Shown here in pieces: positions 1 through 64,000 of a stretch of 64,000 nt of DNA. A program made the translations under genes and the position numbers. Within the stretch, counting starts at the first letter, position 1. Each line of letters starts with the position of its first letter. The stretch lies in NCBI GenBank assembly GCA_905147135.1, contig LR990042.1:12081545-12145544 (forward strand). The letters run 5' to 3'. This DNA is from Blastobasis lacticolella. Its lineage: Eukaryota > Arthropoda > Insecta > Lepidoptera > Blastobasidae. The notes beneath the pieces were generated by a model. It searched no databases, was not told the DNA's origin, and saw nothing but the letters and a program-made list of their open reading frames with translations.

Positions 1-3000
1 GTCATAAAATCGCATATTTACACTATTATTAAAATGTATAAATATACATCACGTACCGTAAATAAGAAAATAAAAATAGAGCTTAGTAAGACGATTAAAC
101 TGAAAAAAATTAGATTGTCATGAAATAATGTAAGTTTTAATACAAAAAAAAAATAATCATACAAAAAATTGTATTAATCAGTATCTATCTATGATAAGAA
201 CGTAAAGGTAGTTATTTGGTTTAGATAATGTTAGGTGACCAGGGTGTGGTGATATTTTGCACGTTTTTGAAAATGTTTTTCTATGGGGTGCAGCCGCGGC
301 TGCACCGCGGGCGCGAGGCGAGCGGCGATCGGCGATGTCGCATTGTAATTTAAATATTATATTACTTAAACAAATCACAAAAAAAGGAGATTACATATCC
401 ACTATATCAGTGTAGAACGCTACACACATCGCCCGTGTTCCTCTGAAACGTACCGCTCCCATTAGTTAGAGGCGTCACTAGGTGCATTTCGTTTGCTTTA
501 TGCTCAATTCGTAGATAGCGACAAATGTGTGTAGCGTTTTCAGGCCTAAGATTTTCTCAATAACGTTGGTATTGACTAATAGATAATTATAGGGATTTAT
601 GTGTTTAGAGAAGTATTTTAAATATTTAGATAATATGGTAATTATTATTAAAAATAATAAATAGATCAGTGTCTAGAACGAGATGCCAAATTTAAAGTCA
701 ATACACATTATTTTAGGTAAATGGTAATTGAAGTAATCTTAACATTTATTGAAAAGTTGATGAAAATGTTGCAGTTAAATTATATTTGAGAGTTTTATTA
801 AGCGCAATATACGCAATTTTATTCATTATAAGTGAACATTGTTTCAATTTGTTAGTTAAAGTTATGCGTTGAAAATAGATGTGAGAGTTGTTTTGGAATG
901 TTTGAAGCGCGGGCGCGCTGGCGCCCCGGCCTTCGGTACCGCGCTTCGGGCCGGTACCCCTTGTTTCATGTCCGTGCATATCAACCTGGTAATGCTTGTC
1001 ATTTTATTGCGCTTCATATTTATCTCTAATTACATTAGCTGTACTCAATATTTAGTGTTTCATAATGATAAATACTAATAAAGGCCAACATATCAATGAA
1101 TAGCGTTTCGGCTAAGGCGCATATGTACTCGTAACCCTTCCTTTAACTCCTCTCGATTCAGTTCCGCTGTTATCCCATTACGACATAAATTCACAATTTA
1201 TTTTTCTGTGTAGTTCTAAGGTATCGTCGTTTCTATTTTGTCTCTTATTTTATAATGTTAAGCCTTTTGTGTGGTTAATTTCATCCTTATTTTTAATTTC
1301 ATAATTAAACTATTATTATCATTGAAAACTTTTTGTTCTTTATTTTTTTCCTACTCCTTTCTGTTTCCTCGATACCAATTGTCTAAAGTACGACAGAGAT
1401 GGCCAAGGACTAACACATTTATCTGTAAAGCGCCACAAGCGCCGGCGACCGGGTGCACTGCGCCCCCTGTGACCCCTGTTCGGACCTCCGGGGCCAAACA
1501 ACAATAAATTAATGTAAATTTTACAGATAAGTGTGTACCTAATATCTAGGTAAAGTAAGTGATGCTGATAATCTATTGTACCCATCTATATACTTCAACA
1601 GTACCTATGTATGATATGAACCTATATTTTATTGAATTTCGAAACACGATGTACTCGGAAGAGTTAAAAATATTTGTAGATAAATCTATAAATTTTAATG
1701 GGGAACAATATAATGAAATGATGTACATTAGTACGCAATTGGTACTCTAGACATATTCGTACTTATAGATCTTAACTATCCTGGCGTATATGTATCTAAC
1801 ACTCGACTAAGTATGTTCATAATGTATATCTATGCTTCTAAACCTTTTGTGAATAAATCTAATAACTACTTACGTTAGAAATGAGTCTCATGCGCGCGAA
1901 TTTAGGAAAATTGCATTGTTTAGTTAAAATTTATGAAGGGAGTAAGGGACTTAAATATTGCCAATGGTATGTTTTGTAATATTATCAAGTGGAATATATT
2001 TCGCACAGGGTAAAATGTGAATACTTAAATTTATCGCCGCGCGTCCGGCCGGCATTCCGTGCCACGTCCCTTACCCCGCCGCGCGGGGAGAACTGACATT
2101 CCGTATTTAAAACGTTGAATTATATGTCTAACTGCCAATTAATAGGGCAAAATACTTCAATACTCGTCGTAGTTAATAAACTAACTTGTAATCAAATCAA
2201 CAGCGTACATATTACTCAGAGTCCATCTATTTATCAATATTATATACTAGTTCTGACAGTGACGCTATTTAATAGAATATCTACAATAATTCCTATAAAG
2301 TGGCAGTTATTCTCGTATTAAATTAATCTGCGAATGTAAATATTATACACAACTATGTTAATAATTACAAATTAAATAAATAGGATCTATAGTAAAGATT
2401 AACATAATCATTACTCTAAGATTACTAGATAATATCCTAACTTAATTTCTGTAGTCGCTCTAGTTAATTAACCTACTTATATCGAGAAAAGTATCTTCCT
2501 AGAGAGTTAAACTACCTTCCTTCGTTGTTTCGAATTGATTTCGAATTGTTTTGGTTGTTCCAGAATTTAATAATGGTGTGCAAATTAAAGGGTTGTGTGT
2601 AAAGTTAAAATAGTTAATAGATGTAAATCTGTCGTTCGTGTAACGGGTAATAAGGCATCAGTTGAGGCACATCTAGTTTTGTTCGCTGTCGTTGTTAACT
2701 AAAGAGAACATGTCAATATTTTTACTGTCTACTTTAATAAAAACCAACATGCCAAAGACCAATTTGGGACAAAATAACAGGGATATTAATATTTTTTCTT
2801 TCGACTTTACTAACTTCCATGATGACTAATGATTAAGCTTTAACGAGCATATTTCAAAAGAAAATGTATTTTGATGATGGTTTGTGAGATTTTAAGTAAT
2901 GCCTTCGGTCCTACTGAGGCACCACACCTTTCATACAGTTTTAAAATATGGACATATTTAATAAATATCTACTATATTACTTATACCTACACACAGAAAT

Positions 3001-3290
3001 GACTATCGAACTCTAGTTTTATTCTTTGTCATTTTATAATAAAATATAGTTGAAAATGGCATTTGCGTTTCAATTACTTACCTTATACGTACCTACACCT
3101 AAAATATAAACTACTCTCAAAAGACCCGAGTTCCAGTGACGGTTGAACGCTGTCGTCTACACCGAACCCGCCGCCCGAACCAGCACCTGGGCAGGGGCTC
3201 GAGGACCAGTTGGGGCAGAACACTATACCTAACTACATTAAGGATCAGCACCAAAGCCATTGGTTTTTAGTAACTTTTTTACCATTAGCC
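1..3290. other. AT-rich DNA with isolated GC-rich islands, no gene recognised
   Basis: No credible coding exon is seen on either strand; open frames are under about 80 codons and cross AT-rich low-complexity sequence. Four short GC-rich islands stand out at about 290-345, 905-965, 1435-1500 and 2036-2095. None of the dispersed repeat families found elsewhere in the window is visible here. Several AATAAA-like hexamers occur, for example near 1850 and 2735. The texture would suit a long 3' UTR or a non-coding transcript of a gene off the left edge, but nothing proves it. Confidence 0.35.
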
Positions 3291-3295
3291 TTATC

Positions 3296-3640
3296 ATCAT
3301 CATCTTTTCGGCGTTATGTCCCGTTCGCGCTCTCGCGCGGTACGTGAGGGCCCAGGGTCTGCCTTCCTACTCTTCCTGGCCCACTTCGCTCGATCTTCGC
3401 TGTTGGCACACATGTCATTCTTGACGAACTCTCTTTCCCGTGCCTGACGGGGATGGCATGGCCAGACATTTGTTCCCCACATATTTTGCCGGACTGCGCA
3501 AGACATGGCTATACCATCGAAGGGGTACTGTTGCAACTTATCTGCGATGTCATGGACGCCAAGGCTAGGCTACCTCGAATGAGGGCGTTCCGAACGCGAT
3601 CAACGCGACTTCATTTCCGTGACGTACAGAATTAGTCATT
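3296..3640. repeat. dispersed repeat, family with CTCTCGCG core
   Basis: This GC-rich block follows a short TCA run and starts with GCGTTATGTCCCGTTCGCGC. The same core, GTCCCGTTYGTGCTCTCGCG, recurs near 7936-7975 and 19088-19200 in this window. Reading frames through it look incidental. It is probably the 3' part of a lepidopteran LINE or SINE. Confidence 0.5.
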
Positions 3641-3761
3641 TTTAGCATTAGCCTAGCGTCATCAGATATATACTTACCTATATTATAAAGAGAAAAGTAG
3701 GATTAGTAGAAGAGAAAACAGACAAGATTGAAAAATATATATTTTAAACTGTCCTAAAAAC

Positions 3762-3800
3762 AATTTCCACGCGGACGAAGTCGCGGGCAAAAGCTAGTGT
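3762..3800 (+). mobile_element. Helitron-like 3' terminus
   Basis: The stretch GCGGACGAAGTCGCGGGC forms a short CGCG-paired hairpin, followed by AAAAG and CTAG then T. Helitrons end in CTRR preceded by a short hairpin and insert 5' of a T. Related ends occur at 27.9, 28.66, 40.17, 45.04 and 46.53 kb. The 5' end was not found. Confidence 0.4.
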
Positions 3801-4119
3801 ATAATATAATAATATCATGGGGTGCGTCACTGTGGCTGAAGTGAATGAGTGAATACGCAAATTGGGATTCTTAATTCCGGAACTGTACATAGAAAATACT
3901 ATTGTATTGTACTACTGTATTGTTGTTGAAAAATAGTACTATATTGGAAAAATATGTCGTAGATTTCGGAGTTACGAGTTTCAGGAATTCAGATATCCAT
4001 GCCCTAACCCAAGCATCAAAATGTTGCATTTTCGCGTACAATTTCAGAACGAATGCTTTCGGAATGCAAATATAACTAATTATTTTTTGTTTGTTTGTAA
4101 TTTTCAGGACAAGATTTGT

Positions 4120-4236
4120 ATGCAAGGAAAAAAGGGTAGAAAGGGGTAGTGTAGTATAGGGTGTAGGGTAGGTGCAGGACAGGTCTAGGAGTAGGGCTAG
4201 GGTAGGGTAGGTTAGCGGTAGGGGCAGGGTATGGAC
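4120..4236. repeat. GGTAGG-rich degenerate minisatellite
   Basis: Degenerate GTAGGG/GGTAGG units run for about 110 bases, up to the target duplication of the adjoining hAT element. The complementary pyrimidine-rich version occurs at 40235-40320 and 46570-46640 next to Helitron-like ends, so it probably belongs to that repeat family. Confidence 0.5.
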
Positions 4237-5063
4237 TAGGGGTTGCAATGAGGAGTTTTCCAGTAGGTATTGTCAGTTGGTTTCAAAAAGCATGAAAAGA
4301 TGGCGCTCCTACAATTTAAAAATAAAATAAAATACAACCTAAACCTAAAATGTTTGTTAATCAAAACATAACTTTTAAAGGAACGTAATGTACACGGAAA
4401 TATTTTTATAAATAGGCACAATGTTCTATTTTATTACAACCTCTAAAATGGTTGAAAACTATTGATAAATACAATATTATCCAATACAACGTACTCAGTG
4501 TTTATATCCCCTTTGCTCAGAACCTTTTTCAAGCGATTATCAATTACCAAAATTGTCGGGCCGCCATCTAGTGAGTGGTTAAGAATGCTTTAGATACCTA
4601 TTGGAAAGCTCCTCATACCGATATATCTTTTCAAAACCGGGATTTTCGGTATTAACATGAGGTCTACACCGGGATCCCGGTATTTTCGGTATTTGGAGAA
4701 GTTGCTAGTAATTTATTATAAACTTTTAGTCATTATATTCTTTATTGCATAAATAGTTAGAATATTTCATACCAAAGGTTATTTTCTAGAAAAAAATCTA
4801 ATTTTAATTTCCCCTATTATAGATCCCCCATCGATAAGTATTTTCTTTTGCTATTTAAAAATTGATATTGAAGCAAACTATTAGGTATGCGTTTTGTTAG
4901 TCTACCTAGATGGTGATTAAAATATAAAACTTATTCTAATAGTGCAAAAGTAATACATAATTTTATTTTAACTGAATACCGAAATCCCGGTTTTTATAAC
5001 GACGTATTTTTAGTCCGGGATCCCGGTATTTTCGGAATCCGGGATCCCGGTTTGCTACCTCTA
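4237..5063. mobile_element. non-autonomous hAT element with 8-bp TSD, carrying a nested MITE
   Basis: The left end reads TAGGGGTTGCAA and the right end, reverse-complemented, reads TAGAGGTAGCAAACCGGG. Exact 8-bp direct repeats GTATGGAC flank it at 4229-4236 and 5064-5071, as expected for hAT transposition. Sub-terminal CCGGGATCCCGG motifs recur inside both ends (about 4635-4690 and 4980-5055). There is no transposase frame. A 369-bp MITE sits 12 bases inside the left end, so the hAT inserted first. Confidence 0.8.
4248..4616. mobile_element. MITE, TGAGGAGTTTTCCA family, copy 1
   Basis: The inverted termini are ATGAGGAGTTTTCCAGTAGG and its near-complement ending CTCCTCAT. Inside each terminus lies a GATGGCG/CGCCATC plus ACAATTT/AAATTGT block, also inverted. 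A second full copy with the same architecture is at 34800-35194. No coding capacity. It lies within the left end of the hAT element. Confidence 0.8.
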
Positions 5064-5071
5064 GTATGGAC

Positions 5072-6060
5072 GTCACGCGAACGTTGTCGCGTCGGAGAGA
5101 AATTAAAATGTTATCTAATGTACCGTCATTTAAAAAAGTTTCTAAGGTACCTATAAGATCGAATGAAAGATCAAAAATGTAAACAAATGGTGGATTATTT
5201 AAAATCTTATCTGGATTAAATAACATTATTACATTCAAAATTAAATAAATAATATGAATATGTTAAAATATTTTACTGAGTTAAATAAGGAACTATGTCT
5301 TTTTGTTACATATTTGTGCTGTTTCAATAAAATATGGGCAGTTTTCATTTATGCTACTGGTAATGGTAAGAAATTCTAAACATTTGGTTCGTTGTTACAG
5401 TACATTATTGCAAAGGCTTGAAAAGCAAGGAATTTACCGACGCCGAGACATATTTAATTATTTTCTCAAATAATAATACATAAAATAATATAAGATTAAA
5501 AATGGCGGCTACCTCATTCTAATATTGGACTTTTCTAACTAGTGTTCTTGGACTAATAGTTTCCGAGTTACTTATTACGTTTTTAATAAATTGAATAAAT
5601 TGGGGTAAATCGATTTGTTTCGTTTTCGTAAGCTTACCATATTCATATTTTTTTCATATTCATTTATTTCAGTAAAATATTACACCGTCATTTATCATAA
5701 TACAAAAATATGTATGATTATTAAATTATAAAAGCAAATAATATAAATGATGTCACAGAATACAAAATGTCAAAAAGAAAACAATATTACTTTATAATAA
5801 TGTCAAATTTAAATTAATATTATAAATAAATAATAAAATGTCAAACAAATGTACCTATATATTGGGTAGGTATGCCCACTATTAATTTAATACTAAGAAA
5901 ACTAACATAATACAATATGTATGTCAATACTTAAAGTACAATAAAAACTATAAAAAGAATGTCAATTGAGTAAGGTAACGGAACCGATCATGAACAGTGC
6001 TCCAATCATGTACATTTTATAAGTAAACACCGAAAATTACTAAATGGGAATTATTTTTCT
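5072..6060. other. AT-rich intergenic stretch
   Basis: Very AT-rich sequence with many short TAA/TTA runs. No open frame, RNA gene or repeat end recognised. Confidence 0.5.
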
Positions 6061-6099
6061 CTAATCGCAACACTTTTTTTTAATGCTGAACGAACAATC

Positions 6100-6225
6100 A
6101 ATCATCTGTTCAATTTTGACAGCTGTCAGTCATCCATTACTTTTTTCACCGGAGTTTCAATTTTGAGACCGCATACAAAGACGAAGAAATCAAGAAATGT
6201 TACAAGAATCTCGCGTCGGGTAAGT
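6100..6225 (+). promoter_or_regulatory. possible promoter and short first exon
   Basis: A TGACAGCTGTCA palindrome at about 6118 precedes a GA-rich leader and an ATG at 6197 with an 8-codon frame. The frame runs into a canonical donor, GG|GTAAGT, at 6219/6220. No downstream exon completing a protein was recognised, so this may be a cryptic or decayed first exon. Confidence 0.2.
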
Positions 6226-6396
6226 TTTTTATGACCGCGATTGTAAGTAGAATTGTAGAGTTTAGCAGTTTCTGCGATTATTTCTTATTTATGCGATATA
6301 CAGAGCATCTAAACAGAAAATAACCTCTACCAAATAATATACTCTTGATTTTAAAATTTGAAGTGTTTATCATTGGATATTAATTTTGCTCTTTAT

Positions 6397-6426
6397 CCAG
6401 TCATGGACAGTAGTGTCCATGACTGG
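6397..6426. repeat. perfect 13-bp hairpin in a TGTCCATGACTGG repeat cluster
   Basis: CCAGTCATGGACA, a four-base loop and its exact complement form a hairpin. Variants of TGTCCATGACTGG recur at about 6425-6440, 6728-6815 and 7000. Function unknown. Confidence 0.6.
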
Positions 6427-6904
6427 CTGTCCATGTTTGGTATTATATATTATAGGTCTATCTAGTTATAAGAAGTAACATTTAATGTTTGAGCGTTAAA
6501 TTTTAAGACTGATTTGTAATTGTTGTATTAAGATAAGGTTGTTGATAGCTGTACCTTTTGGATTAGATTCAGTAAGTTTTTAAACAGGTACATTTATTGT
6601 TATTGATGTGATTGAAATCCACTCATTATTTCATTGTCGTAATGGGTGATGTGAAATATTTATTAATGACCTTTTTTAGATATTTTATTTGTCAATTTTA
6701 TTAAATAATTGATGGTTCATAATTGGGTGTACATGACTGGAAACCGTCCAAGATTGGGTGTCCATGACGGGAATCGGTTCATGACTGGATGTCCAAAATT
6801 GGAATTATGCTGTCCATACAAGGATATTTATACATTATCCACTTTTCGTACAATAATAATTGTTATATTGTAATTTGATGTTATTAAAGTACTCCAAACC
6901 ATTA

Positions 6905-7412
6905 TTTAAAGAAGTTTTAATGAAATAAACCCTTCCTCAAGTTCGGCACCATTACATATACAAAGTAATAAGTGTAAAACAAAAAAAAAATTCTTACATT
7001 GTCCATGATTGGTTCCATTACCTTAGGTATATAATAAAAGTCATGTATCAAACATAGAACATAATAATAACAACGGAGAGGATATAAGGTTTCACTCGTC
7101 AAGATATTCATTCACCGTGTAGTATGCTTTTTTTATCAATATTGACTTTAACTTCCTGCAAAAGCTAAAGTCAGACTTACACTCGCGTATGTCTAGATCT
7201 AGCTTGTTGTAGATGCGAGGACCCATGACTTTTAGCGACCGAGTAGTTTTTTCTAATCGATGAGACGGTATTAGTAGGTCATGCTTCCTTCTAGAGGAGC
7301 AACGAAGACCAAGAGTTGCGTTGCTAGGAAACTCCTTCATATTACGTCTCATACCAGCCATTGTAAAGCAAACTGAAAAGTGTGCATGATGCATAACCAT
7401 TTGGTTATGCAA
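6905..7412 (-). pseudogene. 5'-truncated LINE, C-terminal ORF fragment
   Basis: On the minus strand a frame of about 100 codons includes HDLLIPSHRLEKTTRS, GPRIYNKL and LIKKAYYTVNEYL. Insect non-LTR retrotransposon proteins often end this way (IP.HRL ... YNKLP ... F...LK..L). The fragment at 56.69-57.10 kb has the same plan (VPKYRLSK ... FYNKIPD ... LISKGYY). The 3' end reaches about 6905 with a short TTTATTTCATT tail, like the (ATTTC)n tail of the other copy. The reverse transcriptase core is absent. Confidence 0.55.
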
Positions 7413-8460
7413 ACCAAAGGTTTTATACCCCTGGATAGTCTCTTTGACATTGATAGTTGTGTGTTTACATTTATTATATTTAATTTAATCACCAACTATA
7501 GTTCTGTGAGACGCAATAATTAAAAGACTTCAACACCCCAACATATATGCCGTATTTATATTCATAATATGTACATCAAACACATAATGATTTATTGCAA
7601 AATCTATCGTCGTGACAAAAATTGAGGGCGCCACAATCGTTATAATGGTATCATTGTTCTGTATCAGTCTGTGAACTTAAATATTCAAAAATAGTATCTT
7701 CACGTCTGTGCTTTGCCTCTATCTCCAATTTCTTTGTGTCTGTGTCTCGTATACGAGGTATACCTCGACTAGAAAATTTTATACTTGTTAATATTTTACA
7801 TCATATCGTACGACTACAAAGCGTCCTCCTACATCTACAATCTCTACCTACCTACGACAGTCTAATGCGGCTTAAACCACATCAGCCAAGAGTGCTATTT
7901 TAGTATAGACAAAGTGATTGGTAATATATCTATCACCTTGGCGTTAATGTCCCGTTTGTGCTCTCGCGCACGAGGATAGCAATCTTGCTATCTTACTTGG
8001 AAAAAAGGGGAGGTTTATTACATGACTATTTTAATCAGACCCTAAATAATCTAAAAATGTCAACAGATCTCGTTACAAAGCCCTTTCATCTGCCCTTATA
8101 ATTTAGAGTATCATGATGAAGATTAGGTAATATTAAATAGTATAGTTTTTGCATTTTGGGAACTACTGCTCTTGCAACAATAATTTACCTACTGTCAAAC
8201 TGAGAGCCCACTTCAGCTGTCACATTATGGTGGAAAATTGAGAATAAGGGGAAGTATTGAAAATTGAAATAAGAGTCGGGTAAATATTTACTCTTATTAA
8301 TTTGTTAACAGCAACACTGATGCACAGAACAATGTAATGTCAAACTGTTATCTATCTTCTGATTCTCTCTTTGTTCGACCAGCGACCTAGATAATTTTAT
8401 TAATATTAGTCAAAATTCCTTGATCCTGGGTTTTATTTCTCCAGCCCGAATAGTCGTCGG
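7413..8460. other. intergenic sequence with one repeat fragment
   Basis: No gene seen. Positions about 7930-7980 carry a fragment of the CTCTCGCG-core repeat family (GTCCCGTTTGTGCTCTCGCG). The remainder is unique-looking AT-rich DNA. Confidence 0.5.
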
Positions 8461-8468
8461 CCCTCAGA

Positions 8469-8638
8469 GGGCCTATCGGCTATCTCAGTGGACAACTGAA
8501 TTTGACATAAAAAAATCTGACACTACTCTAATTTGGTACTAATTTGGTAGACGCTATTGCCAGTTTTCAACGTAGATGACGTGGTGTAGAATTATCTAGT
8601 GTCAAATACAGTTGTCAACTGAGTTAGCCAATAGCCCC
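8469..8638. mobile_element. short MITE with ~39-bp inverted termini
   Basis: The left terminus starts GGGCCTATCGGCTATCTCAG and reaches TTTGACA. The right terminus is its complement with about 7 mismatches, ending GCCAATAGCCCC. The 170-bp element has no coding capacity and no clear target duplication. Confidence 0.65.
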
Positions 8639-9243
8639 GCAGTTCATTGACCAAAGGGAATAGCTCCATGTCATTGGAGCGTAAACTGCAATTGCGCTCC
8701 AACTACGTCTCAGCGACGTTTTGGCCACGTATTCGAATGGTCGTTACTTTACAATCTAAGAATGCCGAGTTGCGTAGGAAACACATGCACTAATTCTGAT
8801 AAACAGTAACCAAAAACAAGAATGGAGTATATTTTTTCCGTAAAGTATAAGAATTATCATGTATTACTTGTAAAACTTACATTTTTAGCATTTCCAATAA
8901 ATATTTAAGTGTTTATTGCTACATTATTAACCGGCCATGATCAGTTGGTATGTTCAATCAAATTCAATGCACGCCATCTGTTAATTTTTTATTTGGCAGT
9001 CTTACATATATGCGCACGATGTGACTTTGCACCAGCGGCATAATGCCGTTGATTTTGTTTTCACGGAAGTAATATTATTATAGATAAAAATAGATAACAG
9101 ATGAGTATACAAATTAATCAATAACAAAAATATCGTTATATAATGTAGCTCCAACATATCAATAAAAACTTGTAAATGTGTTAAATCGTTAAAGAATTCT
9201 ACAATAACAAAAATGCTATAATTTTAAAGGAGGTAAAATGATA

Positions 9244-9530
9244 ATTCACCTAGTTTCTGGCCGTGTGGTGACCGGCAGAGTAGAATAGCACCAACCCCTT
9301 ACACTTGTGGGTGTCGTACAAGGCGACTAATGTTTTCGAGGCAAAAGATCAAAAGTCTCCGTAGTGGTAATGGGCAGCAGCAGTTTCCATTGTTTTATTT
9401 AAACACTGCGATCTTCAACCCGCCTGCCAAGCGTGGATATTATGGCAATAACCTCCCCTTTCGTGGGAGAGGCCCTAAGTCCTGCAGTGGACTGTTACGG
9501 GGTGTGATGATGTGAAAATGATAAAGGTTG
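9244..9530 (+). repeat. SINE/LINE tail, GCAGTGGACTG family
   Basis: The block holds CCGCCTGCCAAGCGTGG, then GGGAGAGGCCCTAAGTCC and GCAGTGGACTGTTACGGG, ending in GATGATG. A minus-strand copy at 24318-24520 matches over its length. Shorter copies lie at 16738-16805, 44080-44215 and (fragment) 10453-10500. This is a common kind of lepidopteran retroposon tail. Confidence 0.7.
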
Positions 9531-9697
9531 AAGGTTAAAATTGAAGGTTGAATTTGTAATTGACGAATCCCAATTATTACTGTTAAGAAATTTATATTTC
9601 TTTTTTAATTACATTACAACAATATTGTACGCTTTTACAATGTGATATCTGGCGCCTTGGCGAGATTGATTACTGACGTCTATTTTAGTGCTAAAAA

Positions 9698-9795
9698 CCG
9701 GTGGCCAAAACTGGAACTAAGTGTTGCCATATTGAAATGATATGTCATTGCCAACAACAGCGATGCTGTCACCAGGTCAAATAAGTTTGTGGCAC
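9698..9795 (+). repeat. dispersed repeat, GTGGCCA-AACTGGAACTAAGTG family
   Basis: GGTGGCCAAAACTGGAACTA is followed by GTCATTGCCAACAACAGCGA and ATAAGTTTGTGGCAC. The same order of motifs is found inside the MITE at 36511-36719 and, inverted, at 38702-38785; a terminal fragment is at 60225-60260. Confidence 0.6.
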
Positions 9796-9897
9796 AAGAG
9801 ACTGGGTGTAAAAACTGGGTATACAGAGTGTAAAAAGACCGCTAGCGTTAATTGAAACCTCATATTCTACCCACAAAACTGAAAATCTTTCCCAAAG

Positions 9898-10016
9898 AAA
9901 GCTATCTCTACTTAGTCTATGAAATAGACGAGACATGCCAAACATGCACGGGACTACACGAATACTCCCTCTACATTCTCGTGTTCCCGCGGAACTGTCC
10001 ACATGTGGAGCGCGCT
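9898..10016 (+). repeat. right-end fragment of the AGCGCGCTCC MITE family
   Basis: About 119 bases are nearly identical to 25802-25919, starting CTATCTCTACTTAGTCTATG and ending GTGGAGCGCGCT. Only the right half of the family is present here. Confidence 0.75.
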
Positions 10017-10452
10017 TTATCTTTGTCAACCGTATGACAAAAAAAAGAATTGACGACGGCATGGCTGTTTAGAGTTAAATATCTTTGCTGGTAACATGGT
10101 GAAGTAATAAAAAAAACATAGTGTCAATGTCAATTTTCTGTGTTGCCACAAACAGAATATCCTACAAAATATATAGGTTCTGCGGCCCGCCCGCCTAACT
10201 CGAATTGAACGATTGAGATGGCGATAGGATTTGCGGTTTCAGCGAGTGAGAGGCCATGCATCGTAACAAGATGGCGATGTTAAATTTATGTTAGTCGGTC
10301 GCTCCCCAGGTATGAGGCTGTCTAACTTGAATAGCGAAAACTTTCATAGATCATATTGCTCGCACGCTAACGCGAAAGTAGAGAGCGAGATTAAGCCATA
10401 AAGCTATCGCAAAAAGTTAGGTCATAATGGTATTTTATGTAGATTATTATAT

Positions 10453-10690
10453 TAGCCCCAATCATTCCACTGCTGGGCAAAGGCCTCCCCCGATTCTTCC
10501 ACTTCATTTATGTAGATAGGCTATCTTATTTTATTTTGCAATTTATTGTACACATGAAAGCTTAAGTAATACTATCTTCAAATTATTTGTAACCCAACAG
10601 GCACTAAATAATTCTAAAAAAAATATCTACCAGTAGGCCTTTCTTTAAAAAAAAAAGATTAAAAAATTAAACGCAGATTAAGTACTATAT
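10453..10690 (-). repeat. SINE-tail fragment followed by LINE 3'-UTR tail
   Basis: Positions 10453-10500 are a minus-strand fragment of the GCAGTGGACTG family (CCACTGCTGGGCAAAGGCCT). Positions about 10530-10690 match, on the minus strand, the 3' UTR of the CR1/Jockey-like LINE at 52.9-54.5 kb: CAATTTATTGTACACA, CCAACAGGCACTA and CCAGTAGGCCT occur in the same order. The copy is strongly 5'-truncated. Confidence 0.6.
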
Positions 10691-10699
10691 CTCAATACA

Positions 10700-12925
10700 A
10701 TGCAACCTTAATATAACGTACCTCAATAAAACGTCTTCCTCGATTTAACAAATTCTTCGTAATCCCCTTGAATTGTCCATAAGAGTCAATGTAAAATATT
10801 CCTTTTAACTTATGATTTTTTTTCAACCATCAAAAAAAGTGTAAATACCTCAAATTAACGAATTTTGTCAACCCAAAACCTTAACATAACGTTCCCACCA
10901 ATGTATGACCCTTAACCCCATAGTAAGTAATTCATATAGCGACAGGTTTCGACACGTCGTTTTCGTAAAACAATCATTGTTGTTTGATGGAAAGTAATGT
11001 AAACACTTACTCTTACACTTACTTGCTCGTCACTATTGTTAAAGATTCAAGTTGCAATGGCTCAGAAACGTAAAAGGTGTTCCTTATCAGTCGCAGAAAA
11101 GCAAAACATCATTAATTATGTTGACGAAAATCCTACGACGAAAAAATTTGACATAGCTAATAAGTTCGGGATTGCCGCAAGTACATTGACTACAATTTTA
11201 AAATTTAAATATAAGTTTTAGAAGAAAGTGGTTTCCCTGTAAATAGAAGAAGATTAAAGTCATGCGAGTACAAAGACGTAGAGGAATGTGTGTTGAAGTG
11301 GTTAAAACAATGCCGAGACAAAAAGATCGCAATCGGAGGCCCTATCCTTCAGGAAAAGGCTCAGCAGTTTGCAGTAGAATTTGGACATGCAGAGTTCCGT
11401 GCTAGCAACGGGTGGCGCCAAAAATTTCAAAAAATGAAACGAGATGGCTTTTCGAAAACTTTGTGGTAAAAGTGGTAGTGTTGATAAAAAGGATGTGATG
11501 AGTGGAAAGGCAAACTGGCAGAGCTGACCGCCGGATACGATCCAGAAGACATCTTTAATGCCGACGAAACTGGACGTTTCTATAAATTTACCTGTAGTTT
11601 ACCTGACAAAACCTTATCATTCAAAGGCGATGAATGTAATGGTGGAAAAAACAGCAAACTTCGCTTAAAAGTACTGCTGGGAACAAATTATACCGGGACC
11701 TACAAACTTATCATCGGAAAATATCAAAAACCGAGATGTTTTAAAAATGTCAATTATTATTGGCAGATTTGATTACACGTCAAACATTAAGGTTTGGATG
11801 ACCAGTGATGCTTTTAGCAATTGGCTTAAAAGTCTGGATAAAGAGATGAAGAAAAAAAACTAGAAAATTCTTATGTTCATCGATAATTGTACCGCACACG
11901 GAGAAATTCCTAACCTGAAAAATATAAAAATAAAGTACTTGCCTCTAAATACCACTTTGAAGTTTCAAACCAACCAAGGCATCATTCATAACTTTAAAAT
12001 GCATTATAGGAAGGAAGTTGTCAGACGATTTTTTGCTGATGTTGATTGGCAAACGCCAACTACAATTGACGTTTTATAAGCCATGTGAATGATCGCCAAA
12101 GCTTGGAATCTAGTCACTGAAAGGACCATTGCAAACTGCTTCAAGAAAAGTGGGTTTAAAGTAACATGCGAAGATGAGGAAGACGACTTACCACTCGCAG
12201 AACTTACTACGACCTGGCAAAGAGATCAAAAGAAATTGCATTTTCAAGAGATTCGTTACCTTTGATAATGATTTAGCCGTCTGTGGATAACTAACTGATG
12301 CTGACATTGTCACATCTGTGTTTCCGGTTACTAATGCAGAAGCGGATGAAGGCGAGGAAGAAGGGGGTGAAATTGATGAAGATGACTTTACAATAAAATA
12401 TGCTCATAAGGAATTAAATATAATAAAATCTGTGTTTCTCAAAAAGGGAGGTTTGAGTGGCGATGTAGTCAAATCCATTACGAAATTGGATTGCGCTTTA
12501 CCGGTGGTTTGCCGGTGGTAAACAGAGAACAATTTATAACTTTTGTCTAATCAAGAACAACAAAATTAAGATTAAGCTACCATAACCACATTGTTGATTT
12601 TTTACCTTTAATTCGTGAGATTTGTTGTGCGAATCTTTGAAATTAACAATAAATTACATAATAATATATGTTGCTGTTATTAATGTAAAGAAAAAAATTT
12701 TTACTAACCTACCTAATAATTTTTAAATAGAAAATACATACAGTAATTTGATAAAAATGTGTTATCATTTTTTGTAGAAGTTGTTCGTTATAACAAGATG
12801 AGTACGTAATGTTGAGGTGAATAAAACTATTTTTTTACCTCTTAATAACAAATGTAGACTAACCTAACGTCAATATAACAAACCTCAGTTTAACGAATTA
12901 CTTAATATACCGAATATATACTTGT
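10700..12925 (+). mobile_element. decayed pogo/Tigger-type DNA transposon
   Basis: The element surrounds a broken CENP-B-like transposase. Both flanks contain spaced copies of a TCAATATAACG-like motif: ACCTTAATATAACGTACCTC at about 10705 and ACGTCAATATAACAAACCTC at about 12868, in the same orientation, with related TTAACG motifs between 10740 and 10890. Exact terminal inverted repeats and the TA target duplication were not resolved, so the bounds are approximate. A truncated LINE tail abuts the left side. Confidence 0.6.
11057..12522 (+). pseudogene. pogo/Tigger transposase (CENP-B-like) pseudogene
   Basis: The N-terminal frame (11057-11219) is a CENP-B-type helix-turn-helix, with KRKRCSLSVAEKQNIINYV and KFGIAASTLTTILK. 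Other frames continue with a second DNA-binding segment (about 11225-11450), the DDE motif NADETG (about 11560) and LFIDNCTAH (about 11868-11895). An acidic C-terminus lies near 12350-12400. At least three frameshifts or stops interrupt the protein (near 11219, 11470 and 11860). In this family a third catalytic Asp is expected in a (L)DQG motif before II; here the sequence reads TNQGII at about 11970, so that Asp is lost. Family members use a DDE/D transposase to excise and insert at TA. This copy cannot be active. Confidence 0.8.
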
Positions 12926-13229
12926 TCCCTTCCTTTATTTTTTATGATTGAACATATATAAAATTAAATACTTACTATAGGTATTGAAATAATTATTTAA
13001 ATAAACACAGGTATATTATCTAAATACTTAACAACATAATGTGAATGTGGCGTTATGCGACTTTTTTCGATCTTATTCGTGATCTTATGTGACGGGGGCC
13101 TACATAGGAAATACCATGGACCATGGTTTCGAAAGTTTCGAATCATATTTAGCCAAGTGTTCAGATTTTTCGTAACAAAATTCGTCCCTTTTGTGTAAAC
13201 AAATAGGTTAAAATGTAGGTTAGGTCCTG

Positions 13230-13468
13230 GTAACATTGATTCAGCTTGAGTCAGTGACAGTAACAGCTACGCTTTGGTTGTTTGACTTTGACGTCTGACT
13301 GACAGCAAGCAAGCAAGAAAAAGAACCCCGGGCCCACTCAGCTGATGAGTAAATAAATTTAGGGTTATGCTTCTTTTATTCTTGTTTTAATCAGCGTATT
13401 TGTGAATGAAAAACACCTTAATAAATCCATAAAGTTTATAGTTATGTATTGTGCATACTTATAGAAAT
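13230..13468 (+). promoter_or_regulatory. TIMMDC1 upstream region and 5' UTR
   Basis: The region directly upstream of the TIMMDC1 start codon contains CAGTGACAGTAACAGC, a GACTTTGACGTCTGACTGAC segment and an AGC-rich stretch. No TATA box is obvious in a convincing position. Assignment rests on location only; the transcription start was not determined. Confidence 0.3.
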
Positions 13469-16288
13469 ATGCTGAGAGCAGTGCGACTTATACCGACTAT
13501 TAGTTTACCATTATTTTCACAACAGAATGCCTACGATAAAATTAAAACAAACCAATCCGATAATGAAAAGCAGGAGACAGGTTGGGATAGAGTAAAGGCA
13601 ATGTATTCCAAGAAGTAAGTGTAATTTTTCACGTTTAAAAGAATAACCTCACCAATAATTTGCTGTTCTTTTAGGTTTTGTTTTAGTAAACGAATGACAA
13701 AATCTATTCTAAAATAATATACAGTGTAAGTAGGTAAGTATGTTGTGTGTTAATAAAATACTTATATTACAAATAAAACTATTAAATTCAAATTCGAAAG
13801 TTAAGATACCTTACGGACAGAAGTGAACTAACAATAATAATATATTTATTTCAGTGAATATGACGAACATTCAGTGGAATTGCATACCGTCGTACAGTCC
13901 TCTCTCAGTGGCGCTTTCATTGGCGCATGCTTGGGCGGATTTTTCAGATCCCGTGAAGCTTACATCTATTTTATAGAAAACAACCAAGCTACTATATTCA
14001 CAACAACAGCAGCTGCTAAGGTATGATTTTGTATTAACATAAATTTAGTGACTTCCTTTGCGGATGTTAATAGGCGAGACTCACTTTCTCACTGTGGTGG
14101 TGGTGGTTCAATGGAAGCTTATAAGTGTATATTAAAAAGTTTTGGGAGGAATATTTGCCAAATAAACTGAAATAATTTAAGTATACCATTTAAAAAATGT
14201 ATATAATAGAACACTTTTTTTATTGTTTTCAGAAAAAACTGCAGGACTACGTAACAGTAGCATTTTGCAAAGGAGCTTACCAGTGGGGATGGAGACTGGG
14301 AACTTTCATGGGAATATTCACGTAATTTTTTTTTTATATAATGGTATCTTTTCCATGTTGTTTGCCCTTAGGAGGACCCAGAGAAACTGGGTCTCTTAAG
14401 GACTAGTACTCTAATCGCTGATCAGATGTTCCCAAAAAAGCTGGGATCCAAAGTGGAAAGAATAAAAGGAGATGTATGAAAAGAATTGTGGATGTATGTG
14501 TGGCTAGGAAGTTGTGTCAGGACAGCAAAGTGGTAGTCCATAGTCACTGCCTACCCTAAATATATCTATGGTTACTATGATACTTCCATATGGGGTCATG
14601 ATTAGTCCTTTAAAATGTGTAATTGATATTTAAGTAGGTAGTTGTTATAGTTAAGTAGGTAGTGTAGGTACTTGGGCTTATTAGTTATATTTCATTTCAC
14701 CTTATTTAGTTTATACAAATCATCATCATCATCGTCTTGGTGTTTTGTTCCGGTTGAGTTTATACAAATAATATAATGTATTTCAATATTGGATATTATC
14801 TCTAGGGACTGGTTGAACAGTTTATGGCATTGTTATTAGAGATGAAACGGATATCCGGTTGCTATCCGGTATCCGGCCTATCCGGCCTTAATTTACTATC
14901 CGGCCGGATACCGGATAGCTCGTTAATATCTGGCCGGATACCGGATAGTACAAAATATATGAATATTTCATAAAAATGATTTTGCTCATCGGCTTCCTTC
15001 ATTTCTCTGAGCAGTAGCTGCGTCAATGATATTATCCTTTAGGTTCTGTTGGACCGCCGTCAGTCAGGTGGCGTGTGGGGTCTTCCGCGGCAGCGCGTCG
15101 TCGTCGACAAATTTAGGGCTATTTGCACCATAGCGGTCTTCGGGGTGACAGAGCACATGCCCATACCATCGCATTCGGCGTTCTCTAATTTTCTCGGGGA
15201 TATATGAGACTTTGTAACTTCCATGAGTGTGGACATTAGATACGTACTTTGACCAGCGTAAAAATGCGCATTTCTGTCGTGTGTTGTTTAGTATAATATT
15301 TTTTCCAAAGTCAATCAAGGTTTATACTGGATGAAAAATACAAATGTCTCTATATTTAGAGGTAATATACGATGTCGTTTATCTTCCGATATGCTGGGGG
15401 CATGTGTAAGCCCGTATTTCAAAACCACGAATCCTTTCGAGGTCGAAAGAATTGTTTAGTTCAATGTTCAAATTTTTCTAAGGATGCGAAATCACACATG
15501 CAGTCGTCTAAAGTCTCACAGAAACAACCTGTTCAGAGTATATGTTCAACCGTATATCCGGCCGCTGGATATCCGGCTATCCGGCTAAGAGGCTGGCCGT
15601 ATATCCGGTATCCGGCCAAACCACTATCCGTTTCATCTCTAATTGTTATGGTATTTATTTATTAAATTATCTTTTAACAGGGCTATATCAACAACAGTAT
15701 CAGTGTATAGAGGTGATACATCATTGGTTGACTTCGTTGTAGCTGGTGCACTAACTGGTGCGATGTACAAAGCTAATTTGGGACCGGCTGCCACAGTCGT
15801 TGGTGCTGGGCTTGGTATGGCGATTTCTTATCTTATGCTTTTTCCTGTTAACTTCCGAACATAAATAGAGCCTGTATGTATATGACGTAAATGAGAAAGT
15901 CCTGACCGAATACCTAATAAGGGCCTATTAAACCAAACTATCTGTACCTATATCATTAATGTAGTTTTTTGCCATTTACAGGTGCTGCTCTTAGCACTGT
16001 GGGTGGTTTAGCAATTTTAGGCCTTCTAAGTGTTACTGGAATATCAATGGATCAAATCCGAAAATCATTATATGCCATAAAACAAGCCAGGTACGTTATT
16101 TCACTGTTGCTGTATGCTAATATTCTTCCTATTTCTGTCCTATAATTTACTTTATTTTACTTTACAGAGAGGATCAGTATAACCAAGCTGTAGAAAAATC
16201 GTCAACAATAAAAAATGATGCACTGACAAAGCATCATGACGAAATGGTACTGGAGAAAGGTGAACAAAAGATAGAGGAAATTGTGTGA
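13469..16288 (+). CDS. TIMMDC1: TIMMDC1-like mitochondrial complex I assembly factor (RPII140-upstream homolog)
   Basis: Six coding exons join in frame to 254 codons: 13469-13614, 13855-14020, 14233-14321, 15681-15814, 15982-16090 and 16168-16288. Every junction is GT-AG. The family is a Tim17/22/23-like inner-membrane protein that helps build the membrane arm of respiratory complex I. Glycine-rich hydrophobic segments are visible at about residues 65-82 (SGAFIGACLGGFF), 118-136 (GAYQWGWRLGTFMGIF) and 148-196 (FVVAGALTGAMYKANLGPAA, then a second hydrophobic run). The N-terminus MLRAVRLIPTISLPLF is basic and hydrophobic, consistent with mitochondrial import. The C-terminus is charged. Length is close to the fly homolog (about 260 residues). 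Intron 3 is enlarged by an 805-bp hAT element. The gene is convergent with twinfilin. Orthology is by recognition, not by search. Confidence 0.93.
14829..15649. mobile_element. non-autonomous hAT element with 8-bp TSD in TIMMDC1 intron 3
   Basis: The element proper is 14837-15641 (805 bp). Its ends are TAGAGATGAAACGGATA and the exact complement TATCCGTTTCATCTCTA. It is flanked by identical 8-bp repeats ATTGTTAT (14829-14836 and 15642-15649). Multiple sub-terminal TATCCGG/CCGGATA motifs crowd both ends (14850-14945 and 15548-15625), as is common in hAT elements where transposase binds sub-terminal sites. There is no hAT transposase; instead the interior has a LINE-like ORF fragment. The right end lies 31-39 bases before exon 4, at the splice acceptor's polypyrimidine region. 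Confidence 0.9.
15064..15318 (-). pseudogene. LINE ORF2 C-terminal fragment inside the hAT element
   Basis: The minus-strand frame contains KIRERRMRWYGHVLCHPEDR, a hallmark of non-LTR retrotransposon ORF2 C-termini (RRMRWYGHVLRRP). Upstream it keeps SNVHTHGSYKVSYIPE. No start codon or reverse transcriptase core is present. The fragment lies wholly between the hAT ends, so it was either captured or inserted into an older hAT. Confidence 0.6.
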
Positions 16289-16380
16289 TGAAAGATCTGT
16301 TAGGTTCAACTATGCTAGTTTGAAAATGACAATAACAAAAGTTATTCGATGCAAGCAAGGACAATGTTGGAGATTTCAAA

Positions 16381-16474
16381 AATAAATACTGCGACCTAAA
16401 TGTTTCAACTGTGAAGCTGGAATGAATTATGTTTGTTATTCTATAATTTGTTAAATATTATAGTTGTAAATAAA
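16381..16474 (+). terminator. TIMMDC1 poly(A) signals
   Basis: Two AATAAA hexamers follow the TIMMDC1 stop codon, at 16381-16386 and 16469-16474. The second is followed by T/G-rich sequence, as expected for a cleavage site, and would give a 3' UTR of about 200 bases. Confidence 0.55.
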
Positions 16475-16737
16475 ATAATGTTATGTTTCAAGAACATACT
16501 TTTAATTTGATTTGAAGTTTTCTAATAATTATGCAGGTGCAAGCAGGTAAATAGAAACAAATTTCATTCTCGTAGAGTTACCGTATAAAAGTACATACAC
16601 CTATTAATTGATTAAACAGTACATGAAGGAGTAGGTCGACTGAATATGAGTTCTCCGGCCAAGGTCACCGACGTAACCCAAAGGTTTGAGTAACACAAAT
16701 CCATTGAAGGCTAGACTAGTATTGTTATATTAGTTAT

Positions 16738-16805
16738 ATAACCTCCCCTTTCGCGGCAGAGGCCCTAAGTTCTGTAGTGGACTTATATGGGCTGTGATGA
16801 TGTAT
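16738..16805 (+). repeat. fragment of the GCAGTGGACTG retroposon family
   Basis: TAACCTCCCCTTTCGCGGCA is followed by GAGGCCCTAAGTTCTG, GTAGTGGACTT and a GATGATG end. It matches the 3' part of the copy at 9244-9530. It lies between the 3' ends of the two convergent genes. Confidence 0.65.
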
Positions 16806-16932
16806 ACAGATTGACTATCAAAGTTTCATCAAAATCAGTCCAGCTCTTTTGGAGTCCATAGAGGATATACAATGATTTTAATTTTTATATAGACAGATAT
16901 GGATAAAAAAATCAAAGTAAGATATAAAATTC

Positions 16933-16938
16933 TTTATT
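16933..16938 (-). terminator. candidate twinfilin poly(A) signal
   Basis: A minus-strand AATAAA follows TTCAGTGTCGAGTC. If used, the twinfilin 3' UTR would be about 1.95 kb. Other minus-strand AATAAA hexamers occur closer to the stop (for example near 17110 and 17815), so the site is not certain. Confidence 0.4.
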
Positions 16939-17204
16939 GACTCGACACTGAATATTTTACATTTGTTATTGCGATTATTACAGTTTCTACATTATAAAAA
17001 TATTATGAAATATTTACACGTACTTAGGTATACACATTTCATTTCAGCTTCTAAAAATATGTTACGCAAAACGTACAAAAAAGTAAAATTTGGCTAAAAC
17101 ATTAAATTATTTATTATAGGTATAAAATATAAAAGAGGCAAGAACGAAACAAATACAGTAATACTTCCAAAGCACCAGTAATGTATTTATAGTAATTTTT
17201 CAAC

Positions 17205-17285
17205 AATTAACCACCATGCGGTGACCACTTTCCATCAGGTGGCCTGCCATATGACAAAAAGAAATTAAAATATGTGCCAAGCCTT
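17205..17285 (+). repeat. SINE/LINE tail, CCATCAGGTGGCC family
   Basis: GCGGTGACCACTTTCCATCA then GGTGGCCTGCCATATGAC and an A-rich end. The same tail appears at 31075-31157, 57475-57550 and 59258-59340 (+), and inverted at 39320-39400, 48285-48335 and 59105-59165. It lies in the probable twinfilin 3' UTR. Confidence 0.6.
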
Positions 17286-18039
17286 CTGGCACAAGCCAAG
17301 CAACATTAGCTTAAGTAAAATAAGCTCTTGGGCTAAGCGAACCAATGATAGGTATTTAATCAATTTAAAATACATAAAATATATGTTATTATTTACTCTA
17401 CATGAAGGTCAGTAAATCTATACTGATTATTCTTTTTAAGACAAACATTTGTAAAATGGTTTCACACTCATCACAACTTATATTTGCTATATTTATTGCA
17501 CATGAATAACGATATAATACTGGTACAATAGATAAGTAGAATAGTTTTGGTAACTATTTGAGTTTACCGTTTATTTTAGGATTATAACTGATGTCTGTGT
17601 TAAAATTTATAAACATACTAAATGAGCAATTGTACTGATTTTTCTAGTATTTTTAAACAATGTACTTGGTACTTAAATACTTTTGGATCTTAAAACACTT
17701 TATACATTATATTGGGTAATAAAATTAGTCAGTTCATTATTTGCATATATTTTAAAATAAAATGGCGTCATTGAGCCATCGAAACTATCAAATAAACTAT
17801 ACATGTGTAAAGCATTTTATTTCAAGATTACACCTAAAAATATGTTTAATGAACAATCTTATTACTTTTACTCATAAAACTTGATTTCATGAATTACAAA
17901 ATATTATAATAAAGTTCATAATTGCCAAAAACTTGCTTGTCATGTCGTAGGATCTCATGACCAGATTTGTAGGGTCTTGTTAATGCTTGTGCTAAAATTA
18001 TTTATTGTTTATATTGCATCACTCCAGAGTAAGAAATTA

Positions 18040-18700
18040 GGGTTTTTGCGGCGCTAGCGACACATGAGGGCCGTTGTCAAAATGAGGTTGAAATTCCACT
18101 AGATGGCTTTACTAGCGACTAAGGTCGCTATTGGCCGGACGCTCTAAGTTGACCGTTGGATTTCACCCAATAGAACGGCGTTATTTTGACAGAGATAAGC
18201 TTACGACAGTGGCGCCCACTGGTGAGCACAAAAACTCATTGCGCCTCATTGCTCATTGTGCCGTGCACATTATTGGACACAAACATCTTGTGTAAGCATG
18301 GTGCTATTTAACCAGTGGAGAGTGACTCAGCACCTTTTAGTTTTAAACACTAGACAGACCACCAGAGGCCAGATGTATGCAATTTTCCGACGCATGGCAT
18401 CGTTGAATGCCACTGTGCACTTGACGCAGAAACTACGTAATGGTGGCCCCTCACCTTCCTGCCGACTGTCAGTTGGCATGACTTAAATCGACCCAGCCCA
18501 TTGTGGCTTGATCCTGCCGTTAAGGCATGACGTCCTTCCAAAATGTCTCCCCACGCACATCAATTTACCTTGACAAGCAACTATTTTTATCAAGACATGT
18601 AATGGATCATGGACATATTATAGATCTGCCAAGTCCTGGATCATGGTCAAAACGGACCCTCGTGCGCGACAGCACAACCGGGCCAGAATACGCCATCATG
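18040..18700. repeat. repeat-derived GC-rich block with SINE tail
   Basis: The block 18040-18250 is GC-rich with no coding frame. Positions 18612-18690 (CCAAGTCCTGGATCATGGTC ... GGACCCTCGTGCGCGACAGC) match the 3' part of the tRNA-derived SINE at 44257-44575. Other open frames here look incidental. Confidence 0.45.
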
Positions 18701-18877
18701 AGCTAATGACACGGCTTAATTTTCACATCAGTTGGCTCAGTGGTGCCATCTAGTCTACTTTGTCATCCCAAAGTCCCTCATTCCAAAAGCAAACGATTAC
18801 AATTTGGTGTCAAATATATATATAAATAACACGTTAAATAAAGCAAGCTGTAAAATATTGCTAAATTAAATAGGATA

Positions 18878-21800
18878 CTATTGAGCGGGCTGCGATTTGG
18901 TAATCCTCTTAGCGCCTCTGTTCGGAGGTCCCTTGGGCTTCGCAAACGCTGGCCGATGAAGGCTCCTCTTCGGATGAATCTCGTCATACAGGAACTCCTC
19001 AGTCAGCTCTTTGCCGTCGTCGATTTCTAGCTGGAATGTCATTAAAATTGAAATATTTAGCGGTCAAGTACATCAAGTACATAACCTTAGCTTTAATGTC
19101 TTCCGCTTGTGCTCTCGCGAGAGAGGGCCCTGGGCCCGCCTTCCCACATTTTTTTGACCACTTCACCAATTTTACGTTCTGCGCGAGACGTGGCCACAGA
19201 ATCGTAAGCGATACTGGTTGCAGTCCTGTTGCTTCTAAAATCTTTACTTTAACACTATAACTTAGGCTTCTTCAAAATACATGTCTACAAGTACCCCTAA
19301 GGCCGACACCACATCTCCTCTTAGTTTGCAGATGTCTTGGACGACGGTGCGTGTGCCTCACTAGACAATTATAAAAAAATTGTGCCTACATGGTTGTGGA
19401 AAGAGGTCGCAGTGTCGTTCCATTTTCCCGTCTCAAGTGGTCCGTGCTTAAGTTTAGTTTTTGCCAGGTGTAAATAAAATCTGCGGTTTAGGAGCGGCAC
19501 GGAAATGCGTTCTTCGTCAAACTCATCATCAAGGATGCCGTAGACCGAGCGAAATGGACAAGTAGGAAGGCGGACTTAGGGGCCTAGTGGCGCGAGGGCC
19601 ACCGGGGTAGATGCCAGGATGACGATGATGATGACGAGAAGGGGTGCGGTAATAGCAATCGATTGCCGCGATCCTTTAGAAATTCGCGCAGATTTTACCC
19701 CCACCCATAATGTTCCCATACAATAATGACCTTTGTTAAAGCCTATATGTAGTAACTGTGTAAAGAAAATATTAGACCTCACCCTTTTTGCTACTTCTAC
19801 GCCGGCATTCTCAATGATTTCTAGGAACTGTCCTTTGCAGCTAGAGTACATCATGCGCTCCTTTATACTGCAGTTGTATCCAGGCATCGAGTAGATGAAC
19901 ACTGTGGATTTTGAAAAACACAATTCTGTTAGAATATTATCGACAATAGAAGTCAACTTTGTTGTGAGTGATGACATAGGTCTTTTTGGTACGCTTATAT
20001 GCGATATTCGGTATTTCTCAGCGAGGTACGGGATACGGGCTGGAAGAGCCGGCTGCTGGAGTTCAAATGTTTTCGAGAAACGCCGCGGACGGGGGACTGT
20101 CCACATGTAGAAAGTCATCGACTAGCTGATGAAGATAATTGGAAACCAGCAATTATACTTCGCTCCTTTTCCTCACAAGTGTATTACAAAATTTCGAACT
20201 GAAAATTTCGACTGCATACTTGAGTGTGGAGGTTCCAAAGAAATCATTCAATCTTTGGCTACGATTGAGCTAAACTCATTTTACCTATTCGAATTAAAAA
20301 ATTGCTCCATGAGTTTTGTATTATGAGTATTGTGATGTCAAAATAAATAAATAATGTCTAATGTCTAAAAGGCAATCTATCGAAGGAAAAAGCAGCTCAC
20401 CTACACTCTCCATATGGTCACCCTCGTGCGTATGTTTAAACACATAGAGGTGGTACCTCGCCTCGTCACTGGGGATTTGCTGCGGCAGTTCCACTAGAGA
20501 CACGTTCGCCGCCTTCGATAGGTGGATCTGCTCCTCATCCAAGTCTGAAAAAGTGAGTGAGAATATTAGACAAGTGGCGACCACATTAAGTCTAAGGGGC
20601 TGTCCTAATTATGGCGGTCTTGAGGTCTCCTATTACTTGAGCGAGTCCGTCGTACGATTATGGCCACACGACCGTTGCCAATTACATGCATGCATAGCCT
20701 TCTGCGGTATAGAAGCTGGAGTAGTAGTGTATATACTTACACATTTTACCAAAAAACAAAGGTTTCCAGGACATACGTCAAATAACTAAATATTTTCTTG
20801 TCCTTAAAATAAAATCGCTTTCCGCGTCTGTCTGGAAATCCGCTAGCTCCCAAACTACGAAACGGAATTATATGCAGATTTTAATGTCAGCTGGAGAATT
20901 TCTTCCGGAAAAGAAAAGCCGAGAAAATCCATACGAAACCGGAGCAGATCGCTAGTTAAGAGGAGTGTCCCCGAGAGCGCTCCATACAAACGCAGTTTGA
21001 TAATATTTTCAATATTATCTACGCTATCAGAGCCAATTAAATTTTGTAGCCGTGATCCAGGAATTAATATCGATGCTTGTAGTTTGATAGATTTTAGTTT
21101 AAAAGTATCGTTTCAAAATTACACAGGATTTAAGATTTCAATACAAATTTAACACTCTGGAACATGCAACAAATTATAAAAATATGAACGTACTTATTTT
21201 AAATTGTAAGTAGTTATAGGAGTTGCGCTGCAGGTCTGTTATTCCTTGTCTGGCTGCTTCAGTTATAGGAAAGGCTACTCCGCCCATTGTGGATTGCCTG
21301 AAAAATTAAAATTAGTAGCATTAAAATAGAGTTTGTTTTCTAGGCTCCACTGTGATACCCTGTCAATGTTTTCTTGCAGTCTCTCGCAATCGGTTTCGCT
21401 ATCTATTTTACATCTAGATGTAAAATAGATAGCGAAAGATTGACTGCATTCGCTTGAGAATGGAGTACAAAAAATATTGCAAAAGTTGAAAGAATGGTTA
21501 ACTAACTTTCATAGCACATGCCACTGTTTTCCATTCTCTCTCTCATTGTGAATCTAATAAACCAATCAGCATATCATCATCAGGAAGGCCTAGTAATTGC
21601 CCCTAGATGTACAAAAACGCCATGAGTTAAAGCCCAGAGTTATGGCTAAGATCTGAGTGTAGCAGAGTCATAGTTACCTGGAGTCAGTTCCATAGTTGGT
21701 GTTGACCTCGCTCTGTTGCAACTCCTTGAGGGCCTCCTCACGGTCGGTCAGCGGAGCGGGGGCGCTCACTCCGGTCAGGTGCGCATTGTAACCTTTCAAG

Positions 21801-24800
21801 CTTACTTCGCCCTAGAAACAAATTAACAGGTTAATGGAGCTTATTGGAAAGACGGAGACAATGAATTAACGTCTTATGCATATAAAAAACTAATTTAATT
21901 TAAAACTCATCAACAAGATCCAGGACCGAATGAGTCACAAATAAAAGTGGCGCTACACAAGTGCGCACCGACTCCATCTGGTCGGTTTGGATCTGGTCTA
22001 GCTAACTTCAGATACTCTGAGGAGTCTGCGTTTAAATTGTTCGCTCCTGTTACAGGCCCCATCCTGTATAGTCAAAACGCGCGCACGAAATCGCGGCGGG
22101 CCAGCCAGCTAGTACCAAATAATGCTAAAATAAATTGGCTCAATCAGCGTCGGCCCGCGTACTCGCGCCAATATGGAGTAAGCTGGCCGGCCGTCCGCAC
22201 ATGCGTATGGTGTTTTTTGGCGGCCATACTGTGCTGCGTGCACACCTCATCTGGCCCCGTGTTAGTTCCGCGCCTACATCATTGTCAATTATGTTGACCG
22301 AATATGCAGGAGAATAATTTATGTAAATTACATTTGAAGGGCACAGGGAAAACAAGCAGGCAAAAGTTTCAATATTATTTTTAAAAGTAACAAATGGAAA
22401 AAGCTAACATGAAAAAAGTGACTATATCTACTATATTCATTGACAATAACAAAATAATTACCTGTGTCCCTAAAATAAGTAACAAACTTGTCATAACACA
22501 TTGAAACGTGTGTAAAATACGAAACCACTAAACATTTAGCTGCATTTTACTCAGATCAACTTGTTAGGCATACATTCCCCTGTGCCCTTCAATTGTGAAG
22601 CATAAAGACAGCTATTTGAGTTTTCCCTTACCAGAGTTGTAGCATGCATTTCATCCTTGATATGTGCAGAACCAAACTCTTGCTTCAGTGTGGCCTTTGT
22701 TGACGCGTACAACATCTTATGTCTCACTGGAGCATTGTCTGGAGACCAACTGAGGAGTAGCCATTCATACCCAAGAGAGTTCTTTGAATCAAACCTGTAA
22801 TTTATTATTAAAAATAAAAAACCAAAACTTTTTGTAGATCTGTGGCCCTAGCACAAGTGTGTCCGCGACAAAGCTCGCGCCGCGAGAGAGCGTTTGTCTG
22901 TTTCTCTCAATACTAAGACGAAAGAGATAGCAATACCTATGTCGCGCGTTTTCTCGCTTATCGCGCGCGAGAGCATCTTGTGCTAGGCCACTTAAAGATA
23001 GATGATAATATCCTAATAAATATAATTTTTGAATAAATTACCTATGGAACGGGTTCTTGTACCTATTGCACTTATGATACAGTCAGAGCATGTATCATGA
23101 GTGCATATATATGTATTATGGTTATTAGGTACCAACTAATTTCTAATTACAAAATAATATTATATACATAATTTGTAATGTGTCGACGTTCAATAAGTGT
23201 ATTGTTTGTACTTATATTGAATAATTGATTTAGATTCCGTGCATGTAGCTTGTTGGGAATTCAAAAAAATTTATAAAGTAAATGTTTTAAGGAATTTAAT
23301 TGATTTGTGCTATTAGTAATACACTTCTTGCTTACAACCCCCTTGTGTCCATTCAACCAGCAGGTTAAGCAATCAAGCTCAATCTATATCATGTATAAAA
23401 GAATGGCAAAACACTTACAATAATTATTATTATAAAAATACTGACCTGTATAAAATATAGCATGGCAAATCTTCAACAACCATACTAGGTAAATATTTAT
23501 CAAAGTCTTGCTCCCACGTTCCTTTTGTAGGAAAATACTTAGCCATTGTTAGTTGTTCTGAAAATATAAATAGTGTTTTGTAGTTTGTTAATTCTATGAC
23601 TTAACCCTTTGCAGCGGCCGATTCAACAATTGGGCGGAAATGGGCACTAGAAGTGTGCGTACGACTCATATGGCCTCTCCATTTAATACACTCGCTGCAA
23701 CACTTAGCACAGCTGTAGCCTCTTCGTTTTAGAATTAGCAGGGAGTTAGGTGTTAATTAACTAGCAGATAGTTCTTAGTAACTATTGACTGAACTTATAA
23801 TCCCGGAGATATTCTAATACCTATTATTCCAATCCTTTGTTAGACAGCTCTCACAAAATTGTTCTTTCGTGCACTGACATTTAGCATTTACAATTTTCTG
23901 TGATCTTTGTATACAAGTTTTGTTTGTAGACAAAAGTGACAAAAGTCCCAGTAACAAAAGTGACTTGTGAGCGCTAGCCTCTACAAACTCAAAATAGTAT
24001 AAAGCAAAGTTGCTGTTTTATTTTGTTTGTTTCACAAACAAACTCTCCTTACTTCTATGATAGAGAATCTGTTTATATTTAATGTAACACATACAAAGAA
24101 ACTAATGAAAATGAGGTACAAACCATTCTCAATACTGATTTTTAGAGCACGGATCTTGCCCTCTCTGCATTTGCCAATGTATTTCTTCAAGTCTGCATTT
24201 GCTGCAATTCAGGGCAAAATTTAAATATATCAAACAAAGTTAATAATCCAATATAAAAACTATGGAAACTTACATTGAATTTAAGACAAAGTTGAAAGAA
24301 TATATATTTAAAGAATGACATCATCATCATCATCATCACAGCCCGTAACAGTCCACTGCAGGACTTAGGGCCTCTCCCACGAAAGGGGGGTATTGCCATA
24401 ATCTCCACGCTTGGCAGGCGGGTTGGAGATCGCAGTGTTTAAATATAACAATGGAAAATGCTGCTGCCCATTTTCCAGCCTACGGAGACTCTTGATCTTT
24501 TGCCTCGAAAACATTAAAGAATGACATATTGATGAGTATTTAAATAAACAGAGGTACCTAGTTATTATACTTAATTCAATGCAGTGTACCTATGATTAAT
24601 AGTGTTTTAGTGTGAGCAAGGAACAACATACTAAATTAACTGTGTACGTAAGTTCTTTTCTCATGTATGTTAGATCTTTTATAAGATTAAACATGTTTAA
24701 ACCTTAAGTTATCTCTGATAGTTATCACGATTAGATCAACATAGCTCTCTCAATCTTTGTTTTGTTGATAAATATGGCATTGATGTTATAAAGATAATAC

Positions 24801-25111
24801 CATAGTATTATCATCTAACCACATGTTACAGTTTTTATTACATTTTAGAGCTGTATTTATCAAGTACGTACTTCGTCCTTCGGAATGGTTTATTTTGGTT
24901 TTCATAACATCCTTCAGTTGACAATAGATTCACAAAAGGCGAAACAAAAATATTATTACAACAAAACTTTATGTCTGGAGAGATGTTATTGTCTTACCAA
25001 ATGAATCTAGCAGGTACTCATTTGTGAAATGATGATGATAGTGCTAAATAGTAGATAAATAACTGAATTTACGATAGGTTACCTACCTTGAATCCCAGTT
25101 TGGTGCGACAT
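18878..25111 (-). CDS. twf: twinfilin, actin monomer-sequestering/capping-regulating protein
   Basis: Nine coding exons on the minus strand join in frame to 343 codons: 25111-25087, 24201-24124, 23557-23446, 22794-22632, 21811-21678, 21297-21194, 20544-20401, 19901-19783 and 19030-18878. Every splice site is GT-AG and the phases agree. The family binds ADP-actin and capping protein and controls filament turnover in the cytoplasm. The start MSHQTGIQA is typical. The first ADF-homology domain spans about residues 2-139 (with LKISIENEQLTM and [11 protein letters not shown]) and the second about 176-313 ([47 protein letters not shown]). A basic tail follows ([21 protein letters not shown]), matching the capping-protein/phosphoinositide-binding tail. 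Length equals that of fly twinfilin. Introns carry several mobile-element copies. The gene is convergent with TIMMDC1. Confidence 0.97.
19086..19205. repeat. CTCTCGCG-core repeat in twinfilin intron 8
   Basis: ATGTCTTCCGCTTGTGCTCT is followed by CGCGAGAGAGGGCCCTGGGC. It matches the family at 3296-3640. It lies 56 bases or more from exon 9. Confidence 0.55.
19490..19645 (+). repeat. LINE 3'-end fragment with (GAT)n-like tail
   Basis: AAATGGACAAGTAGGAAGGC followed by GGCGCGAGGGCCACC and a GACGATGATGATGACGA tail resembles the 3' end of an RTE-type LINE. It sits in twinfilin intron 8, opposite in orientation to the gene. Confidence 0.4.
21394..21437. repeat. perfect 44-bp palindrome in twinfilin intron 5
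   Basis: Arms of 22 bases starting TTTCGCTATCTATTTTACAT are exactly complementary around a CATCTAGATG centre, with no spacer. Weaker complementarity extends outward (TCTCGCAATC against GATTGACTGC). The structure is in an intron on both strands' reading; no function is known. Confidence 0.85.
21930..22317. other. GC-rich block in twinfilin intron 4
   Basis: This stretch is much more GC-rich than its surroundings and has open frames on both strands (up to 116 codons) that share no family resemblance I can name. No matching copy was found elsewhere in the window. It is probably an inserted repeat or CpG-rich intronic DNA, not an exon: the flanking twinfilin exons join in frame without it. Confidence 0.4.
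22842..22991. mobile_element. 150-bp MITE in twinfilin intron 3
   Basis: Ends GTGGCCCTAGCACAAG and CTTGTGCTAGGCCAC are inverted repeats with a one-base difference. The interior is rich in GCGCGAGAG motifs that are also partly inverted. No clear target duplication was found. Confidence 0.65.
24318..24520 (-). repeat. GCAGTGGACTG-family retroposon in twinfilin intron 1
   Basis: (TCA)n is followed by CAGTCCACTGCAGGACTTAG, GGCCTCTCCCACGAAAGG, CGCTTGGCAGGCGGGTTGGA and TTTTGCCTCGAAAACATTA. It is the inverted counterpart of the copy at 9244-9530. It shares the gene's transcriptional orientation. Confidence 0.7.
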
Positions 25112-25340
25112 TTTCCTTCCTTCCCCAACCCAATGCCTGACAACAGTGATAAAACAAAAAGATACTGACTATTTACTGAACCTGAACTAATATATTTAGT
25201 CACACAGTTCGAATATTACGAAAATTAATAAAATAAAACCGAACCAAAAAGGAGCGGTCGAAAGCGAAACATGAAATGTCAAATGACAGACAGCTGACAG
25301 CTGGTTTGTTGACATTGACAGCTGACAGCGCTTGCCACCA
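25112..25340 (-). promoter_or_regulatory. twinfilin 5' UTR and upstream region
   Basis: Upstream of the twinfilin ATG (25111) lies a short purine-rich leader (GGGAAGGAAGGAAA). Further upstream are clustered E-box-like CAGCTG sites in GACAGCTGACAGCTGG near 25291-25308, with another CAGCTGACAG at about 25319-25328. No TATA box is evident. The assignment is positional. Confidence 0.35.
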
Positions 25341-25503
25341 GCGACAATGCTAATGATAGTGAAGCTTAAACAGCCATGTCTTGTCTAATATAGGTATTAT
25401 CTTGATCAAGTAAATTTTATTTTATTTAGCGTGTTGATTTTAGCAAAAAAACTCTTCACTTCACTTTGCTAATGTGGAGGAGGCTCATGTTCAGTTAGCG
25501 TTG

Positions 25504-25919
25504 AGCGCGCTCCACATGTTCGTCGAAACTTCCGGCGAAACTTTTGCCGGGACTTTGGTCGATCCTCTACATTCTCGCCTATTAGGGATGAGGTGGTGTC
25601 AAATCGCGTCGACATTACATCGATTCATCGGTGTAATATCGCTAATCTGCTGTAAACAGGGTCACAGAGGTGATGGCAGTTGCTCTACTGTAATTACTTG
25701 ATCTACTAATATCCTGAATCATGGACAAGAGTATCCCGAACCTGTTACGGGAAAAAGCGCTAGAAATATAAATATAAAATCGATCGAATCGAGACGACAA
25801 CAAACTATCTCTACTTAGTCTATGAAATAGGCGAGACATGCCAAACATGCACGGAACTACACGAATACTCCCTCTACATTCTCGTGTTCCCGCGGAACTG
25901 TCCACATGTGGAGCGCGCT
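25504..25919. mobile_element. 416-bp MITE, AGCGCGCTCCACATG termini
   Basis: The left end AGCGCGCTCCACATG and the right end CATGTGGAGCGCGCT are exact inverted repeats. Complementarity continues imperfectly inward (TCTACATTCTCG appears near both ends). The right 118 bases match 9898-10016. Interior positions 25660-25735 resemble the 3' part of the tRNA-SINE at 44257-44575, suggesting a nested or captured SINE. It lies about 0.4 kb upstream of the twinfilin start codon. Confidence 0.7.
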
Positions 25920-26084
25920 TAAGGCTCAGCCCACGTTCCGGCAGGCGTAACATAGAACGACGCCCAGTGAGATAGATTTATGAAACATTAAAAAAAATAA
26001 ACCTATTCAATTATAAAACAATTATAAAACCTATACATAACAATATAAAAACAACAAACTGATAAATAAAAGTATACGACATGC

Positions 26085-26400
26085 CTACTTAATATTAGTA
26101 CACAACTTGTCACGTCGATGATGATGTCGGCGCATGTAATTGTCCGCGGAATCGACGATATACCACACCCTTCGGCGTAACTCTGAGTTCATGACCTCTG
26201 TCGGTATCAGTGCCACGAACGATTTGAAAGTGCGTTCATGGCTGTCACGGTGTAGTGCAGGCGGGATAGGTAGAGCAATGTCGTCGGTATAGTGGCACGC
26301 AGCTGGAGGCTGGGACAAAAAGACACCGCAGTGCACTGGTTTGAAGAAAAGCGGCGTTTGCTTTTCTTCCTCCGGACCTTAATGAAGCCGGCTTTGTGGT
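26085..26400 (-). other. open frame of unknown origin, possible retroelement fragment
   Basis: A minus-strand frame of 83 or more codons includes QPPAACHYTDDIALPIPPAL and SELRRRVWYIVDSADNYMRR. It is more GC-rich than its surroundings and stays open upstream of the first ATG for about 15 codons. I do not recognise the family. The abrupt boundary and a C-rich CCCCCGTTTACCCCC end near 26405 suggest a repeat fragment rather than a host exon. Confidence 0.3.
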
Positions 26401-26904
26401 CCCCAACCCCCGTTTACCCCCGTTACAGTGGTTTCAAATCCGCATTTAAGTAGATATCAAAAGTCTATCCTCAAAGTTGCATGCGCAATTCTCAGCTCGT
26501 CGAAAAGCAACCGAATGGATAAATATTAGCGCTCATGCCGTTGTTGAAACGTAAGTAGGGTACCTACTCGCCTTGCCGAAGGCGCGGTTCTGCAGAGTAT
26601 TGATATGCAGGTACTAGTAAGCGGTAGGTAGGTACTTACAGCAGTTTCGGTCAATGTAAAAAGAGTAGTGGTTAAAAATATTTAGGTATAACAGGGACTT
26701 AGGTTACTTTGACAGGTTGCGGAAAAATGAGTATACTAAAGTTATTTTACTGGCAATTATAGACAAAAAAATGAAATGTACCTCGACATTATTAAATAGA
26801 CTAAGAGGCTATTCACACTGGATCGCAGCACCGTCCGGTTGTGTGTGACGTGCGTTAGTGCGGAACACAAAGTTCTTCGTGCTGTCATCAGTTTGTATGG
26901 AAAT

Positions 26905-26963
26905 CACGCATAGACGAACACACTGAAAACGCATCCACGCATAGACGAACACACTGAAAACGC
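26905..26963. repeat. 31-bp tandem duplication
   Basis: CACGCATAGACGAACACACT plus GAAAACGC is repeated head to tail with a 31-base period and no mismatch visible across the second unit. Confidence 0.85.
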
Positions 26964-27028
26964 TTTCGTGAGAATCCGTCGTCTTTCATTTATTTTTTTC
27001 TATGACACATTTGACACGAGTGCTTTAT

Positions 27029-27345
27029 AAGCTACGCGTCGACTAGCCCGCACCGCACGAGCCGCACGCGCCGCACGCATCGCATTTCGGGTTGCTTTGT
27101 ATGAGTTTGTATAGGAGTGCGTTCACTACCCGCACTGGCCGCGCCGCACAGCCGCACCGCATTGTCAGTAGTTAAGCTACGCGTCGACTAGTCCGCACCG
27201 CAAGAGCCGCACGCGCCGCACGCGCCGCACGCATCGCATTGAGATATTGCTGACGTTGCTGATGGCATGGCCACACTGGCCGCACCGCACGCACCGCAAT
27301 TGCGGGCAGGGATGCCAACTGTGTATCATGGTTTGGTCTAATAAA
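27029..27345 (+). repeat. two tandem CGCACCGC GC-rich units (types I and II)
   Basis: Both units start AGCTACGCGTCGACTAG. Type I (27029-27173) has the centre TTTCGGGTTGCTTTGTATG and ends GCATTGTCAGTAGTT. Type II (27174 to about 27345) has the centre GAGATATTGCTGACGTTGC and ends GCGGGCAGGGATGCCAACTG. The type I unit is, by eye, identical over about 144 bases to the loop of the 31.2-34.0 kb palindrome. The type II unit matches 34575-34757 in inverse orientation with few differences. Direct CCGCACCGCAC motifs fill the units. No coding sense. Confidence 0.75.
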
Positions 27346-27894
27346 TGACACTTCAGAATAACGCTTAGATGGTAACCCCGATTGCTCTTTCTCTTTGCTC
27401 TAAAAAAAATTAAAGTCTTTGCTGACTGTCGGTACGGGTTATCCCTCTATATTTATAATATTAGTTCATTAAAGTATCATTTAATTTCTTGTAATGGATA
27501 TTGATGAAGACATGTTGTTTGTTGGCAGATGAAGAGGAACGTAAACCGAAATAACGTCAAGCATGGGTTCATAAAATAAATATGCAGAGACCAATATTTT
27601 TTTATTACATTCGTATGTTAAAAATCTAGTTTCATAGTTTCCGAGATATTCTCAAGCCCTATTTGACAAAACAACATACAAAGTTTAGAAGGGCTGTAGT
27701 GCCAGAAAAAGACTGGTAGTTTGTTTAAGGTAAGCATATATTATTAATTGGTATGTATTTACATATTTCCTACATTATTATTAGGTACTATTAATTATTT
27801 ACACTCCGTTGCAAAAAAACGGACAAATAGGTCAACTTTCATACAATCCTTCGAAGGCCATTTAAAATGGTAACGCGGGCAAAAGCTAAACTGT

Positions 27895-27940
27895 CATAAA
27901 AACGATTTCTACGCGGGCGTGCTTGCGGGCAAAAGCTGGT
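27895..27940 (+). mobile_element. Helitron-like 3' end, variant
   Basis: CTACGCGGGCGTGCTTGCGG GCAAAAGCTGG resembles the CTAG-ending motif at 3762-3800, with CTGG in place of CTAG. Confidence 0.3.
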
Positions 27941-28099
27941 CAAAATATATTTCCAGTTTTATTGATCTTAAAAATACTATTCTTTGTTCTATTTCAATTT
28001 CAAAACCAAACCTCAAAAACATCTTTATATCATAACATTATTACTTACTTATTTCAGATATATTACTGTTCAAATTTGTACAAGCATTCAAACCGTCTG

Positions 28100-28540
28100 C
28101 ACGAGTCGGATTGAGCAGAGCAACTATACCTACGAGGGGCCACGAGTTGCTGATACATACAAAATCAAAATGCATATTTAAAAAGCGTGTAAAGGAACAT
28201 TATGTGCCTGAATGTTATACAATACCTGTATTTATTTTATTATGTATATATGTATGTGTATTTATAAATATACTATATTGTGTGTATTTAGTATCTCATT
28301 TATAATTTATGTAGTTTATTAAATATAGATATGTTTTTAAACTAATGCGCACCTCTCATCCCCTATAATCTATAATGTCCCTCTTCTATAGGCCTGCTGG
28401 AAGAGAGTTCTTCTTAGAAATAAGTAGTGCCTGTTGTGTCGTCTTTAATTTTGTAATTTCTGTATACTATATTGTATGCAAAAATTATTATTTTTTATAT
28501 TGTGTGCAATAAATTGTTAAATAAATAAATACAACAAAGA
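28100..28540 (+). mobile_element. 5'-truncated CR1/Jockey-like LINE, 3' end only
   Basis: Translation near 28165 gives KKRVKEHYVPEC, matching KKRVKDHYLSQC at the end of the LINE ORF at 53.2 kb. The 3' UTR shares ATAGGCCTGCTGGAAGAGAG, AGTGCCTGTTG and a terminal CAATAAATTGTTAAATAAAT tail. The rest of the ORF is absent, as usual for target-primed insertion. Confidence 0.7.
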
Positions 28541-28654
28541 GTAACATCTAGGATCTACGAGCTCATCTAGCTTAAAAGGTCGTCAATTACAATCAAATTA
28601 CAATAATTTTTAGGACCTGAATGGTTTACTGTAAACATTTAAGTTTTATTCAAT

Positions 28655-28870
28655 ACTAGCAGCCGCCCCGGCTTCGCACGAGTACCACTACGGGTACACG
28701 GTTTACTTTCAAGCGAAAATTATTCGATTCCTCACACGACCGCTGCGTAGGGAGCCGACCGCGTGAGTAAGCCGCGCGGCACTTTATTTCTTGACATTGA
28801 CTCCCCTCCACGTACCCCGTGCTGCCTAGATAGTCGAGCGGACTGAGCGACGAACTGGCGACTTTTTTCT
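28655..28870 (-). mobile_element. Helitron-like 3' end with GC-rich body
   Basis: Reverse-complemented, the boundary reads GTGCGAAGCCGGGGCGGCTG CTAG then T, like the other CTAG-ending termini. About 200 bases of GC-rich sequence follow inward. The other terminus was not located. Confidence 0.35.
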
Positions 28871-30750
28871 AATATTCACATTTTTAAACTCGTGATATCT
28901 TTCGAATGGAATGTCTGAATTAATAATTCAAAAAGTTATATAAAGGTATTGAAGCAGTCGTGAATATAAAGTAATTGGTTTTGATAAGGATTATAGGTAC
29001 AAATAAAGAGCGTTTTTAGCGGCGGCATTTCAATTAAATTTTGAAAATAAAAGACTATTATTGTGACATAACTATAATAGTTAGACATATACTGTCGCAA
29101 CACTTTTTGTAGATAATGATGTGTTCTGCAAAGTCGTAGTACATTATTTTGTTCTATCATCAATAGTTTTCGCAGCACACGCGTTGTAAGGAATTTTTTG
29201 GGTATTTGTTACACCTTGGATTACATTATTGGAGTTTTAGTAATGATCCATAATTTTTTAGAAAATATAATATAGCTTATGTCACCCGGGGATAGTGTAG
29301 CTTTCCAACGGTGAAAGAATTTTTGAAGTCGGTCTTGTAGTTTCGAAGCCTATTCAATACAAACAAACAAAAAATCAATAATATTATTAATCAATATCTA
29401 CTTAGTTACTTTTGGGTTTTGAATTTTTGAGGTACTTAGGATTTGAATTTTTCTTACTAAGAAGGTTGTCAAAATAATGACCACACTACAATATTTTAGA
29501 GTAAATGTTTTATTTTAAATATCGAATTTTTATTCAATAGCTACATTATTAACGGTTTTGAAATTGCTCCCAACAGCCGTGTCATTCTATTGCTGAAAGA
29601 TAGGTATCTCCTACTATTGAGTACGTCTCAGCCTGAACTTCGAATTGTAATAGCATTATAAGAGTAGGTATAGTATTCTGTACTATACCCACTCTTATAC
29701 TAGTATTGCGCACGAAAGTTAGCTGAGTCCTGATATGTAGATCTAAAAATGCTTTACAAAGCAGACACTTTTTGTGCTGGTAAGTGTATGTCATCGCCGT
29801 CGCCGCCGCTGACACCGGGTCTATCTGATTGTCTGAGTTTGTGGCACTATATAACTCTTTACAGCGGTATGCCTATGCATACCGGCCATACGAATGGATC
29901 TGGCAAACTGCGTTTAGATTATAAAATTCTTTGGCCGGGTTTACATAAAAAGACGTAAATTCGAAAATTTCAGAACAAGGCGACTATGGAGTGACCAACT
30001 AGAAAAAGTTACTGAATTTATTAATTCTTAATATTTAGTGTGTAGCACTAAAAAATCGGGTGTTATGTTAATTTACACGTTTAATAAATTGAGTAATAAA
30101 ACGTGTAATAACACTAAGAAATAAAAACGGACCTCTTTCCTGATACAGGCAGGTTTAGGTACCAACAATCGTGACTAAGCCTTCGATATTATCCGCGATG
30201 TCTCACACCACATAAACCATACATCTAACATGTGTAAACAAGCTCAGCAATTTTGCGGGCTCAGTACTCTAGGGTGTTCCCAAGGGTAGGTGAACTAGGA
30301 ACGAAACCAGTCGAAGTCCAGATTCAAAAAAGGTATATTAAAAATTCACATCACAAATTATACACGGTACATATCACTACCGCGATGTAAAAGGTAGGCA
30401 GCGCCATCTAGTGACATCAAGCGGAACTATATATAAATGTATGACTAAAACAGTGTGATGTTAAAATACGTTCAACAATGTGCATAATATGGAAGATGCG
30501 AATATTGTAATTGAAATGGAAATAAGTCAATACAACAAGCTGAACGTTTGTTTAACTTAATGAAACTTAACAACAGTAATTCAAGTAGTAAATCAGGATT
30601 CAGGGCTAGACCCTACTCGCCGGACTCATGCAGCACGGATCCAAAATAATTGAACTTCTATGTTCTATTGCCATTTACGCTGTTTATACGAATGGTTTTT
30701 TGGCGGTAATGTGGAGGAGAGAATTCCAGCCACCAATGTTGGCAAGCGAA
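28870..30750. other. intergenic AT-rich sequence, nothing recognised
   Basis: Short open frames on both strands (up to 80 codons) show no family signature. No inverted-repeat element or repeat copy was recognised. Confidence 0.4.
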
Positions 30751-30759
30751 GATGGAGAA

Positions 30760-31157
30760 TGTGGAAAAGGGTAATTACCCACCTGGCCGAGTTGCTGTGA
30801 CCAGGGGACCGAAGTCCAATGGACGCTCTTTGGATCTTGTATATAAGCGTTGTAGATGGAACACTCCGTTAGCGCGATGTAGATTTGACAGTTGCTGTCA
30901 TGCTGATTTGTCTTGCCAACTCGTGTGTGCGAGCTCTCTTTGATTCACTATGGAGATCGCTACAGTTTCAAGATCCGCGCTACAGCTAGCCATATAGGTC
31001 TTCTTTTGGCGACGTTCAGCTTCAAACCACAGTAGATCTGTATATAATACCTGTATTTGATCCGTATATCCCCTAGTGTTGCTGATGTCCATAGGCGGCG
31101 GTAACCACTTTCCATCAGGTGGCCCGCTTGCCTGTTTCTCAGCCGTATAAAAAAAAC
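30760..31157 (+). repeat. retroposon copy ending in CCATCAGGTGGCC and poly(A)
   Basis: The 3' end GGCGGTAACCACTTTCCATC, AGGTGGCCCGCTTGCCTG and TATAAAAAAAA is the CCATCAGGTGGCC tail family. GC-richer sequence back to about 30760 probably belongs to the same insertion, but its 5' end is unclear. Confidence 0.5.
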
Positions 31158-31214
31158 TATACAAACTTCAATATGTAATAATCTCAACAGTGTGGCTTCT
31201 GCACCACCCGTTAT

Positions 31215-33982
31215 TTTATAGGTCATCAAAATAAGTATTATTTAAGCTACTCCATAGATGCTCTGTTCTAGGAACAACAAACATTGGGCCAAATATTGGC
31301 AATGTTTCCAAGTCAACCAGAACTAAATTTATTTTTCTTCAATTTGACTATTACTTATAATAAAACTTATTTTATGAAAATAGCATTTAAAAATTTACCA
31401 GTTCCTAATTTATTTTTCGCCAAAGTAAAACACTATAAAATTTCGCCACGCTGTCTCCAAACTTCGCCAGTATAGCGAAAAAATTATCCAATATGGCAAC
31501 ACTGTCAACGAGAATTTCTTTCTAAAAAGAAAAGTCTATAGTTTCGATTGCTGTATGATCCAAAATCTTTGGTTTCGAGCAATTATCTAGAACTCTCAGT
31601 CACAAATTAAAAAATACTAACAGTTGATAATAGCAGTAGGTTCGAATGGGTACTTAACAACTTATATCCTTCTCTATCAGACATGTCATATGCACCATTA
31701 AAAAAGGAAACAAAATATAGATTGTGACTCCAGCTATAAGTAGGCTCTAAAGTCGAATATATTTGCGGCAAATTCTATAGTTTAATATCCGTGTGACGTC
31801 ACGGGCCGGCCCTCAGGGTTCCCAACCCAACGATTTCTTCCACAAATTTAGGGGTATGTGTGATTAGATATTTTAGATAATGTTCATATTGTTGGGGTAT
31901 ATTTAGTGGCTTAGGTACTTGGTTTATATTTAATTTTACATAAAATTATTAAGGCAGATTATATTATAGCTTTAGACGCTGTCTAAAAAGTGAAGCGACT
32001 TAGGAAATTATAAGAATGATTGACATCAACAAGTAATCAACCTGATTTAGAATAATGAAGACGTCCATCTTTTAGCTCCTATCTTGTTGTATACAGACGG
32101 TCCTCATTATTCAATCAGTTATGCTTAGGTATCTACTTGTTGATTTCAATCAATCTTATAATTTCGCTTGTTGCTAAACTTCTTAGACAGAGTTTAACAC
32201 ATTAAGTTCACAGATGCTGTACGCGTACAAGGAAGGAGATTAATGTCTTAGAGGCCAGCTCAGGACATTTCTTTTGTTGTAAAATTGGTCAGCAGAGTTT
32301 CCTGTTTTTTGATTTACGTGCCAAGCGTGGAGTTTGTGACAAACCCCCCCACTAGTTTATAGCAGGCTTAAATACTGAAGTGCAGTTATAATTTAAACTT
32401 ACAATTTTTTTCTTATATTTATGGGTAAATATTTTAGGATTTACTCTCCCATTTCAGGCAAATAACGCCTTTTTTTCTTGTATCCCTGTCCGCATCGCCC
32501 GCATTTTATGCTGGTATCCCTAACTACTGACAATGCGGTGCGGCTGTGCGGCGCGGCCAGTGCGGGTAGTGAACGCACTCCTATACAAACTCATACAAAG
32601 CAACCCGAAATGCGATGCGTGCGGCGCGTGCGGCTCGTGCGGTGCGGGCTAGTCGACGCGTAGCTTTAGGGATACCAGCATAAAATGCGGGCGATGCGGA
32701 CAGGGATACAAGAAAAAAAGGCGTTATTTGCCTGAAATGGGAGACTAAGTCCTAAAATATTTACCCATAAATATAAGGAAAAAATTGTAAGTTTAAATTG
32801 TAACTGCACATCAGTATTTAAGCCTGCTATAAACTAGTGGGGGGGTTTGTCACAAACTCCACGCTTGGCACGTAAATCAAAAAACAGGAAACGCTGCTGA
32901 CCAATTTTATAACAAAAGAAATGTCCTGAGCTGGCCTCTAAGACATTAATCTCCTTCCTTGTACGCGTACAACATCTGTGAACTTAATGTGTTAAACTCT
33001 GTCTAAGAAGTTTAGCAACCAGCGAAATTATAAGATTGATTGAAATCAACAAGTAGATACCTAAGCATAACTGATTGAATAATAATGAGGACCGTCTGTA
33101 TACAACATGATAGGAGCTAAAAGATGGACGTCTTCATTATTCTAAATCAGGTTGATTACTTGTTGATGTCAATCAAACTTATAATTTCCTAAGTCGCTTC
33201 ACTTTTTAGACAGCGTCTAAAGCTATATTCTAATCTGCCTTAATCATTTTATGTAAAATTAAATATAAACCAAAGTACCTAAGCCACTAAATATACCCCA
33301 ATAATATGAACATTATCTAAAATATCTAATCCCACATACCCCTAAATTTGTGGAAGAAATCGCTGGGTTGGGTACCCTGAGGGCCGGCCCGTGACGTCAC
33401 ACGGATATTATACTATAGAATTTGCTGCAAATATTTTCGACTTTAGAGCCTACTTACAGCTTGAGTCACAATCTATATTTTGTTTCCTTTTTTAATGGTG
33501 CATATGACATGTCTGATAGAGAAGGATATAAGTTGTTAAGTACCCATTCGAACCTTCTGCTATTGCCAATTGTTACTTTTTTTAAATTTGTGACTGAGAG
33601 TTCTAGATTATTGCTCAAAACCAAAGATTTTGGAGCATAGAGCAATCGAAAATATAGTCTTCTCTTTTGAAGAAATAAATTCTCGTTGACAGTGTTGCCA
33701 CATTGGATAATTTTTTCGTCATACTGGCGAAATTGGGAGATAGCGTGGAGAAATTTTTTAATGTGTTTTTTGACTTTGGCGAAAAATAAATTAAGAAGCG
33801 TTATTTTTATAAAACTATTTTCATACAATAGGCAATATTATATTTAAAATAAATATTATGACGAAGAATAAATTGAGAACTGGTTGTCATGGAACCATCG
33901 CCAATAATTAAACTGTTTGTTGCTTTTTGAACAGAAGATCTATGGAGTAACTTCAATAATACTTCATTTAACGACCTATAAA
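31215..33982. repeat. 2.77-kb near-perfect palindrome with 146-bp GC-rich loop
   Basis: The left arm 31215-32521 (about 1307 bases) is complementary to the right arm 32668-33982 (about 1315 bases). Examples of paired blocks: TTTATAGGTC with GACCTATAAA at the outer ends; TGACGTCACGGGCCGGCCCT at 31796 with its complement at 33379; GGTATCCCT with AGGGATACC at the inner ends. By eye the inner two-thirds of the arms is about 95% identical, while the outer 300 bases diverge more and carry indels. A frame of 120 codons in the right arm (33466-33828, minus) has a broken counterpart in the left arm, and neither resembles a protein I know. It may be a foldback transposon, two copies inserted head to head, or an assembly artefact. 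Confidence 0.9.
32522..32667 (-). repeat. CGCACCGC type I unit forming the palindrome loop
   Basis: The spacer between the arms is a single type I unit in reverse orientation. It reads from AACTACTGACAATGCGG to GACGCGTAGCTTT and appears identical over about 144 bases to 27029-27173. It sits exactly between GGTATCCCT and AGGGATACC. Confidence 0.85.
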
Positions 33983-34129
33983 GGGCCGGGTATATAGAAA
34001 CTAGACCTCTATGATTATTACATATTTATCATTTGGTACTTGGACGAGGACGTGATTGTCAACACCAACTTCATCTGTTTGTCAAAAGTGACACTTTACA
34101 AGAAGGCGACTTTAGTTCTGATTTCGGCC

Positions 34130-34570
34130 ACGTCCAAAATATTCATGGAGGGCTATAATACATACATATAGCTTGTCAAAAAGATGATGCTGCTGATGTT
34201 GCTCTATGCCCTCCCATTGATTTCAAAAGGAAATTCTGAACGCGTCTCCTTGATTGATAACACACCTCTCCTTGGGAGATACAAAAATGAATGGGTTGAC
34301 ATCGCTGAGTCGGACATGAGAGCCAACCGAGGCTTACGACGTGAGGATACCGAACATCAGGCGAATTGGAGGAGAGAAGAAGCAGGATAGGGGTTCCTGG
34401 CAGAAGCCAGGATTGACTGTTTGGATGATGGTCAAGATTATGAATATTGTATCATTTAGATTTCACCCGATTTCTTAGTGGTAAACACTAGATATTATCA
34501 ATAATTATTTTCAAAATCTTAGATCGTTGGCGACTCCATAGTCGTCTTGTTTTGATATTTTTATAGTGTA
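34130..34570. other. intergenic, nothing recognised
   Basis: A 68-codon frame at 34184-34390 with basic/acidic composition (NRGLRREDTEHQANWRREEAG) resembles small frames common in LINE debris but lacks any diagnostic motif. Confidence 0.3.
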
Positions 34571-34574
34571 TTAG

Positions 34575-34757
34575 TGCCAAAAATTTTTTTACCAAATCAT
34601 GACACACAGTTGGCAACCCTGCCCGCAATTGCGGCTCGTGCGGTGCGGCCAGTGTGGCCATGCCATCAGCAACGTCAGCAATATCTCAATGCGATGCGTG
34701 CGGCGCGTGCGGCGCGTGCGGCTCTTGCGGTGCGGGCTAGTCGACGCGTAGCTATAG
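34575..34757 (-). repeat. CGCACCGC type II unit, inverted copy
   Basis: ACACAGTTGGCAACCCTGCC is followed by CGCAATTGCGG and then the GC-rich body to GACGCGTAGCTATAG. Reverse-complemented, it matches 27174-27345 closely, including the non-GC-rich extension beyond the body. Confidence 0.75.
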
Positions 34758-34799
34758 TCAGTATTGCCATGGAGGTCTACTGTAATATGTAATGAATTA

Positions 34800-35194
34800 A
34801 TGAGCAGTTTTCCAATAGGTATCTAAAGCATTCCTAACCACTCCCTAGATGGCGCCCCGACAATTTTGGTAATTGATAATCGCTTGAAATAGGTTTTTAG
34901 CAAAGAGGATATAAACACTGGATACGTTGTTTTGGATAATATTGTATTTATCAATAGGTTTCAACCATTTTAGAAGTTGTAATAAATTATTACAAACAGA
35001 ACAAACATCAATTTGACTGAGTTAATTCGTTTCATGGACACTAGAATAAAGAATGGACGCAATACAAATATGAAAGGTTTGTATTAAAACACATTTCGTT
35101 GAACCTTTTGGTAAAAAATTACCAAAATTGTAGGAGCGCCATCTTTTGAGGCTTTTTGAAACCAATTGACAATACCTACTGGAAAACTCCTCAT
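34800..35194. mobile_element. MITE, TGAGGAGTTTTCCA family, copy 2
   Basis: Ends ATGAGCAGTTTTCCAATAGG and ACTGGAAAACTCCTCAT with inner CGCCCCGACAATTTT and AAAATTGTAGGAGCGCC blocks. The copy is inverted relative to 4248-4616 and shares most of its interior (for example TGATAATCGCTTGAAA and ATTTATCAATAGG). Confidence 0.8.
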
Positions 35195-35456
35195 TGCTGA
35201 ATCCAAAGAGATACTATATATTGGCTGAGTCCACGGGCTGTCCCTAATGAAATGTACAAAATATCTAATGCTTTGTGGGGAAGTTTTCTGATTTTTCAAT
35301 GCAATATATAAAAGCCAAAACCAAAGGTTTCATGTACCAAAGCTTTAGTATCTACAAACCGACAAGGACCATGAATACGTAACGGCATGACATAGTTACT
35401 CCCAGAAACAAGAACCTGATAAAATTAAAACGTGATAAGCACAGCAGTGCCTACCT

Positions 35457-35498
35457 ATAGATTTTAAATGTTTCCGGAGGGAAACACTTAAAATCTAT
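35457..35498. repeat. short hairpin with one mismatch
   Basis: ATAGATTTTAAATGTTTCC pairs with GGAAACACTTAAAATCTAT around a GGAG loop. It could form in RNA or DNA; there is no tail of T residues suited to Pol III. Confidence 0.6.
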
Positions 35499-35499
35499 T

Positions 35500-36500
35500 A
35501 TACTGGAGGGTTTTACAGAGTTTTGTTAGGTCCTGAACTGTACAAAGATACACTGGCCAAACTCTAAAAACCTAATGCTGCACACTTAACTTAGGCGACT
35601 CTTAATTTGGCCTCTTAAAATAATCCTAAGAGAGAGTCACAAAATCGGTATCATAAAGTTAAGAGCGAATTTAGTTTTCACTTAAGGTTGGTGTTGGTGC
35701 AATGCTTTTTCTTGTTATAAATATATCCTTAATCAACTTAGGCCGGGCACAGACCTACCGAACTGAGCTGGGCGCAACCGGTCTCATCGGCGCACATCTA
35801 CCGGGCCGGGCATTCTTAAAATTTCCATTCAGTCGTTATCAAGTGCTTGCCGGGAAAGGTTGACGGGTATAAATGGACGACGACAAATTAATGTGAATCG
35901 CCTTACTGCTGGGCGCGAAAAAAAAATAGAAAGAAGGTAGAAATGATAGCACTCGTCGAGATCGACATTTCGTATGAGAGCCGTCAAATTAAAACTGTTA
36001 ACCAAATGTAGATCCCGATGAGTACTATTATTTCTCTTTAGAAACTAGAGTTCTAGAACGAATTGTTTCCGAGTAGCAGGATAGTAACCTTGGGCAGGAC
36101 CCTGATCAACCCCCAGGGTAAACAGAGTCAAGCCCGGGTCAAATTCATGTATTCATGAAGACTGACAGCAGTAGACTGATACTGCCTACCTGCATTCTTT
36201 TCTCTTCATTCAACATTCCAACTTCTCATAAACATATCTATTTACCTCTTGTTATGCAGGGGCTTAATTAAGATCACGGTTGTGATAATCTTTGTTCTTC
36301 ATTTAAACCAACATGGGAATTTTGCACTGCCAAAATAATGGATTCAGGGTCAACAGTAAAGTTACTTTACCTTTCTCTGGTATACCAATCTCTTTGATGA
36401 TAACAGATCCGCCCGGATCGGTCCGGATTGCTACCGGCTGCTATTGCTACTGCTCTTACGACTACTACCCTACATTTAGTCACTGATCTTCAATAATACA
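35500..36500. other. intergenic sequence, repeat-derived in part
   Basis: A GC-rich block at 35740-35820 (GGCCGGGCACAGACCTACCG) and another at 36090-36180 look repeat-derived, but no terminus or second copy was identified. No gene seen. Confidence 0.35.
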
Positions 36501-36510
36501 AGCCTTACCA

Positions 36511-36719
36511 GGGGGTCTAAAAAGGCCACATTCGCATTTCATATTATGATTCATATTAGACTACTACAAACTTATGTGATTAGGTGGCCAGTACTGGAAC
36601 TAAGTGACGCCATTTTTCATTGTCATGTCATTGTCAACAACAGCGACGCTGTAGATAAGTTTGTCACACATTAATATGAATCATAATATGAAACGCTAAT
36701 GTGGCCTTTTTAGACCCCC
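36511..36719. mobile_element. 209-bp MITE, GGGGGTCTAAAAAGG termini
   Basis: GGGGGTCTAAAAAGGCCACA at the left is exactly complementary to TGTGGCCTTTTTAGACCCCC at the right. Pairing continues through TTTCATATTATGATTCATAT. The interior holds a copy of the GTGGCCA-AACTGGAACTAAGTG repeat, so that repeat family is probably the body of this MITE. No convincing target duplication. Confidence 0.8.
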
Positions 36720-36946
36720 AGAGCTAAGTGCTTATAGTACACGAACTTATCTGTCCCGGTGACGGCGTCGCTGTTGTTACCATTGACACCCTAGCATTAA
36801 CATGTAATTTCAAGATGCAAAAAAATTTATTAGTTCTATGTTTGTCCACCTGGTCAGATCAGTTTGTGGTATCAGCCTATTGATGTTAGGTATTCCTATT
36901 TTCAACGCTAGTTAGTCCGTGGCATCTTTGTTACTTTTTTATTACG

Positions 36947-37688
36947 ATCTTTTGTAGAGATGAGCCAATCATGTTCGGGATCGGATTGAACCTGGAACGG
37001 TTCATCGGAAATGTGGAACTGGTTCCGTTATCATGTCCGCGGAACTATTTAGTTCCGCTAAGATTTTCAATGCAGGACGCGATTAGTTACTTACCTACCT
37101 GTATTCGTTGTAGTTCCATACGTTTTGAATAGATAACATAACTAGTAGACACGACATAATATTACCATATCCATAGCACCTAAGTACTTCATCTTGTTAT
37201 CAATTGATTTACCTTCATACTTGGCAGGCTTAGAACTGACAACCAAAAAGTAAATGATTTTACTTCAATATTCTACAATCTACAAATGAGTGTTTGGCGT
37301 CAATTGTTTGTTTAAATAAAATTGAATAGTTATAAGTACCTATCTAAGAATATTACGAAATTAATGAAGTATCAATATCCTAGAGAAAACATTCAAATCA
37401 AAATAACGCTTTTTTCTGTCTCATTCGGACTTAGAGAAACGGCGAAATGTACTAATTCAATCGCTCTCGCGATCGGAATCTCTCGGTTTTCATTCGCATA
37501 GTTTCGCGAGTACTCAGCGGCGACGGACAGCGCGGTACGGCGGCGCAGCGCCCTCATATTTGGCTCGGATATGTTAGGAACTGTGGACCGACTAAGCCAA
37601 TCAGCTTGGATTGGACCGATATCGTTCCAGCTCCGGACATAGTTCCGAGAACTATTACGGTCCGGAACGACACATGTCTAATCTTTTG
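36947..37688. mobile_element. non-autonomous hAT element with 8-bp TSD
   Basis: The element is 36955-37680 (726 bp). Left end TAGAGATGAGCC; right end, reverse-complemented, TAGACATGTGTC. Exact 8-bp duplications ATCTTTTG flank it (36947-36954 and 37681-37688). Sub-terminal GTTCCGCGGAAC and GTTCCG motifs occur near both ends. It has no transposase. Its TAGAGATGA start matches that of the hAT element in TIMMDC1. Confidence 0.85.
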
Positions 37689-37939
37689 TTATTTGATCTT
37701 CCCTATGCCGCTGCTGTGAAGTGAAATCTCCAAGGCTGTCAGATACGTGTTCTAAAAATTTAATTTGATTTTCGCCAAAATAATGCAATTGTGTGAAACG
37801 TTGTGATGAAATGATTGTACAATTTAGACAATTTTCAATTTTGATAGTTTAAAAACAATATAAAAAATTTCATATATTTCCAAATTTCGCCAGAATGACG
37901 AATAAAGCGCCCAATCTTGTAACACTGGAGTTATCTATG

Positions 37940-38590
37940 GCGGATACTACACACACGATATATATCGTGATACGTATCGTGATCCATATCGAGTAATATT
38001 TTGGATCGCAAGTTGACCCTACACACACGATAAGAATCGTCGATATTTTCATTAGTCTGTGCATGTTTTCATTCATTTTGATGGCTGAATAGACTAAGTT
38101 GCCAATGTCTAGTCTAAAAATAAAGTATTTTTGACGCGTCGCTGGTGTATATTTACGATTTTTACGTATTTTTACCAAAATGACTGATAAAGCTAGCGTA
38201 GCTATAGTATTAGCATTAGGATTAAAAAGACGCGTGAAGAGAAAAAAATGAGCAAAATTATGAGGATGAGGATTTTGCTGACTTTTTATACTTTTATAGT
38301 AACTGTTCAGGTCCATAGTGGCCACAGCAGCTTGAAAATAAACACAAACAATGAAAATAAAATTGAAATTACGTTATTTATCTGTCAGTTTGACAGAAAT
38401 GTCATGATAAATATCGACTAGATACTAGACGCTCGATATATATCGCACGATACTTGATACGGATCGTAGATTTCTGGATTTTCGGAAATCCTGTGATCCG
38501 TATCACGATTCGTGATACTCTAGGCTACACACTCGATTAATATCGTGATCCTGCGTGAATCACGATATATATCGTGTGTGTAGTATCCGC
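37940..38590. mobile_element. 651-bp inverted-repeat element with TATATCGTGAT motifs
   Basis: The left end GCGGATACTACACACACGAT and the right end, its complement, extend pairing to ATATATCGTGAT. Many sub-terminal variants of ATCGTGATAC and CGATATATATCG occur inside both ends. A similar 15-base string (GGAGTTRTCTATGG) lies immediately left (37927-37940) and 19 bases right (38609-38622) of the element. There is no coding capacity; the 151-codon minus-strand frame crosses the element's left end. Confidence 0.75.
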
Positions 38591-38701
38591 TTACGGAAAC
38601 ACAGCTCTGGAGTTGTCTATGGAAACGGACGATGATAAAAAATTCGCAGCCACTCGCATGGCTGCGTTTATCGCAGCCACAGACGGTGCTGCGTTCCAAT
38701 G

Positions 38702-38785
38702 TGGGGAGCGCCTTAAGCATTTACCACCGTCGGCGTCGCTGTTGACATTTGAATTGGTGATACTAAGTTCTAGTTTTGGCCACCG
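38702..38785 (-). repeat. inverted copy of the GTGGCCA-AACTGGAACTAAGTG repeat
   Basis: GGCGTCGCTGTTGACA, then ACTAAGTTCTAGTTTTGGCC and ACC, correspond in reverse order to the copy at 9698-9795. Confidence 0.55.
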
Positions 38786-39319
38786 GGCAGATTTCAAACT
38801 ACACAAAAGCCCCATAATAGGTATGTATTTTTTTATTAGTGACAAATGATTTACACACGCGTTCAAGTTCAATTCAACGCATGATCAACGTATGAACAAT
38901 TTTCATTAGTAAGACGAATTATGTAACCAAACCACTACCTAGTCATATAGTACCAACTCTCAGTCTCCCAATTTGGAATGAATGTAATCGCCCAGAATCT
39001 CGCATTTGGTTGCTGCGCTGTTTGCGCGAGTACCGGCAGCGAAAACAAACAAAGCCACTGTTTTCCTAATTAGATAAACCGGAAATGTTTTAGCAATTTG
39101 CGTAACCAAACGTACCTATTCTAACTTGAATTGCTAATTGATAATAGCAACACACCAGAGCTAGCGAAACACCTGGTCAACATTTCTAATGACCAGAAGC
39201 ACGCCACAAGGTTGGAGTTTAGGTACCTGCCTACCAAGGTGTCTGGGTACCAAGAGTAGGGTCCGTCACCATCCAAGCTTCCTACCTAAGGCATAGGCCA
39301 CCCTCCTCCATTTTCTGGG

Positions 39320-39660
39320 GTTTTCTTTTATACCACCAAGGTGGCAAACAAGCTTACGGCCTGCCTCATGATAAGCAGTCACCGCAGCCTATGGACGTTT
39401 GCAATAACATGGGCATCACCCACGCGTTGCCGACCCCGTAAAAACCTTTTAACCCCTTTCTTGAAGAACTCCATGTTGTACTCTCCAGAAAAACCTCTCC
39501 AGGGCCCTTACCATGAACTCTTATAGCAGGACCTAAACCGAACTGCCCTGCTTAGAACGAGACAGCGCTATACGTGTCACATAAGCTTGTCTCGTTCAAA
39601 CCGAAAGCAATTCTGTTTAGGTCCTGCTATAAGAGTTCATGGTAAGCCCTCTGGTAGTTC
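39320..39660 (-). repeat. retroposon tail (CCATCAGGTGGCC family) and LINE-like fragment
   Basis: TTTTATACCACCAAGGTGGC and AAGCTTACGGCCTGCCT (inverted tail family) are followed by CACGCGTTGCCGACCCCG. Beyond the embedded MITE (39508-39645) comes GGTAGTTCATTCCACAACTT, seen in lepidopteran retroposons. The MITE appears to have split this repeat. Confidence 0.5.
39508..39645. mobile_element. 138-bp MITE with GCCC flanks
   Basis: TTACCATGAACTCTTATAGC and its complement GCTATAAGAGTTCATGGTAA are exact terminal inverted repeats continuing through AGGACCTAAA. GCCC occurs on both sides (39504-39507 and 39646-39649), a possible 4-bp target duplication. The interior retains a weak inverted AACGAGAC/GTCTCGTT pair. 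Confidence 0.8.
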
Positions 39661-40164
39661 ATTCCACAACTTTAGTGTGCGTGGGGGAAAGTTCCTTTGG
39701 AACCGCACAGTTCGCGACCAATTTCGCTCCAAGGTGTGAGGATGAACTCCCTGTCGGTGAGTTCCTCCCTCCCTCATCCCTCCTTTAGTTTAGTTAGTGC
39801 AAGGATTTCCTTTTTTTTAACTTTGTGTTTTTGATGTGTAACATCTATCCTCTCGCTTTCCTGCAATCTGTGGGAGTGATTTCGAGAAGGGGGCGGAAGT
39901 CGTCTAAACCGGAAGTCGGTCCGTCAACAAAACCTAGGGTATTTGTACTTCCCGTAGACCTAGAATCTTAGCATAAGTATCTTAGCATAAGTAAAGGGAA
40001 AATTCGAATGTCGTGATTTCATATAATTACAAAAAAAAAATCAAAAGGTAAGTAGGTAGTTGTAGGTAAATGTAAATAGTAAAACCAAGTTGTAATTCAA
40101 GAGCATCGAGTAAAACTAACCGTCAGTACAATAAATTAAAAGAAAGCGTATTATTTATAATTTA

Positions 40165-40325
40165 CTAGTGGCCCGGCGCGACTTCGTTCACGTGTTGTCC
40201 TATCCGTAAGGTAGGGGTAGGACAACACATGACCTACACCTACCGTACACCTATTCTACACCTAGCCTACACTTACTACTACCTCTACCCTACACCTACA
40301 CTACCCTACGTATCCTTTTTTGTCT
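40165..40325 (-). mobile_element. Helitron-like 3' end with CCTACA-rich block
   Basis: Reverse-complemented, GTGAACGAAGTCGCGCCGGG precedes CCACTAG and T. Inward (40235-40320) is a degenerate CTACACCTACC array complementary to the one at 4120-4236. A related pair occurs at 46527-46640. Confidence 0.4.
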
Positions 40326-40329
40326 TGCG

Positions 40330-43300
40330 AACAAACCACCCTGTAGATAGAATAAAAAATATTAAGCAAACCCGTCATGCCCTTCTCGAGTTTATGCGAG
40401 ACTAACGACAGCAAAGCAATTGATTTTTTTGACGCACTTGTATAGCGCCGTCAAAGTGCCATCACATCACAGTTAGATATCTTTCTCGCAATCAGAAGAT
40501 AGCGTTTGTCTTCAATTCAAGTTACCTCTCCTAAATGTAGATATGAACTATGTACTTTCAACGTAAGTAAATTGTTATAAAACAAAAAGGAGAGCTGTAA
40601 TTTTAACCATTATGTTTAACGGTACATACCAGTACTACTGATTTATCGGTAACAATACAGACCAAACGTTTACTGCGAAACTGAACAAGATGTGTGCATG
40701 CGAAACAGATAACCAACAGGTATTAAAAAATACTTCGCATTTGTGGTTTCGACGATTAAAAGACAAGTATTACTTACCAACAGATTAGTAATTTCATTAA
40801 ACAGGCATATAATATAGTTCTGACACTGCCAGTAACAACGCACCTGCAGTTCCACATTTTTGTTACGTGAAACCCAAGTGCATGCGACAGTTAGGTAGAA
40901 GGGTAACCTATTTTCATCAGGTGGGTTGTCTGCTCTCTTTTCTTAGTAACGTTACTTAAAATGAATGTCAGTGATTTTACCCACAGAAAAATAAGTAGAT
41001 ATTACCTAACTATAACTCTCTTTATAGGTAGGTACCTACCCTCTGCAACGACGCGCCACCCACTGCAAGCACGACCAAAAGAAACCCCTGCCCCCAAAAC
41101 ACGTGCGCTTGTTCACACAAAAGCGAACCATAAAAACACTGAATGGATGAAAAATGCGAAATCGGGAAATCTGTACAGCTCTCATCAATTAAATATTTCT
41201 GACCCATTAGCGCAGGTGGTGGGAAACGTAATGGAAGCCATTAGAGCAGGCCGCCGCTAGTGTGTGGCTCGCATTATGTGTGTTAGCCGAGTATAAATCC
41301 ATACAAAACCTGATTCCGTGAGCTCCAATGGCTAGTTTGTGTCCGGTATGATTTATTTCCTGGCACATTTGAGAAGTGATTTCATGTTGATGCGTGGGTA
41401 GGTTATGTTAGGTGCAACCTATATAGTAGGCGTGCGCTTAAACGAAAGCTTCAATGCTTCATCTGAGGCCATTCCTAAGCATTTCGTGTAGGATGAACCT
41501 TATAGATAACCATATTATATAGTACTACGGTGGCTAAATGGACGACGATTTAAAATAGCATTCAAGTATCCAAGCAAAGTTCGGTGGAGAGTTTGACCTG
41601 GAGCGATTTGATGCGAGCGCCGCAAGTTAAAGTTTGTGATTAGACTTACTTGACCCGAAGCCGTCATTGTCGATGAATAGGAAATTTAATGGGAAATAGT
41701 TTTATTAAAATATTAGTTGTAAGAAGTTTGTATGGTGTAAAGGCATGTTCACAAACAATTAGGGATAGTACTGTGTCTCATAAAAGATAGTACAACATCC
41801 GAAAATAATCCGAAGAAATATAGCACCAAAAGGGAACATAATATAGGCAAAAGATGCCAGGATCATAGCTTGTGGCATTTGATAGTCTCTGCCTACTCCT
41901 GTGGGATACGCGCGTGAGTGAGTATGTATTAACTAAATAAAAAAGACGCTGAGCGACGTTTATCTCCTCGATCGTAGCTACGTCTGTACAATACCTTGCA
42001 TATCGATTGTTAGCGACATACTTTCACGTAGATGTTACAAAGCCTCTGTCTAAACCATCTGTCTCAGATGCAGTATCGTTACGATTTTCCTGCTGCTCCT
42101 AGATCTGAAGGCAAATAATACTCAAAGAGACATAAAGTAACAACGCCGGCGTCGCTGCGGCCGTGGCCCGGGATAAATCGCCGCAATCTAGACGAGGCTG
42201 GGCTCTGATCCAACTGGGGATTCCTTTCACATCGCTGATTTAACGAAACTCCGGCTCCCTGTCTATTGTGTGCCAGTTATTATTAGTAGTATGAGGTCAA
42301 CAGCGTCGGCCCGCGGTGCAATCCGGCGTGCATTTTGATGGAATCGATGTCTTTCTTTCGAGCGACCCAGTTCGGCGCGGGTTAAGAAGTCTTGTTCGTA
42401 ATAGGCCGAAGTGGTTGTGTCGCCGATTGCATCTACTTAATTATTATTAATATTTACCTAATTATTGCACTTACCAAATTTACTTCTCACATTTGGGGCG
42501 CTTGGAGCGCTTATCGCGAGAGAACTTAACGCGTTCAATCCAACCGATACCTATCGCGTGGAAACTTCTACGTAAAATAAAATAGAAAGTTTCGGCCCTT
42601 TCTTGAAACCCTAACTTTTTCTGCTTTGCAATGAATTTGCTAATCCATTACATTGACTGTAGGATCTAACGAACTGGCATGAATTGATCCTCGAATTTTT
42701 TCTAATTTATTTCCACTGCATCAGGGAAATTGGAAATTCGAAACTGGGAAAAGTTGACCACAGTACTATTTTAACAGTTTACGCACTAGATAGGTATCCG
42801 AGATTTCTATAGGTAGGTCGTGTAACGAAATTGAAAAATGTTGATAGTCATATTTGCATGTGCATTGTGCACAAGATATTTTCTACAATAGATATGTATG
42901 TATGTATGCTTTCGAACTGCGTCATTACAGGTAAAAAAATTGCGATAAAAAATTGGGTAGGTTTCTTATTATACTACCGCTTTAATCGCCAGAGAAAGCT
43001 AGTTTTTAATAACTCCGGCAGTACCTACCAGTTTTAACTTTTGGTTGAAACACCAAAAGTGGACTAGTATCTAAAGCGATCAGTAGGTAGGTACGGATAG
43101 AGAATTTAGCCTCGATTTTGCACAATCAATGCCAATTTCCTCCCGGATTTGATGCAAAGAAAAAGCTGAGTTCAGATATTAGCCACAGCTGGCGGAGGTG
43201 CAGCGGCATCGGCGGGTAGTTATATCACCGCCATTCCCCGCTCTTCCAGCGATTGGAAATAAATTATCTTGTTTGTACGTTTTTGCTCTGCGGCCAGCGC

Positions 43301-43660
43301 GCCGGCAGCGTTTGGTGCTAATTGTTTTCATTTTTTGGTCGCTACGTAGAGTCCCGGGGAGATTTTGCGCATCGCACTATTTTGTGTGAGGGAATTTGGC
43401 AATTTTCCCGATGATTTTATTTGCGGGTGCTCTGGGCGGTTTTACGAGATTCCGTGACGGTAACGTGGATTTAATGGAGCGGAATTTGAGAACGTTACTT
43501 AGTTAGGTTTATTAAGTTGATTATTGACTCGATCTGGCACTGTTAAGGCTAAGTTATGGACTTCCTTCACCTCTATTGGTGGAAGAAAACCTTAATTCCT
43601 TTTAAGATTTTTACATTATTTCACCCGGGACGATATTTTCCTTCATAGTAAAAGCACAAA
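40330..43660. other. unique-looking non-coding DNA
   Basis: This 3.3-kb stretch has no recognisable repeat and mixed GC content. Open frames (up to 99 codons, 40961-41260) show no domain. The balanced composition around 42120-42420 and 43180-43480 would suit conserved regulatory or intronic DNA, which only cross-species alignment could show. Confidence 0.35.
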
Positions 43661-43669
43661 TACCTATAG

Positions 43670-43935
43670 CCATTATCGCTCACCGACATAGCCCGAAAGA
43701 ATGCCAGGCTGAAGTGGCAGTAGCAGGGCACATAGCTCAAAGATCAGTTTGGCCGATTGAGCAGTAAAGTTTTTGAGTGGTAACCACGTACCGGTAGACC
43801 GACGTCCTGGTAAAGATCGCAAGTACCACCTGGATGCGGAAGGCACAGGACCGGTCTTTGTGGAGATCTCGGGGGAAGGCCTATGCCCAGCGTGGACGTC
43901 TTTCAGCTGATATGATGATGATGATGATAATTAAT
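43670..43935 (+). mobile_element. 5'-truncated RTE-like LINE, 3' end
   Basis: GCAGTAGCAGGGCACATAGC, TACCACCTGGATGCGGAAGG, GACCGGTCTTTGTGGAG and GCCCAGCGTGGACGTC, ending CAGCTGATATGATGATGATG, match the C-terminal codons and (GAT)n tail typical of lepidopteran RTE LINEs. Frameshifts disrupt the residual frame. Confidence 0.65.
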
Positions 43936-44079
43936 GCTGCCTCTAAGTGAGATTTTGAACCTGGATCATACCACCTCGAGGCGGGCGCATTAACCGCTAA
44001 ATTTGGCCACCACGTCTACTTTGTGTTTACCTAATTACTTGTTTAAAGATATAGTAGATACTTTTCCGTTGATTCTCTA

Positions 44080-44215
44080 AACCAGAAAATGGGCAGCAGC
44101 GTAATCCTTTAAGCATATACGACACTTCGATCTCCAATCAGCAAAACCGTCCATTGATTTGGAGGAGTCTAGTCCAGCAATGGACTGTTATGGCACAATA
44201 CATTCCATGGGCTCT
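44080..44215 (+). repeat. degenerate GCAGTGGACTG-family retroposon
   Basis: ATGGGCAGCAGCGTAATCC, CACTTCGATCTCCAATCAGC and CAGCAATGGACTGTTATGGC follow the order of the copy at 9244-9530, with more substitutions. Confidence 0.5.
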
Positions 44216-44256
44216 TGAAGTGCTAAATAGCTAGGTACATAAGTACCCCTTGTAGC

Positions 44257-44575
44257 TTTGGTGGCCGAGCGGTTAGGGTATCCGACTAATAAGCGAGAGG
44301 TACCGGGTTCAATTCCGCTGTGGCCAATGACTCTTTTCTAAGTTATGTACCGATGCTCTTACGGTGAGGGAAGACATCGTGATGAAACCTGCACATTCAC
44401 GCGACTGAACATGTAAGCATGATCCAATCTGGTCAGGTTCCCCTGGTAGCAGGGTCACGGATGTCAGATGGCAGTAGCTCCACTGTCATTATCTGATCTG
44501 CCATATCCTGCAGCACGGTTAAGGCGGACCCCAGGCCCTCGTGCGTAACAGCACAACTAGCATTAACGCCAATAT
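44257..44575 (+). mobile_element. tRNA-derived SINE
   Basis: The head has an A box TGGCCGAGCGG (44263-44273) and a B box GGTTCAATTCC (44306-44316), the internal Pol III promoter spacing of tRNA-derived SINEs. The body continues GAAACCTGCACATTCACGCG and GTAGCAGGGTCACGGATGTC, ending near CGTAACAGCACAAC. Partial copies lie at 18612-18690 and 25660-25735. The head does not fold into a full tRNA cloverleaf by eye, so it is not called a tRNA gene. Confidence 0.7.
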
Positions 44576-45031
44576 GATTACTTTTTACATCAGTATTCCT
44601 CGTAAATCTCTCATCCTGATACTAAACTGCATCGAAAAGCGCATCAAGTCAACTCGGTTACGGCTAATACTTTGAGCCGTAGCATGTTTATTTAATCTTG
44701 CTCATTAAACATTTTCTTTTAAGCTCGTACGACGCTCTAGGCGGGGTTAAGTTAAATTTTTAATGCAAGGAACACGACTTGGAGGCCGCAGTAATGGGAG
44801 AGTAAATATCACAGCGTTAGGTCACGAAAACATTAAGATACATCACATCACAACACTACCATCACTATCACCAAAAAATGGGATAAGTTTTAGATGAATC
44901 TATTTGACGGATGAATTAAGGAGTCTCGCGACTTATACCGACTTATACTCACGATACCTATGGGAAGGTTAAAGCCTATTTCAATGTCTTTGCCACGGGA
45001 ATGGGTCAGAGTCCGGATCGTAATAATCGAA

Positions 45032-45066
45032 ATTTACGCGGACGAAGTAGTGGGCAAAAGCTAGTC
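45032..45066 (+). mobile_element. Helitron-like 3' terminus
   Basis: TTTACGCGGACGAAGTAGTG GGCAAAAGCTAG then T matches the end at 3762-3800. The 5' end is unknown. Confidence 0.35.
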
Positions 45067-45330
45067 GTATAAAATATAAACGTAAAAGCTACTTAAACTG
45101 AACGGATTCTGATGAAACTTTACAAGTTTGTAGTTTATTTTATACACCAGAATAACACGCTATACGCACTACCTATCTACACAACAGAATTTTATGTAGG
45201 CGTAGTCGCGGCCAACAGCTACTAGGAAATAACATTTGTACAGCTTACTACAATTCGTCACTTAAATCATATCCGTATCATATCTCGATGTTTCACTGAC
45301 CATTCACAGGACGCTGCTTATGAATGAATA

Positions 45331-46105
45331 ACACCGGCACACAAAAAAAAAAAAAAATGTCTGTACACCGGGCGCCACCTATCTACGGGCATGTTTTTCG
45401 ACCCGCTGAATACGAATTTTAAGTCAGTTTAGGCCGTCCAGCCTTCAATTTTGAGTAAATTGCAAAAAACCACAAAAAATAGCGAAAATACGATGTTTTG
45501 GCAAGAAAAAAAATTTTGACATCTAAGGCAAGCATAATTTTTATGTATTTTGATCTGTTAAATACTAATTTCAATCGTACTTTAATCATAAACTTATTTA
45601 ATTCGAAAAAAATTATAAAATATCCTTAAAAATTGCAAAAATCGTAAAAAATTTGGATCTTGGTACAAAAAATTTTGTGAACCCGGATTAACAAAGATTT
45701 TCATGTAATTTAATCTGCTTGATCTGATTCTGCAATAAATTTGGCCCATAGTCCCTCCAAACATTAATAAAATTGCAAAAAATTCATAAAATAGCAGAAA
45801 ATTGCTGCTGAAAAAATTGAAAAAAATCTTTTAATCACAATTAAACAAATTTTTTGTATTTTTTATTTACAAGATACAAGTAATTAACATCCAAGAATGT
45901 ACACAAATTGGATTTTCAACTGTTTTTCGAGGATCATCGAACATCAAATTTTCGCTATTTTTAGGGGTTTTTTGCAATTTACTCAAAATTGAAGGCTGGA
46001 CGGCCTAAACTGACTTAAAATTCGTATTCAGCGGGTCGAAAAACATGCCCGTAGATAGGTGGCGCCCGGTGTACAGACAATTTTTTTATTTTTGTGTGCC
46101 GGTGT
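45331..46105. mobile_element. 775-bp MITE with ~160-bp near-identical inverted termini
   Basis: ACACCGGCACACAAAA at the left is complementary to TTTTGTGTGCCGGTGT at the right. Pairing continues for about 160 bases through GTACACCGGGCGCCACCTAT and GGCCGTCCAGCCTTCAATTT, with differences mainly in the A-run near the ends. AATA lies on both sides (45327-45330 and 46106-46109), a possible short target duplication. The centre is AT-rich with no frame. High arm identity suggests recent activity. Confidence 0.85.
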
Positions 46106-46109
46106 AATA

Positions 46110-47540
46110 AATGCAGCTAGGAAATGCTGCAAATACTACCGCTGGGGTTTGCTGTATCAGCAATATTGAGAGTTTCGGCCAGAATCGAATTGTTGTGACC
46201 ATACACAGAAGTCAATCACCAAAACTTATTTCTAAAGTTACCATGGGCGTGTTGTAGGCACCTAACTCAATCTGCTAAATCAATATAAAAAAAAGCTTTA
46301 CTGTACATACCTAAATAAATATAATAATTTGTTATTTGTTCCTGCTCTACAATGGTATAGAATCTCGCATTCTAATAAACCTGGACCCTGGATTAACTAT
46401 TTAACACAATAATGATTGTCTCATTACAGATCGATTTTGATATTAAGAAGATGAGAAGTCGAAATGAAGATTAATTTAACTTTGAAAAGATTCCATCCTA
46501 TTCTGATTGGGCGCGAATTATAGAGACCTAGTGGGCTCGGCGCGACTTCTTTCGCATGGCGTTTTACCCCCCTACCCTATACCTACTTAACATCTACCCT
46601 ACACCTACCCTTCCCTTCCCCTACCTACCCTTTTTACTTTCATACAAACCTAAGTTAAATTGGTGCAACCGTTTTAAAATTAAACGCAAACATGGATACA
46701 TTATTGCAATTTTCCTATTGAACTCTAAATAATTAAAGATAAAATAAAGCCTATATTACTCGCTGATAATGTAGCCTTCTATATGTAAAAGAATTTGTGA
46801 AATCGACGATTAGAGACAAAATCACATTCATGTCTGTACTATGTGAGTTTTCGTCCTGGCTCACTTGTTCTCCCTTGTCTGTTGAGGTCAGTTAGATTGA
46901 GATATGCTGTGGTGTTTGAATATTGTTCTGCACATTAGTTACTTCACATGAATCTATGATAAAGTGTACATCTCGGTTAATAGCGAACTTCTTTGTTTTT
47001 ATGGTTTTATAATCTGTAACCTTTCCTATTCTCGCAGTACCTTTTTATAATATTAGTATAGATATAGATAATGCACATATAATTAAGTGGTGTAGGTAAC
47101 CCCACAACTTTGTCATCATCAACAGCCTAGCGCTTTCTACGGGGTCGGCTTTCCCATCCGTATCCACTTCTTCGGCATCGCCGCGTCGTAAGCCATCGAC
47201 ATTCGACTCAGCGATGTCAAACCATCACCTGTTTGTATTGTGTCTGTTGAGCTACACCACAATCTTGTACTTTTATTTGGTACTTAATACAGGTAAAATT
47301 GGAATTATTTAGGAAGTAATTACGGAAAGACGCATATTTTTACTTATGCCAAATGGTAGGCAATTCGATTGAATTGTAATTGCATCGCAATAGCAATTGT
47401 AGCAGAATACCAAAAAACGTGACAAACTGTAAAACTGTCAAACGCAGCTGCGTTTGCGATCCATTTACATTTCAATCGATGCATTAGTAAATTAGGAGAC
47501 TTGATACCCTGATAGAAAGTGTTCACCACTGCCTATAGAT
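46110..47540. other. intergenic, with a Helitron-like end
   Basis: At 46527-46640 the minus strand reads GCGAAAGAAGTCGCGCCGAG then CCCACTAG, with an adjacent CTACACCTACCC array. A short repeat-like GC-rich segment lies at 47118-47240. Otherwise nothing recognised. Confidence 0.4.
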
Positions 47541-47544
47541 ATTA

Positions 47545-47935
47545 GATTAGCAACACGAGGGGTGTCGCCAATGCATTGCTCACCTCCAAAACCCCAGGAC
47601 ACGTTCCTCTGGCAGCAAAAATAAGCAAAATATCCTCCACTGCCAAAGCCACGGTTCTCCAAACCCCCACCCCTTGGAGACCTTCCTCACCAACAGGGAC
47701 ATAATACTATTTAAAATTAGTTTTCTGTAAGGTGGAGGAGGTACTTCCCCAGTCGGGCTGCTCCAATTCGAATGGGATTCCCCGCTATGCCCTACCTCTC
47801 TATGGGTACTGAACCTGCCTAAAGCTATTTCTGAAATTGGAATGGTAAGTATATACATATACGATCGTGGCAAATATTCACAGAGTATCCAACAGTACAC
47901 GGCTGAACACCACGTGGGACGGCTAGTAATAATAC
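47545..47935. repeat. dispersed repeat, GGATTCCCCGCTATG type
   Basis: GATTCCCCGCTATGCCCTAC, GGTACTGAACCTGCCTAAAG and AACACCACGTGGGACGGCT match a moderately GC-rich repeat type I associate with lepidopteran genomes. The 106-codon minus-strand frame inside it looks incidental. Confidence 0.4.
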
Positions 47936-48284
47936 AGCAATTTTACTTTTCTCTTATCGGAATTCGAATATAAATTCCCATATGTCCTTCCAAAGAATAT
48001 TTTAAAAATGCTCAGTCAAATATGAATACCAGTTTTATTCAGTTTCGAGTCGAGGTGAAACAAGCCAAAGTAGACCGTATTGCAAGTGCAGATTGTTCAG
48101 ATGGTTCAAATATAAAAGGGGGCCAACATCTATTGAAAGAAAGGAATGAGAACTTCTGCTCCTGAAAGTCCGATGAGTCCAGTTGCATGGGTGTCACCGC
48201 CTTATATATTTATACCGTGAAGGTATAATACTTCATTGTAGAGATACCTACTATTTCTATAACAGCTTTAAATTTAGTTTTACC

Positions 48285-48340
48285 ATTAAAGAGCTTATGG
48301 CCTGTCTGATGGTAAGCAGGCACCGCAGCCTATTAAATAT
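48285..48340 (-). repeat. CCATCAGGTGGCC-family tail fragment
   Basis: GAGCTTATGGCCTGTCTGAT then GGTAAGCAGGCACCGCAGCC is an inverted fragment of the tail family seen at 57475-57550. Confidence 0.55.
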
Positions 48341-48449
48341 ATATAATAAAATAGTTATATATAAAGGACGCAAGTACCAGCTGGTAATACCAAAATATTT
48401 GCAATACCAGGGGTTAATTCACTCATGCGTTAATTTTTAATATCCGAGT

Positions 48450-51260
48450 TCTGTTCAAGTTTTTTTTAGGTCTTCAAGTTTAAATTTTGGTTTCCAATCC
48501 ACGGATTGTGAAAGATGATAGCGGTTTATACGCATACCCACAATATAGAGCACACTGTCAAGTCTTCAAAATGTCCGACACTGAGGTCAACAACAACAAT
48601 GTCATAGAAATGCCAGCACAGCAATTATCGCGTTCAAAATGACGGTAGTGGTGGCGAACGTTAATTTCTTTAATTCTACTTTTTGGACAGTGCGCGTTTT
48701 CCTCTAAATTTGCCGGTGTTTTCGGGCGTCGTCAGTGGGCGGCCTTTAATAAAACGAACAACGTTTCCGACACACCGCGCTGCGTAATTGTGCAGAAGTG
48801 TTTAATGAACGCTTGTTCGCCGTGTTTGCGAGCTTAGCTGTTCGCGTTGTCCTGTGGAAGCGCTTTTTAATAAAAAATAAAGATGCACCGCGTACGGAAG
48901 CTGCTAGGTTTAATAAGCGGAACTGGTTCAATGGTGTGGCATGAACGGTGTTCTATTTATTATTGTATAAAGTAGGTTCGATTATTTAATACGGCGCTAT
49001 ATCTAGTCTCAAAATAGGCGGCGCCGGGAGTGGAGTGCAAGGGGTGTACATCCCCTTATAATGAAAAAGAGTTACATAAATGTTTACTTACTTATATGTT
49101 TAACCCTGATTAAACAGTTAATTGAAAATTAAAAAACCTACCGAAAATTTATTTAATCTAATAAGAATGATTAAAAATTATAGAAATGAACGAACGAAGA
49201 ATATGAATAAAGAATAACAGTTTCAAATCGCAAACAATTGCAGAATTCGTCAGTCGTTTTATAACCGGCGTTGTTTGTTTGCAAACGCTCGCCGGTTTGT
49301 AAAATGCCGGAGGCATCTTGTAAAATATCGGGGATGTGCCGGCCGGATATTTTGTAAAAAAAAGTATGCCTGTGCCATAAGGCTCACGCCCAATGCACGT
49401 TGTAAATAGGTAAATGATTGGAAATATTAGGTTGTCCCGGATTGGTACGCGGTGCCATGTTGATAAGTGTGCGTTGTAGTATGGAATGTAATACAAAGAA
49501 AACTGTACTGTCTTGTGCAAAGTCATTACGGTGATGTATGATAAAACCTATACCTGTCTTAAACAGGCACATAGATTTACAAAGATACATAGATACGAGG
49601 TAATATAAACAACTGAGTGCTACATTGAGCGCCGCAGACTATTTACCTTAAACACCTTTAATATCAAATTATTCACTATTTTATTCAAAACCATAATGGA
49701 ATAACATTTGAGCCCAACATCCGAATAATTCGAATAAATAGATATTAAACACCAACATTATTTTAATACCAACGAAATCGCTCCACAATAAAACCGGAGC
49801 ACAAAATGGCGGGGAAATTAGCGCGACCACAAATTGCACGCACAATAGATAAATTTAATTTGCAAATAAACTTGTTTCGACCAAAATTCGGTTGCAGACA
49901 ACATTTTGCGTTCACGCATTATAAGCCCGTGCAATAATAGAGAAGTTTCACGTCGTATTAAGCGCTTTGGGAGGCAATCGGGCGTGGCGCGCCGCGGGGC
50001 GGGCCGTATAAATACGGCTCATAAATATTTAACTTTAAAAGTGAATGCATCCGCGGGAATTGAGTTTGCTAGCGGAAGCGGATTTTTTGAGTAGAATAGT
50101 TACGGCATGCTGTCAAAGAACATATCGGCAGATTTAGCGACTTTGGTTTAATTAATCCAATCTAATGATAGCAGAACAAATCTATAAATGGAGGCACGGA
50201 CCAAAAAAAAATATGGACGCTATTCCGCACTAATGAGAAGTGAAGCATGCAAAGTACGACAATTTCTTGTTAAATTGTTGTATATAACCTACACACTCGC
50301 ACACATACACCATGTCTGACAATCCGCCGCCATTTTGTTTGATTTTGTACCGCGTTATGACGCCAGTGACAGTATCAAAACCCTAACATACATGATTGAG
50401 CGGCCATTTTGTGCTTTAGTCATGAATTTAGAGAATATCTGTCCGTATTTTTCAGGTACGTGTAAAAATGCTGTTCAAGGAGGTGAGGTGACAAACGAGC
50501 TAAAAGAATGGTGGTATGCAGTAGGCCATGGAAGGTATTCGTCATGCCTGTAGCTACCTATTACCATGGCTACTTACCTTCTATCCGGATTAAACAATTA
50601 TAAGTTAGATTGCCTGAGAGAGTTTAGATGCCGCAAATAGTAGTGATAGTCACTTGGCGATTAATCGACATTTCCTATCTATTATATTAAAAATGGTACT
50701 TTAAATATTCAAATGACAAGAGCTCGCTTCCTGTGATTTTCAATGTACCAATTTTTTATTTACTCTCTAAACAAATAAAAATAACGAGATTGTTTCAAGT
50801 ACCACGTTTCAAGTAAACAGCTCTGCTAAATAATAGCAGTACAAATTTAAATAAAGAGGGTGTTCAACGCAAAGGGTCAGGGTCCAGGGAGGAGAAAACA
50901 GAACCTATGAGTAGATAGGTAAGAAATATTTTTGACACAACTTTAGTAACTTTAGTGACAAATGAGCAAAAATACTGCTGAAATGCGGTAGGTGATGGTA
51001 GGTCAACATTCATTGCTTTTTCAGGCGAGTTTTAAAACAGTATGGGTATGAATTACTAGACATGATCCAATTGAAGTTGATGTAAATTTCTCTAAAGAAA
51101 AAAAACAACAAAAAGGACACTTGTTTTTAACATTTTGTTTTATAAAATTAAAATAAAATAAAATATACAAAAAAATATACAAAAAATATTTTTTCCATCC
51201 CTGCAAATAATCTTATAGACTTTATTATTCTTTATTCGAAAGTCGAATATCCAATAAAAG
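48450..51260. other. unique-looking non-coding DNA
   Basis: No repeats or genes recognised. Moderately GC-rich patches at 48640-48900 and 49780-50080 and short open frames (up to 122 codons at 49158-49526, minus) show no domain signature. Confidence 0.35.
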
Positions 51261-51265
51261 CGAAT

Positions 51266-51307
51266 AAACGCGGCATTATTAGTGTCTATACTAATAATGC
51301 CGCGTTT
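51266..51307. repeat. perfect 18-bp hairpin
   Basis: AAACGCGGCATTATTAGT, a six-base loop GTCTAT, and the exact complement. It is the smallest perfect foldback in the window and has no neighbour copy. Confidence 0.85.
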
Positions 51308-51309
51308 CT

Positions 51310-52895
51310 TCCTACGATGTAGAGTTAGGTACCCACTACTACTAAGAGTCTCACGGTGGGTAGAGTTAAAATTGTTATGGAGCCGAAATAATTTATTTAT
51401 TTATTTAAAACAACTTTACAGTATAACAGTATTAACCAATTCACTGAAAGCTAAAGATATATGAGTATTTATTACAAAACATTATCATTCATTAATCCTC
51501 TTGCAGTACTTTATAAGTACCTATGCACGTACCTACATAATAATATGTATACCAATCGCGTATCATGTAGGTACACGTCAACGTGTACTACATAATGTGC
51601 ATATTATTTTCCTATTTGAACAGGAACGAAACACCAAAACGAACAAGAAGCTAATCATTGACCTTCCGGAGATAAAGTTTCCTAGTTTACTTAGGACAGT
51701 GTCATATATTACAAAAGTTATTATGAAATTTCGTGTTATTAGATGGCTCGTGCGACCGCAGTTTCGAATTTGACGAGCAGATGGACAAAATGACTTTTTG
51801 TTAGCATAGCCACCGCCTGAAGGTATTGTGGTAGAACGTTTTGGGTAACAATAGTTCTTATAGCTAGTAATTTCAACCCTTCTCGCAAAGATTAAGCGAG
51901 GGCACACGTATCTTCCGATCTTCTTATTCACAATAAAAACGAATGAAACCATGTACCATACTTAGTATAAATTTTGTGCACTTTTTGAAATATTTTTGAG
52001 ATATTACAGCAAATATTTCTAGACATAAAAGTAGTGAGGCATTATGCACCATGAGGTCTATACTTTGAGTGACATTAAGTAAAATACCATAGTGTCTATA
52101 TTACCACTACGCTTAATTATATTACCATAATATATCTAAATAGTATCACTATACATAATAGGTAACTCGCACAATTGCTGTGTGTTCGCGACTATGGTTT
52201 TATTCTCTTTGATTTACCTAAACTGCACAACATATTGTAAAAGAAACGCGTTGAAACTTGATCACAGCGCGAACAAGTGAGCCCCAAAATCCCCAAATTC
52301 GAAAATCCGAAAAGCCCTATTCATTCCCAGCAGCAGTATCTCGTCTGCGCGTTATTCGTTTATCATCTTTACTCTGTGGGTGCCTCCGTGGTGCCTCCCG
52401 AGTCCCGATGTTTGCTTAGGATCCGCCACAGCTCCTTCTCATATGCCGTCAAATATTTGAAACAGTTGATGGCAACTCTCTTGTCACTCGAGTGCGTCTA
52501 TCGATACGCGCTCCATTAGCGAGTGAGTGCTTCGTTGGATGATACATCGAGAACTCGAGACAAACTATCCGATTTAGCATCAGGGCTTTGTTAAATTTCA
52601 TTTGTGCGGCCTGGCGTAGGTATCTGAATCAGAATATACGTGTATGCGCATACGTATCAACAAAAAATATTCACAAAGCAATTAGCAGTCTGGAATATAC
52701 GTTTTTACGGCCAGTATTAAATTTCATGATTTTATGTTATTCCTAACGCATACTTTATTTGCACTTGTCGTATCGTGTTGTCTATGGATAATAAATGTTT
52801 TCAATCTTTCCTTTTTATCTAATAGGTTGTGCGTCAGGAAAATTACAAAAGAAAATCTATGTTTGTGTTTCTTAAAGGATATACATGGCGCTCAA
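51310..52895. other. intergenic sequence, nothing recognised
   Basis: Short frames on both strands (51501-51773 plus, 51578-51952 minus) overlap each other and show no domain. The block 52270-52520 is more GC-rich and open for 80 codons but has no recognised homology. Confidence 0.35.
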
Positions 52896-54512
52896 TGTGT
52901 TATTTATTTATTTATTTAACAATTTATTGTACACAAGAAAATTAAAGATATAGTACAAATTAGATATTAGCCAACAGGCACTACTTATCTCTAAAAATAA
53001 ATCTCTTCCAGTAGGCCTACAAAAAGAGAGATATGATAAATATACGCAGATACGACGTACACAATAATTATATACTATAAATAAATACATACATAATATT
53101 CTATACATACTAATAGGTATATATGAATAAAATAAACATATACTATATTAATACATAATATGTATTAAGGCATTGTAATACGTCTAGGCACACTGAGATA
53201 GATAGTGATCCTTTACACGCTTTTTATATATATGCATAGATTGTCTGTCACGTACTTCGTGCGGAAGAGAATTCCACAGTCTTGCTGCATGAACAGTGAA
53301 GGAATAGGAAAGGAAATCGGAATGGTGAGCAGGACTTGTTAGCATCGATCTTACGCTAGAACGACAAGGCTTATCTTGTGGACGGGCAAAGTGAAACCGT
53401 TCACAGAGGTATGAGGGAGCCGGAGAGATATACAGGACTTTATAAAGGGTGGATAGGATATGAGCATTCCTGCGTAGGCGGATTGGGAGCCATTTGAGCT
53501 GTTTTCGGTAACTTGAAATATTTGCGCAATCCATAAATAAATCGGATACATAAATTTTGAAGGCGCTCCAATTTGTTCAATATCTTCTCAGTGGCATCAG
53601 CGTAATCAAGAAGAGGAAGAAGAAGAGTTTGGACCAGAGAGATTTTAGTTTTGAAAGGTAAGGAACTTTGGAGGCATTTGAGAGAGTGAAACGAGTAATG
53701 TATTCTCTTGCTGACCTCATTGACGTGAGATACCGAGGACAAATTTGAATCAAATACGAGGCCAAGATTCTTTGCAGATTTGCTCAGTGGGATTGGAATT
53801 CCATCGTATGTAATTTGCGGGACACCATTGACATTACCAAGCTGCCTACACATATACGGGCTTCCGATGAGAAGAGCCTGAGACTTTTTGGGGTTTACAA
53901 GCAAGCCAAACGATTCAGCCCAGGCAAATATACGCTGCAAATCATTATTAATGCAGGCAAAAGCATCTTCAATGTCTGTTATTTTAAAGTGGTGGTAAAC
54001 CTGCAAGTCGTCTGCATAGAGATGAAAATTGGAAGAAATGACTGAGGTAACCGAGAACACACCAATCTGAGAAGACCTCATCAGAGTGGACCCGCTGCAG
54101 GCGACCGTGAAGGTACGAAACGAACCATGCTACCACAGAAAAGAGATATGTTAAAAGAGCGAAGAATAGCAAGAAGAACATCAAAGTCTACAGAATTGAA
54201 GGCACTGCTAAAGTCAAGCAATGTTAAAATGGTAAGAGACTTATTTTCCATCGCAAAGCGGATATCATCAGTGACTTTTAGCAGTGCTGTTACGGTACTG
54301 TGCCCTGGTCGGAAGCCAGATTGGAAAGGAGAAAGTAGACAGTTTGATGACAGGTACTGCGTGAGCTGACTGTGGATAATGTGCTCTTGGACCTTTGAGA
54401 GAAATGGTAATAGTGATATGGGACGAAAATCAGAAAAGAAAGCGGGTTTGGATGTTTTCGGAAGGGGGAAAACGTTAGCAAGTTTCCAAGTTATGTATGT
54501 AGACACATGCGT
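52896..54512 (-). mobile_element. 5'-truncated CR1/Jockey-like LINE
   Basis: The minus-strand copy runs from a reverse transcriptase fragment (54506) to a 3' UTR ending in a (TAAA)n-like tail at about 52905-52920. The 3' UTR shares CCTGTTGGCTAATATCTAAT-side motifs and GTAGGCCTACTGGAAGAG with the tails at 10.53-10.69 and 28.1-28.5 kb. It is the longest LINE copy in the window. The endonuclease domain is absent. Confidence 0.8.
53184..54506 (-). pseudogene. LINE reverse transcriptase, frameshifted fragment
   Basis: Three minus-strand frames cover the protein in order. The first (54506-54081) has NVFPLPKTSKP, DFRPISLLPFLSKV, FQSGFRPGHSTVTALLK and motif A LLDFSSAFNSVD. The second (54081-53440) has the catalytic box HLYADDLQVY, then LLVNPKKSQALLIGSPY and KNLGLVFDSNL. 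The third (53534-53184) has the C-terminal AARLWNSLPHEVR. The usual GVPQG motif between motif A and YADD is not visible, and the frame changes near 54050, consistent with an internal deletion. A second shift lies near 53550. The enzyme would copy LINE RNA at the target site; this copy is inactive. Confidence 0.85.
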
Positions 54513-54519
54513 ACCTATA

Positions 54520-55640
54520 CCATTACGGCTTTCTTCCTATTCTTTCTTTCTCTAGTACCTTTATGACTTCTAGATAGAGAGAGGTTCTCAATTTCATTAT
54601 CTATCTTACATTTGACCAAAGTTTCTACTAGGTATAGAGGTACCTGAACGTATACAAAATACACGATATTTTACAAATGGAGATCATATGTTTCTCGCCT
54701 AATGAAATTGGTTATGGAAGTGTAGACGTAAGAACAAAGAGAAAATCTGGACCGTTATCAATAATTTGTTAATTTTTTTACAAAATAAAGTCGCAGAACT
54801 ACGCGTAATTTTTATATCAACCATACAAACGTATACCCTCAACCTAGGATCAAGAATCAAATGGATATGACAAGTGCGTATACCCGAAAGGGACAGACTC
54901 AAAGTACCAGTGTTGCAACCTCTACCAACATGTAGCCCCAAAATGTTTGAAAAATCACCTATAATATTATAAGCTAAATGAGACAGTACGTATCAGACGT
55001 ACATCATGTGAATAAATTTACTAGAGTGCGCGTCATAACGAATAAATCAGTGATAAAATATACTCTTTACTGCGTAAGGTCTTTGCAATTTTTACAAGAC
55101 TATTTAATTTAGTTCCAGTTCATTATCTTCGCGCACTCTATACTTCGGTTTTTAATTAAAACAAAGACATGAGCACAAAGCGTCACGTACGATGAGTGTT
55201 CAAAACAGAGAGCAAAATATATCATTCATTTTAGACCAAAAACTCGAAAGTGCCAGCCAAAAAGAACTATTGTAGGTAATTTTCAGATAGAGTATACAAT
55301 TCCTAACATTTTATATGATGGCGTCAAATCTGTAGGTACGTAAACCAACACCTCTATGTATCACTGGGCGTACAGCAATAGATAAATTTAGGGCCCATAT
55401 AAAAAATTAATACCCCACAACTAAGATAATTTATCAGTACCACAGCTGGTATCACTAAAACGCTTGTAACCCGAACAAATAAAAAGTATCATAAAATACC
55501 GGACTGAAGCTTGACTTCACTTATTCCAAATTTGGTCCAACAGGACAACAAATAATGTCTTCGTCCTTTTCATTCTTAGCAAATTTTGTATGTTGTGATC
55601 TCGTTCATGCATGGTATTATTATTAGCTTGTCATCTCTAT
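54520..55640. other. intergenic sequence, nothing recognised
   Basis: AT-rich with one minus-strand frame of 80 codons lacking any domain signature. Confidence 0.4.
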
Positions 55641-55903
55641 GTTATAAAATAAATAAATAAATATTCGTGGACAAATTCACACCAAGCCATCTAGCCCCAA
55701 ACTAAGCAAAGCTTGTGCTATGGGTGCTCGATAACTGATATACTACTTAAATACTTTTAAATACATACTTATTATACATAGAACACCCAGACCCGTAACA
55801 GAAATTAAAATTCACCATTTCAATTTCTGCCCGGCCGGGAATCGAACCCGGGACCTCTTGCGTGGCAGACCGGCATGTTGACCATTGAACCACTCAGGTC
55901 GTC
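55641..55903 (-). mobile_element. tRNA-Gly-derived SINE
   Basis: On the minus strand the head (55903-55827) resembles tRNA-Gly(GCC): A-box-like GAGTGGTTCAATGG, anticodon-loop-like CTGCCACG and B box GGTTCGATTCC followed by CGGCC. The body reads GTCTGGGTGTTCTATGTATA and GGCTAGATGGCTTGGTGTG, and ends in an ATTTATTTATTTATTTTAT tail. The acceptor stem ends do not pair fully, so this is a retroposon, not a functional tRNA gene. Confidence 0.8.
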
Positions 55904-56684
55904 AACGCCCCTCCCTCAACGCCCTCAACCGACCCTACATTAAATGTAGGTTAGGTACGCACGTTACTTTGCACGCACAAATCGTTTGTCAGTGCAAACG
56001 CGTGCGTTGCGTATTTGTTCGTTTGTATTTGAATCGATAAGACTTTAGATTTTGACTTGTGACATCACAAAGCTAGACTTCTGCAATCCCATGTTACACA
56101 ATTTCAGATCTGGTTGACCTCTCCTCTCCTATAAACGCGTGACGTAATTTGTGGAGGGTCCACACACAACCTGACCAACATACCCTGTATTATATATTAG
56201 TTTTATTATATTAATATTGGTAGTTTAACATTAGTAAATTAACTCGAGCCTACAGGGCGGAGCACTGCTTAACTCAAAGTTAGCGCAGAAGATGCCGCGA
56301 ATAAAAACTATAGGTATTTCATATTTTGCTCTTTCAATGATTTTTCTGTAGAAGTCTGTTAAAATTTATCAAAAACGGTGCAGTATTGTTAAACAAACCC
56401 CTTAAACAATTTAAATTCTCGCTGTTAAATCCTAACTGAATTGTTAATTATTGATACACAAAGGGTCTGATTCTCTAAAGTAACTAGGTAGGTATATCAG
56501 AAAATTTTCGCTGGCACTCCATTTCAGCTATGAATTCTATACAGGAAGATTTGCATCTCAAAGACCGAAATCTGTCGCCTACTACGCAAAGTGATATTTA
56601 TGTACGAGGATGTTCGACACAAATCGATAAGGAAGTATTGAGAGTTTTATGCTACCAAAGAGCAATGTTTGTCATCGTATGACC

Positions 56685-57257
56685 GGGATCCCGTAAATCC
56701 ATAGATTCCTGGAAGGTAGATTACGAGTAAAATATCTCTAAGGGAAAAATTTAAAGAAGTGAATATACTAACCGTTGCCAGTCAGTATATATATGAAAAC
56801 ATAATGCACGTTCGTAGGAATCAATCTATGTTTGCCAAGAATTGTGACATTCACAAATTAAATTTAAGAAATAATAATAAACTGTTTGTACCAAAATATC
56901 GCCTAAGTAAAGTAAATTCCTCATGGATGGGTAAATGTATACGTTTCTACAACAAAATACCAGATACCATTTTAAATCTGTCAGAAACGAAATTTAAATG
57001 CACCGTAAAACGAATCTTGATCTCGAAAGGGTATTATAAGATAGATGATTGTGTTAATGATAGGAGTGCGTGGTGTGATGTCAACTGCAATCTATAATTT
57101 GTTAAGTATGTAACTTATATATTCACAATATTTTATTAAGTCATTTAAATTGTAAGACTTCTAATATTGTTAAATGAATTGTATATTCGACGTTCGAAAG
57201 CGATTTTTTAAATCCTACTTGAATAAATGACCATTTCATTTCATTTCATTTCATTTC
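56685..57257 (+). pseudogene. 5'-truncated LINE, C-terminal ORF and (ATTTC)n tail
   Basis: A frame ending at 57097 contains LREKFKEVNILTVASQYIYE, NNKLFVPKYRLSK, CIRFYNKIPDTIL and RILISKGYYKIDD, a typical C-terminus of insect non-LTR retrotransposon ORF2. The 3' UTR follows, with TGAATAAATGACC then five CATTT units (57232-57257) as the tail. The reverse transcriptase core is missing. The fragment at 6905-7412 is a diverged relative. Confidence 0.65.
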
Positions 57258-57474
57258 AATACTCTCAGTGTGTGTGGAACATATTTTGCGAATTCGCATT
57301 TAATATTCCTACGTAAATATTTAGTTCAGAAATGTTGTCGTACTTGTATGAGGTTGTAACAAGTTTTTATGAATTGGTACACCCGGGTAGATAGCAAATA
57401 TAAAATATCGCAAAAATAGCGTATACAACACAACACAAGTAGGTAAGTAAGTATTAATTAAGAAGGACTGCGGT

Positions 57475-57555
57475 GCGGTCCATAGGCTGCGGTGACTGCT
57501 TACCATCAGGCAGGCCGTAAGTTTGTTTGCCACCTTGGTGGTATAAAAAACAAAA
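57475..57555 (+). repeat. CCATCAGG-family retroposon tail
   Basis: GTCCATAGGCTGCGGTGACT, GCTTACCATCAGGCAGGCCG and GCCACCTTGGTGGTATAAAA, with an A-rich end. It is the clearest + strand copy of the family. Confidence 0.65.
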
Positions 57556-57559
57556 AAGG

Positions 57560-58797
57560 AAACCAGGAAATTGTTTTATAAAGTTATTTTGTACCTAAAT
57601 TGAATAGGTAAGAGAGATTCTTATCTTTGCTAATCTGAGTATTATAATCGTTAAAAGGTACGAGATTTAGGCTCATTTACACAAAAAACAAAATCTTTGA
57701 CATTAAATCAGGCGAAGACTCAAAGCAACCCTCGACCTCTAAATTTGCTATTACGTTATTGTCACAGAACGCGGGCCATTCAACACAAGCTGATTATCTT
57801 TTACGTTCATAATGAGAAAGAGATCAAGGTACGCCCGACATCAAAGCAGTACAGCCATTCACAACTAAAATATTTACAATATTTCAATTTGAATGGCGTC
57901 TCCCCGAGGGTTTGAGTGGCTGATTTACATGACAAAGTCTCTAAGTAACTCCCCAAGGATTTCGGCGATGCGTCTACCTCTATCTTATAAAAGCGTTCCA
58001 GCTCTGTAAGAACATGAAATCGGGGATAATCCTCCTCGATTTCGGGTATTTATGAATTTTGAATGGTCCGCTCATTTCGTATCGTAGTATGTAAAGTGAG
58101 GAGAGCAGAAGCCGTCGAGTCCATCTAGGCCACTAAGGAGTCTGTCACAGGGCTCCACTTCAACTCAAAACAACAGGATTAGGTGCCGAAGCGGTTTGAA
58201 TAGTTGTGAAAAATCAGCTTTGTGCATGCAAGGCGACCGTAAATCCCCTTTGAATCGAAATATCAAAGACGAGCGGGGGTGCAAATTGGACAAATTTTCC
58301 GGCTTTTTAGGAATCCCCGCCCGAGCGCTAACGGGGAGCCGGAAAAATGTTTTCCGTGCCCGTCTCACACCGCGCCTCCATACCTACCTACAACAGATGT
58401 ATTATTTATTTTTCCTCTCTCTTCCTGGTAGTTGGGATTAGCGAGTTGTAAGATGTAACTTGTTCATAAGGGTTATTTAATAAAAATATATATGTACCTA
58501 TATAAAATAAGTACGAAAGAAGAAGTATAGTCAGGTACTTACTGTCCGCGACAGGTCGACATGACAAATTTCCAGTGATGCGACATCGATAATTGATGAC
58601 GATATTTCCTTCTTCACTTGTCCAAATCTTCCTACTCATAAATAATATTGTGACATAGCCCACGCCCTAGACTGGTCGACGTCAGAGTAGACGGAAGAGC
58701 ACGAAGTCGGACTCCATATCATACATAATGTATGAGACTAACTCACTTGGAACCTTCTGGCCACCTTCCAACCAGCTCCACCACCGAAACCTTGGTA
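57560..58797. other. unique-looking non-coding DNA
   Basis: The part 57900-58390 is moderately GC-rich and free of recognised repeats; short frames on both strands overlap. No gene is called. Confidence 0.35.
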
Positions 58798-59625
58798 CCT
58801 TCTAGCGTTTAGTCTCAAAATGTCCCAGTTGCAAAATGTCCACTAGTAAAAAAATGTCCAAGTCGCAAAATGTCCAAGTTGCAAAATGTCCAGGTTGCAT
58901 AATGTCCAAGTTGCAAAATGTCCAGGTTGCAAAATGTCCAGGTTGCAAAATGTCCCGGTTGCAAAATGTCCAGGTCGCAAAATGTCCACATTGTAAAATA
59001 TCACTATATAAGTCGCTAAATGTTGTACACACTTACTACTCATGAGTTGCCGCTTATATTTATAAATTTCACGATATATTGCGTATTTATATATTTTTTT
59101 TATATATCACTAAGGCGGAAAACAAGTTTACGGCCTGCCTGATGGCAAGCAGTCACCGCAGCCTAATACCGGATAAGAACAGGAGCGGCAGGATAGGGCT
59201 CGCTGCAAATTGGTTTACTTATCCATATTTTTCCATACACACTGATGCCCCTGGTATTGCAAACGTCCATAGGCTGTGGCGACTGCTTGCCATCAGGCAG
59301 GCCGTAAGCTTGTTTTCCGTCTTAGTGATATAAAAAAATACTATAAATACATAAATATAAAAAAAATATATTATAATATATCGTGAAATATATAAATATA
59401 AGCGGCAACTCATGAGTAGTAAGTGTGTACAACATTTAGCGACCGATATAGTGATATTTTACAATGTGGACATTTTGCGACCTGGACATTTTGCAACTTG
59501 GACATTTTGCAACCTGGACATTTTGCAACTTGGACATTATGCAACCTGGACATTTTGCAACTTGGACATTTTTTTACCAGTGGACATTTTGCAACTGGGA
59601 CATTTTGAGACTAAACGCCTTCTAG
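58798..59625. mobile_element. foldback element with 16-bp minisatellite arms and 8-bp TSD
   Basis: The element is 58806-59617 (812 bp). Its ends CGTTTAGTCTCAAAATG and CATTTTGAGACTAAACG are exact inverted repeats, and identical 8-bp duplications CCTTCTAG flank it (58798-58805, 59618-59625). Each arm is a tandem array of TTGCAAAATGTCCAGG-like 16-base units: about 12 in the left arm (58812-59014) and 10 in the right (about 59450-59612). Inside, CATGAGTTGCCGCTTATATT and its complement continue the pairing. The core (59105-59335) holds two copies of the CCATCAGG tail family facing each other. Frames through the arrays are repeat translations, not genes. Confidence 0.9.
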
Positions 59626-59639
59626 CATTAGTCTTTGTT

Positions 59640-62600
59640 AAAGTAAATTAAACGATTCTAAACTCAATAATCTTATTTAAGTGTTCTTAAGGCCACCTTC
59701 CATCTCCATCATCAGAGCAGCTCCATAATATTCATCTGACTCAGACGCGAATGCTTAATTTTAATTAAACGGAATACCAGGAAGTAGGGTTCCTGCAGAC
59801 AGACACATTCTGTCTCCAGCATCAGATCAGCTCAGCGTCTAGAAACTTCACTAAAATCACGACGACTAAAAATATTTTACGTTTTAACAATATATCACTT
59901 CGAAATGTAAAAGTCAGATAAAATAAATCTTTTTTTTTTATTATTATAAAGGACGTGGTTAAGTTTGTGCCATAAAGTTATTTTCCCAATTCTTGATTCT
60001 AGACTTTCCCAGGGTTTGATTACGAAGCGAGTTTTTTCTTCTATGATCCGAGGTAAAAAAAATATTAAAAATCTCTTTGATTTATGTATGGTTTGTCTCA
60101 CACTATAGTAAAATAAACTAAAAGAGGACATACTCAACGCTATTTAGTAGTCTACAACCATTACCGCCTCATTCATTATTATAAAACCTTCAAAAACGAG
60201 TCAGTTTGGTTTAAAATGCTTGTTCGTCAAATGTGTCACTGGGTCAGATAAGTTTGTGACACTTCAAGATATTCAGTCTACTTTTTATGTCTATATTTCC
60301 ATAGAGTAAAGACAAAGGGACCAAAAACCCAGGGTCTTTTGAAAATATTTTTTATGATGTACAAAATTTGAAATCTTTAAAATGCTTATTATCTTTCTTT
60401 CCTGACTTCAAATGTGAAAAATAATTGATATAAGTTATGAGGTAGGTATTTATAAAAATCAAAATAATAAATGTTAGTCCCGGAAATATTTAAATTTATC
60501 ATGAGAAAATGCAACATTCCAAGGTCAAACCGCGGAGAAACTGATCGCTCCTATTGCCTGCTCTGGGATGTTCACATGTTCACCCCCATTAATAAGCAAA
60601 AACAAAGCCGACATGATAGGAAAACCATTATTTGTCCTTAGAAATAATTGGATGAAAGGTTGATACTCGTATTATCATAAAAGAGTCGAAGATGGTAAAT
60701 AAAATAATTTCGTCTTGTAAAATATCGGTATATCAGGTTATACATTTGTGAGTAGGACATTATGTGTACGAAAATGGTGGTATGGATGAACATGGTTCAA
60801 CATCGATGACTAATTCAATGTTCAACAGAACGCAACTGTCTACAGCTGGATATGAAGCAAGTTTCTAAAGATTGGTCAAAAGAAAATACATTGTTGAAAA
60901 TTCGGACTAGAAACCAGAGAACCTGGTGCCTTTTAGATACTTACATGATTGTATGGAGTTGGTTCTGTTCTCCCGGAAGCTGAACGATCTCAAACGACTT
61001 CGATATATACGTTTACTTATATTACTTATTTCAAAGGCAACTCGCTTTCGTCAATGAACAATAGTGCTTCGTCCAATAATTATGTACCTAATGGAATTGC
61101 ATTGCGGCTTTCTTTGATATTTATTCCAAGCCATCAGTTTATGAAAATAGCCGTCGTCGCCGCGGTCGCATTAACATACTTTTTCCGAAGAATATTCAGA
61201 TTTCAATCCAATTTTCCCTTAGAAGATACTCTATTGAAATTCACGTGGACGATATTGAATATTGCGATCCACCGGTTGTTCAGGAATGCATATGTATGAG
61301 AGTTTTGTTTTCGGGGTGGATTGTGAGCGCTGTTCTGTGTATTATGTTAAAACAGCTAAATATAAACAGGTCTACACAGGCACATGTTACTCATACCTTC
61401 CCTTTTACTTGGGTACGTAAATATTTGTTTGGTACCCGCCTTTATCCAAAAAAATTTAAAAGAGGGTAGTTTTCAAAATTCTATTGGGATTCATTGTTAG
61501 ATCTCGTATCTTACTCATAGGTACAATGCAAGAGCATAAGTGCACGACCACCTTAAGTATCATATTCCTTTGCACTACTGTGCAGTTGTCAAACGGTATT
61601 CATCGCAAATATTAATAAAAAAAAATTATTATGTAAAAAATACCGTGGGGATAAAAGAAAATTCCTTTCGACGTCGTTTAGCAAACTGATTTTGGCTATA
61701 GGTGCATAATGTTGCAGTAGCGGCATAGGAATATTTTCTTGAAGTGGTAATGCACTAACGCTGTTCTACTGTACATATATACAAGGGAATAAAATACTTC
61801 CTTTGGATACGTAACAAGGCAGCTCAACTTAATCAAATGCACAAACACGAAATAGCTCTCCATTATTGCCGAGGTGATGAATTGAGTCATTTGTTACGGC
61901 AATCAATCAACACCCATCAGCACAACCGGAAAGATGAGATTTATTGCATTATTTTATTCCAAAAATGGAAAATGTTAGATACAAAAGGTCTATGAGCAGG
62001 GTTGGCATGATTATGATGATGGGGTATTTGACGCAATAAAGAGTTTACATACATACATTCAAACAAGTTGTTTTAAACAATTATTAAAACAGTTTGACAT
62101 ATAACAATGTTTTTTATTAAATGTTTTAAAACGCAATGCTTGAAACAAAACCAGGGTTAGAACAAAATTATTTGAAATTCAATGGTTTAAATGAAAACGG
62201 GTAAACATTAGTGTACTTAAATATCTCGAAAAGAATTCATAAATTCAATGATTTTCATTTGTTACAGTTATGTTAATAAATCAAACACAAACAAATAACA
62301 ATTTTAAAAGTTCGACCGTTGTTCGGAGCGGACAGAAGTTTCTATGGCTGTCGTTTCTATGCGATAGTTCCCCGCAAATAGGTATTCGGGGTTACCCTTT
62401 ATTTAAAATATACTTTTAGGTTGTATGTAAGGTTTCATCATCATCATCTCATCATCATCAAGACGTCTACTGCTAAACATAGGCTGTCGCGACTCTGCTC
62501 TACAAGTAAGACATTCTCAAAGTTAATAATTTTGTTAAATGATGTAGTAGCGCTTAGATTATGCAAAATTTTCTAAATCAATTAATTTTTTTTTATATGA

Positions 62601-63030
62601 TATGTAAAACAAGCAAATATTAACTATGGGCGAAAAACAACGGCAACTCCATATTGAAACCCTAATTCCATCGCAAGTAGATCTATCGATACATAAACCG
62701 CCATAAGTACCGGCCGGGTTCCAAGAGAACCCCATAGCCCTATGAAGGCTAGGATAGGGGACACCACAATGCGATTACACGGCGGCTATTCAATTTCCCA
62801 AGTTGACAATGTAAGGGGCAAGGGTACAAATAACCTAAGTAAACACTCGTAGGTACCGAAGCAACTCCCTTTCAAAGCAACTCTTTGCCTCCTGTAAACA
62901 TCAAAGACACTATCTCTTTACTCTCTTTGAATGTGTGTTTGGATACGGAAAAAAATAGATTCCCATTGTTAGTGCGGTTATTCGGCGTATTTGCTTTGTG
63001 ATTACGCGTGTGCGTTTCCAATTTCCTATA
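59640..63030. other. unique-looking non-coding DNA
   Basis: No gene recognised. A 116-codon plus-strand frame (60949-61299) has a hydrophobic stretch but no family signature. Fragments of dispersed repeats appear at 60225-60260 and at 62437-62500 (TCATCATCATC tail plus CTACTGCTAAACATAGGCTG). The block 62290-62400 is locally GC-rich. Confidence 0.35.
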
Positions 63031-63038
63031 TTACTGTA

Positions 63039-63215
63039 CTCTATTTTTTTAACTATAAAGGGATAAAGTTCGCCTTTCTTATTGGTTACAAGCCGGCGTG
63101 CACATCAACCACCTATCCCAACCACGCCGTGAAAGCCGCCTTAGCGTACTTAATTTGAATGAACCAATGAGCATGTCGTATTCAGCCTCAGTACTTTATA
63201 GTTAAAAAAATAGAG
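63039..63215. mobile_element. 177-bp MITE with TA flanks (mariner-like)
   Basis: CTCTATTTTTTTAACTATAA plus AG at the left is exactly complementary to CTTTATAGTTAAAAAAATAG plus AG at the right. TA dinucleotides flank both ends (63037-63038, 63216-63217), as for Tc1/mariner insertions. The interior is GC-richer and has no frame. Confidence 0.75.
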
Positions 63216-64000
63216 TATAGCTATAGTTCGTGCCACATAGATTGGCTATAACGGACATTGATCTCACGGTCAGAACTAACTCGTAAGCGGTCAAAGCAAT
63301 AGCTGTAACGCTTTAAATAGTCGTATTCGTAACAATTTAACAAAGTAGAAAACTTTTGAACAGTTTCCACGTATTTTTAATTAAACTAACAAAACATGGG
63401 CCTGTTTACTTAGTTGAAAACATTTTTTTCTAAACTGTTCCCTGAAATATATTATTATAAATTTTTCATTACATAATGGCATAGTTGACCGAGAGATTAA
63501 GGCACGCTATTGTCAATCCATTTAGCGCGAACTATACGTTTGTACTACCACCTAGTTTTCACTTATAACCCGCGTCACGAAAGAAGAGACTTTTCAAATG
63601 GCAGTGTAGGGGATTTCGCGCAGGTAATCGTATACAGCGCAAGTCGAACCACGTGACTCGCCAAGTCTTTTCTTATTTGACACTACTTATACAGTCACCC
63701 ATAGCACAAACTACTAGTACTAAGCCCGATAACCCAGATATCATCTACTAATACCTATTAGTTAACGGTTGTAAGTAAACACATTAAGTCAATAGACTTC
63801 CGAGACTGTTCAACCCAGTCTCGGGGGTGTCGTGCTCCTCCGGCGGACCACCACATTGTACCCAGCCATTTGTGACACTACACACGGACTGTACCTTTGT
63901 ATGATATCCAATAAATAAGTAGGGAGTGCCTTAATACGTTGCCAATTTTAAAATTGTTAAAGGAGCCCGGTTTCAGAGCTTGGCTACACAGTCTTAGTAG
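63216..64000. other. unique-looking non-coding DNA to window end
   Basis: No gene, repeat end or RNA gene recognised. A short GC-rich patch lies at 63800-63890. Confidence 0.4.

What the first reader, a model, noticed from the sequence alone, without database searches (positions are those of the whole stretch)
31215..33982. 2.77-kb palindrome with a loop that is a separate GC-rich element
Two arms of about 1.3 kb face each other exactly around a 146-bp spacer. The spacer is a complete CGCACCGC type I unit that looks identical over about 144 bases to a unit 5.5 kb away (27029-27173), while the arms have diverged by several percent. The loop may have arrived later, been refreshed by gene conversion, or be what drove the inverted duplication. 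The structure could be a very large foldback transposon not yet described, or two head-to-head copies. An assembly fold-back artefact must be excluded, though arm divergence argues against a simple read-through artefact.
Basis: partly seen in the sequence, partly recalled or inferred. Interest (0 to 1): 0.8.

Follow-up and report, generated by a model that had tools for sequence, protein, structure and literature searches.

The report
Transposon nested backwards inside its relative
The 2.8-kb palindrome marks the place where one copy of a cut-and-paste DNA transposon jumped, in the opposite direction, into a related copy; its loop is just the end of the newcomer, so this is an ordinary nested insertion.

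Summary
The palindrome is real (arms 31170-32523 and 32666-34026, 90.8% alike; loop 32521-32666 identical to 27029-27174), but it is not a foldback transposon and its loop is not a separate element. The arm recurs in the genome as one end of a longer element that stops with the same 146-bp GC-rich unit. In the window, element A (27175-32665, +) is inserted in opposite orientation into element B (34753-32669 plus 27171-27030, -). A is flanked by TTA/TTA, B by ATA/ATA; taking A out restores B as in two intact B copies elsewhere. The loop is A's 3' end; the identical unit 5.3 kb away is B's own 3' end, cut off by A. The arms differ by 9% because A and B are different variants of one family. Terminal inverted repeats, TWA duplications and a 3.0-kb relative with the same ends and a DDE_Tnp_4 region place the family in PIF/Harbinger. 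One extra: the same internal TTA appears hit at three loci, far above uniform expectation, which hints at a self-insertion hot spot.

The parts
27175..32665 (+). Element A, inserted copy, 5491 bp, no recognised coding sequence
   Evidence: ends and flanks; shared with other copies; frames
27172..27174 (.). TTA, left target-site duplication of A (within B)
32666..32668 (.). TTA, right target-site duplication of A (within B)
32669..34753 (-). Element B, host copy, main part with its 5' end at 34753
27030..27171 (-). Element B, 3'-terminal 142 bp, cut off from the rest by A (the 'identical unit 5.5 kb away')
27027..27029 (.). ATA, left target-site duplication of B
34754..34756 (.). ATA, right target-site duplication of B
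32521..32665 (+). Loop = 3'-terminal GC-rich unit of A, ending in the terminal inverted repeat
27175..27344 (+). 5'-terminal GC-rich unit of A; its first 55 bp are the inverted repeat of A's 3' end (92.7%)
34591..34753 (-). 5'-terminal GC-rich unit of B
31170..32523 (+). Left arm of the palindrome = part of A
32666..34026 (-). Right arm of the palindrome = part of B
30699..30964 (.). about 266 bp inside A that 19 of the 20 other A copies spanning the point lack (present in L010)
   Evidence: exact ends not determined

Best explanation
A non-coding PIF/Harbinger-type DNA transposon copy (A, 5.5 kb) was cut and pasted, by a transposase supplied elsewhere, into a TTA 142 bp from the 3' end of another copy of the same family (B), in opposite orientation. 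This laid A's 3' part directly against B's inverted 3' part. These two are the arms; A's terminal GC-rich unit lies between them as the loop; B's own terminal unit was left on the far side of A. Shown: both elements and their ends, a duplication at each level, the restored empty site, other copies of both variants. Inferred: the source of the transposase, and that B came before A (which nesting implies).
For: A has TTA on both sides and B has ATA on both sides. With A and one TTA removed, B aligns in one piece through the junction to intact B copies in L021 (97.2%) and L018 (96.3%), and the junction letters are the same. The left arm is 97.1-98.8% like the other A copies and the right arm 97.3-97.4% like the two B copies, so the 9% between the arms is the distance between two variants. 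The unit ends 21 of 23 fetched copies in full. A prediction was met: at L011, a second palindrome-like case, the missing part of the interrupted copy was found before A's 5' end (L029), with TTA on both sides. In 22 of 30 TIR pairs the flanking triplets agree. A same-ended 3.0-kb copy carries a DDE_Tnp_4 region.
Against: In 8 of the 30 TIR pairs the triplets disagree (P 0.008 for 22 or more by chance), and L061, read directly, disagrees too. B's triplet is ATA, not TWA. No read data were available, so absence of A in other individuals was not seen. In the L011 test a 20-bp string across the restored junction was found in the window's arm, a 40-bp one was not found exactly.
Confidence: 0.97

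Rival explanations
1. A large foldback transposon whose 1.3-kb arms and loop move as one 2.77-kb unit.
For: Long inverted arms around a short loop. A second place, L011, also shows inverted arms around the unit.
Against: The arms are not the ends of a mobile unit: both repeats run on outwards, A to 27175 and B to 34753. In the fetched loci the arm occurs mostly as one end of a longer element without an inverted partner next to it. L011 is itself explained by nesting at a different point. The duplications lie at A's and B's ends.
Confidence: 0.01
2. Assembly fold-back artefact.
For: Inverted arms around a loop are the usual form of such an artefact; no reads were available here.
Against: The arms differ by 9% and match two different variants found elsewhere; two levels of target-site duplication and a restorable empty site would not arise from read-through.
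Confidence: 0.01
3. The loop is an independent element that inserted into, or was copied by gene conversion into, the centre of an older palindrome.
For: The unit is at least 99.3% alike across A and B copies while their arms differ by about 9%, so some exchange or strong constraint on the unit is possible.
Against: The unit follows the arm in single copies and its far end is the transposon's inverted repeat. Its other copy in the window is the missing end of B.
Confidence: 0.01

Closest known systems
PIF/Harbinger DNA transposons (PHIS superfamily; PMC4482050, passages read) and their non-coding derivatives
   Same: Terminal inverted repeats, 3-bp TWA target-site duplication, DDE_Tnp_4 transposase in a same-ended relative, internal-deletion variants of many lengths.
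   Different: No Myb/SANT protein was found in the one coding relative examined (4 open pieces); the window's two copies code for nothing recognised; B's duplication is ATA.
Nested insertions of PIF/Harbinger elements and MITEs into related elements (PMC2213677, passages; Jiang and Wessler 2001, seen only as a reference entry, content recalled)
   Same: A copy of a family interrupts another copy of the family.
   Different: Here the copies are opposed and the site lies 142 bp from the end, which happens to make a long palindrome with a short loop.
Foldback transposons
   Same: Long inverted arms around a loop.
   Different: The arms are not the ends of one mobile unit; they come from two insertions.
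Self-insertion of P-element constructs in Drosophila (PMC4744444, passages)
   Same: A transposon inserting into its own sequence.
   Different: Natural copies of another superfamily; one site repeatedly used.

Membership tests
PIF/Harbinger | 3-bp TWA target-site duplication | tested here: met
   A: TTA/TTA; 22 of 30 TIR pairs agree, 8 do not (the search pattern itself required TWA, so 50% is the chance level); B has ATA/ATA instead.
PIF/Harbinger | Terminal inverted repeats | tested here: met
   55 bp, 92.7% in A and 94.5% in B; 123 + 120 genome-wide places of TWA plus 17-bp TIR, 0 in the reversed control.
PIF/Harbinger | DDE transposase of the Harbinger type in an element with these ends | tested here: met
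   L060, 3009 bp with the same TIRs and TAA/TAA, 96-97% like B at both ends, DDE_Tnp_4 at 60 bits, cut-off 24.8; the region holds one stop.
PIF/Harbinger | Second protein with Myb/SANT domain | tested here: inconclusive
   4 open pieces of L060 scanned, no such match; introns and other copies not examined.
Foldback transposon | The inverted arms are the two ends of the mobile unit, flanked by its target-site duplication | tested here: not met
   The repeats continue to 27175 and 34753 and the duplications lie there.
Assembly fold-back artefact | Arms are copies of one sequence, alike apart from sequencing error | tested here: not met
   90.8% identity; each arm matches a different variant elsewhere.
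MITE | Non-coding and at most about 800 bp (size limit as in PMC9033116, passages) | tested here: not met
   A 5491 bp, B about 2.2 kb; shortest of 30 TIR pairs 1600 bp.

The most novel reading that the evidence does not exclude
The family has a self-insertion hot spot: its transposase repeatedly picks one TTA about 142 bp inside the 3' end of its own elements, so new copies interrupt older ones at a fixed place. Such self-targeting would spare the host and would build large palindromes as a by-product. Three apparently independent cases (window, C9, C19) stand against 144 intact sites, where uniform choice among TTA/TAA sites predicts about 0.001.
Probability: 0.5. Interest if true: 0.35.

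Novelty: new member of a known kind. Interest (0 to 1): 0.18.

Why it matters
It turns a striking 2.8-kb palindrome into a fully accounted nested insertion and removes the need for a new class of foldback transposon. It also shows how an insertion at a favoured internal site can create a large palindrome, and offers a countable case of possible self-targeting in a PIF/Harbinger family.

Tried and rejected
Rejected: foldback transposon, assembly fold-back, separate loop element (reasons in the rival explanations). While only the shared 3' end was known I considered other classes of element; the inverted repeats and 3-bp duplications ended that. My first estimate of A's 5' end rested on L012, a truncated copy, and was corrected.

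Coding capacity: the longest stop-to-stop frame inside A has 96 codons and inside B 123. Three frames of A and B were scanned with Pfam; two gave only matches far below cut-off (E 0.055 and 0.08), one none. The other frames were not scanned.

The 17-bp TIR has no exact match in the viral contigs. The arm-side junction pattern, meant as a second count of the hot spot, did not complete, nor was a relaxed TIR count. So the far sides of the C9 and C19 inserts at the hot-spot site are unchecked. Literature searches that ran; I make no claim that the hot spot is absent from print.

Full report
Observation. The two arms and the loop exist as described. Arms 31170-32523 and 32666-34026 align inverted at 90.8% over 1366 columns. 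The 146-bp loop, 32521-32666, is identical in inverse orientation to 27029-27174. Identity is highest next to the loop and falls outwards.

The arm is a dispersed repeat. The window lies on contig C3 of a 577-Mb genome. A search with the left arm listed 41 matches with E = 0, the window's own included, at 92-100% over 991-1311 bp; only 40 of 1429 first-look candidates were scored, so this is a lower bound. Twenty loci were fetched (L009-L028), chosen as best matches. In them the arm is followed directly by the GC-rich 'loop' unit: of 23 copies, 21 carry it in full at 99.3-100% and 2 carry part. Beyond it the flanks differ from copy to copy, apart from cases where another family copy follows. 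So the unit is the 3' end of an element and not a thing of its own. Upstream, most of the fetched copies share sequence far beyond the arm; L009 and L012 are cut short. Where the 5' end was reached it carries a second GC-rich unit whose first 55 bp are the inverted repeat of the 3' end.

Two elements in the window. Element A, plus strand, runs 27175-32665 and is flanked by TTA (27172-27174, 32666-32668). Element B, minus strand, starts at 34753, runs down to 32669 and continues at 27171-27030; it is flanked by ATA (27027-27029, 34754-34756). Taking A and one TTA out joins the two parts of B, and the joined sequence matches intact B copies in L021 (97.2%) and L018 (96.3%) in one alignment that passes through the junction. 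A sits in B in opposite orientation, 142 bp from B's 3' end. That alone makes the palindrome: A's 3' part, A's terminal unit (the loop), B's inverted 3' part. The identical unit 5.3 kb away is B's own end. The left arm is 97.1-98.8% like the other A copies and the right arm 97.3-97.4% like the two B copies; the 9% between the arms is the difference between two variants. A and B share about 163 bp at the 5' end (96%) and about 1.5 kb at the 3' end (92%); apart from a 99-bp stretch at 77-81%, their middles do not align.

A prediction that was met. At L011 an A copy is also followed by an inverted, shorter arm. Nesting predicts the rest of that arm and its unit, inverted, just before A's 5' end. 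The stretch fetched to test this (L029) has that: unit, arm 988-1309, then A, with TTA on both sides. A 20-bp string across the restored junction occurs in the window's arm; a 40-bp one does not occur exactly.

Family. The motif TWA plus the 17-bp TIR occurs 123 + 120 times, and 0 times as reversed control. Of the 243 places 100 are listed; 30 plus/minus neighbours under 7 kb form pairs of 1.6 to 5.9 kb. In 22 of 30 the triplets agree, in 8 they do not (P 0.008 against one half). Read directly at both ends, 10 of 11 agree: window A and B, L011, L013, L016, L017, L025, L037/L038, L060 and the outer ends at C9 agree, L061 does not. L018 and L024 gave no readable 5' end, and L021's 5' end is rearranged; these three were set aside. 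One DDE_Tnp_4 match of 152 in the genome search falls inside a listed TIR pair. That 3.0-kb copy (L060) has TAA/TAA and is 96-97% like B over both ends; of 4 open pieces scanned, one matches DDE_Tnp_4 at 60 bits, cut-off 24.8, and no Myb/SANT match was seen. The region holds one stop, so it is described as a broken coding copy. TWA duplications, about 4.1-kb coding elements and two proteins are the PIF/Harbinger features given in PMC4482050 (passages). A and B show no recognised coding sequence (3 frames scanned).

Self-insertion at one site. The exact junction made by an insertion at the TTA between arm and unit, seen from the unit side, occurs at three places: the window, C9:4783672 and C19:10058390 (reversed control 0). 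The inserts begin with different ends or belong to a different variant, and the host units have different flanks and triplets (ATA, TAA, TTA), so the cases look independent. The far side of the inserts at C9 and C19 was not checked, because the arm-side search did not complete. The intact site occurs 144 times. With 250 insertions spread evenly over about 33 million TTA/TAA sites (density taken from the window), 0.001 such events are expected; for two or more, i.e. leaving the window out, P is about 6e-7, or 1e-5 with 1000 insertions. The uniform model is too simple, since PIF/Harbinger elements prefer an extended 9-bp target (PMC2836001, passages) and I did not build this family's consensus. 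For mPing, PMC10288884 reports no insertion hot spots in plants and raises self-insertion as a possible reason for size effects (passages). At C6:12292260/12292395 a similar joint lies about ten bases nearer the end. Copies also stand end to end with only TTA- or TAA-like letters between them at L018 and L021.

Verdict. An ordinary nested insertion in a PIF/Harbinger family, shown by duplications at two levels and by the restored empty site. The possible self-insertion hot spot is the only part worth a specialist's further look.

Noticed in passing
58805-59618: A second, shorter palindrome (814 bp, 78% self-complementary) whose arms hold tandem copies of a roughly 16-bp AAAATGTCC-type motif; by form closer to a true foldback element than the finding itself.
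   Followed up: no
30699-30964: About 266 bp inside element A, absent from 19 of the 20 other A copies that span the point, present in L010, where its first part also occurs a second time.
   Followed up: partly
31972-32197: A 226-bp imperfect inverted repeat inside the arm itself (64-bp arms, 81%), present in both A and B copies.
   Followed up: no
4245-4616 and 34800-35197: A pair of inverted dispersed repeats (73 bp at 96%, 190 bp at 92%) 30 kb apart, the right one just outside element B.
   Followed up: no
L018 4450-4455 and L021 2857-2860: A and B copies stand end to end, 3' end to 5' end, with only a shared TTA/TAA-like triplet or so between them: insertion next to an existing copy.
   Followed up: partly
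genome contig C8: In the listed DDE_Tnp_4 matches, contig C8 is by far the most frequent, many with open frames of about 300 codons; cause not examined.
   Followed up: no
53184-54536: Frames on the minus strand with a weak reverse-transcriptase match (RVT_1, E 1.4e-5, below the curated cut-off): remains of a retroelement.
   Followed up: no
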